In this document: piece by piece, positions 1-64,000 of the stretch
Numbering within the stretch: position 1 is the stretch's first letter
How the letters are laid out: each line of letters opens with the position of its first letter
Assembly (NCBI RefSeq): GCF_003668555.1
Contig: NZ_RCWN01000001.1
Span: forward strand, 2,951,501-3,015,500
Source of the DNA: Notoacmeibacter ruber
GTDB taxonomy: Bacteria; Pseudomonadota; Alphaproteobacteria; Rhizobiales; Rhizobiaceae
Direction of reading: 5' to 3'
Length of the DNA: 64,000 nucleotides
Made by a program: the position numbers and the translations under genes
The notes under the pieces: model-generated
Databases searched by the model: none
The model's input: only the letters and a program-made list of their open reading frames with translations
What the model was told of the DNA's origin: nothing

Positions 1-50
1 TACCCCTGCGTCATAAAGGCACAATCCCGCTGTCTTTGACGAGATTTACG

Positions 51-2072
51 ATGAAGCCCCATTTGAAGTTCAAACTGACAAATATCGTTTCATTTGCGAC
101 CGCATGTGTGATGACCCTGGCGCTCGCAGCCGTTTCCATAGCGGTCTTTACCAGTCTCCAATCACGGATTGTCGAGCAGGCCCAGGAAAGCCAGGAAGGC
201 AGCTTGCGGGTCGCTGCCGCAATCGTCAGCCGTGAGATGGACGGTGTGCGCATCACCACCGACAGCGAAGGCAATGTCGAGCGGGTCGAGATGGATGCCA
301 TTCCCGAGACCTTCGCGGATCACACCATGATCGATGAGGTCGGTGGCGTGACAGCCGAGACCGCGACCATCTTTAAATGGGATGAGGAAACGCGCGATTT
401 CTGGCGTAAGACCACCAATATCGTCAAACCCGACGGAACGCGGGCGGTCGGTACACAGCTCGGCCAGGACGGCGCGGTCTACCCCGTCATCATGAGGGGC
501 GAGACCTATCGGGGCGAAGCCGTCATTCTTGGCAAGCCTTATTATACGATCTATGCGCCGATCTTTGGACCGGACGGTACGGTTAACGGCATTCTTTACG
601 CCGGCATCGACAAGGCGCGGATCGATGGACTGATCGGCCAGGTGGCCTGGCCGCTTCTGCTCGTATCGGCTCTGACGCTGCTTGTCGTCGTCGTCCTGAT
701 GACATTTCTCGCCCGCGCCCTGCTTCGGCCTATTCCGCAGCTGACTTCTGTCGCTACGAAAATCGCAGGCGGCGACAATTCCGTGACTGTTCCCTACAAA
801 GACGCCAAGAACGAGATCGGCGAACTCGCCCGCTCCATCGAGGTCTTCCAGCAGAACGATATTCGCAAACGCGAAGTGGAAGATGAAGCCGAGGAAGTGC
901 GGCGCGCCAATGATACCGAACGGACACGGCGCGACGAGGAGCGGGAGCAGTCGGCATCTGAGCTCAGCGGCGCCACCGTCGTTCTCGGCGAGGCGCTGCA
1001 TCGTCTGGCGGAAGGTGATCTGACTGTCCGCGTTGGCGGTCAGTTGCCGGATAATCTGCGGCGTCTGGGGGCCGATTTCGACCTCGCAGTCGAGCGCTTG
1101 GAAGAAACCATCGACAGTGTGCTCAACGGGGTCAATCAGCTCAAGACCGGCACCAATGAAATCGCCGGGGCATCGAAGGATCTGTCGACGCGAACCGAGA
1201 GTCAGGCCACAACGCTGCAGCAGACAGCGGCTGCGGTGACGCAGATCACCGAGACGGTCAATCATACGGCCGAGGGCGCCGTCCAGGCCACCGGCACGAT
1301 GGCAAAAGCCGGCGATGAAGCCGAAAAGAGCGGCCAGGTCGTTGCGCGCGCCGTCGCGGCGATGGGTGATATCGAGAAATCGTCCAAGGAGATTTCGGAG
1401 ATCATTGGCGTTATCGATGAACTGGCCTTCCAGACCAACCTTCTGGCGCTGAATGCCGGCGTCGAGGCGGCGCGCGCCGGCGAAGCCGGACGAGGCTTCG
1501 CGGTCGTGGCCTCGGAAGTGCGTGTTCTGGCGCAGCGCTGTACCGATGCGGCCAAGCAGATCAAGGACTTGATCTCGACCTCTTCCGGTCAGGTGGACGA
1601 GGGCGTGAAGCTGGTCAATCAGACCGGCGAAGCGCTGGCGCGGATCGTCAGCGGCGTCAACGAGATCAGCGCCGTCGTTTCGTCCATTTCACATTCGGCT
1701 CAGGAGCAGGCCGCCGGACTGAAACAGGTGAACGAGGCCGTCAACGAACTCGATAATGTGACGCAGCACAATGCCGCCATGGCTGAGGAATCGACTGCGG
1801 CGACCGATCAGTTGATGCAGCAGGCCAATGAGCTGGCCGATCAGATCAAGCGCTTCAAGACCGCTCAGGCGACGCAGATGCGCGCATCTGCTCCGGTTCA
1901 CGCCGAGCCCCAGCCGTCCGCCAGTTCCTCATCTCTCCGGGATCAGTTGAAGAAGGCGACACCGCACGCATTTGCCGAGCGCAAGCAAGCGGCGCCCACC
2001 GCTCCGGTGACGCTCAAACTGGCGGCCACTGGGACCGATGGCGAGATGACGGAAGAGTGGGACGAATTCTGA
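51..2072 (+). CDS. Methyl-accepting chemotaxis protein
   Basis: Transmembrane chemoreceptor that passes ligand signals to CheA/CheW. A first membrane segment (about residues 9-33) is followed by a periplasmic region resembling a single Cache fold, a second segment (about 196-225), a HAMP domain, a second HAMP-like stretch (about 310-365) and the signalling hairpin. The hairpin tip is clear, with NAGVEAARAGEAGRGFAVVA near residue 470. The chain ends in EEWDEF, which resembles the WxxF pentapeptide used to tether CheR or CheB. The ATG at 51 gives a normal N-terminus; an in-frame TTG at 36 would add five residues. No che genes lie nearby, so this is probably an orphan receptor. The ligand is unknown. 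Confidence 0.93.
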   Translation: MKPHLKFKLTNIVSFATACVMTLALAAVSIAVFTSLQSRIVEQAQESQEGSLRVAAAIVSREMDGVRITTDSEGNVERVEMDAIPETFADHTMIDEVGGVTAETATIFKWDEETRDFWRKTTNIVKPDGTRAVGTQLGQDGAVYPVIMRGETYRGEAVILGKPYYTIYAPIFGPDGTVNGILYAGIDKARIDGLIGQVAWPLLLVSALTLLVVVVLMTFLARALLRPIPQLTSVATKIAGGDNSVTVPYKDAKNEIGELARSIEVFQQNDIRKREVEDEAEEVRRANDTERTRRDEEREQSASELSGATVVLGEALHRLAEGDLTVRVGGQLPDNLRRLGADFDLAVERLEETIDSVLNGVNQLKTGTNEIAGASKDLSTRTESQATTLQQTAAAVTQITETVNHTAEGAVQATGTMAKAGDEAEKSGQVVARAVAAMGDIEKSSKEISEIIGVIDELAFQTNLLALNAGVEAARAGEAGRGFAVVASEVRVLAQRCTDAAKQIKDLISTSSGQVDEGVKLVNQTGEALARIVSGVNEISAVVSSISHSAQEQAAGLKQVNEAVNELDNVTQHNAAMAEESTAATDQLMQQANELADQIKRFKTAQATQMRASAPVHAEPQPSASSSSLRDQLKKATPHAFAERKQAAPTAPVTLKLAATGTDGEMTEEWDEF

Positions 2073-2102
2073 GATCCGTCGCCACATTCTTTCTCGGACG
2101 AA

Positions 2103-2130
2103 AAAAGGCCCGCCATCAGGCGGGCCTTTT
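2103..2130. terminator. Bidirectional Rho-independent terminator
   Basis: The stem GGCCCGCC (2107-2114) pairs perfectly with GGCGGGCC (2119-2126) around the loop ATCA. It is flanked by AAAA on the left and TTTT on the right, so it can end transcription of both convergent genes, the chemoreceptor and ahcY. Confidence 0.9.
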
Positions 2131-2152
2131 GATTTGAGCGGGTTTACGAAGA

Positions 2153-3547
2153 TCAGTAGCGGTAATGCTCGGGCTTGTAGGGCCCGGACTGCGTGACGCC
2201 GATATAATCGGCCTGCTCTTCGGACAATTCGCTGAGCTGCGCGCCGAGCTTGCCGAGGTGAAGGCGCGCGACGTGCTCGTCGAGACGCTTCGGCAGGACA
2301 TAGACTTCGTTCTTGTACTGCTCGCCCTTCGTCCAGAGCTCGATCTGTGCCAGCACCTGATTGGTGAAGGAGGCGCTCATCACGAAGGATGGGTGGCCGG
2401 TGGCATTGCCGAGATTGAGCAGGCGGCCCTCCGACAGCAGGATCATGCGGTTGCCGCTAGGCAGTTCGATCATGTCGACCTGCGGCTTGATATTGGTCCA
2501 TTTCATGTTGCGGAGAGACGCAACCTGAATCTCATTGTCGAAATGGCCGATATTGCCGACGATCGCCATGTCCTTCATGGCCCGCATATGCTCGATGCGG
2601 ATCACGTCCTTATTGCCTGTCGTCGTGATGAATATGTCCGCTGAGGATACGACATCGTCGAGTTGCACGACCTCGAAACCGTCCATTGCCGCCTGAAGCG
2701 CGCAGATCGGATCGATCTCGGTCACCTTGACGCGGGCGCCGGCGCCGCGAAGAGAAGCGGCGGACCCCTTACCCACATCGCCATAGCCGCAAACGACAGC
2801 GACCTTGCCGGCCATCATGACGTCGGTGGCGCGGCGGATACCGTCGACAAGCGATTCCTTGCAGCCATACTTGTTGTCGAACTTGCTCTTGGTGACGCTG
2901 TCATTGACGTTGATCGCAGGGAAGGGCAGCAGGCCCTTCTTCTGCAACTGGTAGAGACGGTTGACGCCGGTCGTGGTCTCTTCCGTGACGCCTTGGATGG
3001 CATCGCGCTGACGGGCAAAGAAGCCCGGTGTCTGCTCCATGCGCTTCTTGATCTGGGCGAAGAGCACTTCCTCTTCTTCCGAGCCCGGATTGGAGAGGAC
3101 GTCTTCGCCGGCTTCGGCGCGAGCCCCGAGCAGGATGTACATGGTGGCATCGCCACCATCGTCGAGGATCATGTTGGACGGCTCGCCGTCCGGCCAGTTG
3201 AAGATCGAGTCGGTGTAGGACCAGTATTCCTCGAGTGTCTCGCCCTTTACCGCGAAGACCGGTGTGCCGGTGGCGGCAATCGCGGCCGCGGCATGGTCCT
3301 GGGTCGAGAAGATGTTGCAGGAGGCCCAGCGCACATCCGCGCCCAGCGCGATAAGCGTCTCGATCAGAACAGCCGTCTGGATCGTCATGTGCAGCGAGCC
3401 GGTAATGCGCGCTCCGGAAAGCGGCTTGTCCGTGCCGAATTCTTCGCGGCAGGCCATGAGTCCCGGCATTTCGGTCTCGGCAATATCAATTTCCTTGCGG
3501 CCGTAATCGGCCAGTCCGATATCGGCAATCACATAATCTTCGGCCAT
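2153..3547 (-). CDS. ahcY: Adenosylhomocysteinase
   Basis: Hydrolyses S-adenosylhomocysteine to adenosine and homocysteine in the methyl cycle, using tightly bound NAD. The protein has about 464 residues, as in bacterial relatives. Family signatures are visible: the substrate-binding [16 protein letters not shown], the NAD-binding Rossmann motif [10 protein letters not shown], and the C-terminal YKPEHYRY. Two consecutive ATG codons occur. The second (3547) is six bases from a GGAG ribosome site, so it is preferred over 3550. It lies downstream of the ptsM-ptsH pair, a common Rhizobiales order, but with about 115 bp of its own leader. I found no clear SAH or SAM riboswitch there. Confidence 0.97.
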
Positions 3548-3666
3548 CATCAGCTCCCAGAAGCGGTCAGAACAGGCGGCGAAAGCACGCCATCATATGG
3601 CCGAGGCCTTACCAGAGGAGGCTTCGGGCCGCAACGCCATATAAGGAAAACTTTATACCCTTGCGC

Positions 3667-3966
3667 TTAGGCCTCTTCGCCGAACCGCCCGGCCACGAGT
3701 GCCTCGAGCGCTTCCATCGCTTCGGCCGCCTGTGGGCCGGTGGCCGAAACCGTGATGACCGCGCCGTCGGCGGCGGCCAGCATCATCAGATCAAGGATCG
3801 AACCGCCGTCGACGACCAGCCCGTCGCGTTCCACCGAAATCTCGGCATCATAGGCGGCGACGGTCTGTACGAACTTGGCGGAAGCGCGGGCATGAAGTCC
3901 GCGCTTGTTGCAGATGGGGAGATCGCGGACGATGCTTTGGTCCAGGCTTGCCACGGAGGACTTCAT
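3667..3966 (-). CDS. ptsH: HPr family phosphocarrier protein
   Basis: Small histidine phosphocarrier of a regulatory (nitrogen-type) phosphotransferase system. The phosphorylated histidine is His25 in KRGLHARAS. The regulatory serine corresponding to Ser46 of Bacillus HPr is Ser56 in GGSILDL, at exactly the expected distance of 31 residues. The start codon overlaps the stop of the upstream EIIA gene (ATGA), which indicates translational coupling. No sugar permease genes are present, so the role is probably regulatory rather than in sugar uptake. HPr kinase normally acts on this serine, but its gene is not found in this cluster. Confidence 0.95.
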   Translation of the reverse strand: MKSSVASLDQSIVRDLPICNKRGLHARASAKFVQTVAAYDAEISVERDGLVVDGGSILDLMMLAAADGAVITVSATGPQAAEAMEALEALVAGRFGEEA

Positions 3967-4361
3967 TTCGCGAGAATCTGACTGGCCACGTTGATATATT
4001 TCTTTCCGGCGTTTTGCGCATCATCCAGCGCCGTCTTCATGGCTGCATTGCCGCGCACGGACGATAGCTTGATGAGCATGGGCAGGTTCATCCCGGCAAT
4101 CACCTCGATACGGCCTTCATCCATGACCGAAATGGCGAGGTTGGACGGCGTGCCGCCAAACATGTCCGTGACGATGACGACGCCGCTGCCGCTATCGGTC
4201 TGGCTGACGGCATCGATGATCTCACGGCGTCGCTGCTCCATATCGTCTTCCGGGCCGATGCAGACGGTGGCGCATTGATCCTGAGGTCCGACCACATGCT
4301 CGACGGCCTGCCGAAACTCCTCGGCGAGACGACCGTGTGTCACGAGTACGAGACCGATCAT
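3963..4361 (-). CDS. ptsM: PTS EIIA component, mannose family
   Basis: Cytoplasmic EIIA domain protein of the mannose type, which accepts phosphate from HPr. The first strand MIGLVLVTHG carries His9, the expected phosphorylation site, and the conserved DMFGGTPSNLA follows. The start at 4361 places the histidine at the family position; an upstream in-frame start would add 13 unconserved residues. With ptsH and the neighbouring chvG it makes up most of the conserved chvI-chvG-hprK-ptsM-ptsH order. In this family the protein usually transmits a regulatory signal and is not linked to a dedicated EIIBC permease. Confidence 0.93.
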   Translation of the reverse strand: MIGLVLVTHGRLAEEFRQAVEHVVGPQDQCATVCIGPEDDMEQRRREIIDAVSQTDSGSGVVIVTDMFGGTPSNLAISVMDEGRIEVIAGMNLPMLIKLSSVRGNAAMKTALDDAQNAGKKYINVASQILAK

Positions 4362-4523
4362 TCTTGCTGTTCCCTGCCCGTTCGGCGATGCAGCATCCAC
4401 TCAATCCTGACGTGTGCCCTATCACCTTATATCATGCCGCGCCCGGCGATGAACGCAAGCGCGAAATGACGATGTTAAAGGCGCAATGCTGAAGAAGTGG
4501 TCAATCGACTGAACGAGAGGCAC

Positions 4524-6386
4524 TCAGGAGCGTGCAGGAAGTTCGATGATGAAGCGTGCACCGGCGATGCCGTTCGGAGCGTTTTCATCGTCGATGTTCT
4601 CAGCCGACAACTGGCCCCCATGGGCTTCGATGATCTGGCGGGAAATTGACAGGCCCAGCCCCGAATTCTGGCCGAAAGCCTCGCCTTCGGGCCTATCGGT
4701 ATAGAAGCGCTCGAAAATTCGCTCGATGTCCTCGACGCCGATCCCCGGGCCATTGTCCTCCACCCAGGCGATGATGCGGTCGCCCCGCCTGAAGAGTTTG
4801 ATGGCGATCTTGCCGCCCTCGTTCGGGACGAAGGAACGTGCATTGCCGATCAGGTTGGAAAAGACCTGACTGAGGCGCAGATCATGACCCATCACCATGA
4901 AGGCCCGGGCACCGCGATTGTTGGCGTCCGTCTGGAGCGTCAGTTCCGCATTGCTGTGAACCTTGGCGGTCTGACGGTCGACCTCGATCAGATCGGTCAG
5001 CATCTTTCGAAGATCCATCGGTTCGGCATCGGCGCGGGCAAGTTCGGCGTCCAGCCGTGACGCATCTGAAATATCGGTGATGAGCCTGTCGAGCCGCCGC
5101 ACATCGTGCTGGATCACCTCCAGAAGACGTTCGCGGGAGGCTTCGTTCTTGGCCAGAGGCAGTGTTTCCACGGCGCTTCGCAGGCTGGTCAGGGGGTTTT
5201 TCAGTTCATGAGCGACATCCGCCGCAAAGCGCTCGATTGCCTCGATCCGGTTATAGAGCGATTCCGTCATCGATCGCAGCGAGCCGGACAAATTGCCGAT
5301 TTCGTCGCCGCGATCGGAAAAGTCCGGGATCTCCTGGCGCTCCTTCACACCGCGCCGAACGCGAACTGCGGCCGCCGAAAGACGGCGGAGCGGTTTGGCG
5401 ATGGTCGATGCCAGGAGGAAGGACAGGAAAATCGTGACAGAGGCCGCCACGCCGAACACGGCGAAAATGGCGTTGCGTTCCGACCGGATGATATCGTCGA
5501 TATCGCCTCCGATCGTCGAAAGCTGCAAGGCACCCAGGACGGCACGGAAGCGCTGAATGGGTACGGCCACCGAAATGATCATTTCGCCCTCCGCATTGCG
5601 GCGCACGACGCTGCGCGGCTCGCCGGTCAGGGAGGCGGTCACTTCGGAATAATTGGTGCCGGCAACCCCCGGCTCGTCGTGATCGAGTGAGATATAGTCG
5701 CGCCCGAAAAGGCTGAGAAAACGGGATTCCATCCGGTCGAAAACCGTCGGAGCGGCAGGCTCCAGTTTCGGAAGATCGTAACGAAGGATCTGGCCGCGCG
5801 AGTAGAATTGCTGGGAATCCAGCAGGATGTTTCCGTCGCGGTCGTAGACCCGCGCGCGCGTTCGCGTTGGCGAGATGAGGCGGCGCAGGACGGGCGCCAC
5901 CCGTTCGGGGTTGATCGGAAAGACAAGGCTGTCGAGACCATCGGAGGACGGACCGATCGACTGTCCCGCCTGAAGTTCCAGAAGCTTTTCCGGATCGATC
6001 TGCAAGGAATCCGTTTCGACCGTGGCGGAAGCCGCGATCGCGCCCGCGATAATCCGCGCCTGCGTCGAGAGACTCTCGACCTTCGCTTCAATCAGCCCCT
6101 CGCGGTACTGATTGAGATAGAGAATGCCGCTTACGAGAACGCCAAGCCCGACCAGATTCAGGAACAGGATGCGCCTCGTAATGGAGGAAAGGACGAGATA
6201 GCGTGTCGAACGCCGCAAAAAGCGCAGTCCGCCAAAGGGGACGGAGCGCCAATCCCGCGGCCTGCGCGGCGGCGAGGCGACGGCATCCTGCGTCCGGGAA
6301 GGCGGCTGGGACGCGTTTCCCGTGTCAACGGCGGAGGCGGAGGTCAGGCCCCGCTTAGACCTCTCTGAAGCGATAGCCGACACCAT
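4524..6386 (-). CDS. chvG: ChvG (ExoS) sensor histidine kinase
   Basis: Membrane sensor kinase of the ChvG-ChvI system, which controls envelope, exopolysaccharide and acid-stress genes in Rhizobiales. Order: a basic cytoplasmic N-terminus, a membrane segment near residues 72-92, a periplasmic sensor region, a second segment near 305-330, HAMP, a HisKA domain with His393 in [18 protein letters not shown], and an HATPase domain with the N box [12 protein letters not shown] and G box EDNGPGIG. At 620 residues it has the usual length. The predicted start overlaps the end of chvI by 32 bp, so the two are translated together. A periplasmic repressor (ExoR in Sinorhizobium) is expected elsewhere in the genome. 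Confidence 0.96.
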
Positions 6387-7065
6387 ACAGCGTCTCGATC
6401 ATGTCGAACTCGTCATCGGTGGCCTTGAATTTCTTTCGCAGCCGCTTGATGTGGCTGTCGATCGTTCGGTCGTCGACATAGACCTGTTCATCATAGGCCG
6501 CATCCATAAGCGCGTCGCGGCTCTTCACGACGCCGGGGCGCTGGGCGAGGGCATGGAGAATCAGGAACTCGGTCACGGTCAGCGTCACCGGTTCGTTCTT
6601 CCAGGTGCAGGTGTGCCGCTCCTGATCCATGACGAGCTGGCCGCGTTCCATGGAGGACGCCCCGCCATCGGTTCCCGGCTTGCCGGCAGCCGCCGCTTCC
6701 CGGGCAACAGCGCGCCGCAGAACCGCTTTGACGCGTTCCACCAGAAGGCGCTGGCTGAAGGGCTTTTTGATAAAGTCGTCGGCGCCCATCTTCAGGCCGA
6801 ACAATTCGTCGATCTCATCATCCTTGGACGTCAGGAAGATGACCGGCAGGTCGGATTTCTGCCGAAGCCTTCGCAACAATTCCATGCCATCCATACGGGG
6901 CATCTTGATGTCGAATATCGCCAGATTGGGCGGGCGGTCCTGCAATCCGTCGAGCGCCGATGCGCCGTCCGTATAGGTTTCCACCTTGTAGCCTTCCGAT
7001 TCCAGGGCGATGGAAACGGAGGTCAGGATATTCCGGTCGTCATCGACGAGTGCGATGGTCGTCAT
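6355..7065 (-). CDS. chvI: ChvI response regulator
   Basis: OmpR-family response regulator paired with ChvG. The receiver domain starts [10 protein letters not shown], with acceptor Asp52 in [10 protein letters not shown] and the conserved Lys in KKPFS. A winged-helix DNA-binding domain follows (about 140-236), ending [20 protein letters not shown] and GVGYRFREV. The start at 7065 is preferred because it begins the receiver fold directly; an in-frame extension upstream would add 24 unconserved residues. It is transcribed away from pckA, the usual arrangement in rhizobia. Confidence 0.96.
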
Positions 7066-7125
7066 TTCGAACCTTTCCAAGTGTATTTCGTATCCTGGCC
7101 CTTCGGACCAGCGCCATGCCGGACG

Positions 7126-7144
7126 AATGTGGTACAAAATGTGG
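7126..7144. promoter_or_regulatory. Tandem repeat upstream of chvI, candidate autoregulatory site
   Basis: Two direct copies of CCACATT (read on the minus strand) start 12 bp apart, about 60-80 bp upstream of the chvI start codon. Tandem direct repeats are typical targets of OmpR-type regulators, so ChvI autoregulation is possible. This is inference from arrangement only. Confidence 0.3.
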
Positions 7145-7275
7145 CAATGAACAGGGGCGGAACACGCTGCCGGGCTTTAAATTGCCCGTATTCAATGCTC
7201 TCCTCCGCCATTGGTCACTCATGCCAACGCCCGGAGCCGTTGTGGCGCGCGGGCTGGAAGACCTGACACCATCCG

Positions 7276-7318
7276 TTAATCGATTGAAGTATTTTCCTGT
7301 GCCGCTAATCGATTAAAT
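7276..7318. promoter_or_regulatory. Twin palindromes upstream of pckA, candidate LacI-type operators
   Basis: The intergenic region between chvI and pckA (7066-7425) contains TTAATCGATT at 7276-7285 and the perfect palindrome TAATCGATTA at 7306-7315. Their cores lie 29 bp apart, roughly three helical turns. Palindromes centred on CG are typical of LacI-family operators. Rhizobial pckA is known to be controlled by a LacI-family protein (PckR), so this is a plausible regulator site. No regulator gene for it lies in this window. Confidence 0.5.
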
Positions 7319-7425
7319 ATTTGAAATGGCCGATAGAGTTTGTCAGTAGCGAGCGCTATCGCCCCGTGTCGAGCTCGCGGAGGTCAGGAAACATGCCGCC
7401 AGCGGCCAGAAAACGGATCTGTGCA

Positions 7426-9030
<1,605 letters not shown>

Positions 9031-9081
9031 GAATCAAGCACGTTCGGCCGGAGGTCAGGCCGCGTTCTACTGGGAGGAGAA

Positions 9082-9110
9082 GGCTCGGCGCCACTGGTGC
9101 CGGGCCTTTT
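9082..9110 (+). terminator. Rho-independent terminator after pckA
   Basis: A 12-pair stem (9082-9093 with 9095-9106, including G:U pairs) is followed by TTTT. It separates pckA from arfB. Confidence 0.8.
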
Positions 9111-9140
9111 CATTGATCGACAGCGCGGCAGATAGGGAAA

Positions 9141-9596
9141 ATGAGCCGTCCACCAAACATCCGCACCATCGATGAGCCTCTGAGGGGCCAGAGGGGAAAT
9201 GTCGTTTTCCCGCACGAACTCGGCGAGAAATTCGTCGCCTCGTCCGGTCCCGGCGGGCAGAACGTCAACAAGAATGCCACGGCCGTTCAGCTGCGTTTCG
9301 ACGTCCCTCACGCCGTCAAGCTGGATGAGCGGACGAAGCGGCGTCTGATCGAGATGGCCGGAACGCGGGCGAGCAAAGATGGCGAGATCATCATCGAAGC
9401 GCAGGAAGGCCGCCGGCAGGAGGCCAACCGCATCGCGGCGCGCCAGCGCCTGGCAGATCTATTGTGGCAGGCCTCCGCCCCACCGCCGAAGAAACGCCGA
9501 AAGACGCGGCCGACGAAAGGCTCGATAGAGCGACGACTCAAAACCAAATCCCAGCGGGGCGAGATCAAAAGGCTTCGTCAGACGCCCGACAAATAG
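9141..9596 (+). CDS. arfB: Alternative ribosome-rescue factor, peptidyl-tRNA hydrolase ArfB
   Basis: Releases peptides from ribosomes stalled on truncated mRNA by hydrolysing peptidyl-tRNA, independently of tmRNA. The N-terminal domain resembles release-factor domain 3 and holds the catalytic GGQ motif in SSGPGGQNVNKNATA (about residues 35-49). The C-terminus is a basic, flexible tail rich in Lys and Arg (KKRRKTRPTKGSIERRLKTK) that enters the empty mRNA channel in this family. At 151 residues it is a little longer than the E. coli protein. It appears monocistronic. Confidence 0.93.
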   Translation: MSRPPNIRTIDEPLRGQRGNVVFPHELGEKFVASSGPGGQNVNKNATAVQLRFDVPHAVKLDERTKRRLIEMAGTRASKDGEIIIEAQEGRRQEANRIAARQRLADLLWQASAPPPKKRRKTRPTKGSIERRLKTKSQRGEIKRLRQTPDK

Positions 9597-9735
9597 ATGG
9601 GTGCCAAATGCGCTTTGACCGCGCTATAGAAATATAGGTCTAATGCAATACATAGAAGGAGTGCAGCTTTTGTCCGGCGGCCTGCCGCAATGAGCTTATC
9701 TTCTTTCTTCCGAGTGGGTTTCTGTAGGGATGTCG

Positions 9736-10341
9736 ATGCCGACGACACGTGAGCGCATATTGAACGCTGCTCTCGCGCTCTTCAAAGCGCGCGGCTATCA
9801 CGCTGCTGGCGTGGCTGACATTCTTGCGCTGGCAAAAGCGCCGAAAGGATCTCTCTATCATCACTTTCCGGGTGGGAAGCCCGATCTCGCCTCAGCGGCC
9901 GTGCGCTCGCTGACCGGGCGGATCGTGGCGCTCTTCGAGGAGGACGTGGTGGGTGATCTGTCTCCGGAAGAACATCTTTCTCTCCTCTGCGAGCGCTGTT
10001 GCCAATGGCTTGTGGAGACCGAGTTCTACGAAGGGGTTATCCTCTCCACGCTCGCGATGGGTCTTGGCGAGCCCGAATCCGAGGTCATGGAAACCTTGCT
10101 GCATTCGAACAGGGAGATCGTGGACCGTTATGCGGCTTATCTGGAGTCACGCGGAATCGAGTCGCCCTATCAGCTTGCATTGACGGTATTGATGACGCTG
10201 GAGGGCGCCGTCATCTATGCTCGCATCCGAAGGGATGTCGCCCCCTTTCGCGCCTGCAAGGCAACTCTTGCGCCCCTGTTCGAGATGGCACGGCGCGAAG
10301 GTGGGGAAGAGCGGCATCTCGTCTTGAATCGGATTGGCTAG
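9736..10341 (+). CDS. TetR/AcrR family transcriptional regulator
   Basis: DNA-binding repressor-type protein. The N-terminal helix-turn-helix is clear (TRERILNAALALFKARGYHA to KGSLYHHF), and the ligand-binding C-terminal region is unassigned. Two in-frame ATGs exist. 9736 is six bases from an AGGG ribosome site and is preferred over 9730. It lies nine bases upstream of alkB on the same strand, so the two are probably cotranscribed. The sequence does not say whether it regulates alkB. The 9597-9735 leader shows no convincing palindromic operator. Confidence 0.88.
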   Translation: MPTTRERILNAALALFKARGYHAAGVADILALAKAPKGSLYHHFPGGKPDLASAAVRSLTGRIVALFEEDVVGDLSPEEHLSLLCERCCQWLVETEFYEGVILSTLAMGLGEPESEVMETLLHSNREIVDRYAAYLESRGIESPYQLALTVLMTLEGAVIYARIRRDVAPFRACKATLAPLFEMARREGGEERHLVLNRIG

Positions 10342-10349
10342 CAGAACCT

Positions 10350-10967
10350 ATGGCAATCACCCTTCCCGATGGAATTCGCTTCATCCCGGGCGTTCTCGAC
10401 CGCCCCGCCCAAGAGGCATTGGTCGAAGAGGTGCGGGCCGTCGTGTCGAAAGCCCCCCTGTTCGTGCCGCGTATGCCGCGAACGGGCAAGGCGATGAGCG
10501 TTCGCATGACCAATTGCGGATCGCTCGGCTGGGTCACGGATAAGGAGCGCGGCTATCGCTACCAGCCGACTCATCCCGAAACGGGTGAGCCATGGCCGCC
10601 TATCCCGGCCAGCCTGCTTGAACTCTGGACCCAATATGCCGACTGGCCCCATCCGCCGGAAGCGTGTCTGGTAAACTTCTACGAGGACACGGCCAAAATG
10701 GGCCTGCATCAGGATAAGGACGAGGAGGAGATGAACGCGCCGGTGCTTTCCGTCTCTCTTGGTGACACGGCCCTCTTTCGCGTCGGTCCTCCGGCTGGCG
10801 GCCGCACGACGTCCTTCCGTCTGGAGAGCGGTGATGTGGTTGTTCTGGGCGGGGAGGGGCGTATGGCCCGCCATGGCGTCGACCGTCTTCTGCCTGGCAC
10901 CTCCACCCGTTTGAAGGGTGGCGGCCGTCTCAATCTCACCCTCCGGCGGGTAACGAGGTCCCGCTAG
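10350..10967 (+). CDS. alkB: Alkylated DNA repair dioxygenase AlkB
   Basis: Fe(II)/2-oxoglutarate dioxygenase that removes methyl groups from N1-methyladenine and N3-methylcytosine by oxidation. The iron ligands are visible as His120 and Asp122 in GLHQDKDE and His175 in ARHGVDR. The 2-oxoglutarate-binding arginines are in GRLNLTLRR. At 205 residues it has the usual length for bacterial AlkB. It directly follows a TetR-type regulator, presumably in the same transcript. Confidence 0.93.
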   Translation: MAITLPDGIRFIPGVLDRPAQEALVEEVRAVVSKAPLFVPRMPRTGKAMSVRMTNCGSLGWVTDKERGYRYQPTHPETGEPWPPIPASLLELWTQYADWPHPPEACLVNFYEDTAKMGLHQDKDEEEMNAPVLSVSLGDTALFRVGPPAGGRTTSFRLESGDVVVLGGEGRMARHGVDRLLPGTSTRLKGGGRLNLTLRRVTRSR

Positions 10968-10982
10968 CGTCTCTCTATCAGA

Positions 10983-11603
10983 TCAGGAGACCGGCAGCGG
11001 ATCGCGCCTGTCTGAAGCCGGTTCGGTCCGAGGCGCCATAGGCTGAGTGACGGCCGCGGGCTCGTCCGTGATCGGCTCCGGAGCCGTCATCTTCGGCAGT
11101 TTGACGGGGACGCCTCCCAGAGCCTTGCTGCCGATCGTTTCAGCCGCCTTCCTGGCGAGTTCGGCCTCCACACGGCTCTTGTTCTGGAGCGCGGAGACAG
11201 CCAGTCCGGCTACGCCATTCAGCACATAGCTCGACGTATCGGCCGTGGTGAAGCGCTGCTGCCACTCCGTCTCGCCGGTGGCCTCGTCGGAAATGGTCGC
11301 GGTGCTTTGCATCCGGTTCCCGTCACCGGCGATCAGCGACACGACCGGATTCTTGAAATGAACTTCGGTGATCTCGACGGCCAGCCGTTTCGATGCGCCC
11401 TTTTCGGGCTGGCCTGCAACGGCTTGCCGAAGCCCGTCCTCCGTCATCCGGGCGACGGCGGGCGAACCGCCCTGCGCTGGTTTCGAAACGTCGACAGAGG
11501 AGAAATAATAGTCGCCCGCTGGTTTGTAGGCGCTCTGGCTCTGGCACCCTGCCAGTCCCATGAGCGCGATCATGGCGGCTGCAAATGTTCTGAGGGGGGC
11601 CAT
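10983..11603 (-). CDS. Predicted lipoprotein of unknown function
   Basis: A lipoprotein signal peptide is visible: basic start, hydrophobic stretch, and lipobox LAGC, with the Cys about 20 residues in. The mature part of about 185 residues has no domain I recognise. The middle includes a region predicted to be alternating strands (RLAVEITEVHFKNPVVSLIA), and the C-terminus is rich in Pro, Thr and Glu. The second of two adjacent ATGs (11603) has better spacing from GGAGAG than 11606. It is convergent with alkB and divergent from a glutathione S-transferase gene. Confidence 0.72.
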   Translation of the reverse strand: MAPLRTFAAAMIALMGLAGCQSQSAYKPAGDYYFSSVDVSKPAQGGSPAVARMTEDGLRQAVAGQPEKGASKRLAVEITEVHFKNPVVSLIAGDGNRMQSTATISDEATGETEWQQRFTTADTSSYVLNGVAGLAVSALQNKSRVEAELARKAAETIGSKALGGVPVKLPKMTAPEPITDEPAAVTQPMAPRTEPASDRRDPLPVS

Positions 11604-11799
11604 CATGTCTCTCCGCGATGTTTCGCCGGAAACAGTCTTTGACCGAATTCCTATAATTGCGCACGCGATTCTCTCTGGAACCTCTCGCAAAAGCCGAGTG
11701 TCCGCATCGGGCGCGGTAAAACTGTCACACCGGCTCATCGTTGCAGAGGCATGGAGTAACTCTATCTGGAAGGCCGAACAAACCGAACGGGAGCCTGAC

Positions 11800-12504
11800 A
11801 TGGCCGATCTATCCGCATTCCCCATCACCCGGAAATGGCCGGCAAGCGATTCCGATATTATCCAGCTCTACTCCTATCCAACGCCGAACGGCGTGAAGGT
11901 CTCCGCGATGCTGGAAGAGACGGGAATGGCGTATGAGCCGCATCTCGTTCGTCTGAATGGCGAGCAGAAGACGGAAGAGTTTCTCTCCCTGAACCCGAAC
12001 AACAAGATACCGGCGATCATCGACCCGAATGGACCGGACGGAAAGCCGCTGCCGCTTTTCGAAAGTGGTGCGATCCTGATCTATCTGGCCGACAAATCGG
12101 GCGCGTTTCTCGGCACCAGCGAGAGCGAGCGCTATCATATCCTGCAATGGCTCATGTTCCAGATGGGCGGTCTTGGGCCGATGCTGGGCCAGTTTGGCCA
12201 GTACCGCGACGCCGAGAAGACCGATCTTGGAGAAAAGGATCCACGCACGCGCTACCGTAACGAAAGCCGCCGTCTGATCGGCGTTTTGGACGACGCGCTT
12301 GAGGGAAAGGCTTACCTCGTCGGAGACACGTACTCGATTGCCGATATGGCGGCCTGGCCCTGGGTGCGAGGCGTGAAGGAATTCTACAAGGCCGGCGACG
12401 AACTGGGTCTGACGGAATCGGAAAACGTGACGCGCTGGCTCAACCGCTGCCTTGACCGACCGGCCAGCCAGAAGGCGCTGAAAATTCCCGATCCTGAGGC
12501 TTGA
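11800..12504 (+). CDS. Glutathione S-transferase family protein, YghU/Ure2 type
   Basis: A thioredoxin-like N-terminal domain (IQLYSYPTPNGVKVSAMLEE, then NPNNKIPAIID and ESGAILIYLA) is followed by an all-helical C-terminal domain with QWLMFQMGGLGPMLGQ and YSIADMAAWPW. These are features of the nu-class disulfide-bond oxidoreductases (YghU, YfcG, Ure2p). In that class the active residue is a Thr or Asn and glutathione disulfide is the usual partner. The ATG at 11800 has a good GGGAG ribosome site. It ends four bases before the convergent folC stop. The substrate is unknown. Confidence 0.88.
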   Translation: MADLSAFPITRKWPASDSDIIQLYSYPTPNGVKVSAMLEETGMAYEPHLVRLNGEQKTEEFLSLNPNNKIPAIIDPNGPDGKPLPLFESGAILIYLADKSGAFLGTSESERYHILQWLMFQMGGLGPMLGQFGQYRDAEKTDLGEKDPRTRYRNESRRLIGVLDDALEGKAYLVGDTYSIADMAAWPWVRGVKEFYKAGDELGLTESENVTRWLNRCLDRPASQKALKIPDPEA

Positions 12505-12507
12505 GAC

Positions 12508-13863
12508 TCAATCCGGCAGGGTGCCGTTCTCTTTGAGGACGGCACCGGCCAGATAGAGCGAGCCGCAGATCAGAATGCGCGGCGCTGTGTCATGCGGTTC
12601 CTGATTGGCTGAGAGGAGCTTCAGCGCATTGGCAACCGAATGGATCGGCTCGGCCGGCAATCCGGCCTCGATGGCCCTGGCCGCGAGCGCGTCGTTGGGC
12701 ACGGAAGCGTCGCTATCGGGGACCGGCACAGTGAACACCCGTTTCACCAGCCCGGTGAACTGACGAAAGTAATTGGTCTGATCCTTGGTGTCGATCATCC
12801 CGGCAATGAGAAAGACCGGCCGGTCGTCGATCTCGTTGCGGGCCGCCAGTTCCTCGGCCACCGCCTGCCCTGCTGCAGGGTTGTGTCCGCCATCGAGCCA
12901 GATTTCGCTGTTGTCGGGCGCCAGTTCGACGAGGTCGCCTCGCGAAAGGCGCTGCATTCTCGCTGGCCACTGCACGCTCTGCATGGCCCGGTCGACGGCG
13001 CCGTGGCCGATATCGAAACCCGCGCTCCGAACCGCGGCGATGGCCGCGGCGGCGTTGGCCAATTGATGGCGGCCGAGAAGGCGTGGCATGGAGAGGTCGA
13101 AGAGAACGTCGCCATCCTGATAGACGAAGCGCCCCTGATCGGGAAAGGCAACGAAATCCTGCCCGTAGACGCTGACAGGACACTCCAGCCGCTCCGCCGT
13201 CTCCACCAGAACGTCGCGTGCGGCGTCCTGCATTTGGAAACCGATCACCACCGGACAGCCGGGCTTGATGATGCCGGCCTTCTCGGCGGCGACAAGTTCG
13301 ACACGGTCGCCGAGCCAGGCTGTATGATCGAGAGCCACCGGCATGATCAGGCTGGTCGCCGGACGCGGTATGATATTGGTGGCGTCGAAGCGGCCACCGA
13401 GTCCCACCTCGATAATGGCGACATCCGCCGGATGTTCGGGAAAAAGGACGAACATCGTTGCCGTCAGGAGCTCGAAGACGGTGATATGCTCGCCGCCATT
13501 GGCTTCTGCCACGCGTTCGAGCGCGTCTGCCAGCGTGTCGTCGTCGACGAGCTTGCCGCCGCCGCGTGCGCCGAGACGAAAGCGCTCGTGCCAGCGTACG
13601 AGATGGGGCGAAATATGAACGTGGCAGGAAAGGCCGGCTTCTTCCAGCAATGCGCGGCAGAACGCCGCCGCGCTTCCCTTGCCATTCGTGCCGGCAATAT
13701 GGATCACCGGTGGCAGTCGCAGATGCGGATTGCCGAGCCGTTCCATCAGCCTCAGGATACGATCGAGCGACAGGTCGAACCCCTTCGGATGCAGACCCAT
13801 GAGGCGTTCGATGGCGTTTTCGGCTTTGTTCCCGGTCAGGTTTGGTCCTGTTTCGACGTCCAT
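12508..13863 (-). CDS. folC: Bifunctional dihydrofolate synthase / folylpolyglutamate synthase
   Basis: Mur-ligase family enzyme that adds glutamate to dihydropteroate and then further glutamates to folates, using ATP. The P-loop HIAGTNGKGSAAAF lies near residue 57, followed by TSPH-type HISPHLVRWHERF, the Mg-binding region EVGLGGRFDATN, and WLDGGHNP near the C-terminus. The length of 451 is normal. It starts five bases after the accD stop and is probably cotranscribed with accD and trpA. Confidence 0.95.
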   Translation of the reverse strand: MDVETGPNLTGNKAENAIERLMGLHPKGFDLSLDRILRLMERLGNPHLRLPPVIHIAGTNGKGSAAAFCRALLEEAGLSCHVHISPHLVRWHERFRLGARGGGKLVDDDTLADALERVAEANGGEHITVFELLTATMFVLFPEHPADVAIIEVGLGGRFDATNIIPRPATSLIMPVALDHTAWLGDRVELVAAEKAGIIKPGCPVVIGFQMQDAARDVLVETAERLECPVSVYGQDFVAFPDQGRFVYQDGDVLFDLSMPRLLGRHQLANAAAAIAAVRSAGFDIGHGAVDRAMQSVQWPARMQRLSRGDLVELAPDNSEIWLDGGHNPAAGQAVAEELAARNEIDDRPVFLIAGMIDTKDQTNYFRQFTGLVKRVFTVPVPDSDASVPNDALAARAIEAGLPAEPIHSVANALKLLSANQEPHDTAPRILICGSLYLAGAVLKENGTLPD

Positions 13864-13868
13864 GACGG

Positions 13869-14816
13869 TCAGGCCGCTGCCGGCTGATCCGCCGTGGCCG
13901 GTAGGCGCTTCGGTCCGCCATCTTCAGGCATGTCCGCGTCATCGGGCTGGGCCGTTTCGCTGCTTGGCGGCAGTTTCAGGAGGATGCGGAGAATGCGTGC
14001 GATTGTCGGACGCAGATCGTGACGCGCGACGACCATGTCCACCATGCCGTGATCCTGAAGATATTCGGCAGTCTGGAAGTTTTCCGGTAGCTTCTCGCGG
14101 ATCGTCTGCTCGATGACACGCTTGCCGGCAAAGCCGATCACGGCTCCGGGCTCCGCAATATGGATATCGCCCAGCATGGCATAGGAGGCCGAGACGCCGC
14201 CCGTGGTCGGGTTGGTGAGAACCACGATATAGGGAAGACCCTTCTCGCGGAGCATGTCGAGCGCAGCGGTGGTGCGCGGCAATTGCATCAGCGAGAGGAT
14301 ACCTTCCTGCATGCGTGCGCCGCCGGAGGCCGCGAACATGATGAAGGGCCGTTCGAATTCGATCGCCTTCATGATGCCGGTGATGATGGCTTCACCCGCC
14401 GCCATGCCGAGCGAGCCGCCCATGAAGGTGAAATCGTGACAGGCGACGACGACCGGCACCTGCTCCACCGAGCCGAGTGCCACGACCACGGAATCGTCAA
14501 GGCCGGTCTTGTTGCGATATTCCTTGAGCCGGTCCGTATAACGCTTCACATCGCGGAACTTGAGCGGATCCTGCGGCACGGACGGCAGCTTCAGGCGCTC
14601 ATACCAGTTCTCGTCGAAAAAACTCTTCAGTCGTGCATCGACCGGAATCTTCATGTGATAGCCGGATGAGGGAATGACCCAGAGATTGTCTTCCAACTCC
14701 TTGTGAAAGACCATTTCGCCCGTTTCCGGGCATTTGATCCAGAGGTTTTCCGGAATGTCGCGCTTGCCGAACATCGAGTTGATGCGTGGGCGCACGTAAT
14801 TGGTAATCCAGTTCAT
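13869..14816 (-). CDS. accD: Acetyl-CoA carboxylase carboxyltransferase subunit beta
   Basis: Beta subunit of the carboxyltransferase that transfers carboxyl from biotin to acetyl-CoA, the first step of fatty-acid synthesis. The start [20 protein letters not shown] is the conserved alphaproteobacterial N-terminus. The crotonase-like core shows [12 protein letters not shown] and [12 protein letters not shown]. Unlike the E. coli protein, the N-terminal zinc ribbon keeps only one cysteine ([14 protein letters not shown]), a state I associate with Rhizobiales. The C-terminal tail is Pro- and Glu-rich. It sits in the conserved trpB/trpA-accD-folC block. Confidence 0.95.
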
Positions 14817-14925
14817 TGTTCTGCCTCCGGCTGTTCCGGCTCCCGGCAATTGGTCCAGCGATCTCTTACAATGTCACACGTAGGAGCCGCCAATGCCAAT
14901 GACAAACATCAGTTCTATTGGATGG

Positions 14926-15756
14926 TCAGGCGTCTGCCCGGCTGCGGGCCTGTGCGCAACCGCGTGCAAGAGCCGAGACAAGCGTGGAAACCGACGTTGC
15001 AGCTTCCTGCGGCGAGCCTGCCTCGGCCATGGCCGAGACGATTGCCGAGCCTACGACGACGCCGTCCGCCGCCGCGCCGATGGCCCTAGCCTGCTCTTCG
15101 GACTTGACGCCAAAGCCGACACAGACCGGAAGATCGGTATGGCCCTTGATCCGCTTGACCGCATCGCCGACCCCTGAAACATCGGCAGAAAGGTTGGCGC
15201 CGGTAATTCCGGTCATCGAGACATAATAGACGAAGCCGGACGTGTTGGTGAGCACCTTCGGCAGGCGCTTGTCATCGGTCGTCGGCGTTGCGAGCCGGAT
15301 GAAGTTGATCCCGGCCGCCCGGGCGGGAATGCACAGCTCTTCATCCATTTCCGGTGGCAAGTCGACAACAATCAGCCCATCGATCCCGGCCGCCTTCGCG
15401 TCGGCCAGAAAGCGATCGACCCCGTAGACATAGATCGGATTGTAGTAGCCCATCAGAACGACTGGTGTGTCGTCGTCGTTCTTCCGAAAGGTACGCGCGA
15501 TATCCAACGTCTTCGGCAAGGTCTGCCCGCCGGCGAGAGCCCGCTTGCCGGCCATATCGATTGTCGGTCCATCCGCCATCGGGTCGGAAAAGGGCAGGCC
15601 GAGCTCGATGACATCCGCGCCGCTATCGGCGAGCGCCTGCATGACGGCGTTCGAGGTTTCCATGTTGGGGTCGCCAGCCATGAAATAGGTCACGAGGGCG
15701 GGGCGGCCTTCATCGCGCAGCTTTGCAAAGCGGCGATCGATACGTGTCTCGCTCAT
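14926..15756 (-). CDS. trpA: Tryptophan synthase alpha chain
   Basis: TIM-barrel subunit that cleaves indole-3-glycerol phosphate to indole, which is channelled to TrpB. The catalytic residues Glu51 ([11 protein letters not shown]) and Asp62 (MADGPTI) match Glu49 and Asp60 of the enteric enzyme. Phosphate-binding GFGVKS and DGVVVGSA are also present. The length of 276 is normal. The start codon overlaps the stop of cutA (ATGA), so an unrelated gene is placed between trpB and trpA but translated in the same series. Confidence 0.96.
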
Positions 15757-16070
15757 TCTTGCGCTTTCGTCTCTTCTTCCACCCAGCGGGCGTAGTCTTC
15801 GGTGGGGATCACATGCTCGTGCCGCGTAATGGCGGGCAGATCATAGTCGTGATTATCGTTGAGGAAGGCGGTCAGCGCGTCGACGCGCGCCTTGCTGGTC
15901 TTGAAGATGACAAGCGCTTCCTTCTCGTGGGCAATCTGCCCCTCCCACCAGTAAAGCGCCGTAACCTGGTCGATAATATTGGCGCAGGCCGCAAGGCGCT
16001 CATTCAACGCGTCCTGGGCCAGTTTCAGCGCGGTATCGCGCGAATGGGTCGTGACATGGATTTCGATCAT
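15753..16070 (-). CDS. cutA: Divalent cation tolerance protein CutA
   Basis: Small trimeric PII-like fold protein associated with copper tolerance in E. coli; its biochemical role is still debated. The 105-residue chain carries the family core [20 protein letters not shown] and the C-terminal region [18 protein letters not shown]. The start MIEIHVTT at 16070 has a GGAAGGG ribosome site. It lies between trpB and trpA and overlaps trpA by four bases, so it is probably expressed with the tryptophan genes. Confidence 0.93.
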
Positions 16071-16149
16071 GGGGCCCTTCCCGATCTCTGGAGGGGCGAA
16101 GCGCTCGCTCTGGTTTCGCGCTTCGCTGGCGTGCAAAAGCCGGATGAAT

Positions 16150-17373
<1,224 letters not shown>

Positions 17374-17495
17374 CGGAGCGTACTTTCACTGGGACCGAAG
17401 ATCGGATGGGCATGCCGCAACTTCGCGGCGTCCTCAAGGCGCGTTCTAGCGAAACGAACCGGGGGGAGCAACGGCGCTGCGACGCCAAGACGTCA

Positions 17496-18083
17496 TCACT
17501 TCGAAGTGTCCGGCATGGCGTCGACTGCATAGCGCTGTATCGTCGGACCAAGGGATTCAATCACCTCGTTCCGGGACATGGCCGCAATAGGGGGAAGTTG
17601 CAGGATGTAGCGACAGAGCGCCAGTCCGAACAACTGGCTGACGATCAGGCCGGCCCGGCGTTCGGCGTCGATCGGGTTAATGCGAGTGACCATGGGCACA
17701 ACCTGGCGGGCGAAAACATCGTGTATATCGGCCCGCATCTCCTCGTTCTGCGCCGCTGAGCGAAGCAGAATGGCGAGACCCTGATCGCGTTTCTCGTCCT
17801 CCCAGAGGTCAAGAAAATGCTCGGTCAGGGTCTTGCCGATCTCCTCGCGATTAAGGCTCCCGGGATCGGGAAACTGCAGGTCGACCACCGTGGCGGCCGC
17901 GAATAGCCGCTCTTTCGAGCCGAAATAACGGATAACCATAGAGGGGTCGATGGGGACGGCCTGAGCGATTTTCCGCACCGTCGCGCCTTCATAGCCTCTT
18001 TCAAAAAAGAGACGACGGGCTGCTATGAGGATTGCGCTTCTGGTTCGCGAGGATTTGGTAGCGTTGCGGTGTTCATCGTGCAT
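17496..18083 (-). CDS. TetR family transcriptional regulator
   Basis: Repressor-type protein with an N-terminal helix-turn-helix (TRSAILIAARRLFFERGYEG to MVIRYFGSKERLF) and a C-terminal region typical of TetR regulators of small-molecule response. The ATG at 18083 is chosen; an in-frame TTG at 18098 would overlap the first operator copy. It is divergent from the HXXEE membrane protein gene, and two near-identical palindromes lie in the shared intergenic region, so it probably controls itself and that gene. The pair interrupts the trp region. The inducer is unknown. Confidence 0.9.
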   Translation of the reverse strand: MHDEHRNATKSSRTRSAILIAARRLFFERGYEGATVRKIAQAVPIDPSMVIRYFGSKERLFAAATVVDLQFPDPGSLNREEIGKTLTEHFLDLWEDEKRDQGLAILLRSAAQNEEMRADIHDVFARQVVPMVTRINPIDAERRAGLIVSQLFGLALCRYILQLPPIAAMSRNEVIESLGPTIQRYAVDAMPDTSK

Positions 18084-18093
18084 AGCCCATTTT

Positions 18094-18154
18094 GCCAACA
18101 GGTGTTGACAAAAACAAGGCGGCTACTCTACCCGTTAAGTCAACAGGTGTTGGC
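18094..18154. promoter_or_regulatory. Twin TetR-type operators in a divergent promoter region
   Basis: The near-palindrome CAACAGGTGTTG occurs at 18096-18107 and again at 18141-18152, 45 bp apart. Its two-base flanks are mirrored (GC and AC in one copy, GT and GC in the other). The first copy overlaps a TTGACA hexamer (18105-18110) that could serve as a -35 box for the rightward gene. One copy sits just upstream of each start codon. This fits repression of both genes by the adjacent TetR protein. Confidence 0.8.
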
Positions 18155-18181
18155 TTTTAGGTAGATAAGGCGGTGACGCAG

Positions 18182-18805
18182 ATGAACTCACATGTGAGCG
18201 GTCATGACTTCCTGATCGGCGCGCTGATCGCGCTCGTGATGGGTGCGGCCTTCGTCGTGTTCGGAGGGATGCCGCTACTGGCGACCTTCGTGCCGGGTCT
18301 CGCCTTCGCCTTGGGACTTCTGGCATTCCTACGAAAACAGAACGTTGCAATGGCCGAGGGCGCGCGACTTTACCCGCTCTATTTTGGAACGTTGGCGTGG
18401 CAGTTCATCCATTTCGCGGAAGAATACATCACCGGGTTTCGAAGCCGTTTCCCGGAGCTCTTCGGCAGCACGCCCTATTCCGCCGAACTCTTCGTCGAGA
18501 TCAACATGATCTCGTACTTTGTCTTCGTGATTGCATTCCTGCTCGTATTTGAGGGTCGGCGCCGCTTCCTGCTCATCCCGGTGCTGTTCTTCGTGATCTA
18601 TGGCGCCATCGGCAACGCGATCGCACACACCTATTGGGCGCTCTGGTCTGGCGGTTACTTTCCCGGCCTCTTCACCGCGCAGCTCTACTGGGTGCTTGGG
18701 CCAATGCTGCTGGCACGACTGCTTGGCTCCTGGCGGCCGGCTATCGTGACGACCACCGGGTTCGGGATCGTGCTGATCGCTACGCTGACGCTGACCATGA
18801 TTTGA
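18182..18805 (+). CDS. HXXEE-domain integral membrane protein
   Basis: Polytopic membrane protein of about 207 residues with roughly six predicted helices. The motif HFAEEY (HxxEE), followed by a second conserved histidine in NAIAHTYWALWSGGYFPG, matches the HXXEE family of unknown function. The ATG at 18182 is preferred for spacing from GGCGG; a GTG at 18173 is also possible. It is divergent from a TetR gene and has operator copies in its promoter, so it is probably induced by a small molecule. The conserved His and Glu residues could bind metal or act catalytically, but this is inference. Confidence 0.72.
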   Translation: MNSHVSGHDFLIGALIALVMGAAFVVFGGMPLLATFVPGLAFALGLLAFLRKQNVAMAEGARLYPLYFGTLAWQFIHFAEEYITGFRSRFPELFGSTPYSAELFVEINMISYFVFVIAFLLVFEGRRRFLLIPVLFFVIYGAIGNAIAHTYWALWSGGYFPGLFTAQLYWVLGPMLLARLLGSWRPAIVTTTGFGIVLIATLTLTMI

Positions 18806-18881
18806 GGTGAGCGCTTTCGGTTCGCCTGACGGCTTTCGTCACGCGGCCCTTTTTAGCGCTGGATGACCGAGAACCGGCGAA

Positions 18882-19523
18882 TTAAGCCGCCTCGGCCTCC
18901 CGAATAGCCGCAAAGAAGGCGCGGATGCGCTCGGGATCCTTGGTGCCCGGCGCGCTTTCCAGTGAGGAAGAAACATCCAGTCCGCCGGGCGAGCAGACAC
19001 GAAGGGCTTCCTGCACATTGTCAGGCGACAGTCCGCCTGAAAGAAACCAGTCGCCTTTGAGGTCCTTCAGGATCGACCAGTCGAAAGAGACGCCATTGCC
19101 GCCAGGCAGCACGGCTCCCTTTGGCGCCTTGGCGTCGAAGAGCAGTTTGTCCGCAATGTCCGCATATTCATCGATGCCGGAGAGATCGTCCGCCGTTTCC
19201 ACGGCGATCGCCTTCATCACGGGCAAACCATAGCGATCCTTGATTTCCTCGACGCGATACGCTTCTTCCTTTCCGTGAAGCTGGAGCATGTCCGGCCCAA
19301 CCGTCTCGACGATCGCATCAAGCATGCCGTCGCCGGCATCTACGGTTACCGCGACGACACTGACGCGCTGGTCCTTGGCGCGTTTCGCCAGTTCGCCAGC
19401 ATGGGATGGACCGACATGGCGCGGCGATAGCGGGTAGAATACGAAACCGACATGGCTGGCACCCGAGGCGATGGCGACATCCACCGTCTGCTCGCTGCCG
19501 AGCCCGCAGATCTTGACGTCCAT
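18882..19523 (-). CDS. trpF: Phosphoribosylanthranilate isomerase
   Basis: TIM-barrel enzyme converting phosphoribosylanthranilate to its carboxyphenylamino-deoxyribulose isomer in tryptophan synthesis. The catalytic Cys6 is in MDVKICGL. Other family motifs are ASHVGFVFYPLSPRHV, LHG, and FLSGGLSPDNV near the C-terminus. The length of 213 is normal. In relatives it directly precedes trpB; here about 1.5 kb holding the TetR/HXXEE pair lies between them, so it probably has its own promoter. Confidence 0.95.
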   Translation of the reverse strand: MDVKICGLGSEQTVDVAIASGASHVGFVFYPLSPRHVGPSHAGELAKRAKDQRVSVVAVTVDAGDGMLDAIVETVGPDMLQLHGKEEAYRVEEIKDRYGLPVMKAIAVETADDLSGIDEYADIADKLLFDAKAPKGAVLPGGNGVSFDWSILKDLKGDWFLSGGLSPDNVQEALRVCSPGGLDVSSSLESAPGTKDPERIRAFFAAIREAEAA

Positions 19524-19674
19524 CGAATTGTCTCCGGTTCAAACCAACAAGAAGCGCACCCGCCTCGGTCGGGGCGAATGCGCAGTGCACAATTTAGGGC
19601 GTCGGGCAATGCAGTGCAAGCAAACGGCCGGATTGACCGGCAGAACTGCGGCATATGGTGAACGGACGCTGCTT

Positions 19675-20466
19675 TCAGCTCGAAAAATCGAAGGCCTGCA
19701 ATCGACCGCCATGCTCTTTTAGCCATGCCTTGGCTTCGTCCACACGGGGGCAGAGGTCGTGGCATATCGCCCAGAAATGCCGGCCATGGTTCATTTCGGC
19801 CAGATGGGCGACCTCATGGGCGACGAGATAGTCGATCACGAAATCGGGCGCCATCATGATGCGCCATGAGAAGGAGAGGGTACCGTTCGCGGTGCAACTG
19901 CCCCACCGACTGCGCGTATCGCGAAACCGGACCGCTTCGATCGGGCGGCCGAGCGTTGCGGCGTGGGCGTGAGCGAGCGGCACCATCATGGCTTCCGCCT
20001 CTTGGCGCAGGAATGCGGCGAGCCGTTTCGGCAAGGCTTCCTGGGGGCCATGAACGAGAATGGTCGGCCCGTCTTTTTCCTCGATGAGGGCTGGCAGGCC
20101 GCGCAGTTGTCCGGAATGGAGAATTCGGCAGGAGCGACCGCGAAAGGTGAGGTCGCCGCCCGCTACGAGTTCGGTTCCCTGATGGCGGTCCAGTCGTTCG
20201 GCCAGCCAGCCGGCATTGCGATCCAGAAAAGCATCGATCTGTTTTTTTGAAACACCGGGCGGTGCGGTTACACGCAGTGAACGTCCACCCGGCACGATGC
20301 GCAGGATCAGGCGTCTGGCGCGAGGATTGCGGTGAATGGCGAGCGGCAAGGCCCGTTCACCGACGGCGTGCAGGCGTTCTTCCTTCTTTGTCGAAGGCGA
20401 GCGGCGCTGAAAAAGGAGGGGCGAGGCGGCAACCATGACGCGCACAATAAAGCGATTCGGTTCCAT
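19675..20466 (-). CDS. YgjP-like zinc metallopeptidase (DUF45/M48 group)
   Basis: Predicted zinc-dependent peptidase. The C-terminal half has the metal-binding HEVAHLAEMNHGRHFW (HExxH with a third His), preceded by FRDTRSRWGSCTANGTLSFSWRI, which are signatures of the YgjP/DUF45 family. The N-terminal half contains RRLILRIVPGGRSLRVTAPPG, also typical. The start is uncertain. 20466 or 20436 are likely because sequence farther upstream contains the terminator of the preceding gene. The physiological substrate is unknown. Confidence 0.85.
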   Translation of the reverse strand: MEPNRFIVRVMVAASPLLFQRRSPSTKKEERLHAVGERALPLAIHRNPRARRLILRIVPGGRSLRVTAPPGVSKKQIDAFLDRNAGWLAERLDRHQGTELVAGGDLTFRGRSCRILHSGQLRGLPALIEEKDGPTILVHGPQEALPKRLAAFLRQEAEAMMVPLAHAHAATLGRPIEAVRFRDTRSRWGSCTANGTLSFSWRIMMAPDFVIDYLVAHEVAHLAEMNHGRHFWAICHDLCPRVDEAKAWLKEHGGRLQAFDFSS

Positions 20467-20612
20467 AAGGTTAACAGGAACTGACCGCTTTTCGTGTGGC
20501 CCGCGAAACCGCAAACCAACACCATCGAGAATCGTGCGAATGAAGAAAATCGTGAAACGTCCGCTTTCGATGACGGGCACCCAAGCCTGCCATATCACAG
20601 AAACCAAAAGAA

Positions 20613-20638
20613 AGGCCGGGTTCATTTAAACCCGGCCT
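20613..20638 (-). terminator. Rho-independent terminator after the DUF2852 gene
   Basis: AGGCCGGGTT (20613-20622) pairs perfectly with AACCCGGCCT (20629-20638). Read on the minus strand, it is followed by TTTCTTTT, so it terminates the leftward DUF2852 transcript. Confidence 0.85.
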
Positions 20639-20664
20639 GAAACAATCGTTCGTGTCGAACAGCC

Positions 20665-21117
20665 TTACCCGGCGTACGCGCCACCGGCCAGATCACCGGT
20701 CTGATCGGCTTTTTCGTGTTCGACCGTCTTGCGCTCGCGGCGGGCGGCCATGAAGGATTCGAATTCCTGCTTGTCGCGCGCCATGCGCAGTTCGCGCATA
20801 TGCGTATCGAACTCTTCACGCATTTCCTCGACCTTGCGGCGCTCTTCCGCAAGACGCTTCAATTCGTCATCACGCCATGCGTCAAAAGCAACATTGCCGG
20901 TCGACGGCGCAGATGCGCTACGCGCTGCGCGGCGCCATCCCGCCACGACGCGATCGGTGGCACCGTTGACGTCTGTCCTGAAGGCTTCCAGCCGGTCACC
21001 CCACAGGATGAAGGCCAGCATGGCCAATCCAAGCGGCCACCAGAGCATGAAGCCGATGATCATCAACGCGATGGTCGCGGGCGTCCAGGCGGGACGGATC
21101 AGGGCATTGGATTTCAT
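20665..21117 (-). CDS. DUF2852 domain protein
   Basis: Small alphaproteobacterial membrane-associated protein of unknown function. An N-terminal membrane segment (WTPATIALMIIGFMLWWPLG, continuing for a few residues) is followed by a charged cytoplasmic region with NVAFDAWRDDELKRLAEERR and FDTHMRELRMARDKQEFESF, the DUF2852 signature and probably coiled coil. The ATG at 21117 sits nine bases from AAGG and is preferred over 21126, which would overlap it. The gene is monocistronic with a strong terminator and an inverted repeat in its promoter region. Confidence 0.85.
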   Translation of the reverse strand: MKSNALIRPAWTPATIALMIIGFMLWWPLGLAMLAFILWGDRLEAFRTDVNGATDRVVAGWRRAARSASAPSTGNVAFDAWRDDELKRLAEERRKVEEMREEFDTHMRELRMARDKQEFESFMAARRERKTVEHEKADQTGDLAGGAYAG

Positions 21118-21162
21118 CGAAAGCATCCTTTCTCACCTGCGGTCACACGAAGTGGGGGATCG

Positions 21163-21186
21163 AAACATAGCGACCGCTCTATGTTT
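21163..21186. promoter_or_regulatory. Inverted repeat upstream of the DUF2852 gene
   Basis: AAACATAG (21163-21170) and CTATGTTT (21179-21186) form a perfect inverted repeat with an 8-bp spacer, about 45-70 bp upstream of the DUF2852 start. It has the form of an operator; the regulator is unknown. Confidence 0.4.
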
Positions 21187-21242
21187 ATGAGATGGGAATT
21201 GCTTCGGTCCGATTCAAGATTTTGTGGGTCTAAATCGATCGA

Positions 21243-22028
21243 TCACGCGCCTTGCTGCGCGGATACTTGCTCGGCCATTGTATCGCAAACCCGCAAGAGC
21301 AGGGCGATATCCTGTTCGCGCGACAGGCGATGGTCGCCATCCTTCACATAGGTCAGGGTCACGTCGTCTGCCGGCAAGCGCTCCATCAGCGATTGCGCCG
21401 TCTGCCACGGGACGTCGGGGTCTTCCATGCCCTGAACGATATGGACGGGACAGTGCGTGTCGATGAGACCGTTCAGAACACTGTTTTTCTCGCCATCGTC
21501 GAACAGCTTCTTCGTGAAGACATTCGGGTCGGGTCCATATGGTGTCGGCACTTCATGTCGGCCGGTCTCTTCCAGGACTTTCTTTTCCTTGGCCGTCAGC
21601 TCGCCATTCAACATGCGAGACGTAAAATCGGGAGCCGGAGCGAGGAGGATCATTCCGGCGATGCGGTCCGTCTCACCAGCTTTGACCATTTCCTGCACGG
21701 CGCGAAGGGCAATCCAGCCGCCCATGGACGAGCCGACAAGGACCAGCGGGCCATCAGTCAGTCGATCGAGCACCGCGAGCGTTTCCGACAGCCACAGAGA
21801 GATGGTGCCGGCCTCGAAATCGCCGCCGGATTCGCCGTGACCGGAATAGTCGAACCGAAGAAAGGCATGGCCGGTCTCGGCGCAATGGTTCGAGATGGCC
21901 TCGGCCTTCGTTCCGGCCATATCGGAGCGAAATCCACCCAGCCAGACGAAGGTTGGCGAGGCCCCATCGACCCGCCGCCAGGCGATGGGCGTACCGTCAA
22001 TCGTTAGCCTGCCTTGTTCTTCCGGCAT
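21243..22028 (-). CDS. Alpha/beta hydrolase
   Basis: Serine hydrolase with the nucleophile elbow GSSMGGW, an oxyanion region WLGGFRSDM, an acid in GMEDPDVPW and a probable catalytic His in KDGDHRLS. The overall pattern (FDYSGHGESGG early, short lid) resembles the acyl-protein thioesterase/ABHD10-like group, which would imply a thioesterase or esterase. The substrate is not evident. It is divergent from infC, a neighbourhood I associate with Rhizobiales. Confidence 0.87.
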   Translation of the reverse strand: MPEEQGRLTIDGTPIAWRRVDGASPTFVWLGGFRSDMAGTKAEAISNHCAETGHAFLRFDYSGHGESGGDFEAGTISLWLSETLAVLDRLTDGPLVLVGSSMGGWIALRAVQEMVKAGETDRIAGMILLAPAPDFTSRMLNGELTAKEKKVLEETGRHEVPTPYGPDPNVFTKKLFDDGEKNSVLNGLIDTHCPVHIVQGMEDPDVPWQTAQSLMERLPADDVTLTYVKDGDHRLSREQDIALLLRVCDTMAEQVSAQQGA

Positions 22029-22140
22029 GATCGCTCCAGTCCGCTTCGCTTTTGGGCGTGAAAAATAATCAGGGGCGTGTTATGAAGAGGCACCGTCGTC
22101 ATGGCAATCAACAATCCCTATATAGGTGAGGTCGTCATGG

Positions 22141-22158
22141 GCAGCGTTGCAACGCTGC
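22141..22158. repeat. 18-bp perfect palindrome in the infC leader
   Basis: GCAGCGTTGCAACGCTGC is its own reverse complement. It lies about 50 bp upstream of the infC start, downstream of a possible -10 element TATATA near 22120. In RNA it would fold as a six-pair hairpin with a UUGCAA loop. In DNA it could be a dimeric protein site. Its role is unknown. Confidence 0.5.
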
Positions 22159-22206
22159 TGACACGGCAGAAAATTTGTAAGTTTAACGGTTCAGGAGAAC
22201 ACGACC

Positions 22207-22743
22207 ATTCGCAGACCTTTTCGAGCGCCTCCCCCCACGAAGGAAGGGCCGCGCGCAAACCGAGAAATCCGTGTGCCCACCGTCATGCTCATCGATGCAG
22301 ACGGGGAAAACCGCGGAGAAGTTCCCACTGAAGACGCAGTCCGCATGGCGGAAGAGGCCGGCCTCGATCTGATCGAGGTGCAGACCAACGCCAAGCCGCC
22401 CGTCTGCAAGATCCAGGATCTTGGCCGGCTGAAATATCAGCAGCAGAAGAAGAAGGCCGAGGCGCGGAAGAAGCAGAAGACGATCGAGATCAAGGAGGTG
22501 AAGATGCGGCCCAACATCGACACCCACGATTACGACGTGAAGATGAAGGCCGCTAAGCGCTTCTTTGAAAATGGCGACAAGGTGAAGGTCACTCTGCGTT
22601 TCCGCGGTCGCGAAATGGCGCACCAGGAACTCGGTATGGAGCTTCTCAACCGCGTCAAGGAAGACACGGTGGATATCGCCAAGGTCGAGGCCGAGCCGAA
22701 GCTCGAGGGTCGTCAGATGATGATGGTCCTGGCACCGCGCTGA
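22207..22743 (+). CDS. infC: Translation initiation factor IF-3
   Basis: Binds the 30S subunit and enforces correct start-codon and initiator-tRNA selection. The best start is the ATT at 22207. It is preceded by AGGAG at good spacing and gives the conserved N-terminus (M)[20 protein letters not shown] and a 178-residue chain. Starting at the GTG 22273 would delete this conserved part. The N-domain ([14 protein letters not shown]), a lysine-rich linker ([14 protein letters not shown]) and a C-domain ending [14 protein letters not shown] are all present. AUU starts are known to allow IF-3 autoregulation. A strong terminator follows. Confidence 0.95.
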
Positions 22744-22769
22744 GCGCGACCGCTAGTCCGACGAAATGA

Positions 22770-22797
22770 AGCGGCCCCCGGCGGGGGCCGCTTTTGT
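22770..22797 (+). terminator. Rho-independent terminator after infC
   Basis: GCGGCCCCC (22771-22779) pairs perfectly with GGGGGCCGC (22783-22791) around GGC, and is followed by TTTTGT. It isolates infC from the rpmI-rplT genes about 3.6 kb away. Confidence 0.92.
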
Positions 22798-22835
22798 ATT
22801 CATAGCTGAAAAAAGACGGATCGCGCTTAGGAGCC

Positions 22836-23945
22836 TCAGCTCGTCTTCCCGTTGTCGCGACCGAGCGTGGCAAACGGGTAATCCGTATAGCCTTCTTCCG
22901 CGCCGCCATAGAACGTATCCTGATTGGGCTCGTTGAGGGGAGTGCCGTTCAGCCAGCGCAGCGGCAGGTCCGGATTGGCCAGGAAATCGCGCCCGACGGC
23001 AACGGCATGGCACCAGCCCTCGGAAACGTATTTCTCGGCGTGTTCTGCGTCATAGGCGCCATTGGCGACGAAGAAGCCGTGCCATTCACGGCGGACCTTC
23101 TTCAATATTTCGGCTTTCTCAGCGGTGCGGTCTTCGCCGCGGAAGCTCTCGACGAAATGAAGGTAGGCCAGTTCCCGCTTGTCGAGCTCGGCGATGAGGT
23201 AGGAGTAGAGCCCGACCGGATCGTCTTCCGGCACGTCATTGGCTTCGCCGAGCGGCGATAGCCTGAGGCCGACCTTGTCCGATCCGATCTCCTGGATAAG
23301 GCGATCGGCGACCCGTAAGGTCAGTCGGCTGCGGTTCTCGACCGAGCCGCCATATTCATCTTCCCGCTTGTTCGAGCCCGAATGAAGAAACTGGTTCAGC
23401 AGATAGCCATTGGCGGAGTGGATCTCGACCCCATCGAAGCCGGCTTCCATGGCGCAGCGTGCAGCGTGGGCGAAATCCTCCACGAGTTGATCGATTTCCT
23501 CGAGCGAAAGCGCGCGGGGCTCGGAGACATCCTCGAAACCATCATGGGTGAAGGTTTTGGCATCGGCCCGGATTGCGCTGGGCGCGACAGGCTGTTCTCC
23601 CTTCGGCTCGATGTGGACATGGCGGATACGGCCGACATGCCATAGCTGGCAATAGATACGGCCGCCGGCGGCATGGACGGCATCGGTGACGAGGCGCCAG
23701 CCTTCGACATGCGCGTCTGTGTAGATGCCGGGGGTCTTGATGTAGCCCTTGCCAAGAGGGGTGATCTGCGTCGCTTCAGAGATGATCAGTCCAGCCGAGG
23801 CACGCTGCGCGTAATATGTGGCGGTGACCTCCCAGGGCGTCCCGTCGTCATGCGCGCGGTTGCGGGTGAGCGGAGCCATGAAAACCCGATTGGGAACGAT
23901 CAGATCGCCCATTTTGTGCGGAGAGAATATCGTCTGAGGAGCCAT
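22836..23945 (-). CDS. Alkene reductase, Old Yellow Enzyme family
   Basis: FMN-dependent NAD(P)H oxidoreductase that reduces activated double bonds, and often nitroesters or maleimides, as in NemA. The barrel begins IFSPHKMGDLIVPNRVFMAPLTRNR. Later motifs are CQLWHVGRIRH, the substrate-binding EIHSANGYLLNQFL with the His/Asn pair, and AVAVGRDFLANPDLP. The length of about 369 is normal. The start MAPQTIF at 23945 is preferred over a much longer in-frame extension that lacks homology. It is a single gene on the minus strand between infC and the HWE kinase. Confidence 0.93.
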   Translation of the reverse strand: MAPQTIFSPHKMGDLIVPNRVFMAPLTRNRAHDDGTPWEVTATYYAQRASAGLIISEATQITPLGKGYIKTPGIYTDAHVEGWRLVTDAVHAAGGRIYCQLWHVGRIRHVHIEPKGEQPVAPSAIRADAKTFTHDGFEDVSEPRALSLEEIDQLVEDFAHAARCAMEAGFDGVEIHSANGYLLNQFLHSGSNKREDEYGGSVENRSRLTLRVADRLIQEIGSDKVGLRLSPLGEANDVPEDDPVGLYSYLIAELDKRELAYLHFVESFRGEDRTAEKAEILKKVRREWHGFFVANGAYDAEHAEKYVSEGWCHAVAVGRDFLANPDLPLRWLNGTPLNEPNQDTFYGGAEEGYTDYPFATLGRDNGKTS

Positions 23946-24052
23946 GAAGCTGTCCTTTGATTTACGAAAAGAATGGAGTGGGTCGGACATCGTGCGCGAA
24001 GGCCCAATGTCGAGACCGCGGAGGGATGATGCGCGGTGACGCACCGTTGCTT

Positions 24053-25693
24053 TTACGAAGACGCCGGCAATGGAGGCGTTTCGGCCGGATGTGGAACCGA
24101 AATACCGCTCAGCAGAGCATCCAGATGCCAGACCAGCCCTTCCGGCCGGTAATCGATCTCGACCGTCTGGTCCGTCGCGCCCGTTACCCCGTAACGAATG
24201 AGCCGCGATCCGAAGCCGGACCGTGAGGGCTCGATGACGGTCGGCCCGTTCCTTTCCGTCCATCTCATGGTCAGCCGGTCTTCATTCTCTCCGGTGACAC
24301 GCCATTCCAGATCGACGCGGCCCTCTTCCACGCTGAGCGAGCCGTGCTTGGCGGCGTTGGTCGCCAGTTCATGAATTATGAGGGACAGGGAAAGAGCGGC
24401 CCCGGCAGCCAGAGCAATATCCGGGCCCTTCCAGCTAATGCGCATCGGCTCGTCCTGATGAGGTCGCAGAGCATTCGTGACCACATCGATGATGCCTGCC
24501 TGCTCCACCGACCCTTTGAGAAGGACCTCATGGGCATGCCCGAGCGCTGAAAGGCGGCGGCCTATACCGGCCTTGGCGCTCTCCAGATCTCTCGCCGACC
24601 GCAGCGACTGCGAAACGATGGACTGCGCCATCGAAAGGGAGTTTTTGAGTCGGTGAGAGAGCTCGCGATTGAGCAGTTCACGCTGTTGCTCTGCTCTCAG
24701 GCGACCAAGCGCGGCCTGCACGCGGTCCGCAACGGCATAGCTGAAGCGAAGATCGCGCTCGCTCCAGTCCACTGGACCGTCACTATGAATCAGTACGACA
24801 AGAACGAATTTGCCATGTTCCAGAATGGGGATGTTGATCAGCGCTCTGATGCCGAGGCCGAGAAGAGCATCGGCGTGCATGGCTGTGCGTGGGTCATGTT
24901 CGACATCGTCAATGGCGACCACCTGCCCTGCCTTCAGGTCGTCGATGAACGAGCCATATTCGCGAAAGTTGTGCTGACCGGAAATGGAGCTTGTACCTGA
25001 CCGTCTCCACTCGGGAGGAATGAAAACGGTTTCGCTGCCCTCATCCACAATGCCGAAACCGGCGCGGCTTGGCGTCAGGACCTCTGCCATGCTTGTGGCG
25101 GCCGCGTAGGCGATGCTCTCTATGTCGGTCAGTTCGCGGAGACGATCACCAAGCTGAAGCAGGGCCTGTTTGCGCAGTTCTGTAAGCCGGCGGTCCGTTA
25201 TGTCGAGCAGGACACCAGGGAACCGCCTCGGCTTGCCGTCTTCGCCGCGATAACAGTGTCCATTGACCGCGACCCAGCGCGGTCGAAAGCCATTCGGAAC
25301 ATCGGCAATCCGAAATTCTTCGGAAAAGGGCCCGCCGACGTCGACCGCATGGCGGATGGCTGCGTCCACGTGAGCCCGGTCGCGCTTGTCGATGCCGTCG
25401 ATAAAGCGGGAAAAGCTGACGCCTTCCGCCGCCTGCTCGGAATCGATACCTAAAAGGTCCGCGCATTTCCTCCCGGCGTGGAAGCGGTCGGTGGGAATAT
25501 CCCAGTCCCACCATCCGATGGCATGAGCTGCATCGAATATCACGGCGAGCCGCTCTTGCATGATAGCATCCGGTTCGGTTGAACCGGACGTTTCAGAGCT
25601 ATTTGCTTTCAGGGTCGGTGAGCCATCTGCCCCGACGCGGCCTGGGGCGTTTCCAGCGTCGGAGGGGCTGCTCGGCCCGGCGCCATCACGCAT
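24053..25693 (-). CDS. HWE-family sensor histidine kinase with PAS and GAF domains
   Basis: Soluble sensor kinase. After a variable N-terminus, a PAS domain (about 50-170, ending PGVLLDITDRR) leads to a GAF domain (about 185-330). The kinase core has His in ELSHRLKNSLSMAQSIVSQS. The ATPase part shows HELATNAAKHGSL and the diagnostic WTER, which defines the HWE class typical of alphaproteobacteria. It overlaps the receiver gene upstream by one base (TGATG), with a GTG alternative at 25696. No PhyR, NepR or sigma factor gene lies nearby, so a link to the general stress response is only possible, not shown. Confidence 0.9.
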   Translation of the reverse strand: MRDGAGPSSPSDAGNAPGRVGADGSPTLKANSSETSGSTEPDAIMQERLAVIFDAAHAIGWWDWDIPTDRFHAGRKCADLLGIDSEQAAEGVSFSRFIDGIDKRDRAHVDAAIRHAVDVGGPFSEEFRIADVPNGFRPRWVAVNGHCYRGEDGKPRRFPGVLLDITDRRLTELRKQALLQLGDRLRELTDIESIAYAAATSMAEVLTPSRAGFGIVDEGSETVFIPPEWRRSGTSSISGQHNFREYGSFIDDLKAGQVVAIDDVEHDPRTAMHADALLGLGIRALINIPILEHGKFVLVVLIHSDGPVDWSERDLRFSYAVADRVQAALGRLRAEQQRELLNRELSHRLKNSLSMAQSIVSQSLRSARDLESAKAGIGRRLSALGHAHEVLLKGSVEQAGIIDVVTNALRPHQDEPMRISWKGPDIALAAGAALSLSLIIHELATNAAKHGSLSVEEGRVDLEWRVTGENEDRLTMRWTERNGPTVIEPSRSGFGSRLIRYGVTGATDQTVEIDYRPEGLVWHLDALLSGISVPHPAETPPLPASS

Positions 25694-26088
25694 CACATGA
25701 CCGGGTGGTTGAAATCCGCCAATAAGCGGTTGAAGTCGGAGGGCAGATAGGGCTTTGGCATGAAGCGGGCGCGATGGGGCAGGGACGAATCGTCAATCGT
25801 ATGACGGCCGGACGCGACGATCACGTCGATGGGCGGCCACCGGTCGGCGACTTCGCGCGCCAGGGCAAGCCCGTCGATACTTCCCGCCAGATTGATGTCG
25901 GTGAAGAGGATGCAGATATCGCCACGCTGCCGAAGCACAGCGAGTGCTTCCTTGGCGTTGGTCGTTTCGATCGGCAGATAGCCCGCATCGGCCACCATGT
26001 CGGCAGCTTCCATCAAAAGGAGCGGTTCATCCTCGACAATAAGGACGGCCTTCTTGCAAGTGGAAGGCGGAGGGGTTGCTGTTGCCAT
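25693..26088 (-). CDS. Single-domain response regulator
   Basis: Stand-alone receiver of about 131 residues. The acidic pocket is in LIVEDEPLLL, the acceptor Asp in LFTDINLAGSIDGLAL, and the conserved Lys in FMPKPYLPSDF. The xxKPY ending is typical of receivers paired with HWE kinases. It is translationally coupled to the kinase downstream and probably serves as its phosphate acceptor or sink. No output domain is present. Confidence 0.9.
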   Translation of the reverse strand: MATATPPPSTCKKAVLIVEDEPLLLMEAADMVADAGYLPIETTNAKEALAVLRQRGDICILFTDINLAGSIDGLALAREVADRWPPIDVIVASGRHTIDDSSLPHRARFMPKPYLPSDFNRLLADFNHPVM

Positions 26089-26346
26089 TACTCGTATCGC
26101 ATTACTATTGATTGCCGAAAACGCCGTCAGCCGTCGGCGGTTCCAATTTTTTTGCGTTGCGGGAAAAATATCTGGTCCGCTCTTGGCTGGTTTCGGTCTG
26201 AGCGCATCCGCCTTTCGGATCGGCCCTTGCGTCCATGATCGACACGCGCTAATAGCCCGCTGTTCTGAGACAGCCGGCAGGGCATGCCGTGGTGTCTCTA
26301 AATGCTAAGCCCGAATGTTCGTCGCTTTCGGGTCGGCTTTGAGGAC

Positions 26347-26368
26347 CGGCATGGGATGAGCCATGCCG
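26347..26368 (+). promoter_or_regulatory. Hairpin in the rpmI leader
   Basis: The gene-free stretch 26089-26392 holds the promoters of the receiver gene and of rpmI. Just before the rpmI ribosome site, CGGCATGG (26347-26354) pairs perfectly with CCATGCCG (26361-26368) across GATGAG. A protein-binding leader controlling the ribosomal protein genes is possible. I recognise no established leader family. Confidence 0.4.
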
Positions 26369-26392
26369 CACCCGCCAGTTAAGGAGAGCAAA

Positions 26393-26593
26393 ATGCCCAA
26401 GATGAAGACGAAGTCGTCCTGCAAGAAACGGTTCAAGATGACCGCTCGGGGCAAGGTCAAGGCGCAGGCTGCCGGCAAGCGCCACGGCATGATCAAACGG
26501 TCCAACGACTTTATCCGCGATGCGCGCGGCACCATGGTGCTGAGCGAGCCGGATACCAAGCTCGTAAAGATCTTCATGCCTTACAACCGCTAA
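26393..26593 (+). CDS. rpmI: 50S ribosomal protein L35
   Basis: Small, very basic protein of the large subunit. The start [15 protein letters not shown] is the family N-terminus and is preceded by AAGGAGAG at good spacing. [15 protein letters not shown] is also characteristic. The length of 66 is normal. It is followed 40 bp later by rplT, with which it is cotranscribed. Confidence 0.97.
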
Positions 26594-26633
26594 GCGCGGT
26601 CCTTCCCCGAAACACTGACGCAGGAGAACCAGA

Positions 26634-27038
26634 ATGGCCCGCGTGAAAAGAGGCGTGACAGCTCACGCCAAGCACAAGAAGACCATCAAGGCAGCCAAGG
26701 GCTTTTATGGCCGCCGCAAGAATACGATTCGCATCGCCAAGCAGGCCGTCGAGAAGTCGATGCAGTATGCGACTCGCGACCGCCGCACGAGGAAGCGCAA
26801 TTTCCGCGCCCTCTGGGTTCAGCGCCTCAACGCCGCTGCCCGCGAACATGGCCTGACCTATAGCCGCCTGATCGACGGCCTGAACAAGGCCGGTATCGAG
26901 ATGGACCGCAAGGTCCTCTCCGACATGGCGATCCATGAGCCGGAGGCATTCGCTGCTGTTGTCGCTCAGGCCAAGGACGCTCTGTCCTACCTGAAGGACG
27001 GCAATACCAACGAATATGAGCGTGCCGTCGGCGCATAA
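26634..27038 (+). CDS. rplT: 50S ribosomal protein L20
   Basis: Binds 23S rRNA early in large-subunit assembly. [30 protein letters not shown] is the conserved basic N-terminus, quoted here as overlapping pieces [15 protein letters not shown] and [14 protein letters not shown]. The globular C-terminal part has [18 protein letters not shown]. At 134 residues it is slightly longer than the E. coli protein because of a C-terminal extension. It is preceded by AGGAG and followed by a strong terminator before pheS. Confidence 0.97.
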
Positions 27039-27093
27039 GACGGATAGAGAGTCCGGCGCGCTTGAACCGCGCCGCGCTTTCTGACAGGACAAG

Positions 27094-27126
27094 CCCGCGA
27101 ATGGCCCCGCCATTTGCGGGTTTTTT
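27094..27126 (+). terminator. Rho-independent terminator between rplT and pheS
   Basis: CCCGCGAATGGC (27094-27105) pairs with GCCATTTGCGGG (27109-27120), 12 pairs with one G:U, followed by TTTTTT. No Phe-rich leader peptide is seen, so classical pheST attenuation is not supported. Some read-through could still feed pheS. Confidence 0.9.
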
Positions 27127-27167
27127 CGTGCCGGCCTTCGACCGGCGCACGAGGAATGGACGAGACT

Positions 27168-28256
27168 ATGGACGATTACGCATCCCTTCGCGATGAAATC
27201 ATCACTTCGGTGGAAGCGGCGGCCGACGAGCCCGCGCTGGAAGAGGTTCGCGTCTTCGCTCTCGGCAAGAAGGGGCGCGTGTCGGAATTGCTGAAGGGGC
27301 TCGGCAAGATGTCGCCCGACGAGCGCAAGACCGCCGGTCCCGCCCTGAACGCCCTGAAAAACGAGGTCAACGAGGCGATCGGCGCCCGGCGCCTTATTCT
27401 GCGTGAGGCGGCGATCGAGGCGCGCCTTGCCTCTGAAACGGTGGATATCACGCTGCCGGTCCATCCTGCGCCCGCGGAGACGGGGCGCATTCACCCGATC
27501 AGCCAGGTTATCGACGAGATCACGGCGATCTTCGGCGATCTGGGCTTCGAGATCGCTGAAGGGCCGGATATCGAGACCGACTATTACAACTTCACCGCAC
27601 TGAACTTTCCAGAGGGTCATCCCGCGCGGGAGATGCATGACACCTTCTTCTTCCGACCGGACGAGAAGGGGGAGCGGAAAGTCCTGCGGACCCATACTTC
27701 GCCCGTTCAGATCCGTACGATGGAAGCGCAGAAGCCGCCGATCCGCATCGTCATTCCCGGCAAGACCTATCGGCAGGACAGCGATGCGACCCATTCGCCT
27801 ATGTTCCATCAGCTCGAAGGGCTGGTGATCGACAAGACGGCCAATATCGCCAATCTGAAGTGGGTGCTCTCGGAATTCTGCAAGGCGTTCTTCGAGGTCC
27901 CCTCGCTGAATATGCGCTTTCGCCCGTCCTTCTTCCCGTTCACCGAACCGAGCCTGGAACTCGATATTCAGTGCGATCGCTCCACGCCGGGCGAAGTGCG
28001 TTTCGGCGAGGGCGACGACTGGATGGAAATTCTTGGCTGCGGCATGGTGCATCCGAACGTGATGCGCATGGCCGGGCTCGATCCGGACGAGTATCAGGGC
28101 TTTGCCTGGGGTATGGGGATCGACCGCATCGCAATGCTCAAATACGGCATGCCCGACCTCCGGGCCTTTTTCGATGCCGATGTGCGATGGCTCGCCCATT
28201 ATGGTTTCCGCCCGCTCGATATGCCGACGCTATTCGGCGGGCTGAGCCGCACTTGA
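27168..28256 (+). CDS. pheS: Phenylalanyl-tRNA synthetase alpha subunit
   Basis: Catalytic subunit of the class II enzyme charging tRNA-Phe. An N-terminal coiled coil (about 1-90, with [20 protein letters not shown]) precedes the catalytic core. The core has motif 2-type residues in [33 protein letters not shown], and motif 3 [17 protein letters not shown]. Starts at 27156 and 27168 are both possible and neither has ideal ribosome-site spacing. pheT, usually adjacent, is absent; a GFA-family gene overlaps the stop codon instead. Confidence 0.96.
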
Positions 28257-28672
28257 GCCCTGTCGAAACCGGGCGGTGTCGCTGCGGCGCCGTCCGTTTC
28301 GAACTGACCGCGGAACCGCATTTCGCCAGCTATTGCCATTGCACGGATTGCCGGCAGGCAACCGGCGCGCCCGTCGCTTCGTTCATCGGCGTCCATGATG
28401 CGGATGTCGTCTGGCAGGGTAAGCCGGAGGGCGAATATGGCGAACCGCCCGTGAAGCGGTTCTTCTGCTCCTTATGCGGCTCACCGATCGGCTATCGTGA
28501 TGAGGGATTGGCGGGCCGCTTATATCTCTATCACGGGGCGCTCGACGATCCGGAGCGCTATGCGCCGACGCACCACGCCTTCACCTCGGAGCGGCTCGAC
28601 TGGTTCGCCACGGCGGACGACCTGCCTCAGCATGAACACTTCTCGGTCCAGCGGTCAGACGAGGATCATTGA
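28253..28672 (+). CDS. GFA (CENP-V/Gfa) family protein
   Basis: Zinc-binding beta protein of the family that includes glutathione-dependent formaldehyde-activating enzyme. The zinc ligands are visible in [24 protein letters not shown] and [10 protein letters not shown]. The best start is TTG at 28253, which overlaps the pheS stop (TTGA) and suggests coupled translation. The product is about 139 residues, normal for the family. Whether it uses glutathione or formaldehyde cannot be told from sequence. It ends seven bases inside the convergent carboxymuconolactone decarboxylase-like gene. Confidence 0.85.
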
Positions 28673-29235
28673 TCCTCGTCTGGGACCGGCACGTTGAAGC
28701 CGTTCAGCGTGACGGAAACCAGGCAGTAGAGGCCCACCAGAAAGATAAGTTCGTGTGCGCCCTTCTTGCCGAAGGTGTCGACCGCTTCGTCATAGGTCGG
28801 GCGCGGCAGAACGGCCCCTTCGAGCAAGGAATTGGCGACGTCGTAGGCGACCTGCTCTTCACGGTCCATATGTTCCGGCCGGACACCCGCGACCAGTGTG
28901 GAGATGCGCTTCTCATCGATTCCGTGCACCTCGGCGATCGCATCATGCGCGTAGATTTCATAGGCTGAGTTGAAATGTGCGCCGGTGCGAAGAATGGCGA
29001 TTTCCCGTGCCCTTGGGGGCAGGGTCGCTTCCATACTCATGACCTTGGTCAATTCCCAGATCGCCTTGCCGATTTTGGGTTCGTGTAACCATGGGTTCCA
29101 AGGACCCATCAGGGCGCCGTTTTCGGCGATCGCTTTGAATGCGTTGAATTTCTGTTCGATACCTTCCTTCATATCGTCATAGATCGGCTTCTGCTCGGCG
29201 CTCAGGGTATCCGGGGCGATCAGGTCGAGGCGCAT
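28666..29235 (-). CDS. Carboxymuconolactone decarboxylase-like protein
   Basis: Helical AhpD-fold protein of about 189 residues (LPPRAREIAILRTGAHFNSAYEIYAHDAIA). The CxxC redox pair of AhpD is absent from the expected helix, which reads HFNSAYEIYAHD. This points to the decarboxylase-like, non-peroxidase branch. The substrate is unknown; no protocatechuate-pathway genes lie nearby. Confidence 0.85.
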   Translation of the reverse strand: MRLDLIAPDTLSAEQKPIYDDMKEGIEQKFNAFKAIAENGALMGPWNPWLHEPKIGKAIWELTKVMSMEATLPPRAREIAILRTGAHFNSAYEIYAHDAIAEVHGIDEKRISTLVAGVRPEHMDREEQVAYDVANSLLEGAVLPRPTYDEAVDTFGKKGAHELIFLVGLYCLVSVTLNGFNVPVPDEDQ

Positions 29236-29377
29236 GGGGCTTCCTTCGTGTCGGCTGGTGTGGCGGGCGTGACTCCCTAGCTAGTGTCGTCTCCTGCGCA
29301 TGACAGGCTCTTTACCTGCCGGCATTGCGCACGATATTGGCTGTTGATGACCGCCTAACAGACAGGAAATGACGAGC

Positions 29378-29779
29378 ATGGCCGCCAAACGTATGATTGC
29401 CACAGACATTGTTGCCGTGATCGCCGGCGGTGTGCTTGGGGCTATCGCGACCAATCTTCTCGTCTCGGTCTTTACCGATGGCGCGGCGCTGCAGGATCTG
29501 ATGCTGATGTGGGGCCGCTATGTCGTCGCCATTCTCGTCACGGCGATCTATCCTTTTCTCTACAAAACCCTTCCCACCTCAATCGCCGCCATTCTCTCAC
29601 TGCTGGTCGGGGTTCTGGTGCCGTCGGTCCTGTCGCGGCTGTTTTTCGGGGGCGATGCCTCCTGGGGCGTACTCTTCGCCTTCAATGCGGTTTTCGCCGT
29701 CGTCTCTCTCATGGTGTATCGCGCGATACACGCCTGGGCCAAAGGCGCGCTGTACAAGGCAAACGGCTTCCGCGCCTAA
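29378..29779 (+). CDS. Small integral membrane protein
   Basis: About 133 residues with four predicted membrane helices: IATDIVAVIAGGVLGAIATN, WGRYVVAILVTAIYPFLY, TSIAAILSLLVGVLVPSVLS, and WGVLFAFNAVFAVVSLMVY. I recognise no family. The ATG at 29378 is nine bases from AGGA; an ATG at 29369 lies almost on top of it. It is 74 bp upstream of the DUF421 gene on the same strand and may share a transcript with it. Confidence 0.7.
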   Translation: MAAKRMIATDIVAVIAGGVLGAIATNLLVSVFTDGAALQDLMLMWGRYVVAILVTAIYPFLYKTLPTSIAAILSLLVGVLVPSVLSRLFFGGDASWGVLFAFNAVFAVVSLMVYRAIHAWAKGALYKANGFRA

Positions 29780-29853
29780 TAATTGTTTGAACGTATCCGA
29801 CTGTTCTTTTTGTCGATGCGTGCGATGTGCATCGAATAAAAGGAACCAATTCC

Positions 29854-30381
29854 ATGTGGTATGACAGCGATCCCGGCCTGCTCGGCATCCTGGTTTCGGC
29901 GATCATCGGTTTTGCGTGGCTGATCTTCCTGCTTCGGCTGGCCGGCAAGCGAACTGTTGCCAAGTTCAACATGTACGACATGATCCTGACCTTTACGGTC
30001 GGGTCGGTACTCGCTTCGATGATCGTTCTCGAGGGTGTCAAAGTTGTTGAAGGCTGCCTTGCCATGGCCGCTCTCGTGGCGCTCGATTGGCTGCTCTCCT
30101 ACGCCGCTCTGAAATCCCGGCTGGTTCGCGACATATTGAAAGCCCCCCCAACCGTTCTGGTGAAGGATGGAGAGTTGCAGCGCGACAACATGCGAAGAGA
30201 GCAGATGGTCGAAGAAGAGATCGACATGCTCCTGCGCCAGAACGACATCACCAACCTTTCGGAAATCGAAGCGCTGACCATCGAGTCCGCTGGCGATATC
30301 GGCCTGATCAAGCGCCGCGAAGGCGTTGACGAACCACAAACCCTTCGAAAGCTGCGGACCAAAGACGGCGGCGTCGAGTAG
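29854..30381 (+). CDS. DUF421 (YetF-like) membrane protein
   Basis: Inner-membrane protein with three N-terminal helices and a cytoplasmic C-terminal domain. The conserved family block is LAGKRTVAKFNMYDMILTFT, where the GKR motif precedes a second helix. The C-terminal PPTVLVKDGELQRDNMRREQ followed by EEEIDMLLRQNDITNLSEIE is typical of the YetF/DUF421 fold. Relatives in spore-formers bear on germination or stress, but in proteobacteria the role is unknown. The length of 175 is normal. Confidence 0.88.
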   Translation: MWYDSDPGLLGILVSAIIGFAWLIFLLRLAGKRTVAKFNMYDMILTFTVGSVLASMIVLEGVKVVEGCLAMAALVALDWLLSYAALKSRLVRDILKAPPTVLVKDGELQRDNMRREQMVEEEIDMLLRQNDITNLSEIEALTIESAGDIGLIKRREGVDEPQTLRKLRTKDGGVE

Positions 30382-30390
30382 CGCCTGGGT

Positions 30391-32468
<2,078 letters not shown>

Positions 32469-32472
<4 letters not shown>

Positions 32473-32846
32473 ACTGTCAGAACATCCTCGAAGGCTTCGG
32501 GGTGGGTGGATCGCGCCAGTGGCTCGTCGAGCTTGAGCAGCGCCTGATAGGAGGCCGGATCAAACGGGTGTTCGGCCGGCACGATTTCCTGGCCGAACAC
32601 CCAGCTCAGGCGACCTGCATCCAGATTGCCGCGCTCGAACGGCTCGGCGCCGAAATGATGCCAGATGGCGTGGAGAAAGGCGGTGTCGGCCAGCTTCTCG
32701 ATGTCCGGGCGGTCCGCCGTCCGGCGCTTGGAGAAAAGCTTCACGACACCCTTGGGATTGGCCCGCCGTATCGTGAACTGCAGCCCCGTGCCGGGCAGGC
32801 CGGACGGAAACCCGCGATGCTTGGTCATGTCTGGAAGTTTAGGCAT
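32469..32846 (-). CDS. Conserved-looking protein of unknown function between pccB and pccA
   Basis: Predicted soluble protein of about 125 residues with no domain I recognise. It contains a basic segment (RRANPKGVVKLFSKRRTADR) and an acidic, aromatic C-terminal half. The ATG at 32846 has a GGAGAG ribosome site and overlaps the end of the DUF559 gene by eight bases. Its stop overlaps the pccA start (ATGA). The tight coupling suggests it is a real gene that may assist the carboxylase, but that is inference. Confidence 0.65.
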
Positions 32847-33204
32847 CAGGCTCTCCGACATATTTCGCCGCACTCAGAATGTGCTGCGCAACGCCGTCGC
32901 TGTTTCGAAGAATGTCATCGTTCCAGAAGCGCAGAACGCGGTAGCCCTGTTGCTTGAAATAGGCGTCACGTTCGGTGTCCGAGGCGGATTCGGCATGTTG
33001 GCCACCATCGGCTTCGACGATTAGCCTCTTCTCGAGGCAGACAAAGTCAACGATGAATCGACCCAAGGGCTGCTGGCGACGAAACTTCAGCCCGCCGAGC
33101 TTACGCCCTTTCAACATCTGCCACAGTGCGTTTTCGGCAGGCGTAGGATCCCTCCGCATCTGGCGGGCGAAGGCAAGATTGCGGGTTCTAATCTCTTTGG
33201 CCAA
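32839..33204 (-). CDS. DUF559 endonuclease-like protein
   Basis: Small protein of the Vsr/PD-(D/E)XK-like DUF559 family. FARQMRRDPTPAENALWQML begins the domain. The putative catalytic residues are in FIVDFVCLEKRLIVEADGGQH, here split as FIVDFVC and IVEADGGQH, and GYRVLRFWNDDIL ends it. The best start is TTG at 33204, four bases after a very strong GAGAGGGGG. Longer in-frame extensions run through a repeat-rich intergenic region and are unlikely. DUF559 genes are often mobile or solitary, and this one separates pccB from pccA. Confidence 0.87.
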   Translation of the reverse strand: MAKEIRTRNLAFARQMRRDPTPAENALWQMLKGRKLGGLKFRRQQPLGRFIVDFVCLEKRLIVEADGGQHAESASDTERDAYFKQQGYRVLRFWNDDILRNSDGVAQHILSAAKYVGEPDA

Positions 33205-33261
33205 CGAACCCCCTCTCTTGCGATTTCTAGTACTTGGCTGCGCCAAGACACTGAAATCGCT

Positions 33262-33414
33262 TTCTCCCCCTCCAAGGGGGAGAAGAACACAGCTTCGATC
33301 TTTCGGAAAGGATTGAGGGCGAGCATGGACGGATATGGAGCGCGTCATCTCTCCCCCTGAGGGAGAGAAAGCCAATTGCTGGGCTTGGGCAAGGACCAAG
33401 TCCTTGCAATTGGC
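33262..33414. repeat. Cluster of inverted repeats between pccB and the DUF559 gene
   Basis: The gene-free stretch 33205-33440 contains three hairpins. TTCTCCCCCT pairs with AGGGGGAGAA (33262-33284, 10 pairs). TCTCTCCC pairs with GGGAGAGA (33348-33368, 8 pairs). GCCAATTGC pairs with GCAATTGGC (33371-33414, 9 pairs, with a further internal inverted repeat). The CT-rich stems resemble the short interspersed palindromes found between genes in Rhizobiales. Only one cluster was noticed in the window. Confidence 0.6.
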
Positions 33415-33440
33415 CAGAGAGGGGGTCGTTAATCCACCCA

Positions 33441-34973
33441 TCACAGCGGAATATTGTCGTGCTTCTTCGTCGGGCCTTCGACCTGCTTGGTCTTCAGGAT
33501 CTCGAAGGCGCGGATGACGCGGCGGCGGGTCGAGTGCGGCATGATAACCTCATCGATGAAGCCGCGCTGCGCCGCGATGAATGGGTTGGCGAAGCGGTCC
33601 TCATATTCCTTGGTCCGCGCGGCGATCTTCTCCGGGTCGTCCAGTTCCGAGCGGTAGAGGATCTCCGTCGCGCCCTTGGCGCCCATCACCGCGATCTGCG
33701 CGGTCGGCCAGGCATAGTTGACGTCGGCGCGGATGTGCTTGCTCGCCATCACGTCATAAGCGCCGCCATAAGCCTTGCGGGTGATGACGGTCACCTTCGG
33801 AACGGTCGCCTCGGCATAGGCGAAGAGGAGCTTGGCGCCATGCTTGATGATGCCGCCATATTCCTGCGCAGTGCCGGGCAGGAAGCCGGGCACGTCCACG
33901 AAGGTCAGGATCGGAATGTTGAACGCGTCGCAGAAGCGGACGAAGCGGCCTGCCTTTTTGGCGCTGTCGATATCCAGCACGCCCGCCAGCACCATCGGCT
34001 GGTTGGCAACCACGCCGACCGTTGAGCCATTGAGCCGGATGAAGCCGATCAGGATGTTGCCGGCATGGTTCTTCTGTACCTCGAAGAATTCGGCCTCATC
34101 GGCAACCTTCCGGATCACTTCGCCCATATCGTAGGGCTTGTTGGCATTGTCCGGCACAAGCGTATCGAGGCTCATTTCGAGACGCTGCGGATCGTCCTCG
34201 GTGGCATAAACCGGCGGCTTCTCGCGCTGGCTCTGCGGCAGGAAATCGAACAAGCTGCGAATTTCCATCAGCGCTTCGACGTCGTTTTCGAACGCGCCGT
34301 CGGCGACCGAACTTTTCTTGGTGTGGGTCGATGCGCCGCCCAGCTCTTCCGCCGTGACGATCTCGTTGGTGACGGTCTTCACCACATCGGGGCCGGTGAC
34401 GAACATGTAAGACGAATCTTCGACCATATAGATGAAGTCGGTCATCGCCGGCGAGTAGACCGCGCCACCCGCGCAAGGACCCATGATGACGGAGATTTGC
34501 GGGATGACGCCGGAGGCCTGGACGTTCCGCCAGAAGACTTCCGCATAGCCGCCGAGCGAGGCGACGCCCTCCTGAATGCGCGCGCCGCCTGAATCATTGA
34601 GGCCGATGATCGGCACGCCGTTCTGCACGGCCAGATCCATCACTTTGCATATCTTCTCGGCATGGGTTTCGGAGAGCGAGCCGCCAAAGACGGTAAAGTC
34701 CTGCGAGAAGACGTAGACGGGCCGGCCATTGATCGTGCCCCAGCCGGTAACGACGCCGTCGCCCGGATATTGCTGCTCTTCCATGCCGAAATCGGTGCAA
34801 CGATGCGTTTTGAACGTATCGTATTCCTCGAATGAGCCTGCATCCAGCAGCACGTCGAGGCGCTCGCGCGCAGTCAGCTTGCCCTTGCCGTGCTGGGCGT
34901 CGATGCGGCGCTGGCCGCCGCCGAGCCGGGCTTCCTGTCGCTTGGATTCAAGCTGTTCGATGATTTCTAGCAT
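33441..34973 (-). CDS. pccB: Propionyl-CoA carboxylase beta subunit
   Basis: Carboxyltransferase subunit of biotin-dependent propionyl-CoA carboxylase, 510 residues. The crotonase-fold halves are visible: [39 protein letters not shown] and the oxyanion [12 protein letters not shown] in the first; [19 protein letters not shown] and [17 protein letters not shown] in the second. It is the first gene of the pccB/DUF559/unknown/pccA series and is divergent from the ScfR-type regulator. The intervening region holds that family's operator motif. Confidence 0.96.
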
Positions 34974-35054
34974 GAGCGTCTCCCTTCTCCTCCGCCTAAG
35001 CCCAACAGCGACTGCGATAAAGGCTTGAAACTGTGGTGCTGTAAAAATAGAAAT

Positions 35055-35084
35055 TTTGCAAACTGTGAAAAGCGAAATTGCAAA
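35055..35084. promoter_or_regulatory. TTTGCAAA-type operator pair for the short-chain acyl-CoA regulator
   Basis: A perfect TTTGCAAA lies at 35055-35062 and ATTGCAAA at 35077-35084, starts 22 bp apart, in the 110-bp divergent region between pccB and the regulator gene. TTTGCAAA repeats are the reported target of PccR/ScfR-type regulators such as PccR of Rhodobacter sphaeroides. The second copy touches the regulator start codon, consistent with autoregulation. Confidence 0.65.
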
Positions 35085-36499
35085 TGCGTGATCGTAAAAT
35101 ATTTGTCGGCCGAAAGATCAGGGCCATCAGGCAGGAGGAAGGGCTGACGCAGGCGGCCTTTGCCGCGCGGCTTGGCATCTCCACCAGCTATCTCAACCAG
35201 CTCGAAAACAATCAGCGGCACGTGACCGCGCCGGTCCTGCTGGCGCTTGCCGAGAAATTCTCCATCGAGATGCGCGATTTCGCCGGCGGTGATGAGGACC
35301 GTCTGCTTGCGGATCTTGCCGAAGTCTTTGCCGACCCGGCCTTTGGTGGCCAGCCGCCCGCGCCGCAGGACATTCAGTTGGTCGTGCAGAACGCGCCAGC
35401 CCTGGCGCTCTCGGTCCTCTCCCTCCATCGCTCATTGCGGCAGTCGGGCGAGCGCCTTGCCGAACTGGACGACACGATCGAGCGCAGCGGCGTGCTGGTC
35501 GAGCCGACCCCCTACGAAGAGGTTCGGGACTATTTCCATTATATCGACAATTACATTGATGAGCTGGACCAGGCAGCCGAAACTCTGGCCGACCGGCTGG
35601 ATGCAACGGGCAGCGACAGGCTGGCGCCGCTGGTGGATTATGCCGAGCGGCGATGCGGTATTCGCGTGATGATCGAAACGGGTGCCGACCGCGCCGGCAC
35701 GCTCCGCCATTATGATGAAGAAACCCGCATCTTGCGGCTTCATTCGCGGTCGGGCACAGCGACCAATGCGTTTCAGATCGCCCACCAGATCGGCCTGGTC
35801 GAATATGGCGAACTGATCGGGTCGGTCGCGGACCGCGCCGATTTCCGTTCGGTGGATGCTCGTGCCGTCTGCCGGATCGGCCTCGCCAATTATTTCGCGG
35901 GCGCGGCCATTCTGCCCTATCGACGTTTTCTGTCGGCCGCGCGTGAATTGCGGCACGATCTGGAGCTTTTGGCAGAGCGCTTCGGTGCCAGTATCGAGCA
36001 GGTGGCACACCGCCTCTCCACTATGCAGCGGCCGGGGCAGCAGGGCATTCCGTTCTTCTTTGCAAGGGTGGACCGCGCCGGCAATATCACCAAACGGCAC
36101 AGCGCGACGAAGCTGCAATTTGCGCGCTTCGGAAGCGCCTGCCCGCTATGGAACGTTCACCGGGCCTTCGAGGCACCGAACGGAATCTTGCGACAACAGG
36201 CTGAAACGCCGGACGGGCGACGTTATCTCTGTCTGGCGACTGTCGTGACGAAGGCTTCGGCGGGCTTCCATGCGCCGGTGCAGACCTATGCTTTGGCACT
36301 CGGCTGCGAGATCGAGCATGCCCGCCATCTTGTCTATGCCGATAATCTGGATCTGGCGCGCGATACGGCATTCGAGCCGATCGGCATTTCCTGCCGCATC
36401 TGCGAGCGGCCGAACTGCCATCAGCGGGCCGTGCCACCTCTGAAGCAGAGGCTGACGGTCGAGCCGAACCATCGCGGTCAATTGCCCTACAGCTTCTGA
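35084..36499 (+). CDS. Short-chain fatty acyl-CoA transcriptional regulator (ScfR/PccR family)
   Basis: Regulator of propionyl-CoA metabolism. An N-terminal XRE helix-turn-helix ([20 protein letters not shown] to [14 protein letters not shown]) is followed by a linker, an ImmA/IrrE-like region (about 190-300, with [13 protein letters not shown]) and the DUF2083 C-terminal domain with four Cys ([13 protein letters not shown] and [15 protein letters not shown]). The ATG at 35084 is chosen over a TTG at 35078. Its position divergent from pccB and the TTTGCAAA motifs nearby support control of propionyl-CoA carboxylase. The signal in relatives is an acyl-CoA. Confidence 0.93.
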
Positions 36500-36512
36500 C
36501 CGCGCATGAAAA

Positions 36513-36554
36513 ACCGGCCGCGATGATAACATCGCGACCGGTCCGGTCTTTTCT
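36513..36554. terminator. Bidirectional terminator between the regulator and rhlE
   Basis: ACCGGCCGCGATG (36513-36525) pairs with CATCGCGACCGGT (36530-36542) with one mismatch and loop ATAA. It has an A-rich left flank (GAAAAA) and CCGGTCTTTT on the right. It lies between two convergent genes. Confidence 0.75.
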
Positions 36555-36558
36555 CAGG

Positions 36559-37851
36559 TCAGGCAGCAGCGGCGGTGCGCTTGCGACGTGTCCGGCGCGG
36601 CTTTCGGTTGGGCGGCCGCTCAGCCGTGCGAGCATTCCGCTCGCCATGATTGCGCGACTTGGCGCCACCGCGGTTCTTGCCACCGCGACCATTCGGCTTT
36701 GCCGGTGCTGTCGCTTTCGGTGCCGGTCCCGAGCCTTCCGCGACGGGGATCGAGATCTTCATCACCTTCTCGATTTGCCGCAACTGGCCCATCTCATCGG
36801 ACGAGCAGAACGCAATGGCTTCGCCTTCGAGGCCGGCACGGGCGGTTCGTCCGATGCGGTGAACGTAATTTTCAGGCGTATCGGGCAATTCGTAATTGAT
36901 CACATAGGCGACGCCGGGGATATCGATTCCGCGCGCGGCAACGTCGGTTGCGACGAGAACCGTGGTTTCACCGTCCCGAAACGCCTTGATGGCCCGGTCG
37001 CGCTGGCTCTGGCTTTTATTGCCGTGAATAGAGGCGGCGTTGTAGCCATCCTTCACCAACTGCTTCATCAGCTTTTCCGCGCCATGCTTGGTGCGGGCAA
37101 AGACGATGGTCGGGGCCGACAGATCCTTGGAGAGGATTTCGCGAAGCGCGGACGTCTTTTGGCCCTTGTCCAGGAAATGAACGCTCTGCGTCACCTTGTC
37201 GGCAGCCTTGCCGGATTGCGCCACCTGAACGCGCTTCGGGTCTGTCAGATAGGCGCGGCTGATCTCTTCCATCTGCTTGGGCATCGTGGCCGAGAAGAGC
37301 ATGGTCTGGCGCGGCTGGCCGAGCTTCGGCGCGATCTTGCGCAGCGCGTGGATGAAGCCGAGATCGAGCATCTGATCGGCTTCGTCGAGGACGAGAAACC
37401 GTACGGTCTCCAGCTTGACGGCGTTGCGTTCCATGAGGTCGATCAGGCGGCCAGGCGTTGCCACCAGAATGTCGGTGCCGCGATTGAGCATCGCGATCTG
37501 CCGGCCGATGGACTGGCCGCCAACAACCGTGTTGACCTTGATCGGCGTCTGTTTGGTGAAGGTGCGCAGGCTGTCGGCAATCTGATTGACTAGCTCGCGG
37601 GTCGGGGCGAGCACGAGAGCGCGAACCGTCTTGCTCTCCGGCTTGCCGTGAATGCGCAGAAGCTTGTCCATCAGTGGCAGGCCGAAGGCGAGCGTCTTGC
37701 CGGTGCCGGTCTGGGCGAGGCCCATAATGTCATGACCTTCCAGCGCCAGCGGAATCGCCTGGTCCTGGATAGGAGTGGGCGCGGTGAAGCCGTTTTGCTG
37801 CAGGGTCTTGGTCAGCGCTGATGCCAGGCCGAGCGAATTGAAATCAGTCAA
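36559..37851 (-). CDS. rhlE: DEAD-box RNA helicase, RhlE type
   Basis: ATP-dependent RNA helicase involved in ribosome assembly or RNA turnover. The Q motif (FTAPTPIQDQAIP), Walker A (AQTGTGKT), DEAD box (VLDEADQM), SAT and HRIGRTARAG are all present. The C-terminal tail is a basic, Gly/Arg/Lys-rich extension (about 370-430) that would bind RNA. The best start is TTG at 37851, six bases after AAAGGA, giving LTDFNSLGL with Met at the first position. A farther upstream ATG would add 26 unconserved residues. Confidence 0.94.
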   Translation of the reverse strand: MTDFNSLGLASALTKTLQQNGFTAPTPIQDQAIPLALEGHDIMGLAQTGTGKTLAFGLPLMDKLLRIHGKPESKTVRALVLAPTRELVNQIADSLRTFTKQTPIKVNTVVGGQSIGRQIAMLNRGTDILVATPGRLIDLMERNAVKLETVRFLVLDEADQMLDLGFIHALRKIAPKLGQPRQTMLFSATMPKQMEEISRAYLTDPKRVQVAQSGKAADKVTQSVHFLDKGQKTSALREILSKDLSAPTIVFARTKHGAEKLMKQLVKDGYNAASIHGNKSQSQRDRAIKAFRDGETTVLVATDVAARGIDIPGVAYVINYELPDTPENYVHRIGRTARAGLEGEAIAFCSSDEMGQLRQIEKVMKISIPVAEGSGPAPKATAPAKPNGRGGKNRGGAKSRNHGERNARTAERPPNRKPRRTRRKRTAAAA

Positions 37852-38163
37852 ATCATGTCCTTTGCGGATCGGACGCCAAGCATGGCGCACGACGATCCGT
37901 TGTGATGTGCCGCGTTTCAATTGCGGCACGCGAGGGTGCGGCGGAGCCTCGGCAGACGCAGGCGAATACCATGCGTTGCGGCCCGACCGTAAGAACCCTG
38001 CGTGATGGGGATCTGGGAAATGTACCGATGCGCCCGATATCGAAGATAGACATCAAAAAAAGCGCGGCTTGCTCACGCGGCAGCGCGGTACGCCGCTCAG
38101 ATGCGCTTTCGCGGGCCGGAAGTCAAGCGCACCCGTGAGAAGGGGTCCGACGCCGCCGCCCGG
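37852..38163. other. Gene-free stretch upstream of rhlE, with a hairpin
   Basis: About 310 bp between the rhlE start and the end of the cupredoxin gene. It contains an inverted repeat GTGCCGC (37907-37913) and GCGGCAC (37923-37929) in the rhlE leader, 56-78 bp upstream of its start codon. Cold-shock-type leaders of helicase genes often fold, but no known family is recognised. I see no gene in it. Confidence 0.5.
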
Positions 38164-38664
38164 TCAAGGCGTCAGACCGGCGTTCGAAATGATGGATTTC
38201 AGCTTCTGCTTTGCGTCGTCGGACAGTTTGGCGGCGTCGATACGCTCGCCGAGATCGTCGATTTTCTTCGGGTCTCCGACGATCACCAACATCGCCATTC
38301 CATAGACGCCATGGCGTTGGCATTTGAAACCGTAGACGCCCGGTTCCGGAAACCGCACGGTCGCGTTGGGCTTGTAGGAAATCGCTATGGGTGGCGCGTT
38401 CTCGGGCCATAATGCGGGTATCGTATGAACGGTATGGCCCCTAATCGAATTACGGAATTCGATTTCGTCACCGACTTCGAGCCGCAGGAGTTCCGGCGCA
38501 AAGCGGAACATCTTCTGGGCGCCGCTCGCCTTTACATCGGTGATCTGCTCCACAACGAACGTCTCTGCCCGAGCGCTCTGAATTCCGAGAATGCAAGAGA
38601 GGGTCAGCGCCATCAGGACGATGCCGGCGCTGGGCAGGCGCGATGTTTTCGGCTTCATCACCAT
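38164..38664 (-). CDS. Exported plastocyanin/pseudoazurin-like copper protein
   Basis: Periplasmic type-1 copper protein of 166 residues. A signal peptide ends near [10 protein letters not shown]. The cupredoxin core shows the copper ligands: His in RGHTVHTI, and Cys, His and Met in [21 protein letters not shown]. This pattern is that of pseudoazurin and amicyanin electron carriers. The start at 38664 has GGAGG nine bases upstream. No nitrite reductase or oxidase gene lies nearby to name its partner. Confidence 0.9.
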
Positions 38665-38791
38665 TCGAACAATCCTCCAGAGGATGGCAGGCGCGTCCCG
38701 GCAGAACAAGAAGAGCCACGGGGCGTGCGCCTTATCGACCTCTGAGCGCGCCACGGCAACCAGAAACTAGGCTCTATCGGTCCGAGAGAAC

Positions 38792-38881
38792 TGGCGGTGA
38801 GAGAGGGATTCGAACCCTCGATACGGTTTCCCGTATACACGCGTTCCAGGCGTGCGCCTTCAACCACTCGGCCACCTCACC
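38792..38881 (-). tRNA. tRNA-Ser (anticodon GGA)
   Basis: Read on the minus strand, a 90-nt cloverleaf begins GGTGAGGTGG and ends TCTCACC-G-CCA, with CCA encoded. The acceptor stem, the T loop GGTTCGAATCC and the long variable arm typical of tRNA-Ser are visible. The anticodon loop CTGGAAC gives GGA, reading UCC and UCU. Confidence 0.96.
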
Positions 38882-39151
38882 GGAGAATCGACCGGCCCTG
38901 AATCCAAGATTCGCCGGGCGGGTCGCATGCCTTCTCAGGCGGCGCGGACTATAGCCAGAAAGGCTGCGAGAGCAAGGGGCAATTTCAGATCGATGATTCG
39001 GCCTTGCCGTGACGGGGAAGCGCGGTCGAAATAACGCCGAAAGAGGTGATTGCGGCAGCTTCATACATGAGGACGCTTTGCCGTGGACGCGGCTGGCTCA
39101 CCGGCCTATGGATGGAGCCGTAACGTCAGACGAGCCGATGCCGACTTTATC

Positions 39152-39469
39152 ATGATCCGTTTTCTATTTCGTGCCCTTGCCCTGTTTCTCCTGGCGATCG
39201 CCGTCGTTCTGGCCGTCATCGACATCAGCAGGTCGGTCGCTGCTTCCGAGATTCTGCTGACGCCCTTCATCGAATCGCTTCAGGCGGCGTTGCCTCATGC
39301 AACGACGGGGTTGCAGAGCAGCCTGGAGGAAATCGATTCTTCCGTCTGGTGGCTCGCATCAGTGGTGCTCTCCATTCCGGGTTGTCTTCTCTTCGCAATT
39401 CTGGCGCTGCTTTCCTATATGATCGGACACAAACGCCGGCGCGAGCGCGGTTTCGCAGCGCCCGTCTAA
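39152..39469 (+). CDS. Small membrane protein of unknown function
   Basis: About 105 residues with two predicted membrane helices, LFRALALFLLAIAVVLAVID near the N-terminus and WLASVVLSIPGCLLFAILAL near the C-terminus, joined by an amphipathic middle section and ending in a basic tail (HKRRRERG). The ATG at 39152 starts the hydrophobic region directly. Similar short two-helix proteins are common near msrA in rhizobia, as far as I recall, but no function is known. Confidence 0.7.
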   Translation: MIRFLFRALALFLLAIAVVLAVIDISRSVAASEILLTPFIESLQAALPHATTGLQSSLEEIDSSVWWLASVVLSIPGCLLFAILALLSYMIGHKRRRERGFAAPV

Positions 39470-39505
39470 GACGAGACGCCGGCTGAGCCTCCGGGAGCCA
39501 CGCCA

Positions 39506-40180
39506 ATGTTTTTTCTGTCCGACATGCTGAAGAAGAAGACCGACATGCCTGAGCCGGACAAGGCCCTTCGCGGCCGGTCCGAACCCATTCCGACTGCGGA
39601 AAAACATGCGGTTTTCGGGACGGCGCTGAAGGGGCCTTATCCTGACGAGGCACAGATAGCCTATTTCGGGATGGGGTGTTTCTGGGGGGCTGAGAGGCTG
39701 TTCTGGCAGGTGCCGGGCGTTGTTTCAACGGCTGTGGGCTATGCCGGAGGTTACACTCCCAATCCAACCTATCACGAAACGACCACGGGCCAGACCGGCC
39801 ACGCCGAGATCGTCAAGGTCGTCTTCGATCCTTCCGAAATATCCTATGAGGATCTGCTGAAGCTGTTTTGGGAGGAGCATGATCCGACCCAGGGGATGCG
39901 TCAGGGCAATGATATCGGCACGACGTACCGCTCGGCCATATACACGACGACGCAGGAGCAGTTCGAGAAGGCGACCGAGAGCCGCGACCGCTACCAGCAG
40001 GCGTTGCAGACGGCGGGCCGCAAGGGAAAGATCACCACCGAGATTCGCGAAGCGCCGGAATTCTTTTATGCCGAAGCGGATCACCAGCAATATCTGCAGA
40101 AAGTCCCGAACGGATATTGCGGCCTGGCCGGCACGGGCGTCTCATGCCCGACGCCGACCGGCGTAAGTGCCGCTGAATGA
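39506..40180 (+). CDS. msrA: Peptide methionine sulfoxide reductase A
   Basis: Reduces the S form of methionine sulfoxide, repairing oxidised proteins. The catalytic Cys58 is in [10 protein letters not shown]; resolving cysteines lie in the C-terminal [14 protein letters not shown]. The core also shows [11 protein letters not shown] and [12 protein letters not shown]. At 224 residues it has the common N-terminal extension with three basic and acidic stretches but no signal peptide. It is preceded by the small membrane-protein gene. Confidence 0.96.
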
Positions 40181-40201
40181 TCGGGCGCTGCCGAGGGCAG
40201 C

Positions 40202-40408
40202 TTACCAGTGCGGCGGCTTGTCGATAGGCACGTCGCCGCCGCTTTGTGATTCGACGACGAGAAACCGCTGGATCAGAACCATCAGCTTGTTTTCCAGGCT
40301 CGCGATCGAGTGGGCCTGTTCGGTCGCAAGTGTGCTGAGCGTCTCCAGTTCCCGCTCCAGCTCGGCAACCCGGCTTTGCAGTTCGACGACGGAATCGGCC
40401 TCGCTCAT
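40202..40408 (-). CDS. slyX: SlyX family protein
   Basis: Short coiled-coil protein of 68 residues (VELQSRVAELERELETLSTL and following) ending in the family signature PIDKPPHW. The role of SlyX is not established. The start overlaps the stop of the upstream thioesterase gene by one base (TGATG). Confidence 0.92.
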   Translation of the reverse strand: MSEADSVVELQSRVAELERELETLSTLATEQAHSIASLENKLMVLIQRFLVVESQSGGDVPIDKPPHW

Positions 40409-40881
40409 CAGTCTTTCTCCATGAAAGCGGTCTCGAGCAGCGCGCGCAGATCGTCTCCGAGCGGGGCGGGGCGTCGCGTCTCCCGGTCGACATATACATG
40501 AATGAAGTGGCCCTCGGCCGCAGCTTCATCCGCTTCCCCCCGGAAAAGGCCCACCTCGTAGCGAACGGAAGTGGTACCGATCCGCGTCACGCGAATGCCG
40601 GCGGTAACCGTATCGGGAAAGGCCAATTCCGCGAAGTACCGGCAGCCGGTCTCGACCACCAGCCCCACCTGCTCGCCGGCGAGCGGGTCCAGTACGCCGT
40701 TTTCGATCAGCCAGCCGTTCACCGCAGTGTCGAACAGCGAGTAATGGACAACATTGTTCATGTGGCCATAGACGTCATTATCCGACCAGCGGGTGGTGAG
40801 ATGACGGGAGATCCGATAAGCGTCGCGGCCGCTTCGTGCGGCGCGGTCCTGTCCGGCGGCCATATCCTTTTGTTTCGTCAT
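40408..40881 (-). CDS. Acyl-CoA thioesterase, hotdog fold
   Basis: 4HBT/YbgC-type thioesterase of about 157 residues. The N-terminal RWSDNDVYGHMNNVVHYSLF carries the catalytic Asp and the active-site loop of this class. The likely substrate is a short or aromatic acyl-CoA, which sequence cannot resolve. It is translationally coupled to slyX and divergent from the purine nucleoside phosphorylase gene. Confidence 0.9.
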   Translation of the reverse strand: MTKQKDMAAGQDRAARSGRDAYRISRHLTTRWSDNDVYGHMNNVVHYSLFDTAVNGWLIENGVLDPLAGEQVGLVVETGCRYFAELAFPDTVTAGIRVTRIGTTSVRYEVGLFRGEADEAAAEGHFIHVYVDRETRRPAPLGDDLRALLETAFMEKD

Positions 40882-41023
40882 GGCCTGGGTCCCCTCATGC
40901 GAAGTTGGAAGTTCGACCGGACCTCGGCAGCCGGCCGGTACGCTGTGATGGGCCGTCTCATAAACCCCTTGCAGCGAGAGCGAAATGCCGCAAACTGATT
41001 CAAACCGAAGAGGGGATCATTTT

Positions 41024-41821
41024 ATGGTGAAGCGGACGGTGGATATTCTGATCGAAAGGCTGGAAGGGCGGACGCCCTCCCTCGCGGTCGTTCTTGGCTC
41101 CGGTCTTGGCCCTCTGGCCTCCGAGGTCGAGGATGCGGTCCGGATTCCTTACGCCGACCTTCCCGATTTCCCGGTCTCGACCGTGCCAGGCCATGCTGGC
41201 GAAGTGGTCGCGGGCGAATTGTCCGGACGCTCCGTCCTGATGCTGGCTGGCCGCTCCCACTATTACGAGAGGGGCAATCCGGCAGCGATGGCGGGCGCAC
41301 TGGAATCCCTCTCCGGCCTCGGGATCAAGACGCTTCTGCTGACGAACGCCGCCGGCTCCGTCCATGAATCGATGGGCCCGGCAAGCGTCATGCTGATCGA
41401 GGATCATATCGCACTCGGACCCAACCCTCTGATCGGCCGCGGTGGCGGCGAAGGCTTCATTGATATGTCCCAAGCCTATGATCCGGAGATACGCCAGACC
41501 ATTGGGGCTTCGGCGGCAAAGCTGGGTGAGACGATCCACAAGGGCGTTTATTGCTGGTTCAGCGGTCCGTCCTTCGAGACGCCGGCAGAGATTCGCATGG
41601 CGCGTCACCTCGGCGCCGACGCTGTCGGCATGTCGACCGTGCCGGAAGTCATTCTCGCCCGCTTTCACGGTTTACGCGTCGGTGCGCTGTCGATGATCAC
41701 CAATCTCGGCGCGGGCATGCAGGCCGAACCCTTGTCGCATGAGCAGACGCAGCGCGTGGCGAAGCAAGGTAGCGCGCGACTTTCTGCCATCATCCGACAG
41801 ACCGTTGCCGATCTCGGCTGA
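41024..41821 (+). CDS. punA: Purine nucleoside phosphorylase
   Basis: Phosphorolyses purine nucleosides to base and ribose 1-phosphate for salvage. It belongs to the trimeric class. LGSGLGPLA begins the phosphate site, and PGHAGEVVAGEL, AGRSHYYERG, LTNAAGSVHESMGPAS and GPSFETPAEIRM with GMSTVPE are diagnostic. The length of 265 is usual. The ATG at 41024 begins MVKRTVDILIERLEG; an upstream in-frame ATG at 40985 would add 13 residues. The substrate could include inosine, guanosine or xanthosine. Confidence 0.94.
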   Translation: MVKRTVDILIERLEGRTPSLAVVLGSGLGPLASEVEDAVRIPYADLPDFPVSTVPGHAGEVVAGELSGRSVLMLAGRSHYYERGNPAAMAGALESLSGLGIKTLLLTNAAGSVHESMGPASVMLIEDHIALGPNPLIGRGGGEGFIDMSQAYDPEIRQTIGASAAKLGETIHKGVYCWFSGPSFETPAEIRMARHLGADAVGMSTVPEVILARFHGLRVGALSMITNLGAGMQAEPLSHEQTQRVAKQGSARLSAIIRQTVADLG

Positions 41822-41838
41822 GACCCCGTCGGCAGCGA

Positions 41839-42447
41839 TCAACCCTGAAGTTCGAGGGTACCTGCCGACATCTGGAATTTCAGCTGGCCGAGAAAGCTCA
41901 TGCCGATAAGCGGCGTTGTCAGCGCTCTGTCAGGCATGACGACCACGGGCACATTCTCTCTTCGGATCGGTCCGATCTCGACGCTGTGGAGCGTACTCAG
42001 CGCAACCAGGGCAACGCCGTTCGCCGTTTGCACTTCCTGCGAAAAATCCGCCGGAATGAGCTGCAGTCCGAGTTGCCGGGCCATGCTCTGATTAATCGCC
42101 ACATGCGTTGCGCCGGTATCGATCATGGCCTGAAGAGGCTTGCCGTTCAGCCGGAAGGTGTCGCGATAATGTCCGCTCGTATCGGCGTTCATGACATGCC
42201 GCCGATCCCATCCGTTCAGGATCGGCTTTGACGTTGTGCTCTGCGCCGACGAAACGGAAATCGGCCGAGCCGTCTCGTCTTCACCTTCAGTCGCACCCAT
42301 TCGGTCGATCTGGCGCTGCACGAGTTCCGGAGCGGCATAGGCGATTGCCAGGGCAATGGCGGCGACGCAAAAAGCCATTCGGAAAAGCATGAAAAAACCG
42401 GCCTTTACGGGTTTGACGGACCGCTCTTTTAGCGCAACCGTCTTCAA
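41839..42447 (-). CDS. Membrane-anchored retropepsin-like aspartic protease
   Basis: One N-terminal membrane segment (MLFRMAFCVAAIALAIAYAA) is followed by a periplasmic domain with the aspartic-protease signature MIDTGATHVAIN and the second family block PLIGMSFLGQLKF. This is the clan AA, TIGR02281-type group of alphaproteobacteria. Such proteins function as dimers like viral retropepsins. The physiological substrate is unknown. The length of 202 is usual. Confidence 0.88.
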   Translation of the reverse strand: MKTVALKERSVKPVKAGFFMLFRMAFCVAAIALAIAYAAPELVQRQIDRMGATEGEDETARPISVSSAQSTTSKPILNGWDRRHVMNADTSGHYRDTFRLNGKPLQAMIDTGATHVAINQSMARQLGLQLIPADFSQEVQTANGVALVALSTLHSVEIGPIRRENVPVVVMPDRALTTPLIGMSFLGQLKFQMSAGTLELQG

Positions 42448-42573
42448 GCGCGGTTAAAGCCTTGCTTAGAGTTGCTTATATCGCGGTGAGCGTATCGCCG
42501 GTCTCGCCTTGCTGCGGCTGATCTGTTAATGCGCCAGCCAGTTGATCGAAGCGGAACAACCATCGGAATCGAC

Positions 42574-43350
42574 ATGTCGACAGATCGCACGACCGCCGCG
42601 GGCGGCATGGAAACCTCTTATGGGTTTCGAAAGGTGGGCGAAGACCAGAAGCAGGCGATGGTCGATACGGTGTTTCATACCGTTGCCCGCCGCTACGATC
42701 TGATGAACGACATGATGAGCATGGGCATGCACAGAGCGTGGAAAGACGCCATGGTATCCTGGCTCAATCCCAGCCGGCGGCCGGGTTGGTCGTCGCTGGA
42801 CGTGGCCGGCGGAACGGGCGATATCGCCTTTCGCATTGTCGAAGCCTCGCGGCGCAATGCCCATGTAACCGTCCTCGACATCAATGGTTCGATGCTTGAG
42901 GTCGGGGCGGAACGCGCCGCCAAGGCAGGGCTCCTCGACAGGTTGAACTTTGTCGAGACCAATGCGGAGCAATTGCCGTTCGAAGACGAGACATTCGATG
43001 CCTACACGATCGCGTTTGGTATCCGGAACGTGCCGCATATCGATCGCGCCCTTGCCGAAGCCTGGCGTGTGTTGAAGCCCGGCGGCCGCTTTCTATGCCT
43101 TGAATTTTCGGAAGTCGATATGCCGGTCCTTGAGAAGATTTACGAGCAATGGTCGTTTCGGGTCATTCCGCAAATGGGCCGCATGATTACCGGAGACGCT
43201 GAGCCCTATCAGTATCTGGTGGAAAGCATTCGGAAATTTCCCCGGCAGAGCGAGTTTGCGGCCATGATCGAAAAGGCCGGTTTCGAGCGGGCCACATGGC
43301 GTGATTATTCGGGCGGCATCGCGGCCTGTCATTCCGGCTGGAAGCTCTGA
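42574..43350 (+). CDS. ubiE: Ubiquinone biosynthesis C-methyltransferase
   Basis: SAM-dependent methyltransferase acting on the benzoquinol ring of ubiquinone precursors. SAM motif I is [14 protein letters not shown]; conserved [13 protein letters not shown] and the C-terminal [16 protein letters not shown] are present. The start at 42574 (MSTDRTTA) is chosen; an ATG at 42607 is possible. It is followed 31 bp later by ubiB and forms a quinone-synthesis pair. Confidence 0.95.
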
Positions 43351-43381
43351 GGAACATTGCGATGACGGAAGGACGGGCCTC

Positions 43382-44959
43382 GTGACGGCGATTGGCGCGC
43401 AGTTGAGGCTGATGCGGGCGGGCTGGATCTTCGCCCGTGAAGGTGTGGTGGCTGCGCTGCCGGGCGATCAGCTCGACGGGATGCCCCGTTTTTTCTGGCG
43501 CATCGGCAAAAGTCTGGCCCGGCCCCGCTCCCATAGCAGGGACAGGGCGACACGCATTTCGCGCGCGATAGAACGGCTCGGTCCGTCTTATGTGAAGCTC
43601 GGCCAGTTTCTCGCAACCCGGCCCGATATTGTCGGAACCGAACTCGCCCGTGACCTCTCTTTGCTGCATGACAGGATGGAGACCTTTCCGGTTGATCAGT
43701 CGCGGCGGACGATCGAAGAATCCATCGGCCGTCCGTGCGATGAGCTTTTCGTAGAGCTGCGCGATCCGGTTGCCGCGGCCTCCATCGCTCAGGTTCATCC
43801 GGCCATTCTCTACGGCCCCGATGGCCGCAATCACAAGGTAGCCGTCAAAGTCATCCGGCCGGGCGTCCGCCGCCGCTTTTACAATGATCTGGAGAGCTTC
43901 TTTCTGGCTGCGCGCATGCTGGAGCGCTTCGTTCCCGCAACTCGCCGCCTGCATCCTGTCGAGATTGCCAACACCTTGGCTCAGACCACCCGCATGGAGA
44001 TGGATCTGAGGCTCGAAGCTGCCGCGCTCTCCGAACTGGCGGAGAACACGCAGGACGATCCGGGCTTCCGCACGCCGGCGGTGGACTGGGAGCGAACCGG
44101 CCGCGATATCGTCACTATGGAATGGATCGACGGCATCAAGTTGTCGGATACGGAGAGACTGCGCGCTTCCGGCCTCGATCTGTCGGCACTGGCCGTCTGT
44201 CTGATCCAGTCCTTCCTGCGTCACGCCATGCGCGACGGATTCTTCCATGCGGACATGCATCCCGGCAATCTTTTCGTCGAGGCGGACGGCACCCTCGTCG
44301 CTGTCGATCTGGGAATATCGGGACGGCTCGGCAACAGGGAGAGGCGGTTCCTCGCCGACATTCTCTACGGATTCATCATCCGCGATTATCGCCGGGTCGC
44401 CGACGTCCATTTCGAGGCGGGCTATGTGCCCAAAAGGCATGATCCGGCGAGCTTCGCACAGGCGATCCGGGCGATCGGCGAGCCGATCCACGGCCAGAGC
44501 GCCGAGACCATTTCCATGGCCAAGCTTCTGACGCTTCTGTTCGAAGTGACGGAACTGTTCGACATGGAGACGCGCACCGAACTGATCATGCTGCAAAAGA
44601 CGATGGTGACGGTCGAGGGCGTCGCGCGGACGCTCGATCCGCATTTCAACATGTGGAAGGCGGCCGAGCCGGTGGTGCGTGAATGCCTCACCATGGAGCT
44701 TGGACCGCAGGCGATTCTCGCGGACATGAAGGATAGCGGGACGGCGCTCCTGGCCCTGCTGCGGCAGGCGCCTGAAAATCTGCGCCGCGCCGAACGCATG
44801 ATCGACGAACTCGAGGAGTTGATCGATGGCGGTCTGACCGTCGCCGATGAATCGGTCGAGCGCCTGAGCCGCGCGGGATCGCGGTTCGCACGGGCCGGGC
44901 GAATTTCCCTTTGGATCATCGCCGCCTGCGCGGTCTGGATCGCCTGGCAGGTCACCTGA
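43382..44959 (+). CDS. ubiB: UbiB, ubiquinone biosynthesis kinase-like protein
   Basis: Membrane-anchored member of the UbiB/ADCK atypical kinase family required for ubiquinone production. The diagnostic KxGQ is in SYVKLGQFLATRPDIV. The Ala-rich ATP loop is in AAASIAQVHPA, and the catalytic HADMHPGNL and DLGISGRLG follow. The C-terminus ends with a hydrophobic helix (WIIAACAVWIAWQVT). A GTG at 43382 with a GGACGGG ribosome site is the best start, giving 525 residues. It lies between ubiE and coaBC in the usual rhizobial order. Confidence 0.95.
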   Translation: MTAIGAQLRLMRAGWIFAREGVVAALPGDQLDGMPRFFWRIGKSLARPRSHSRDRATRISRAIERLGPSYVKLGQFLATRPDIVGTELARDLSLLHDRMETFPVDQSRRTIEESIGRPCDELFVELRDPVAAASIAQVHPAILYGPDGRNHKVAVKVIRPGVRRRFYNDLESFFLAARMLERFVPATRRLHPVEIANTLAQTTRMEMDLRLEAAALSELAENTQDDPGFRTPAVDWERTGRDIVTMEWIDGIKLSDTERLRASGLDLSALAVCLIQSFLRHAMRDGFFHADMHPGNLFVEADGTLVAVDLGISGRLGNRERRFLADILYGFIIRDYRRVADVHFEAGYVPKRHDPASFAQAIRAIGEPIHGQSAETISMAKLLTLLFEVTELFDMETRTELIMLQKTMVTVEGVARTLDPHFNMWKAAEPVVRECLTMELGPQAILADMKDSGTALLALLRQAPENLRRAERMIDELEELIDGGLTVADESVERLSRAGSRFARAGRISLWIIAACAVWIAWQVT

Positions 44960-44971
44960 CCGCGAGCTTAA

Positions 44972-45370
44972 TCAGGGCCCTTCGCACACTAGGGCATGAG
45001 CCGCTTTTCCAGGCAGGCGTAGCAGGCCGACGGACGCGAAGTGCCGGCCGTCATCCATGTTGACGATGCGCAGTTCGGCCAAAATCTCGTTGACGATGTC
45101 ATCCGTGAAACGGGCAATCAGGCCGTCATTCAGAAAAGCGCCGTCGCCAAAGCGGATGAGGTCGGCATTGCCGCCCTCGCTCAACTGATAAGTCGCTTCC
45201 TGCGTCTCAATGCGGGCGGAAATGACGCTCAGGACAGGCAGGGTACCGAAGCCGAGCGTGACCCGGATGGCGTCGCTCTCAACTCCACGGCAAACGATTT
45301 CGCCGGTGGCTGCGGCCGGTGTCGCCATTGCTACGAGCATGACGGTCGCTATAGCTGCATACTGGTTCAT
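44972..45370 (-). CDS. Exported protein of unknown function
   Basis: A clear signal peptide (MNQYAAIATVMLVAMATPAA then ATG|EI) leads to a mature protein of about 105 residues with two Cys at ends of the domain (IVCRGVE and HALVCEGP), perhaps a disulfide. I recognise no family. The start at 45370 has an AAGG ribosome site. It is on the opposite strand between ubiB and coaBC. Confidence 0.72.
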   Translation of the reverse strand: MNQYAAIATVMLVAMATPAAATGEIVCRGVESDAIRVTLGFGTLPVLSVISARIETQEATYQLSEGGNADLIRFGDGAFLNDGLIARFTDDIVNEILAELRIVNMDDGRHFASVGLLRLPGKAAHALVCEGP

Positions 45371-45445
45371 TTTAACCTTCCTCCAAACCCTTGATTGCAA
45401 TGATTGCAGTCGCAGAATATCGCTGTTCTGAGTGCAGGAGCGATC

Positions 45446-46885
45446 ATGGCAAGCATAACGATCCGCAATATCGAGGACGACGTCAAACAGGCGATCCGTG
45501 TCCGCGCCGCCGAAAACGGCCGCTCCGTCGAAGAAGAACTACGAACGGTGCTGCGCGATCTGGCGGTCGCTGGGTCTTCTGAGCAGGTTTCAGCGTTTCA
45601 GCCGCAAACGATAGGGCACGATGCCGCCACTCGAAAGACCTTGCTGCAATCGAGCGGGCTCGCCGGCAAATCCATGCTGCTGATTATCGGGGGCGGCGTG
45701 GCGGCCTACAAGTCGCTTGATCTGATCCGCCGGCTCAAGGAGCGGGGCGGGGACGTCACCGTGATCATGACGGAAGCCGCGCAACACTTCGTCACGGCGA
45801 TGTCAGCATCGGCTTTGGCGGATGGTCAGTGTCATACCGATCTGTGGGATCGGCAAAGCGAGTTCGATGTCGGTCATATCCGTCTGGCACGCACCGCCGA
45901 TCTCGTCATTGTCGCCCCAGCGACAGCCGATCGTCTGGCCAAGATGGTGACGGGCATTGCGGACGATCTGGCTGGCGCCGTCCTTCTGGCGAGTCGCGCC
46001 CCGCTGCTGCTCGCTCCCGCCATGAATCCGGCAATGTGGGAGCACTCCGCGACTCGTCGGAATGTCGCCCAGCTTCAAAAGGATGGTGCCCAATTCATCG
46101 GTCCAGAAATCGGTGAGATGGCAGAAAAAGGCGAAGCCGGTCGCGGCCGAATGGCCGAACCGACCACCATCGCCGAAGAGGCGGCGCATATGTTTTCGCC
46201 GCTCGTCTCGGAAAGGCCCCTTGCGGGACGGCACGTCATCGTGACGTCCGGTCCAACGCACGAGCCGATTGATCCGGTTCGCTACATCGCCAATCGGTCG
46301 TCGGGCCGGCAGGGCCATGCCATTGCCGCCGCTTGCGCTCGTGCCGGCGCACGCGTGACGCTTGTCTCCGGGCCCGTCGATCTTTCCGATCCGCCGGGGT
46401 GCGAGGTCGTTTCCGTTCAGACAGCGGAGGAAATGAGGGCGGAAGTGGAAAAGGCCCTTCCGGCCGACATTGCGATCTTCGTGGCGGCCGTCGCCGACTA
46501 TCGTGCGGCCCGCATTGCGGAACAGAAGACAAAGAAGAGCGAAGGCGGACTCACCAAGCTCAAACTGACGGAAAATCCGGACATATTGGCGTCGATTGCC
46601 CGACACGAAAATCAGCGCCCGGCTCTCGTTGTCGGTTTCGCGGCGGAAACGCGCGACGTGGAAGTTTATGCCGAGGAAAAGCGCGTCCGGAAAGGCGCCG
46701 ACCTCATCGTGGCCAATGATGTGAGCCACGATAGCGGCATCGGCGGCAAGGGGGGCGTCATGGGCGGCACCCGCAATCGTGTCGCGATTGCCAGCGCGGA
46801 CGGCGTGGAGAAGTGGCCGGAGATGACCAAGGACGAGGTCGCCGAGCGGCTGGTTCTTGCCATCGCCGCCCGGCTTGGAGTTTGA
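45446..46885 (+). CDS. coaBC: RHH-domain fusion to phosphopantothenoylcysteine decarboxylase/synthetase (CoaBC)
   Basis: One 479-residue chain. Residues 1-45 (MASITIRNIEDDVKQAI, then VRAAENGRSVEEELRTVLRD) are a ribbon-helix-helix domain like the FitA/VapB antitoxins. After a 25-residue linker, the CoaC half begins LLIIGGGVAAYKSLDLI, with active-site features GHIRLARTADL, PATADRLAKM and PAMNPAMWEHSATRRN. The CoaB half has VTSGPTHEPIDPVRYIANRS and KLKLTENPDILASI. Together they make 4'-phosphopantetheine for coenzyme A. The ATG at 45446 has AGGAG at good spacing. No toxin gene is adjacent. The RHH part could bind DNA and control its own gene, but that is inference. Confidence 0.9.
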   Translation: MASITIRNIEDDVKQAIRVRAAENGRSVEEELRTVLRDLAVAGSSEQVSAFQPQTIGHDAATRKTLLQSSGLAGKSMLLIIGGGVAAYKSLDLIRRLKERGGDVTVIMTEAAQHFVTAMSASALADGQCHTDLWDRQSEFDVGHIRLARTADLVIVAPATADRLAKMVTGIADDLAGAVLLASRAPLLLAPAMNPAMWEHSATRRNVAQLQKDGAQFIGPEIGEMAEKGEAGRGRMAEPTTIAEEAAHMFSPLVSERPLAGRHVIVTSGPTHEPIDPVRYIANRSSGRQGHAIAAACARAGARVTLVSGPVDLSDPPGCEVVSVQTAEEMRAEVEKALPADIAIFVAAVADYRAARIAEQKTKKSEGGLTKLKLTENPDILASIARHENQRPALVVGFAAETRDVEVYAEEKRVRKGADLIVANDVSHDSGIGGKGGVMGGTRNRVAIASADGVEKWPEMTKDEVAERLVLAIAARLGV

Positions 46886-46928
46886 ACTGAGCGTAAACGC
46901 CCCTTGCAGGCCGCGATACTTCGTCGGC

Positions 46929-47213
46929 TTACATATCGTCTGGACGGCGGCTGCCTTCCTTGGTTCCATCGACCGGGTCGGACTGGCTTTGCACACGTGC
47001 CATGGCGGCATCGATATCCTGCATCTGCCTTGAAACCAGTGCCGGATCCAGCGTGCCATCGGCGCCACGTTGTCCGACGGCCTGTTTCATCGCGACGAGC
47101 TTATCGAGTTTTTTCTCGATCGAAAGGCTCTCGTCGGCGGCAACAGCCTGCGGACTGATGATCATGTCTTCCTGAGCTTCGTTGTCGGCGGCGTAAGGAT
47201 CTTCGACAGCCAT
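46929..47213 (-). CDS. Small acidic protein of unknown function
   Basis: Soluble 94-residue protein, acidic and probably helical (SLSIEKKLDKLVAMKQAVGQ). It has a strong AGGAG ribosome site five bases from its ATG, which supports it as a real gene. No family is recognised. It is convergent with coaBC and divergent from the transporter-like gene. Confidence 0.68.
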   Translation of the reverse strand: MAVEDPYAADNEAQEDMIISPQAVAADESLSIEKKLDKLVAMKQAVGQRGADGTLDPALVSRQMQDIDAAMARVQSQSDPVDGTKEGSRRPDDM

Positions 47214-47349
47214 AAAATTTTCTCCTGAAAGTTCTGATGAAAACTCCTACCCCGAACGCACGGCGTACCGCCTGCGTTCCGAGACGGCACTCGCCGCTGG
47301 TGTGCGGTGATATCGATCGCCCATATGGACGCTTTCCGATCTGCGGCGT

Positions 47350-48741
47350 ATGGGCATGGTCATGCTGGCCGGTCTCCTTCTCCTCATCACAACGCTGTTC
47401 GCCGCGCTCTTCGAGTGGACGGGCTGGGTCCCGGCGGCGCCTGTCGCCGGTATGGCCCTTACTCTTTATCTGATCCTGTCGCTTCCGAAGCTGGCTCCGA
47501 CGCGGATCGTCTTCGTCATCGTCGCGATCGGGCTCAGCATTATCGCAATCACTACGCGTGACGATTGGAGTGCGATTCTCTGGCGTGGCATGGTACAGGC
47601 CAATTTCATCTGTGGTTTCTTCGTCGCGCTGGCGACGTTGCGCGTACCGGCCATGCGCTCCGAAGCGATCAACCGGGCGGGACGCTATATCGCGACGCAG
47701 CCGCCGGGTCGCCGCTATCTCGCGCTGTCGAGCGGAGGGCATTTGTTTGCGCTCGTTCTGAATTACGGCTCGATCCAGCTCCTTGGCTCCATGGTCGAGC
47801 GGCTGATGGGCGAAGAAAGCGATCCCACCATCGCGAAGATCAGAAACCGGCGCATGTTGCTTGCTATCCAGCGCGGCTTTCTGGCCTCGATCTTCTGGTC
47901 TCCCCTTGCATTCGGACCTGTCATCACCATCGACCTGATTGCAGGCGGCAGCTGGGCACAACTGCTGCCATTCGGCCTTTTGCACGCGGCTATCTTCACG
48001 GCTGGAGGATGGGCGCTCGATACTGCCCTGAAGCCGAAAGTGCCGGGAGGGCGACCGGTCCGGAGACAGGTCGAGGGGAGCGCACGCGACCTTTTGCCCC
48101 TGCTTCTTCTGCTCCTCATAACCCTTGGTGGCGTCGGTCTGCTGGAGTTGGCGACCCACCTTCGTGTTGCCGCGATCGTGATGGTCTTCGTGCCGCTTGT
48201 TGCATTGGCCTGGCTGTTGCTTGAGAGCCGGCAGGACAGTGACGACGCCGTCTCCGTCCCGGAGACGATTCACCGTTTCACGGCTCTGGAATTGCCGAAT
48301 TATCGCGCCGAAATCGTCCTGCTCGTGATGGCCGGTTTCATCGGCGCCACGGGTGGCGCGATGGCGCCGCCCTGGATCGCAGCCCTCGGGATCGATCTGT
48401 CGGCTCTGCCGGTTCTGGCGCTTCTTTTCGGGATCGTCATCTTCATCCCGATTGCCGGTCAGCTTGGCATGAACCCCATTCTCGGTGTGGTGCTTTTCGC
48501 GCCCCTTCTGCCCTCGGCAAGCGAGCTTGGTATTCCCCCCGCTCTACTGATTCTGTCCATCCTGACAGGGTGGGTGCTGAGCGGCCTGACATCGCCATTT
48601 ACCGCCACGACCATGTTGATCGGACGTTTCGGTGGCGTTTCGGCATGGCGGGCGGGCGTCGTCTGGAACGCGGCATTCATCGCGCTGTCCACCGGGCTCT
48701 TTCTTCTGTCTTTGACGGCCCTCTTGTTCGCCACTGGTTGA
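47350..48741 (+). CDS. Polytopic membrane protein, transporter-like
   Basis: A 463-residue protein with about 12 predicted membrane helices. Internal features such as NYGSIQLLGSMV, the loop GEESDPTIAKIRNRRMLLAI and, near the C-terminus, GLTSPFTATTMLIGRFGG recall the two-fold-repeat ion transporter (IT) superfamily, where re-entrant loops carry substrate-binding residues. I cannot assign a substrate. The start is not firm because no clear ribosome site precedes 47350. Confidence 0.7.
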   Translation: MGMVMLAGLLLLITTLFAALFEWTGWVPAAPVAGMALTLYLILSLPKLAPTRIVFVIVAIGLSIIAITTRDDWSAILWRGMVQANFICGFFVALATLRVPAMRSEAINRAGRYIATQPPGRRYLALSSGGHLFALVLNYGSIQLLGSMVERLMGEESDPTIAKIRNRRMLLAIQRGFLASIFWSPLAFGPVITIDLIAGGSWAQLLPFGLLHAAIFTAGGWALDTALKPKVPGGRPVRRQVEGSARDLLPLLLLLLITLGGVGLLELATHLRVAAIVMVFVPLVALAWLLLESRQDSDDAVSVPETIHRFTALELPNYRAEIVLLVMAGFIGATGGAMAPPWIAALGIDLSALPVLALLFGIVIFIPIAGQLGMNPILGVVLFAPLLPSASELGIPPALLILSILTGWVLSGLTSPFTATTMLIGRFGGVSAWRAGVVWNAAFIALSTGLFLLSLTALLFATG

Positions 48742-48844
48742 CGATTGAGAACGAACCGTCAACCGGAACGTTCTTGTGACCGCACCCCTCAGAGCACAGA
48801 TGTGGCTCACATCGCGCTTCAAACATGCGCAAGGAGCACTCATC

Positions 48845-49765
48845 ATGTCCATTCGGCCCGTCAAATCACTGTCCGGCACCCAGACCCATATGGAAGGCGC
48901 CGGCGTTCAGCTCGAGCGGGTCTTCGGCTTCGGAGACCCGTCCTTGACCGATCCGTTCCTGATGATGGACGATTTTAGAAATGATGATCCCAGGCTTTAT
49001 TCGGCAGGGTTTCCATGGCATCCGCACCGCGGCATCGAGACCATCACCTATGTTCTGGCCGGCACGGTCGACCACGCCGACAGCCTCGGGAACAATGGCA
49101 GTCTCGGCGCTGGCGACGTGCAGTGGATGACGGCCGGATCGGGCATCATGCACCAGGAAATGCCGAAGGGTGACACGTCGGGCAAGATGCACGGTTTCCA
49201 GCTCTGGGCAAACTTGCCGCGTGATCAGAAGATGACGACGCCGCGCTATCAGGACATAACAAGCGCCGATATCCCCGTTGAGATAGACGATGACGGAACG
49301 ACCGTTCGTGTCGTCTGCGGCTCCTTCTGGGGCAAGAAAGGCCCGGTCGACGGCATCGCCGCCGATCCCCAATATCTCGACATTTCGGTGCCGCCCGGTG
49401 TGCGCAAAGTGCTGCCGATCGACACCTATCGCTCCGCTTTCGCCTATATTTTCGCCGGCTCGGCCACGTTCCGCGATGCGAGCAAACCTTTTGGCGTGCT
49501 GGTCGAGAAGGAAGTCGACGGCAAGGAGATCCACCTGCGGGACATGAGCGGCGATCGCACGCTTGTCGTGTTCGATACGGGAGATGAAATCGTCGTACAG
49601 GCGGGTGACGAGGGTGTCCGCTTCCTGCTTGTGACCGGCAAGCCGATCCAGGAACCGGTCGCCTGGCATGGACCGATCGTCATGAATACCCGCGAGGAAA
49701 TCATGGAAGCAGTCCGCGATCTGCGAAGCGGTAACTTCATCCGCGAGGGCGCGACAGGACTTTGA
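48845..49765 (+). CDS. Pirin family protein
   Basis: Double cupin protein of 306 residues. The N-terminal cupin has the metal ligands in FPWHPHRGIETITYVLAG and GIMHQEMP, expected to bind Fe or Ni. Members are redox or quercetinase-like proteins, often with unknown substrates. The ATG at 48845 is preceded by AAGGAG at good spacing; a longer in-frame form from 48776 has no homology. It appears to be a single gene. Confidence 0.92.
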   Translation: MSIRPVKSLSGTQTHMEGAGVQLERVFGFGDPSLTDPFLMMDDFRNDDPRLYSAGFPWHPHRGIETITYVLAGTVDHADSLGNNGSLGAGDVQWMTAGSGIMHQEMPKGDTSGKMHGFQLWANLPRDQKMTTPRYQDITSADIPVEIDDDGTTVRVVCGSFWGKKGPVDGIAADPQYLDISVPPGVRKVLPIDTYRSAFAYIFAGSATFRDASKPFGVLVEKEVDGKEIHLRDMSGDRTLVVFDTGDEIVVQAGDEGVRFLLVTGKPIQEPVAWHGPIVMNTREEIMEAVRDLRSGNFIREGATGL

Positions 49766-49846
49766 CCGCACGCGGCGAAACGCGAATTCTCCGCCGGTAA
49801 GTGCTATGCTCTGAAACCGATTCGAGATGAGCATGGACCCGCCGAC

Positions 49847-50803
49847 ATGATCCGACCGATCTTATGCGCCCTGTTTCTGGCGGCGACGCTGTCGTCGCCG
49901 GTCTCGGCCGAGCCACTGGCCAAGACGCTGTTTGGTTCAAAGGACCTGCCGGCATCGATGAAACCGGAAACGTTCGGCTTCTACTCCAAGGGCTGTTTTG
50001 CCGGCGGCGTCGGGCTGGATATGGACGGGCCGAACTGGCAGGTCATGCGGCCGAGCCGCAACCGGCGCTGGGGCCATCCGGCGATGGTCGGCCTTCTCCA
50101 GAAACTCTCTCGCGACGCGGCCAAGGATGGGTGGCCGGGCCTGTTGGTGGGCGACATCTCCCAGCCGCGCGGCGGTCCCATGCTGACCGGCCATGCCTCT
50201 CATCAGGTGGGTCTCGATGCCGATATCTGGCTGACGCCGATGCCGAACCGGCGGTTGACTTATCAGGAGCGCGAAAACCTCTCCGCGACCGATATGCTGG
50301 TGGTGGGGGCCGACGAACCGAGGCCAATCAATGATGACGTCTGGACGGGCGGGCAGGCCGCGGTGATCAAGCGCGCGGCCTCCTATCCGGAAGTGCAGCG
50401 CATTCTCGTGCATCCCTCGATCAAGAAGAAGCTGTGCGAGACGGCCGGATCCGATCGCGGCTGGCTGAACAAGGTGCGACCCTTTTGGGGCCACAATTAC
50501 CATTTTCACGTCCGCTTGCGGTGTCAGCCCGGCTCTCCGCAATGCAAGCCGCAGAAGGGAACAGGCAGCGGCGATGGCTGCGGCGAGGCGATGGGATGGT
50601 GGTTTACGAAGCAGCCCTGGCTGCCGCCGAAGCCCGGCGTGAAGCCAAAGCCGAAGGCAAGGGACGTGATGACGATGGCCGCTCTGCCGCGGGCGTGCCG
50701 GGCCGTTCTCGCCGCGCCGGCAAAGACGCCGGGCTCGGCGATCTATTCCGCGTCGGCTTTCATGCCTGTGCCGCCACTGCCCATGCGACGCCCGGAGCGG
50801 TAG
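49847..50803 (+). CDS. mepA: Penicillin-insensitive murein endopeptidase
   Basis: Periplasmic LAS-family zinc metallopeptidase that cuts D-Ala-meso-DAP cross-links in peptidoglycan. A signal peptide ends at SPVSAEP. The zinc ligands lie in GHASHQVGLDADIWL and YHFHVRLRC. Six cysteines in the mature part suggest disulfides. The C-terminal tail beyond residue about 250 is Pro/Lys-rich and unconserved. The length of 318 is slightly longer than the enteric protein. Confidence 0.93.
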   Translation: MIRPILCALFLAATLSSPVSAEPLAKTLFGSKDLPASMKPETFGFYSKGCFAGGVGLDMDGPNWQVMRPSRNRRWGHPAMVGLLQKLSRDAAKDGWPGLLVGDISQPRGGPMLTGHASHQVGLDADIWLTPMPNRRLTYQERENLSATDMLVVGADEPRPINDDVWTGGQAAVIKRAASYPEVQRILVHPSIKKKLCETAGSDRGWLNKVRPFWGHNYHFHVRLRCQPGSPQCKPQKGTGSGDGCGEAMGWWFTKQPWLPPKPGVKPKPKARDVMTMAALPRACRAVLAAPAKTPGSAIYSASAFMPVPPLPMRRPER

Positions 50804-50910
50804 GCATGGCGCCCGCTGCCCATTTTCGGCAGCCTATGGCCAAACAGGACAGCAGGCGTTAGAAGCGCCGTCACAAACAAGGCCGTCAGAGAAAGCCCAG
50901 CGCGGATAAC

Positions 50911-52713
50911 ATGCAGGCGAACCAAGCCCGGAGCGGTCTGGCCGAAGCAGCAAGTCTGGCCGTCCTCAAACGGATTTTTTCCGAGAATATCCGTTATCAC
51001 TACCGCACCTACATTCTGGCGGGGCTATGTCTCGCCCTGGCTTCGGGCGCGACCGCCTTTCTTGCCTTTATCGTCAAGGACGTGGTCGATGAGATTTTCG
51101 TGCGGGAAAATACCGCGCTCATCCCGATCATCGCGGCCGCGATTTTCCTGGCTTTCGCGGTCCGGTCCATCGCCGGCTATTTTCAGGCGATCCTGCTGGC
51201 CAAGGTGGGGAACAATGTCGTGGCGCGTTACCAGCGGCGTATTTTTGCGCATCTGCTGGCGCTGGACATGCGTTTCCACATGTCTGATCGATCGGCCCGT
51301 CTGACCGCACGGATCAACGGCAATATCAACGGTATCCGTTCGGTGCTCAACACCGCTCTGGTGACGGTATCGCGCGACCTTGTCACGCTCATCGGCCTGG
51401 TCGGCGTCATGATCTATCAGGAGCCAATCCTGACGATCGTCGTTCTTCTGGTCGGGCCGCTCTTGTTCTACCTGCTCAACCGGCTGATGCGCCGGCTTCG
51501 CAAGGAGGTCCGCCGCAATGTCGGAACGGTCTCCAACCTGTTTGGCACGATTCAGGAAACGGTTCAGGGTATCGCCGTGGTCAAGGCGTTCACCATGGAG
51601 CCGACCCTGAAGGAGCAGTTCGGCCATCTCAATCGGAAGGTCGAACGGCAGTCCAACAAGGTGACGCGACTCAGCGAGCGTGCCTCGCCGATCACGGATA
51701 TGATTATCGGTGGCGCCATCGCGCTTGCCGTCTGGTTCACGGCCAGCCGGTCTTTGGCGTCTGGCGTTCCGCCGGGATCGATGGCCTCCTTCATCGCCGC
51801 CATGCTGCTCGCCTACGAACCGGCCAAGAAGCTGGCCAAGAGCCAGATCCAGTTGGAAAAGGCCATCGTCAATGCGCGCATGGTGTATGAACTTCTCGAT
51901 GTGGAGCCGGCCCAGCAGGACGCGCCGGGCAATGTCGATCTGGTTGTCGATAAGGGCGCGATCCGTTTCGAGGATGTCTGGTTTGGTTATGTGGAAGAGC
52001 GGCACGTCCTGAAGGGCCTCACTCTCGATATTCCTGCCGGACGGACGGTAGCGATCATCGGCCGGTCAGGCGCCGGAAAATCGACGCTCATCACGCTTCT
52101 GCTGCGTTTCTTCGACCCATCTCGCGGCCGTATCCTGATCGATGGTCAGGACATTGCGGAGGTGACGAAGACATCGCTGCGAGGGTCGGTCGCCTATGTC
52201 AGTCAGCATCCCTATCTCTTCGAAGGTTCGGTGGCCGACAATATCCGCAATGGCCGGCCCGACGCGACCGACGAAGAGGTGCATGAGGCGGCGATGCTGG
52301 CCAATGCCGACGAGTTCATCAAGACGCTCGAAAAGGGCTACGACACGCCGCTTGGCGAAAATGGCACCTCGCTCTCGGGCGGACAGCGGCAAAGACTGTC
52401 GATTGCCAGGGCGATTCTTCGCGATGCGCCGATCCTGCTTCTGGACGAGGCGACCAGCGCGCTCGACAATGAATCGGAGAAAAAGGTTCAGGACGCGCTG
52501 GAGCAGGTGATGAAGGGACGCACGACGATTGTTGTCGCACACCGGCTCTCGACGGTCCAGAATGCCCATTCCATCATTGTTCTGGAGAATGGCGAAGTGA
52601 TGGAGCAGGGCACTCACGCCGAGCTTATGGCCTTGCCCAAAGGACTCTATCGCCGCTATCGCGAAATGCGCGAGGGACCGTCCCTCGATCTGGCGAGCGA
52701 CGCTGCCGAATAG
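50911..52713 (+). CDS. ABC transporter, fused permease and ATPase (MsbA type)
   Basis: Homodimeric exporter half. Six membrane helices span about 25-330 (YRTYILAGLCLALASGATAF onward). The ATPase has Walker A GRSGAGKSTLI, signature LSGGQRQRLSIARA, Walker B LLLDEATSALDNE and the H loop AHRLST. The overall pattern is that of lipid or lipid-A flippases, though the substrate cannot be fixed from sequence. It is followed nine bases later by dapB on the same strand. Confidence 0.93.
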   Translation: MQANQARSGLAEAASLAVLKRIFSENIRYHYRTYILAGLCLALASGATAFLAFIVKDVVDEIFVRENTALIPIIAAAIFLAFAVRSIAGYFQAILLAKVGNNVVARYQRRIFAHLLALDMRFHMSDRSARLTARINGNINGIRSVLNTALVTVSRDLVTLIGLVGVMIYQEPILTIVVLLVGPLLFYLLNRLMRRLRKEVRRNVGTVSNLFGTIQETVQGIAVVKAFTMEPTLKEQFGHLNRKVERQSNKVTRLSERASPITDMIIGGAIALAVWFTASRSLASGVPPGSMASFIAAMLLAYEPAKKLAKSQIQLEKAIVNARMVYELLDVEPAQQDAPGNVDLVVDKGAIRFEDVWFGYVEERHVLKGLTLDIPAGRTVAIIGRSGAGKSTLITLLLRFFDPSRGRILIDGQDIAEVTKTSLRGSVAYVSQHPYLFEGSVADNIRNGRPDATDEEVHEAAMLANADEFIKTLEKGYDTPLGENGTSLSGGQRQRLSIARAILRDAPILLLDEATSALDNESEKKVQDALEQVMKGRTTIVVAHRLSTVQNAHSIIVLENGEVMEQGTHAELMALPKGLYRRYREMREGPSLDLASDAAE

Positions 52714-52722
52714 GAGACTGGT

Positions 52723-53535
52723 GTGGAACCGATGAAGCTTGTCGTGGCCGGCGCGGGTGGCCGCATGGGAGGCGCTCTGATCCGGGCGATCGCCGAGCGC
52801 GACGATATTGTTCTTCACGCCGCGATCGAGCGCTCGGGTTCGCCGGCTATTGGCGAGGATTCCGGCGAGCGAGCTGGCATCGGTCGCAACGAGATCGCCA
52901 TTACCGACGATGTTGAGGGCGCCCTTTCGAGCGCCGATGGGCTTTTGGATTTCACGACGCCGGAAGCGTCGCTCGCATTTGCCCGGACGCTGGCCGAGCT
53001 GGGGCGCGTGCATGTCATCGGCACCACCGGTTTCGATGAGACACACGAGAAAGCGCTGGCGGTGGCCGCCGAACGGGCCGTGATCGTCAAGAGTGGCAAT
53101 ATGAGCCTTGGCGTGAACCTGCTTGCCGCGATGGTTCGCCGCGCGGCCAGCGCGCTGCCGGAGAGTTTCGATATCGAGGTGCTGGAGATGCACCATAAAC
53201 ACAAGGTCGACGCGCCCTCCGGCACCGCTCTGCTGTTGGGCGAAGCCGCAGCGGAGGGCCGCAAGATCGTCCTGTCCGAAAACGCGGTACGCAGCCGAGA
53301 CGGCCATACGGGGCCAAGACCGGAAGGCGCGATAGGGTTCGCAACCCTTCGCGGTGGCTCTGTCGTTGGCGACCATTCCGTCATTCTCGCGGGAGCGGGT
53401 GAGCGGATTACCCTTTCGCATCATGCGGAGGACCGGGCCATCTTCGCGCGCGGCGCGGTTGCCGCAGCCCTTTGGGGGCACGGCCGCCAGCCTGGTCTCT
53501 ACTCCATGGCCGATGTGCTGGGACTGAACGATTGA
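52723..53535 (+). CDS. dapB: 4-hydroxy-tetrahydrodipicolinate reductase
   Basis: NAD(P)H-dependent reductase of the lysine/diaminopimelate pathway. The Rossmann motif [13 protein letters not shown], the loop GTTGFDE, and the active-site [16 protein letters not shown] are conserved. The GTG at 52723 is supported by a GGAG six bases upstream; an ATG at 52732 is possible but has worse spacing. It lies between the ABC exporter and gpmA, in the common rhizobial dapB-gpmA order. Confidence 0.95.
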
Positions 53536-53679
53536 TGATCCCGGGCCGCTCCATGGTCGGGATAAGGCCAATGCTCCTTGGGCGGCAAGTCTCGACATCG
53601 TTCCGCTTGCGTGACAGGTCTTGATCGCCAGCCCGATCAAAGCGAACATCTCTTTCATCCGAACCGAAGGAAAATCACG

Positions 53680-54303
53680 ATGCCCGGCACTCTTGTCCTT
53701 GTCCGCCACGGCCAGAGCGAATGGAACCTGAAAAACCTTTTCACCGGATGGAAGGATCCTGACCTCACCGAGAAGGGTGTCGCCGAAGCCAAGGCGGCGG
53801 GCAGGGCCCTGAAGGAGAAGGGCGTTTCTTTCGATCTCGCATTCACCTCCGAATTGTCGCGAGCGCAAAGAACGCTGTCGCTCATTCTGGAAGAGCTTGG
53901 CCAGACGGGTCTGGAGACGCGCAAGGATCTGGCGCTCAACGAGCGTGACTATGGCGATCTGGCGGGTCTCAACAAGGATGACGCGCGCGACAAATGGGGC
54001 GAGGAGCAGGTGCATATCTGGCGCCGCAGCTACGATACGCCGCCGCCGGGCGGCGAAAGCCTGAAGGACACGCTGGCGCGCACGCTCCCCTATTTCGTGA
54101 CCGATATCCTGCCTGAAGTGATGGCCGGAAAGAACGTGATCGTCGCCGCGCACGGCAATTCGCTGCGGTCGATCTGCATGGTGCTTAACCGGCTGAGCGA
54201 GGATGAGATCGTCGGCTTTGAAATCGCCACGGGCGTTCCGCTCGTCTATGAACTGGGCGACGATACGCTGGTGACCCGCCGCGAAACGCTGTCAGGCGAA
54301 TGA
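53680..54303 (+). CDS. gpmA: 2,3-bisphosphoglycerate-dependent phosphoglycerate mutase
   Basis: Interconverts 3- and 2-phosphoglycerate in glycolysis and gluconeogenesis. The phospho-histidine motif is in [32 protein letters not shown] and [12 protein letters not shown] follow. At 207 residues it is the shorter form typical of alphaproteobacteria. The ATG at 53680 directly precedes the beta strand of the motif. It is the last core gene before the tRNA-Leu and accessory DNA. Confidence 0.95.
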
Positions 54304-54404
54304 CACGCTGAAAGACAGAAGGTAGGCGGTCGCGTAAAGACGCGTTTTGAGCGTTGACAGCGCACCGCCCGCCGTCTAGATCGGCGCACGACCAAAACGG
54401 CATT

Positions 54405-54489
54405 GCCCAGGTGGCGGAATTGGTAGACGCGCACGGTTCAGGTCCGTGTGCCGCGAGGCGTGGAGGTTCGAGTCCTCTCCTGGGCACCA
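54405..54489 (+). tRNA. tRNA-Leu (anticodon CAG)
   Basis: An 85-nt cloverleaf begins GCCCAGGTGG and ends CTGGGC-A-CCA with CCA encoded. It has the long variable arm typical of tRNA-Leu. The anticodon loop TTCAGGT gives CAG, reading CUG. Its 3' end is a common integration target; a P4-type integrase gene lies 190 bp downstream, so this is probably the attachment site. Confidence 0.96.
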
Positions 54490-54508
54490 TTTTCCAGTTT
54501 TCTACAGG

Positions 54509-54561
54509 ACATTGAAGCGCACAGAAGTCTTGGAATTCAAGGCTTCTGTGCGCTTCAATGT
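54509..54561. repeat. Strong 24-bp hairpin between tRNA-Leu and the integrase gene
   Basis: ACATTGAAGCGCACAGAAG (54509-54527) is perfectly complementary to 54543-54561. The pairing extends inward by one T:G and four more pairs (54529-54532 with 54538-54541), leaving loop GAATT. There is no T-run afterwards, so it is not a simple terminator. It may be an integrase or accessory-factor site, or a structured RNA at the end of the tRNA transcript. Confidence 0.8.
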
Positions 54562-54600
54562 ATCAGTATCGTCCGATGCAGTCCGCTGACATCCTGAGTT

Positions 54601-54666
54601 TTTGTTGGTACATTTGTTGGTGCTTGTGGCTTGAATGGTCGTTTATGACGCCGTGACACCAACAAA
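54601..54666. repeat. TTTGTTGGT repeats before the integrase gene
   Basis: TTTGTTGGT occurs at 54601-54609 and 54613-54621, spaced 12 bp, and in inverted form as CACCAACAAA at 54657-54666. The last copy overlaps the integrase ribosome site AAAGGAG (54664-54670). Copies could be arm-type integrase sites. In RNA, 54613-54622 can pair with 54657-54666 and hide the ribosome site. Confidence 0.65.
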
Positions 54667-54675
54667 GGAGTGGCC

Positions 54676-55872
54676 GTGCCTCTGACCGATACGAAGATTC
54701 GTAATCTCAAAGCTGCGGAGAAGCCGATAAAGCATTCGGACGGCGGAGGGCTTCATCTGCTCGTCACGGCAAACGGATCAAAGCTGTGGCGGCTGAACTA
54801 TCGGTTCTACGGAAAGCAGAAGACGCTTTACATCGGCGCTTGGCCGGCAGTCAGTCTCGCTGACGCTCGTTTGAGACGCGAATCCGCCAAGAAGTTACTC
54901 GCCCAGTCCATCGATCCTGCCGCCCAGGCTAAACATGAACGAATTGAACGCCAGGCAAATTTCGCGAACACGTTCGGCGCAATAGCCGACGAGGTTCTGG
55001 AACGAAACGAAAAGGAAGGGTTGGCGGCCGTCACGATCAACAAGAAGCGCTGGTTGATCGATCTGGTCAGGCCTGCGCTAGGGAAGCGGCCCGTCAGGGA
55101 TATCACCGCTCCCGAACTCTTGAACGAACTGCGCAAAGTGGAAGCGAAAGGCAATTATGAGACGGCCCGCCGGCTTCGTGCGGTTTGCGGGCAAGTCTTT
55201 CGCTACGCCGTGATCACGTCACGCGCAGATTTCGACCCATCCGCTGCACTTCGTGGCGCGTTAATCAGCCCCACCGTGACGTCCCAAGCCGCGATTACCG
55301 AGTGGGGTAAGTTTGGGGGATTGCTGCGAGCCATTTGGGGGTATGACGGCCATGCTTCGACCCGATATGGTCTGCAACTGCTAGCCCTACTCTATCCGCG
55401 TCCTGGCGAGCTTCGTCAGGCGGAATGGTCCGAAATTGATCTCGAAGCCGGTGTCTGGACGATCCCGGCCCAGAGAGCAAAAATGCGGCGCGAGCATCGG
55501 AAGCCGCTTTCGAAGGAGGCTGCCGATATCTTCGCGGAAGTACACAAGCTGAATGGCTTCAGCAAATACGTCTTCCCAGCAATTCATACAACGCAGCGAC
55601 CCCTGAGCGAAAATACATTCAATGCGGCTCTCAGAAGAATGGGCTTCGATAAGCACGAGATGACCAGTCACGGTTTCCGGGCTTCCGCATCAACTTTGCT
55701 GAACGAGAGCGGGCGGTGGAATCCGGATGCCATCGAGGCCGAACTCGGTCATGTCGGTGCAGATGAGGTGCGCCGAGCTTACCATCGAGCGCTGTATTGG
55801 GACGAGCGCGTCAGAATGACCGGTGCATGGGCCGCGCAAATAAGCGAAGCTGTCGGCATCAGCGCTAGATAG
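54676..55872 (+). CDS. int: Tyrosine recombinase (P4-type integrase)
   Basis: Site-specific recombinase of 398 residues. The N-terminal DUF4102 arm-binding domain (LTDTKIRNLKAAEKPIKHSD, GGGLHLLVTANGSKLWRL) is followed by a core-binding domain and the catalytic domain. The catalytic residues are R242 (RPGEL), H332 and R335 (HGFRA), H359 (GHV) and Tyr369 (RRAYHRA). The GTG at 54676 lies at good spacing after AAAGGAG. It is complete and reads away from the tRNA-Leu it probably used as target. Confidence 0.93.
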   Translation: MPLTDTKIRNLKAAEKPIKHSDGGGLHLLVTANGSKLWRLNYRFYGKQKTLYIGAWPAVSLADARLRRESAKKLLAQSIDPAAQAKHERIERQANFANTFGAIADEVLERNEKEGLAAVTINKKRWLIDLVRPALGKRPVRDITAPELLNELRKVEAKGNYETARRLRAVCGQVFRYAVITSRADFDPSAALRGALISPTVTSQAAITEWGKFGGLLRAIWGYDGHASTRYGLQLLALLYPRPGELRQAEWSEIDLEAGVWTIPAQRAKMRREHRKPLSKEAADIFAEVHKLNGFSKYVFPAIHTTQRPLSENTFNAALRRMGFDKHEMTSHGFRASASTLLNESGRWNPDAIEAELGHVGADEVRRAYHRALYWDERVRMTGAWAAQISEAVGISAR

Positions 55873-55932
55873 CCTAAATTTGATGTAGTTCAGCCGATCC
55901 ACAGCTACATTCTCATAGGTCGCCTATCTACT

Positions 55933-56193
55933 GGCCGCAATCCGGAAAAGCCGCTTTCGAATATGGTGTTTTTGAAGATCATGAAGCGTATGCAGGTCGA
56001 GGCACGACCTCACGGCTTGCGGTCATCATTTCGCGACTAGGCATCGGAAGCGACCTCGTATCCTCACGAGATTGCTGAAATGGCACTCGCGCACGCGATT
56101 GAGAACAAGGTCGAGGCCGCTTACCGTCGCGGCGATCTCTTGGACAAGCGACGGCTTATGATGGAAGACTGGGCCGGTTACGTCACCATCTAG
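55933..56193 (+). pseudogene. Remnant C-terminus of a second tyrosine integrase
   Basis: Translating 55933 onward gives the end of a phage-type integrase: GRNPEKPLSNMVFLKIMKRM, then PHGLRSSFRD, an in-frame TAG at 56038-56040 where Trp is expected (RDWASE), then SYPHEIAEMALAHAIENKVE and AAYRRGDLLDKRRLMMEDWA with the catalytic Tyr region. The rest of the gene is missing. It differs from the intact integrase just upstream, so an earlier element probably used the same tRNA site. Confidence 0.82.
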
Positions 56194-56212
56194 GAATCAG
56201 GAGAGCCGACCC

Positions 56213-57196
56213 TTGCCGAAAAAATTGATAGGGCCAAACTCGCACGTTCTTGAAAAGAACGCGACGTCATATGCCAAATTCTTGAGCCTCCATGACGAAG
56301 GATGCACCGTCAAGGAAGCGGCACGAAGGTTGGGAGTAAGTGCTTCGACAATCTATCGATGGCAGAGGGGTCTAGAGTGGGATTGGTTTGAGGGAGATGG
56401 GTTTGGGATCGAAAACGCGATTGAGGCGCTCTGCTATCCCGAGAGATTTGAAAAGGACGTATTTCTAATTGCCGTGCTGGAGTTCATGGTTTGGATACAG
56501 TCCCCGCATCTTGCCGTGTTCGCCAACCAAAATATCGCGGCATGCCTTATAGCGTATCATCTAGAGGAGGGGGACTGCTTAACGTTAGCTGACGTTCCCA
56601 ACGAGAGCCGGAAAGTTATCGAAGAAGGTATAAATCTATATACAGTCCTCCGGATAGTCGATGCATCGGTTGATATCCAACATCCTTTATATAGTGAAAT
56701 TGATTTTAATCTCGATGAACGAAGCGCTCTATTTCTTGCTGAAATTTGCGAGTTTTTCATCTCGTCCGCCGCCCATTCAAAATACGGTGGAAAGGCGAGT
56801 AAAATTGCGACGCATGATCTCATAAGCAAGGGAGTGTTTGGAGCTTCAAATGTTATCTCGAAGCGGACCTATGATAAACTATTAGTTCGAAGAGGAGCTA
56901 GTCTCCCATTTCTTTACGCAAGTTTTTACCATTCCGACATCGATTGGATATTGAACCCCGCCGAGGAAAATTTCGTAAAGCGCGTAAATGCCATTGTGAC
57001 CGACCCAGCGAGAGTCAAACACTATTTTTCTGTTTGCAAATGGGTCAGCGGTCGTCTCCGGGACGTGCTTCATAAGGGAACAAAGCTCTTAGAGCACCTG
57101 CCGCAGTTTCCTGAAGATCTCAGCGCGACAAGGGTGGAAGTCACAGAGCTTTCAGATCTGCAAATATCAGCGCTAAATGACTGGTATCTAAGATAG
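56213..57196 (+). CDS. Helix-turn-helix protein of unknown function in the element
   Basis: A 327-residue protein with an N-terminal Hin/resolvase-type helix-turn-helix (CTVKEAARRLGVSASTIYRW, about 31-50) and a longer unrecognised region after it. The rest is rich in Ile, Phe and Asn, and GC content is clearly lower than in the core genes, a sign of transfer. TTG at 56213 has AGGAG upstream. A regulatory or terminase-small-subunit-like role is possible but not shown. Confidence 0.68.
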   Translation: MPKKLIGPNSHVLEKNATSYAKFLSLHDEGCTVKEAARRLGVSASTIYRWQRGLEWDWFEGDGFGIENAIEALCYPERFEKDVFLIAVLEFMVWIQSPHLAVFANQNIAACLIAYHLEEGDCLTLADVPNESRKVIEEGINLYTVLRIVDASVDIQHPLYSEIDFNLDERSALFLAEICEFFISSAAHSKYGGKASKIATHDLISKGVFGASNVISKRTYDKLLVRRGASLPFLYASFYHSDIDWILNPAEENFVKRVNAIVTDPARVKHYFSVCKWVSGRLRDVLHKGTKLLEHLPQFPEDLSATRVEVTELSDLQISALNDWYLR

Positions 57197-57260
57197 AAAT
57201 GTTATGTAGGAACTGGCTCGTCTTCGAGAGATAGCTTTTCTGGTCTACCCATTTGTTGCG

Positions 57261-57273
57261 GTGAAAATTTCAC
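57261..57273. promoter_or_regulatory. Palindrome upstream of the AlpA-like gene
   Basis: GTGAAA-A-TTTCAC is a near-perfect inverted repeat 26 bp before the AlpA-like start codon. It could be the operator of the AlpA-like protein or another element regulator. Confidence 0.4.
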
Positions 57274-57298
57274 ATCGCTTCAAGAATGGAGAAGACCG

Positions 57299-57565
57299 AT
57301 GATAAGCGAACATGTATTCAACGATGGCTTCGTAAGACTGAGTTCAATCCTTGGCCCTGACGGGCCGATCCCGATTAGCCGATCCTCTTGGTGGCAAGGT
57401 GTACGAGACGGCCGTTTTCCGGCACCGCTGAAAATTGGTCCTCGCACGACCGTTTGGCGGGTGAGTGAAGTCAGTGCTCTCATCGACCAATTGCAAGATG
57501 AGATCGTCCCTCACAATGACCAGAATAGCCCGCCCGCAAATTCTTCTGAGCTGAAGGAGGGCTGA
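57299..57565 (+). CDS. AlpA-family regulator or excisionase-like protein
   Basis: Small DNA-binding protein of 88 residues. FVRLSSILGPDGPIPISRSS then WWQGVRDGRFPAPLKIGPRT and VWRVSEV follow the AlpA/MerR-like winged-helix pattern of satellite-phage regulators (residue positions about 11-58). Such proteins activate or excise integrated elements. GGAGAAG precedes the ATG. It is three bases upstream of the HUH-DUF927 gene and forms an operon with it. Confidence 0.82.
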   Translation: MISEHVFNDGFVRLSSILGPDGPIPISRSSWWQGVRDGRFPAPLKIGPRTTVWRVSEVSALIDQLQDEIVPHNDQNSPPANSSELKEG

Positions 57566-57568
57566 ACG

Positions 57569-60148
57569 ATGACGATCCATCAGAAAACCCGTTCTACGTT
57601 CAAATTGTCATTACCGAAGGGCGATTGGAAGCACCTTCTGCCAGAATTCGAGTCAGCCGCAATGGCCGCAAAAATGCGGAGAGCGGTTGTCAACGCGCTA
57701 AAAAAGCTTGAACTTTCACATGCGAAGATGGACCACTGTCGACCGAATAACAGATGCGAGAGTGGCCTGTGTCCTTCGTGTGTTCGTCGCCGCCGTCTTG
57801 CGCTGGGTGAGTTCTTCGACAGTCGCCAACTCATTTTTATCGACTGGAAGTTCGCGACCATCCGTGTTGCGAACTGGATGAAGGAACCCGGTGATCACAC
57901 TCGATTCGGGCCTCTGGCTCAACATCCAGACATCACGAAGTTTGTCGCCGAACTCCGCAAACTACGCAGAAGGGGCCTCCTCGTTATAGGATCCATTGAA
58001 GCGGTCTATGTTACTGTCGGCAATAAGCCAGAAGGAAAGAACTTTCATATCCATGTGCTCATCAGCGGTCTGTCTTTAGAGCAGATTCGAGAAGCGGCCG
58101 GCGCTGCATTTACGCTCGACAACAGGGTTAAAAATCCAGTTTTGGTTCAGCCTGTTGATCGTCAGCCGCGCGATCTGATCAAGGCACTGACCTATGTCTA
58201 CAAGCAGCCATTCTGGAAAAAATCAAAGACCGATCATGGAGATGTTGGGCGGAAACAATTTCCAAAGCCCAAGGAGCTGCGTGAACTGATCCGGAATTAT
58301 GGCGAACATCGTCTTGATGAGCGACTCATTCTCGAGGGTGTCCGCTGGGAAGGTACCAAATTCTCAATCGTCGAACAGCTGTTGCCGGATCAGCTTAAGA
58401 TCCCTTACCTGCCTTTGAATGTTAAAACTGTTGGTGAAGGAGGTACGGTAAGTGGCAACACTGGTATCGCTGAACCGCAGCTAAAGTCAGACGACGGTGA
58501 CCTGTTATCGAATGATACCGTATCGGCTGAAGGCGCGCACCCCGTACACCCTTCTAAAGGCACGTCGATCAAATTGCTCCGGCAGATTGAATCGCTCGAT
58601 GACGGAACCGTCAGCCTCTTCATTCAATATCCGAAGAATGATGGGTCCGTCGGACAACTTTCACTCCCGCGCGAGACCTTGGTCAAGTCGGCTGATTTCA
58701 AGAGCCTTCTAATAGGAAAGGGTGCTGACGCCTCGCTAAATTATAAGTCTGCAGCGGACACGCTTCTGTCGCAGCGAGCAGCCGTCACCATTCATTCGAC
58801 GGCAACACCGGGTTGGCATGACAACTACTTTATCTGCCATGCCGGCGGATGGGGAAATAGGCCCGAAAGCGTTGCAGAGGTTATCTTCGCTCCATCGAGC
58901 GATTCTTACCCCCTCAAAGGTTCTACAGGCGACATCTCAACGTTCCTGGCGGGTATCCACGCGCTGTTTGAACAATCGGATATCCTGCTTCTGGCATATC
59001 TGTGTGCTCTGTTGCCGCCGCTAGCTATGAGATTGGGGGTGAAAAGCGGGTTCTCCGTCAATCTCGTCGGCGAATCTACCACCGGTAAGACGTTGACGCT
59101 ACGTTTGGCTCAAGCGATCAGTAGCCGCGCAGAGGAAAAAGACCTTCAAACGTTCAATCTCACCCCCGGCGCGTTGGAGCCGGCTCTTCGTGAGCGAAGC
59201 GGGTCTGCTGTCGTCTTCGGCGACATCAAGGCAGCCAAAGAGAAAGGCCTTGGACATGTTGAAAAGATTCAGCAACTGATTTTCGCAGTTCACGGAAGAG
59301 ATGGAAGAGGCACACTTCATCAAAGGGAAGTTCCCATTCCGTTTTGTCTGGTCATGTTGTCCGACGAAATTTCACTTGAGGAACGTTATCGGCAAGCGAA
59401 GCAAAAACTCGAAACAGGAGACCGGGTCCGCTGTATTGAATTGAGAATTCCGTCCCGAGACAAGGGAGGGGTATTCAATCGCCTAGAAAATCCGAACGAT
59501 GCGATGGCAGCGGCTCAAGACTTAGAAAATCTGATCGATAGCGCCTACGGAACCGTTTTCCCCGACTGGATTGCAGCTTTAGCTGGAAAAACAGTTGAAT
59601 CGCTGAAATCAGATTTCAATGCGGAAGCGAAGCGTTTCACCGAACGTCTCGACATTTTGGATGGACTGGGAAGACGCTTCTCAGTTTCCTTCGGCTATCT
59701 CGCTGCGACAGCAAAAATTGCGGAGGCAGCTAATTTGCTATCCCCAAAAGCGAAAGCAGGAGAGGCTTTGTCTCGACTTTTCGAAGACGCAGCGGCCGGC
59801 CTTCGCCCAGAAGAGATCGACTTAACGATTGAATTTGAACGATTGGCAAATTTTGTCGACCAGAAAGATAAAGTTCCCACCGCAAGTAGAGGAAAGGCTC
59901 TTCAAGAGGACACGGGGGCGTTCTTCCGCAACGAGGGTGCCGTCATTCACCTCTACGTGAGATCGGAAGAATTGGGTCGAGTGGTGGGATCGAAGGTTGA
60001 AGTCTTCATAGCAAAGCTTCTGGATGGAGGAGCGGTGATCCGCGGCAAAAGCGGAAGAACGAAGAATGTGAAGCAGAAAGGTATTGGGCGTTCTCGATAT
60101 TTGGATATCGACTACGGCAAATTTTTAGCGATAAGAGCGAAATTGTAA
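57569..60148 (+). CDS. HUH-endonuclease-like domain fused to DUF927 helicase-like domain
   Basis: An 859-residue protein with AAGGAGG upstream of its ATG. The N-terminal part has a four-Cys cluster (Cys57, 63, 68, 71 in CRPNNRCESGLCPSC) and an HUH motif His160-Ile-His162 (KNFHIHVLISG), with a possible catalytic Tyr at 209 or 211 (LTYVYKQPF). This is the pattern of rolling-circle initiators. The C-terminal part (about 410-700) is DUF927: Walker A GESTTGKT (501-508) and a Walker B-like AVVFGDI (547-553). The whole resembles a nick-and-unwind replication initiator. I have not seen this exact fusion named. GC is lower than in core genes. A terminator follows. Confidence 0.75.
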   Translation: MTIHQKTRSTFKLSLPKGDWKHLLPEFESAAMAAKMRRAVVNALKKLELSHAKMDHCRPNNRCESGLCPSCVRRRRLALGEFFDSRQLIFIDWKFATIRVANWMKEPGDHTRFGPLAQHPDITKFVAELRKLRRRGLLVIGSIEAVYVTVGNKPEGKNFHIHVLISGLSLEQIREAAGAAFTLDNRVKNPVLVQPVDRQPRDLIKALTYVYKQPFWKKSKTDHGDVGRKQFPKPKELRELIRNYGEHRLDERLILEGVRWEGTKFSIVEQLLPDQLKIPYLPLNVKTVGEGGTVSGNTGIAEPQLKSDDGDLLSNDTVSAEGAHPVHPSKGTSIKLLRQIESLDDGTVSLFIQYPKNDGSVGQLSLPRETLVKSADFKSLLIGKGADASLNYKSAADTLLSQRAAVTIHSTATPGWHDNYFICHAGGWGNRPESVAEVIFAPSSDSYPLKGSTGDISTFLAGIHALFEQSDILLLAYLCALLPPLAMRLGVKSGFSVNLVGESTTGKTLTLRLAQAISSRAEEKDLQTFNLTPGALEPALRERSGSAVVFGDIKAAKEKGLGHVEKIQQLIFAVHGRDGRGTLHQREVPIPFCLVMLSDEISLEERYRQAKQKLETGDRVRCIELRIPSRDKGGVFNRLENPNDAMAAAQDLENLIDSAYGTVFPDWIAALAGKTVESLKSDFNAEAKRFTERLDILDGLGRRFSVSFGYLAATAKIAEAANLLSPKAKAGEALSRLFEDAAAGLRPEEIDLTIEFERLANFVDQKDKVPTASRGKALQEDTGAFFRNEGAVIHLYVRSEELGRVVGSKVEVFIAKLLDGGAVIRGKSGRTKNVKQKGIGRSRYLDIDYGKFLAIRAKL

Positions 60149-60155
60149 AATTCGC

Positions 60156-60190
60156 AGTGGGCGTCACGTTCCGGGTGACGCCCACTTTCT
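60156..60190 (+). terminator. Rho-independent terminator after the HUH-DUF927 gene
   Basis: AGTGGGCGTCAC (60156-60167) pairs perfectly with GTGACGCCCACT (60175-60186), followed by TTCT. It ends the AlpA/HUH-DUF927 operon. Confidence 0.88.
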
Positions 60191-60249
60191 CTATGCGAAC
60201 CGGTTTGTCTTGACCGGGATTATTGCCGCTCGGCTATCGTTCGGTTTCC

Positions 60250-61263
60250 ATGCAGACCGAACACGCAGAGACGCTGAACAACTCCGCGATCACACTGGTC
60301 GAAAGCATTGTCGGTCTACAATCTTTCGAGTGGCTGACAGCTCTTCGACGGCGCATGCGGCCGGTTCTCAGAGCGCATGCCGATGGCGACAATGATCCGC
60401 TCTTTCGCTACCTGCTGACGGCGTTTCAGTATCAGGGCATGACGGATGCAAACGTCTCGGCCTTGCTGGAGCAAGCGCCGGTGCCGGGTACCGCGGAGAT
60501 TGCATGGGCTCTTCGATCCGGCTCCGGTTGCGGCCTTCTGACCAGCCATTGGCATTTTGAGGGATGCGGATACCGGAAAACTGAGGCGATCTGTCACTAC
60601 CCTCATCTTCTAGACGGATGCGCGGTTCCGAATATGGATCTTCGCAATGGCCGTCTTTGTCAGGGAGCGATCAGTTTCTTCCTCTTCGTTCGTGATGTCT
60701 GCGACGATGATCTTCTCGGCTGGATCGACAAGCGTCTCAGCGTGTCCTGCCCGGACCTCTCGGACCGACAGCAGGCAAAAGAAGCGATGATTCGCCCGCT
60801 CAGCCATGTGTTCGGCGTCTCCGATAAGGTTCTGTCGCTCGCACTGTCCGATGTCCTTCTGGCCGATCAGAGACATGTGATGCGGGTCAGAGCCGGCGCG
60901 TCGCTCATCGTCGTGGACACGCTGGTTCATAATTTTCTGGTCCGCACTGGCATCCTCCGACAGCTCGGCTTCGAACATTCCTATGGTGCCGGTTGCTATG
61001 GTGAGCGGGGATGCGCGACCGCCATCGATGTTCTGACGGATCGTCTAAGCGAACGAGACCCGAACGCATATGACGGCCAAAAGACGCTGTTCCCGCGCCA
61101 TGTGCAGAAGGCGATCTGGTCGTTCTGCGCTCAGTCCGGTTTCGACATCTGCAACGGCAACAGGATCGAGAATACGCGAAGATGCGACAACGAAATCTGC
61201 CCAGTTTTCGATCTCTGCGAACGGCGGCCTCTGCGTCCGTTCAATGCGAGGAAAAACAATTAA
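60250..61263 (+). CDS. Divergent endonuclease III-like DNA glycosylase (predicted)
   Basis: A 337-residue protein that I cannot assign to a named family by sight, but the C-terminal half resembles HhH-GPD glycosylases. FGVSDKVLSLALSDVLL could be the helix-hairpin-helix with Lys193. LIVVDTLVHNFLVRTG matches VDTxxxR with Asp223. The Cys set C301, C312, C317, C323 (x10, x4, x5) resembles the endonuclease III iron-sulfur loop (x6, x2, x5). The N-terminal half is unassigned and also Cys-rich. An upstream TTG at 60223 is possible; the ATG at 60250 is chosen. A role in DNA repair or defence is inference. Confidence 0.6.
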   Translation: MQTEHAETLNNSAITLVESIVGLQSFEWLTALRRRMRPVLRAHADGDNDPLFRYLLTAFQYQGMTDANVSALLEQAPVPGTAEIAWALRSGSGCGLLTSHWHFEGCGYRKTEAICHYPHLLDGCAVPNMDLRNGRLCQGAISFFLFVRDVCDDDLLGWIDKRLSVSCPDLSDRQQAKEAMIRPLSHVFGVSDKVLSLALSDVLLADQRHVMRVRAGASLIVVDTLVHNFLVRTGILRQLGFEHSYGAGCYGERGCATAIDVLTDRLSERDPNAYDGQKTLFPRHVQKAIWSFCAQSGFDICNGNRIENTRRCDNEICPVFDLCERRPLRPFNARKNN

Positions 61264-61276
61264 AATCAGATGCTTA

Positions 61277-61305
61277 TTGTGTTTTCGCGTGTGTTTTGCT
61301 ATGAT
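61277..61305 (+). promoter_or_regulatory. Sigma-70-like promoter
   Basis: TTGTGT (61277-61282) and TATGAT (61300-61305) are separated by 17 bp, predicting a start near 61312. It would drive a leader that runs into the hairpin at 61421 before the gene at 61459. Confidence 0.55.
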
Positions 61306-61311
61306 CGGGGT

Positions 61312-61443
61312 GCACGACAGGCAAACCCTTGCAGGCAAAGGCATGATCGAACCATCACAACATCGACGCCAGCTAGACCGCCACCGCCACGTGCGACCTC
61401 ATCTTCAAACCGATCCGAACAGGGCCCCATCCGGGCCCTTTTT
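61312..61443 (+). ncRNA. Possible leader or small RNA ending in a terminator
   Basis: Between the predicted promoter and the next gene, AGGGCCC (61421-61427) pairs perfectly with GGGCCCT (61433-61439), followed by a T-run (TTTTTCTTT). A transcript of about 130 nt is predicted. Either it is a small RNA or the terminator acts as an attenuator for the gene at 61459. The stretch between holds no evident gene. Confidence 0.45.
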
Positions 61444-61458
61444 CTTTGGGAGACCGAC

Positions 61459-62049
61459 ATGACGAGTAAATCCGCCAAACCAGCCGCAACGACCACCGAT
61501 CAACTGAGCGGACTCGCCAGCGTCATCGTGCTCGGCCGAGACGACAAGGCCAAGCCGCATGCCTCATGGTTCGGGGCCAGCGAGGAAGAGCTAGCCAGGA
61601 AGGCCGCCGGTCTGATGGGCATGGCGACCCTTACGGTATCCGGTGAAGAACTCGAAGGGCTGAGCCGGCGGCTGCCGCAGGGCAAAGTCTTTGCCAGCGG
61701 CAAGGCGTTCGTGCCTTTCGTCAAGGCCGAGCTGTTCGAGCAATTGGCCGGCCATCTGCCGGAGGCCGAGCGCGAGCTGCTGAAGCCCCAGGAACCGCCC
61801 GAACCGTTCGATGGAGATACGTTCTTGATCGAGTCCTGGGACAAGCTTTCCATCGGCGGAGTGGTCCTCGCATGGGAGGGCAAGGATGCCGGATGGTGGG
61901 AAGCGGTCATCACCGCCATTCACCCAAACGATCTCGTGACCCTGCAATGGTGCGACTATCCCGACGAACCCAGGGCGGTTCGCAAGCGAAGCCATATCGC
62001 ACTGCTCCACCCGAAGCACGATCAGCCGATCACCGGCAAGGCAGCCTGA
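61459..62049 (+). CDS. Accessory protein of unknown function
   Basis: A 196-residue soluble protein. The N-terminal part contains SVIVLGRDDKAKPHASWFGA followed by a helical region; the C-terminal part (about 125-185, GGVVLAWEGKDAGWWEAVI and TLQWCDYPDEPRAVRKRSHI) looks like a small beta barrel of Tudor or SH3 type. I recall similar proteins in accessory regions of alphaproteobacteria but know no function. GGGAG precedes the ATG. It is followed by the DUF3768 gene. Confidence 0.62.
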   Translation: MTSKSAKPAATTTDQLSGLASVIVLGRDDKAKPHASWFGASEEELARKAAGLMGMATLTVSGEELEGLSRRLPQGKVFASGKAFVPFVKAELFEQLAGHLPEAERELLKPQEPPEPFDGDTFLIESWDKLSIGGVVLAWEGKDAGWWEAVITAIHPNDLVTLQWCDYPDEPRAVRKRSHIALLHPKHDQPITGKAA

Positions 62050-62053
62050 GGCC

Positions 62054-62428
62054 ATGGAAGAGATGGTGATGGCCAAAGACACTGAGACGGGTCGTGCGGT
62101 GATGAAACAGGCCGATGCGATCCGGCGCTTCAACGATCAGTTCAGACAAACGTTTGTCGGCGGCACGGTTCTGACCACGGTCGGCGTGCGGGAACTAAAA
62201 GGTGCCGATCAAGTAGCGATCATTCGTGCCGTGCAGCGCTTTGACGATTTCCACCCGGAGAATGATCCGTTCGAAGAGCACGACTTCGGCGCGTTCGACC
62301 ATGACGGTACCCGCTACTTCTGGAAGATCGACTATTACGATCTCGACCTTCATCATCGCTCGAAGGATCCGGCCGATCCCGCGTTTACGATGCGCGTGCT
62401 GACAATCATGCGGGCCGATGAATACTGA
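62054..62428 (+). CDS. DUF3768 domain protein
   Basis: A 124-residue protein matching the DUF3768 pattern: IRRFNDQFRQTFVGGTVLTT, AVQRFDDFHPENDPFEEHDF, GAF, RYFWKIDYYDLDL and ADPAFTMRVLTIMRADEY. The function of the family is unknown; it is typical of mobile and accessory DNA in alphaproteobacteria. An ATG at 62069 is an alternative start. It lies five bases after the preceding gene and is probably cotranscribed. Confidence 0.85.
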   Translation: MEEMVMAKDTETGRAVMKQADAIRRFNDQFRQTFVGGTVLTTVGVRELKGADQVAIIRAVQRFDDFHPENDPFEEHDFGAFDHDGTRYFWKIDYYDLDLHHRSKDPADPAFTMRVLTIMRADEY

Positions 62429-62523
62429 TCGGCCCATCGTGATGATGCTGGCTCGTAAAGCGCTATCAGGGGTTAACCTGCCCCTTAACCGACTGAATGC
62501 CGCAAAAACGCCCAGCGAGCCCG

Positions 62524-62790
62524 CTACGCGCCCTTCGGTTTGCGGCCCGATGGTAGCCTCGGCCTGTCATTGCCCGGGTCGGTCACAGTGGCGAACAGTT
62601 CGGCGACCTCAACCTCCAATAGTTTGGCGACTGCCTCAAGCGTCGACACGGTGACGTTCTCCGAACCGCGCTCGATCCGGCCGACATATGATCGGTCGAT
62701 GCCGGTCTCCAAGGCCAGCCGTTCTTGGCTAAGTCCTTTTGCCACCCGTAGCCGCCGCATGTTCCAGCCGATTGTCGCGCGTACATCCAT
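62524..62790 (-). CDS. XRE family helix-turn-helix regulator
   Basis: An 88-residue protein. The helix-turn-helix domain is IGWNMRRLRVAKGLSQERLA to DRSYVGRIERGSENVTVSTL, as in phage Cro/CI-like repressors. The C-terminal tail is basic and Pro-rich. It is divergent from the secreted-protein gene. Its targets are unknown. Confidence 0.9.
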   Translation of the reverse strand: MDVRATIGWNMRRLRVAKGLSQERLALETGIDRSYVGRIERGSENVTVSTLEAVAKLLEVEVAELFATVTDPGNDRPRLPSGRKPKGA

Positions 62791-62887
62791 GCACGCAGAT
62801 CATCATTCTGCGGCTTCAGTATCGACGGACTGTGAATCCCGTATTAATATAAACATCGACATACCGATTGAAGTGAGGGGAGAACCA

Positions 62888-63301
62888 TTGAAACGACGAC
62901 TTATGATCGCCGCTTTGCTAGTCGGGATGAGTGCAAGCGGAGCATGGGCCGCGCAGTGCAACGACATCGAAGTCGAGCAGCTGGTCCTGAACATCTTGGA
63001 AGAGAATTGGCTCAACACACAAAATCAGCGCGTGCAGCGCTTCGCGGCCTTCCCCGCCATCTACGGCGGAGACCTCGTCTTCGATTTCTCGCTCAGCGCC
63101 ATTCGTGACCGCGGATTTGACGATCAGTCGATCCTGCAATGCGCGGCAACCTACAGCGGAAGCATGGAGCTGGTAGGGCCAGACAACCCTGAGGGCAGCC
63201 AAATCCTCGGACTGGTTGGCTTCTCGAACCTCTCCGGCGAAATCGTCTACAGCGTCGAGACCACGCTCGACGACCAGCTCTACGTCAACGCCCGATGGTA
63301 G
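62888..63301 (+). CDS. Secreted protein of unknown function
   Basis: A 137-residue protein with a clear signal peptide (KRRLMIAALLVGMSASGAWA|AQ). The mature part starts AQCNDIEVEQLVLNILEENW and has a second Cys in SILQCAATYSG, perhaps disulfide-bonded. I recognise no family. TTG at 62888 is five bases after GGGGAG and is the most likely start. Confidence 0.68.
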   Translation: MKRRLMIAALLVGMSASGAWAAQCNDIEVEQLVLNILEENWLNTQNQRVQRFAAFPAIYGGDLVFDFSLSAIRDRGFDDQSILQCAATYSGSMELVGPDNPEGSQILGLVGFSNLSGEIVYSVETTLDDQLYVNARW

Positions 63302-63367
63302 GCACGACCAAGCCTATCAAGCCTTCTCAGCGTCCCATTCCTTATCTCGATTAGTCGGAGAGCCCCG

Positions 63368-63892
63368 ATGAGTTCTTACCTCAATTCCATGCGCAAATAT
63401 GCCACCTTTTCCGGACGCGCGTCGCGGAAGGAGTATTGGCTCTTTGCGCTGTTTTATTTCATCTTCGGAGCGGTCGCCGTCTTTCTGGATGCTTTGCTGT
63501 TCGATGCTGTTGGCGAAGATCCCGGCCCCCTGACCATTATCTTCGTTCTCGTCCATATCCTTCCCGGCTTCGCCGTATTGAGCCGGCGGCTTCACGATAC
63601 CGATCATTCGGCGTGGTGGATGCTGCTCTATATTACCGGCATAGGCATCTTCATCCTACTAATCTTCGCTTTGATCCGCGGCACGGAAGGACCGAACCGG
63701 TACGGCCTGGACCCTTATAGCGAAGGAGGCGTCGGGCCGGCCGCAGCGCACGGTCACCCGCAGGGTGGCGGCGGCACGGATATCGTCGCAGAACTCGAGC
63801 GGCTTTCCAGCCTCAAGGAGCGCGGCGCGATCAGCGAAGATGAATATGCGGCGATGAAGGCAAGAGCGCTCGACACGGAGAAGCTGGCTTGA
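63368..63892 (+). CDS. DUF805 membrane protein with a C-terminal SHOCT-like motif
   Basis: A 174-residue membrane protein. YATFSGRASRKEYWLFALFY begins the DUF805 domain, and GFAVLSRRLHDTDHSAWWML is its second signature. About four helices follow the usual order. The C-terminal DIVAELERLSSLKERGAISE DEYAAMK matches the short SHOCT motif and is joined by a Gly/His-rich linker. The function is unknown. Its stop overlaps the start of the next gene. Confidence 0.9.
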   Translation: MSSYLNSMRKYATFSGRASRKEYWLFALFYFIFGAVAVFLDALLFDAVGEDPGPLTIIFVLVHILPGFAVLSRRLHDTDHSAWWMLLYITGIGIFILLIFALIRGTEGPNRYGLDPYSEGGVGPAAAHGHPQGGGGTDIVAELERLSSLKERGAISEDEYAAMKARALDTEKLA

Positions 63893-64000
63893 ACGACGGT
63901 GCAGCCTTCATGCTGGACATGATGATCGGCGGGGTGATCCTGCTGATGATCGTGGTGACGCCCATCGTCATCGCCTTCATCCGCAGGCACCCCAATCGCT
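63889..64000 (+). CDS. Partial gene at the window edge, perhaps a superinfection-immunity-type membrane protein
   Basis: A reading frame starts at TTG 63889 (overlapping the DUF805 stop as TTGA) and runs off the end. The 37 visible residues include a single membrane helix (MIGGVILLMIVVTPIVIAFI) followed by RRHPNR. A hydrophobic helix followed by a short basic Arg-His-x-Asn motif is seen in the superinfection immunity family, but the call is tentative because the rest is missing. Confidence 0.45.
   Translation, partial: MNDGAAFMLDMMIGGVILLMIVVTPIVIAFIRRHPNR

Follow-up and report, generated by a model that had tools for sequence, protein, structure and literature searches.

HUH-SF3 Reps, as found in pCRESS plasmids, CRESS-DNA viruses and parvoviruses, combine on a single chain an HUH nuclease-type domain and, after it, a ring-ATPase. 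One account places them in integrated bacterial plasmids and has SF3-equipped nicking Reps as the basis for ideas on how CRESS-DNA viruses arose (PMC6668415). Other element-borne initiators use a DUF927 ATPase. An eLife paper describes Cch, a DUF927 protein, as a relative of the SaPIbov1 Rep helicase and terms the SaPI Reps self-loading replication initiators (PMC7581432). The DUF927 partners reported in two further sources are primases (PMC5862659; PMC7693054), and the second of these has partners occurring fused or adjacent.

Here we describe a locus of Notoacmeibacter ruber at which a DUF927 ATPase is joined to a putative HUH-type Rep. The window, i.e. the whole stretch of 64,000 nucleotides analysed, contains a Rep-DUF927 fusion protein of 859 aa (57569..60148, + strand), recognised from the ORF call, Pfam, hhalign and family loci. 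On balance, we consider it probably the replication initiator-helicase of an excised island. All of its features lie on the + strand. The N-terminal Rep-type HUH region (residues 1-290, 57569..58438) is delimited by hhalign to Rep_1 and by an AlphaFold core with structure comparison. It contains, from the alignment, a cluster of four cysteines (Cys57/63/68/71, 57737..57781), which is probably a metal site, an HIH motif (residues 160-162, 58046..58054) and the candidate catalytic Tyr209 (YVYK, 58193..58195). A DUF927 match follows (PF06048, E 1.5e-16; residues 331-562, 58559..59254), with an intact Walker A GESTTGKT (residues 501-508, 59069..59092) and, at the Walker B position, an atypical AVVFGD (59207..59224), as judged by alignment with canonical DUF927. 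An HUH motif and Cys cluster ahead of DUF927, as the initial annotation had it, are thus present, and the Rep_1 profile match below adds to them. The proposed coupling to an AlpA-like gene is also supported: an ORF for an AlpA-like regulator/excisionase (57299..57565, +; PF05930, E 6.1e-7) ends 3 bases ahead of the Rep start codon.

Pfam gave no match on the first 330 residues of the window protein. The Pfam cut-off for Rep_1 (PF01446) was not reached either, with only one of seven family members scanned giving a match (E 0.0072) and the window protein none. Profile-profile comparison of the N-terminal family with Rep_1 by hhalign scored 95.7% (P 1.1e-8) and 94.8%, against at most 0.5% for shuffled controls. 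A score of 91.5% for a six-row query against the DUF927 alignment (18 columns) was rejected as a self-match rather than kinship, since both alignments contain window residues 291-300 and a 20-row query scored 0.1%. An AlphaFold model of the N-terminal part (structure comparison with VIA-align 2) has a predicted fold that is not against HUH and is weakly supportive. Read together with its relatives, the window protein has the motif order C-x5-C-x4-C-x2-C (57-71), HIH (160-162) and Y-V-Y-K (209-212). The Rep of pC194 uses an acidic residue four positions before its Tyr, where the window protein has Lys205. Taken together, these data support a reading of the N-terminal part as a likely HUH-type Rep, kin of Rep_1. 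Separately, an ORF of 246 aa close to attR (L009 14915-15652, +) contains LHYHV and YAMK, which are HUH- and Tyr-like by eye, but without a Cys cluster; phmmer found no homologue of it among the fetched loci.

A whole-protein search matched 3 of 101 genomes, its own included, with the other two matching in the DUF927 half only. Across 397 genomes of the order, residues 1-260 matched in six (own included), whilst a seven-row alignment, A1, matched in 16 (own and seed genomes counted); among 289 genomes of the class, A1 matched in eight, again counting its own. A scan of genome contigs gave two loci, L071, which was taken to be the G247 contig, and L072. No close relative of the whole protein was found in the genome contigs or phages searched, and the viral contigs scanned gave no matches. 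Three plasmid records match the window protein, in its C-terminal part only; the Rep of L025 gave two weak partial matches to plasmids and that of L072 gave none. When 101 genomes of the order were searched for PF06048 itself, eight had it; only three of the eight (G000, G119, G143) have a Rep-type partner, and therefore DUF927 often occurs without one.

The initial annotation had suggested a search for relatives with both modules, and such relatives exist. A DUF927-type ORF is also present at 19 of the 23 loci carrying the N-terminal family (HMM search, E 1e-3 or better), two of them fused (the window and L025, from G143) and 17 split. L030 was found via its DUF927 ORF and then used as a seed, and is not independent evidence for this adjacency. 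In 16 of the 17 split pairs both genes are on the same strand, Rep first, with 36-330 bases between the open frames; the exception, L056, has them on opposite strands with a slight overlap. No DUF927 ORF was found in the fetched stretch at L059, L064, L069 and L070. A different arrangement was seen at L031 (G070), where a 238-aa ORF upstream of the DUF927 ORF (10643-11356) contains LHFHIV without a Cys cluster and is perhaps a third, more distant type of partner.

In a tree of 19 N-terminal rows (L063, L064, L069 and L070 left out), the window groups with the split pairs of L026 and L072 (100/100) and the fused L025 with the split L027 (96/93), and the starred branches require two changes between fused and split. 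A C-terminal tree of 23 rows, from which L063 and L029 were left out and to which five canonical DUF927 proteins were added, again places the window with L026 and L072 (100/99), and puts L025, on a long branch, with L028 (99/97). The conflicting placement of L025 may reflect module exchange or a long-branch error. On the cheapest reading of the trees, the fusion would have arisen at least twice; a single early fusion followed by several later splits would be a costlier alternative.

Conservation of the motifs bears on what the N-terminal domain does. In the 23-row alignment of the family, which includes the weak and possibly only distantly related L064, L069 and L070, the four cysteines are kept in 23, 23, 23 and 22 rows, Tyr209 in all 23, His160 in 21 and His162 in 13. 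The initial annotation had made its case depend on an HUH fold and on the His and Tyr positions in homologues; the Tyr agrees with it and the predicted fold is not against it, whereas 10 of the 23 rows lack the second His. Both His are kept in 11 of the 19 two-module loci (window, L025-L028, L063, L065-L068 and L072). They are not kept in the other eight (L029, L030, L056-L058 and L060-L062), which have lost the second, and one of these has HLQ in place of HUH. An HUQ motif occurs in circovirus-type Reps.

In papillomavirus E1 and polyomavirus T antigen the HUH-fold domain serves for origin binding alone. The window protein could likewise be a theta-type initiator that does not nick, its HUH-fold domain binding the origin and DUF927 melting and unwinding it, as in SaPI Rep. 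That some relatives have lost part of the HUH motif speaks for this in them, and less so for the window protein, which retains both His, as do 10 of the 18 other two-module loci, with the Tyr in every row. A domain that did nothing but bind would have no need of these residues, and we regard a theta-type role here as unlikely, although it is the main rival. Less probable still is a mobilisation relaxase-helicase serving conjugal transfer of the island and not its replication. TraI-type proteins do share the plan of an HUH domain and a helicase in one chain, but in relaxases the Tyr precedes the HUH. Here HUH (160-162) comes before Tyr (209), which is the order of Reps, and the profile match is to Rep_1, members of which can, however, themselves act in conjugal transfer, as stated in PMC5714925.

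The gene lies in a probable integrative element in a tRNA gene, with an integrase, a tRNA target and a direct repeat at both ends. The target is a tRNA-Leu (anticodon CAG; 54405..54489, +; ARAGORN), whose 3′ end carries a 20-bp attL-like core found by repeat search (54473..54492, +), TCCTCTCCTGGGCACCATTT. A second copy is located at C1:17935-17954, where ARAGORN finds no tRNA. When the tRNA 3′ end was searched genome-wide with up to 3 mismatches, it occurred in three places, namely the tRNA-Leu itself, C1:17935-17954 and a tRNA-Phe. At the far island end the GC content changes from 0.484 just inside to 0.596 outside. Adjoining the tRNA is a tyrosine integrase (54670..55872, +; Pfam Arm-DNA-bind_3 4e-25, Phage_int_M 1e-27, Phage_integrase 6e-19), and further along is an ORF with an N-terminal helix-turn-helix (56213..57196, +; HTH_29 3.6e-7, HTH_23 5.3e-7), which has a paralogue at the attR end (L009 16659-17696; phmmer 1.1e-25). 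Between these two genes, 55943-56193 resembles, on visual inspection, the interrupted C-terminus of a further tyrosine integrase and reads like the trace of an earlier insertion. The left flank and the tRNA also occur in two congeners (G001 and G002), where the right flank is a different one, and the guessed joined flanks of an empty site were matched as a whole by no relative among 21 genomes. Counted on known sequence alone, the island between the att-like repeats spans 35.5 kb or more. The setting supports an integrative element, as had been proposed, but not a small one, and a small satellite element is rejected.

Several rearrangements mark the island. A 3.9-kb block is present twice, inverted and 90.5% identical (window 60231-64000 and C1:10711-14635, in L009), and contains the 346-aa and 198-aa ORFs described below, DUF3768, HTH and membrane-protein ORFs. 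Contig C1 ends within the island. Its first 107 bases (L009 1-107), when reverse-complemented, are identical to its last 107 (L005 end), and its first 400 bases have no match elsewhere in the genome. The assembly therefore breaks in an inverted repeat, and a piece of the island may be missing; the repeat would mark either an assembly break or an invertible segment. It sits within an apparent pair of inverted serine recombinase genes. Type I restriction-modification-like genes on either side of an AAA ATPase were also seen by eye in the island (L004 15927-19995 and L005 1-3132).

Seven bases 3′ of the Rep stop codon, a hairpin search found a perfect 12-bp hairpin (60156..60186). Perfect hairpins with a stem of 9 or more also occur 3′ of the DUF927 ORF in other loci (4 of 11 with the window; L026, L027 and L066) and their sequences are unlike, and therefore we read it as a terminator. 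A nick-site origin hairpin was considered as the alternative; of the two, the terminator is provisionally preferred. In 55870-61300 no family of direct repeats (copies within 200 bases) exceeded two copies, and no tandem array was found in 54000-64000.

Downstream, the element shares genes with other two-module loci, as counted by phmmer (E up to 0.001) in fetched stretches, some of them short. A DUF3768 protein (62054..62428, +; PF12599 6.6e-34) has homologues in 10 of the 18 other two-module loci. The 198-aa ORF (61453..62046, +), which belongs to the module lying 3′ of the Rep genes, has them in 5 of 18, as does the window integrase, and AlpA in 3 of 18. These shared genes point to the two-module loci being a loosely held family of elements. 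Nothing was found on DUF3768 in the open-licence literature. Immediately 3′ of the Rep fusion is the 346-aa ORF (60223-61263), with a Cys-rich C-terminus; it has no Pfam match, and its only homologues are its duplicate within the island and one in L056.

The ATPase part of the window protein scores 61.3 bits to PF06048 (cut-off 22.6). DUF927 is the only Pfam family on it at E up to 1, and at that threshold no SF3 helicase domain was matched. A profile of eight C-terminal parts searched against PDB matched 8tch (Pathogenicity island protein, 2.7e-20) and 5dgk (Active helicase, 9.6e-18), which we take to be the SaPI and SCC DUF927 helicases; the C-terminal part of the window protein alone had no helicase match in PDB. 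Walker A is present in 17 of 20 Rep-associated DUF927 rows, a count that includes L031, whose neighbour was not established as a Rep, and is absent from L025, L029 and L063. The Walker B site reads AVVFGD in the window protein versus LDE in the five canonical DUF927 proteins, the residues being GD in the window, L026 and L025, SD in L072 and DE in the canonical five. Of the Walker motifs initially annotated, therefore, A stands, whereas B is there in an atypical form only. With GD or SD at this site, the motor of the window clade may run slowly or in an unusual way, or act as a clamp. It is very improbable that the joined protein is a decaying, non-functional relic of a split pair, for although its clade has the atypical Walker B, the other fused protein, L025, departs from consensus at both Walker motifs, and the island bears the inverted 3.9-kb duplication and other marks of rearrangement, its reading frame is open over 859 codons and preserves HIH, Tyr, Cys4 and Walker A, and the split relatives in its clade also have GD or SD, which is thus not decay private to the fusion.

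We therefore return to an initiator-helicase as the preferred reading, and its replication mode is probably rolling-circle. The integrase, assisted by AlpA, would excise the island as a circle, on which the HUH-type Rep domain would recognise an origin. From the motifs and the kinship to Rep_1 plasmid initiators, Tyr209 would nick one strand and stay on the 5′ end. The DUF927 AAA+ module, of the Cch/SaPI Rep helicase kind, would form a ring and unwind ahead of the host polymerase, a step weakened by the atypical Walker B, and host synthesis and rejoining would follow. The core reading of the initial annotation is right, and better supported than that annotation knew, with nicking, attachment and unwinding as putative functions.

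More tentatively, and with doubt outweighing confidence, alphaproteobacterial integrative elements may replicate with a Rep_1-like HUH plus DUF927 initiator that was fused repeatedly. Some lineages would have lost part of the nicking site whilst keeping the Tyr and the Cys cluster, which would be an SF3-independent bacterial parallel to the passage from nicking viral Reps to the non-nicking papilloma- and polyomavirus initiators. A DUF927-based second solution in bacterial islands, both split and fused, would show that the pairing of nickase and ring-helicase arises repeatedly. It also suggests that DUF927 helicases have a role beyond primase partnerships, and the Rep-DUF927 pair provides a handle for finding such islands.

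An HUH-DUF927 pair was not found in what the open-licence papers gave us, and we provisionally regard an HUH-helicase Rep whose motor is DUF927 instead of SF3 as a new pairing. The N-terminal family resembles Rep_1 (the pC194/pUB110 rolling-circle initiators) in the succession of a CPxC Cys cluster, a W-h-F-hTLT strand, HxH and YxxK, and in the profile-profile match. It differs in that Rep_1 models score below cut-off on it and in being fused or adjacent to DUF927, no such part being seen in eight compared Rep_1 proteins of 302-414 aa. The HUH-SF3 Reps share the plan of HUH domain then ring-ATPase in a single chain, but here the ATPase is DUF927, a Cys4 cluster lies ahead of the HUH domain, and the YLxH signature of pCRESS4-8 is absent, the window having YVYK. 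Lastly, the DUF927 initiator helicases (SCCmec Cch, SaPIbov1 Rep) and primase-DUF927 proteins are likewise element-borne and share the ATPase family, but here the Walker B differs and the partner is a putative HUH-type Rep, as opposed to the primases of the published accounts cited above.
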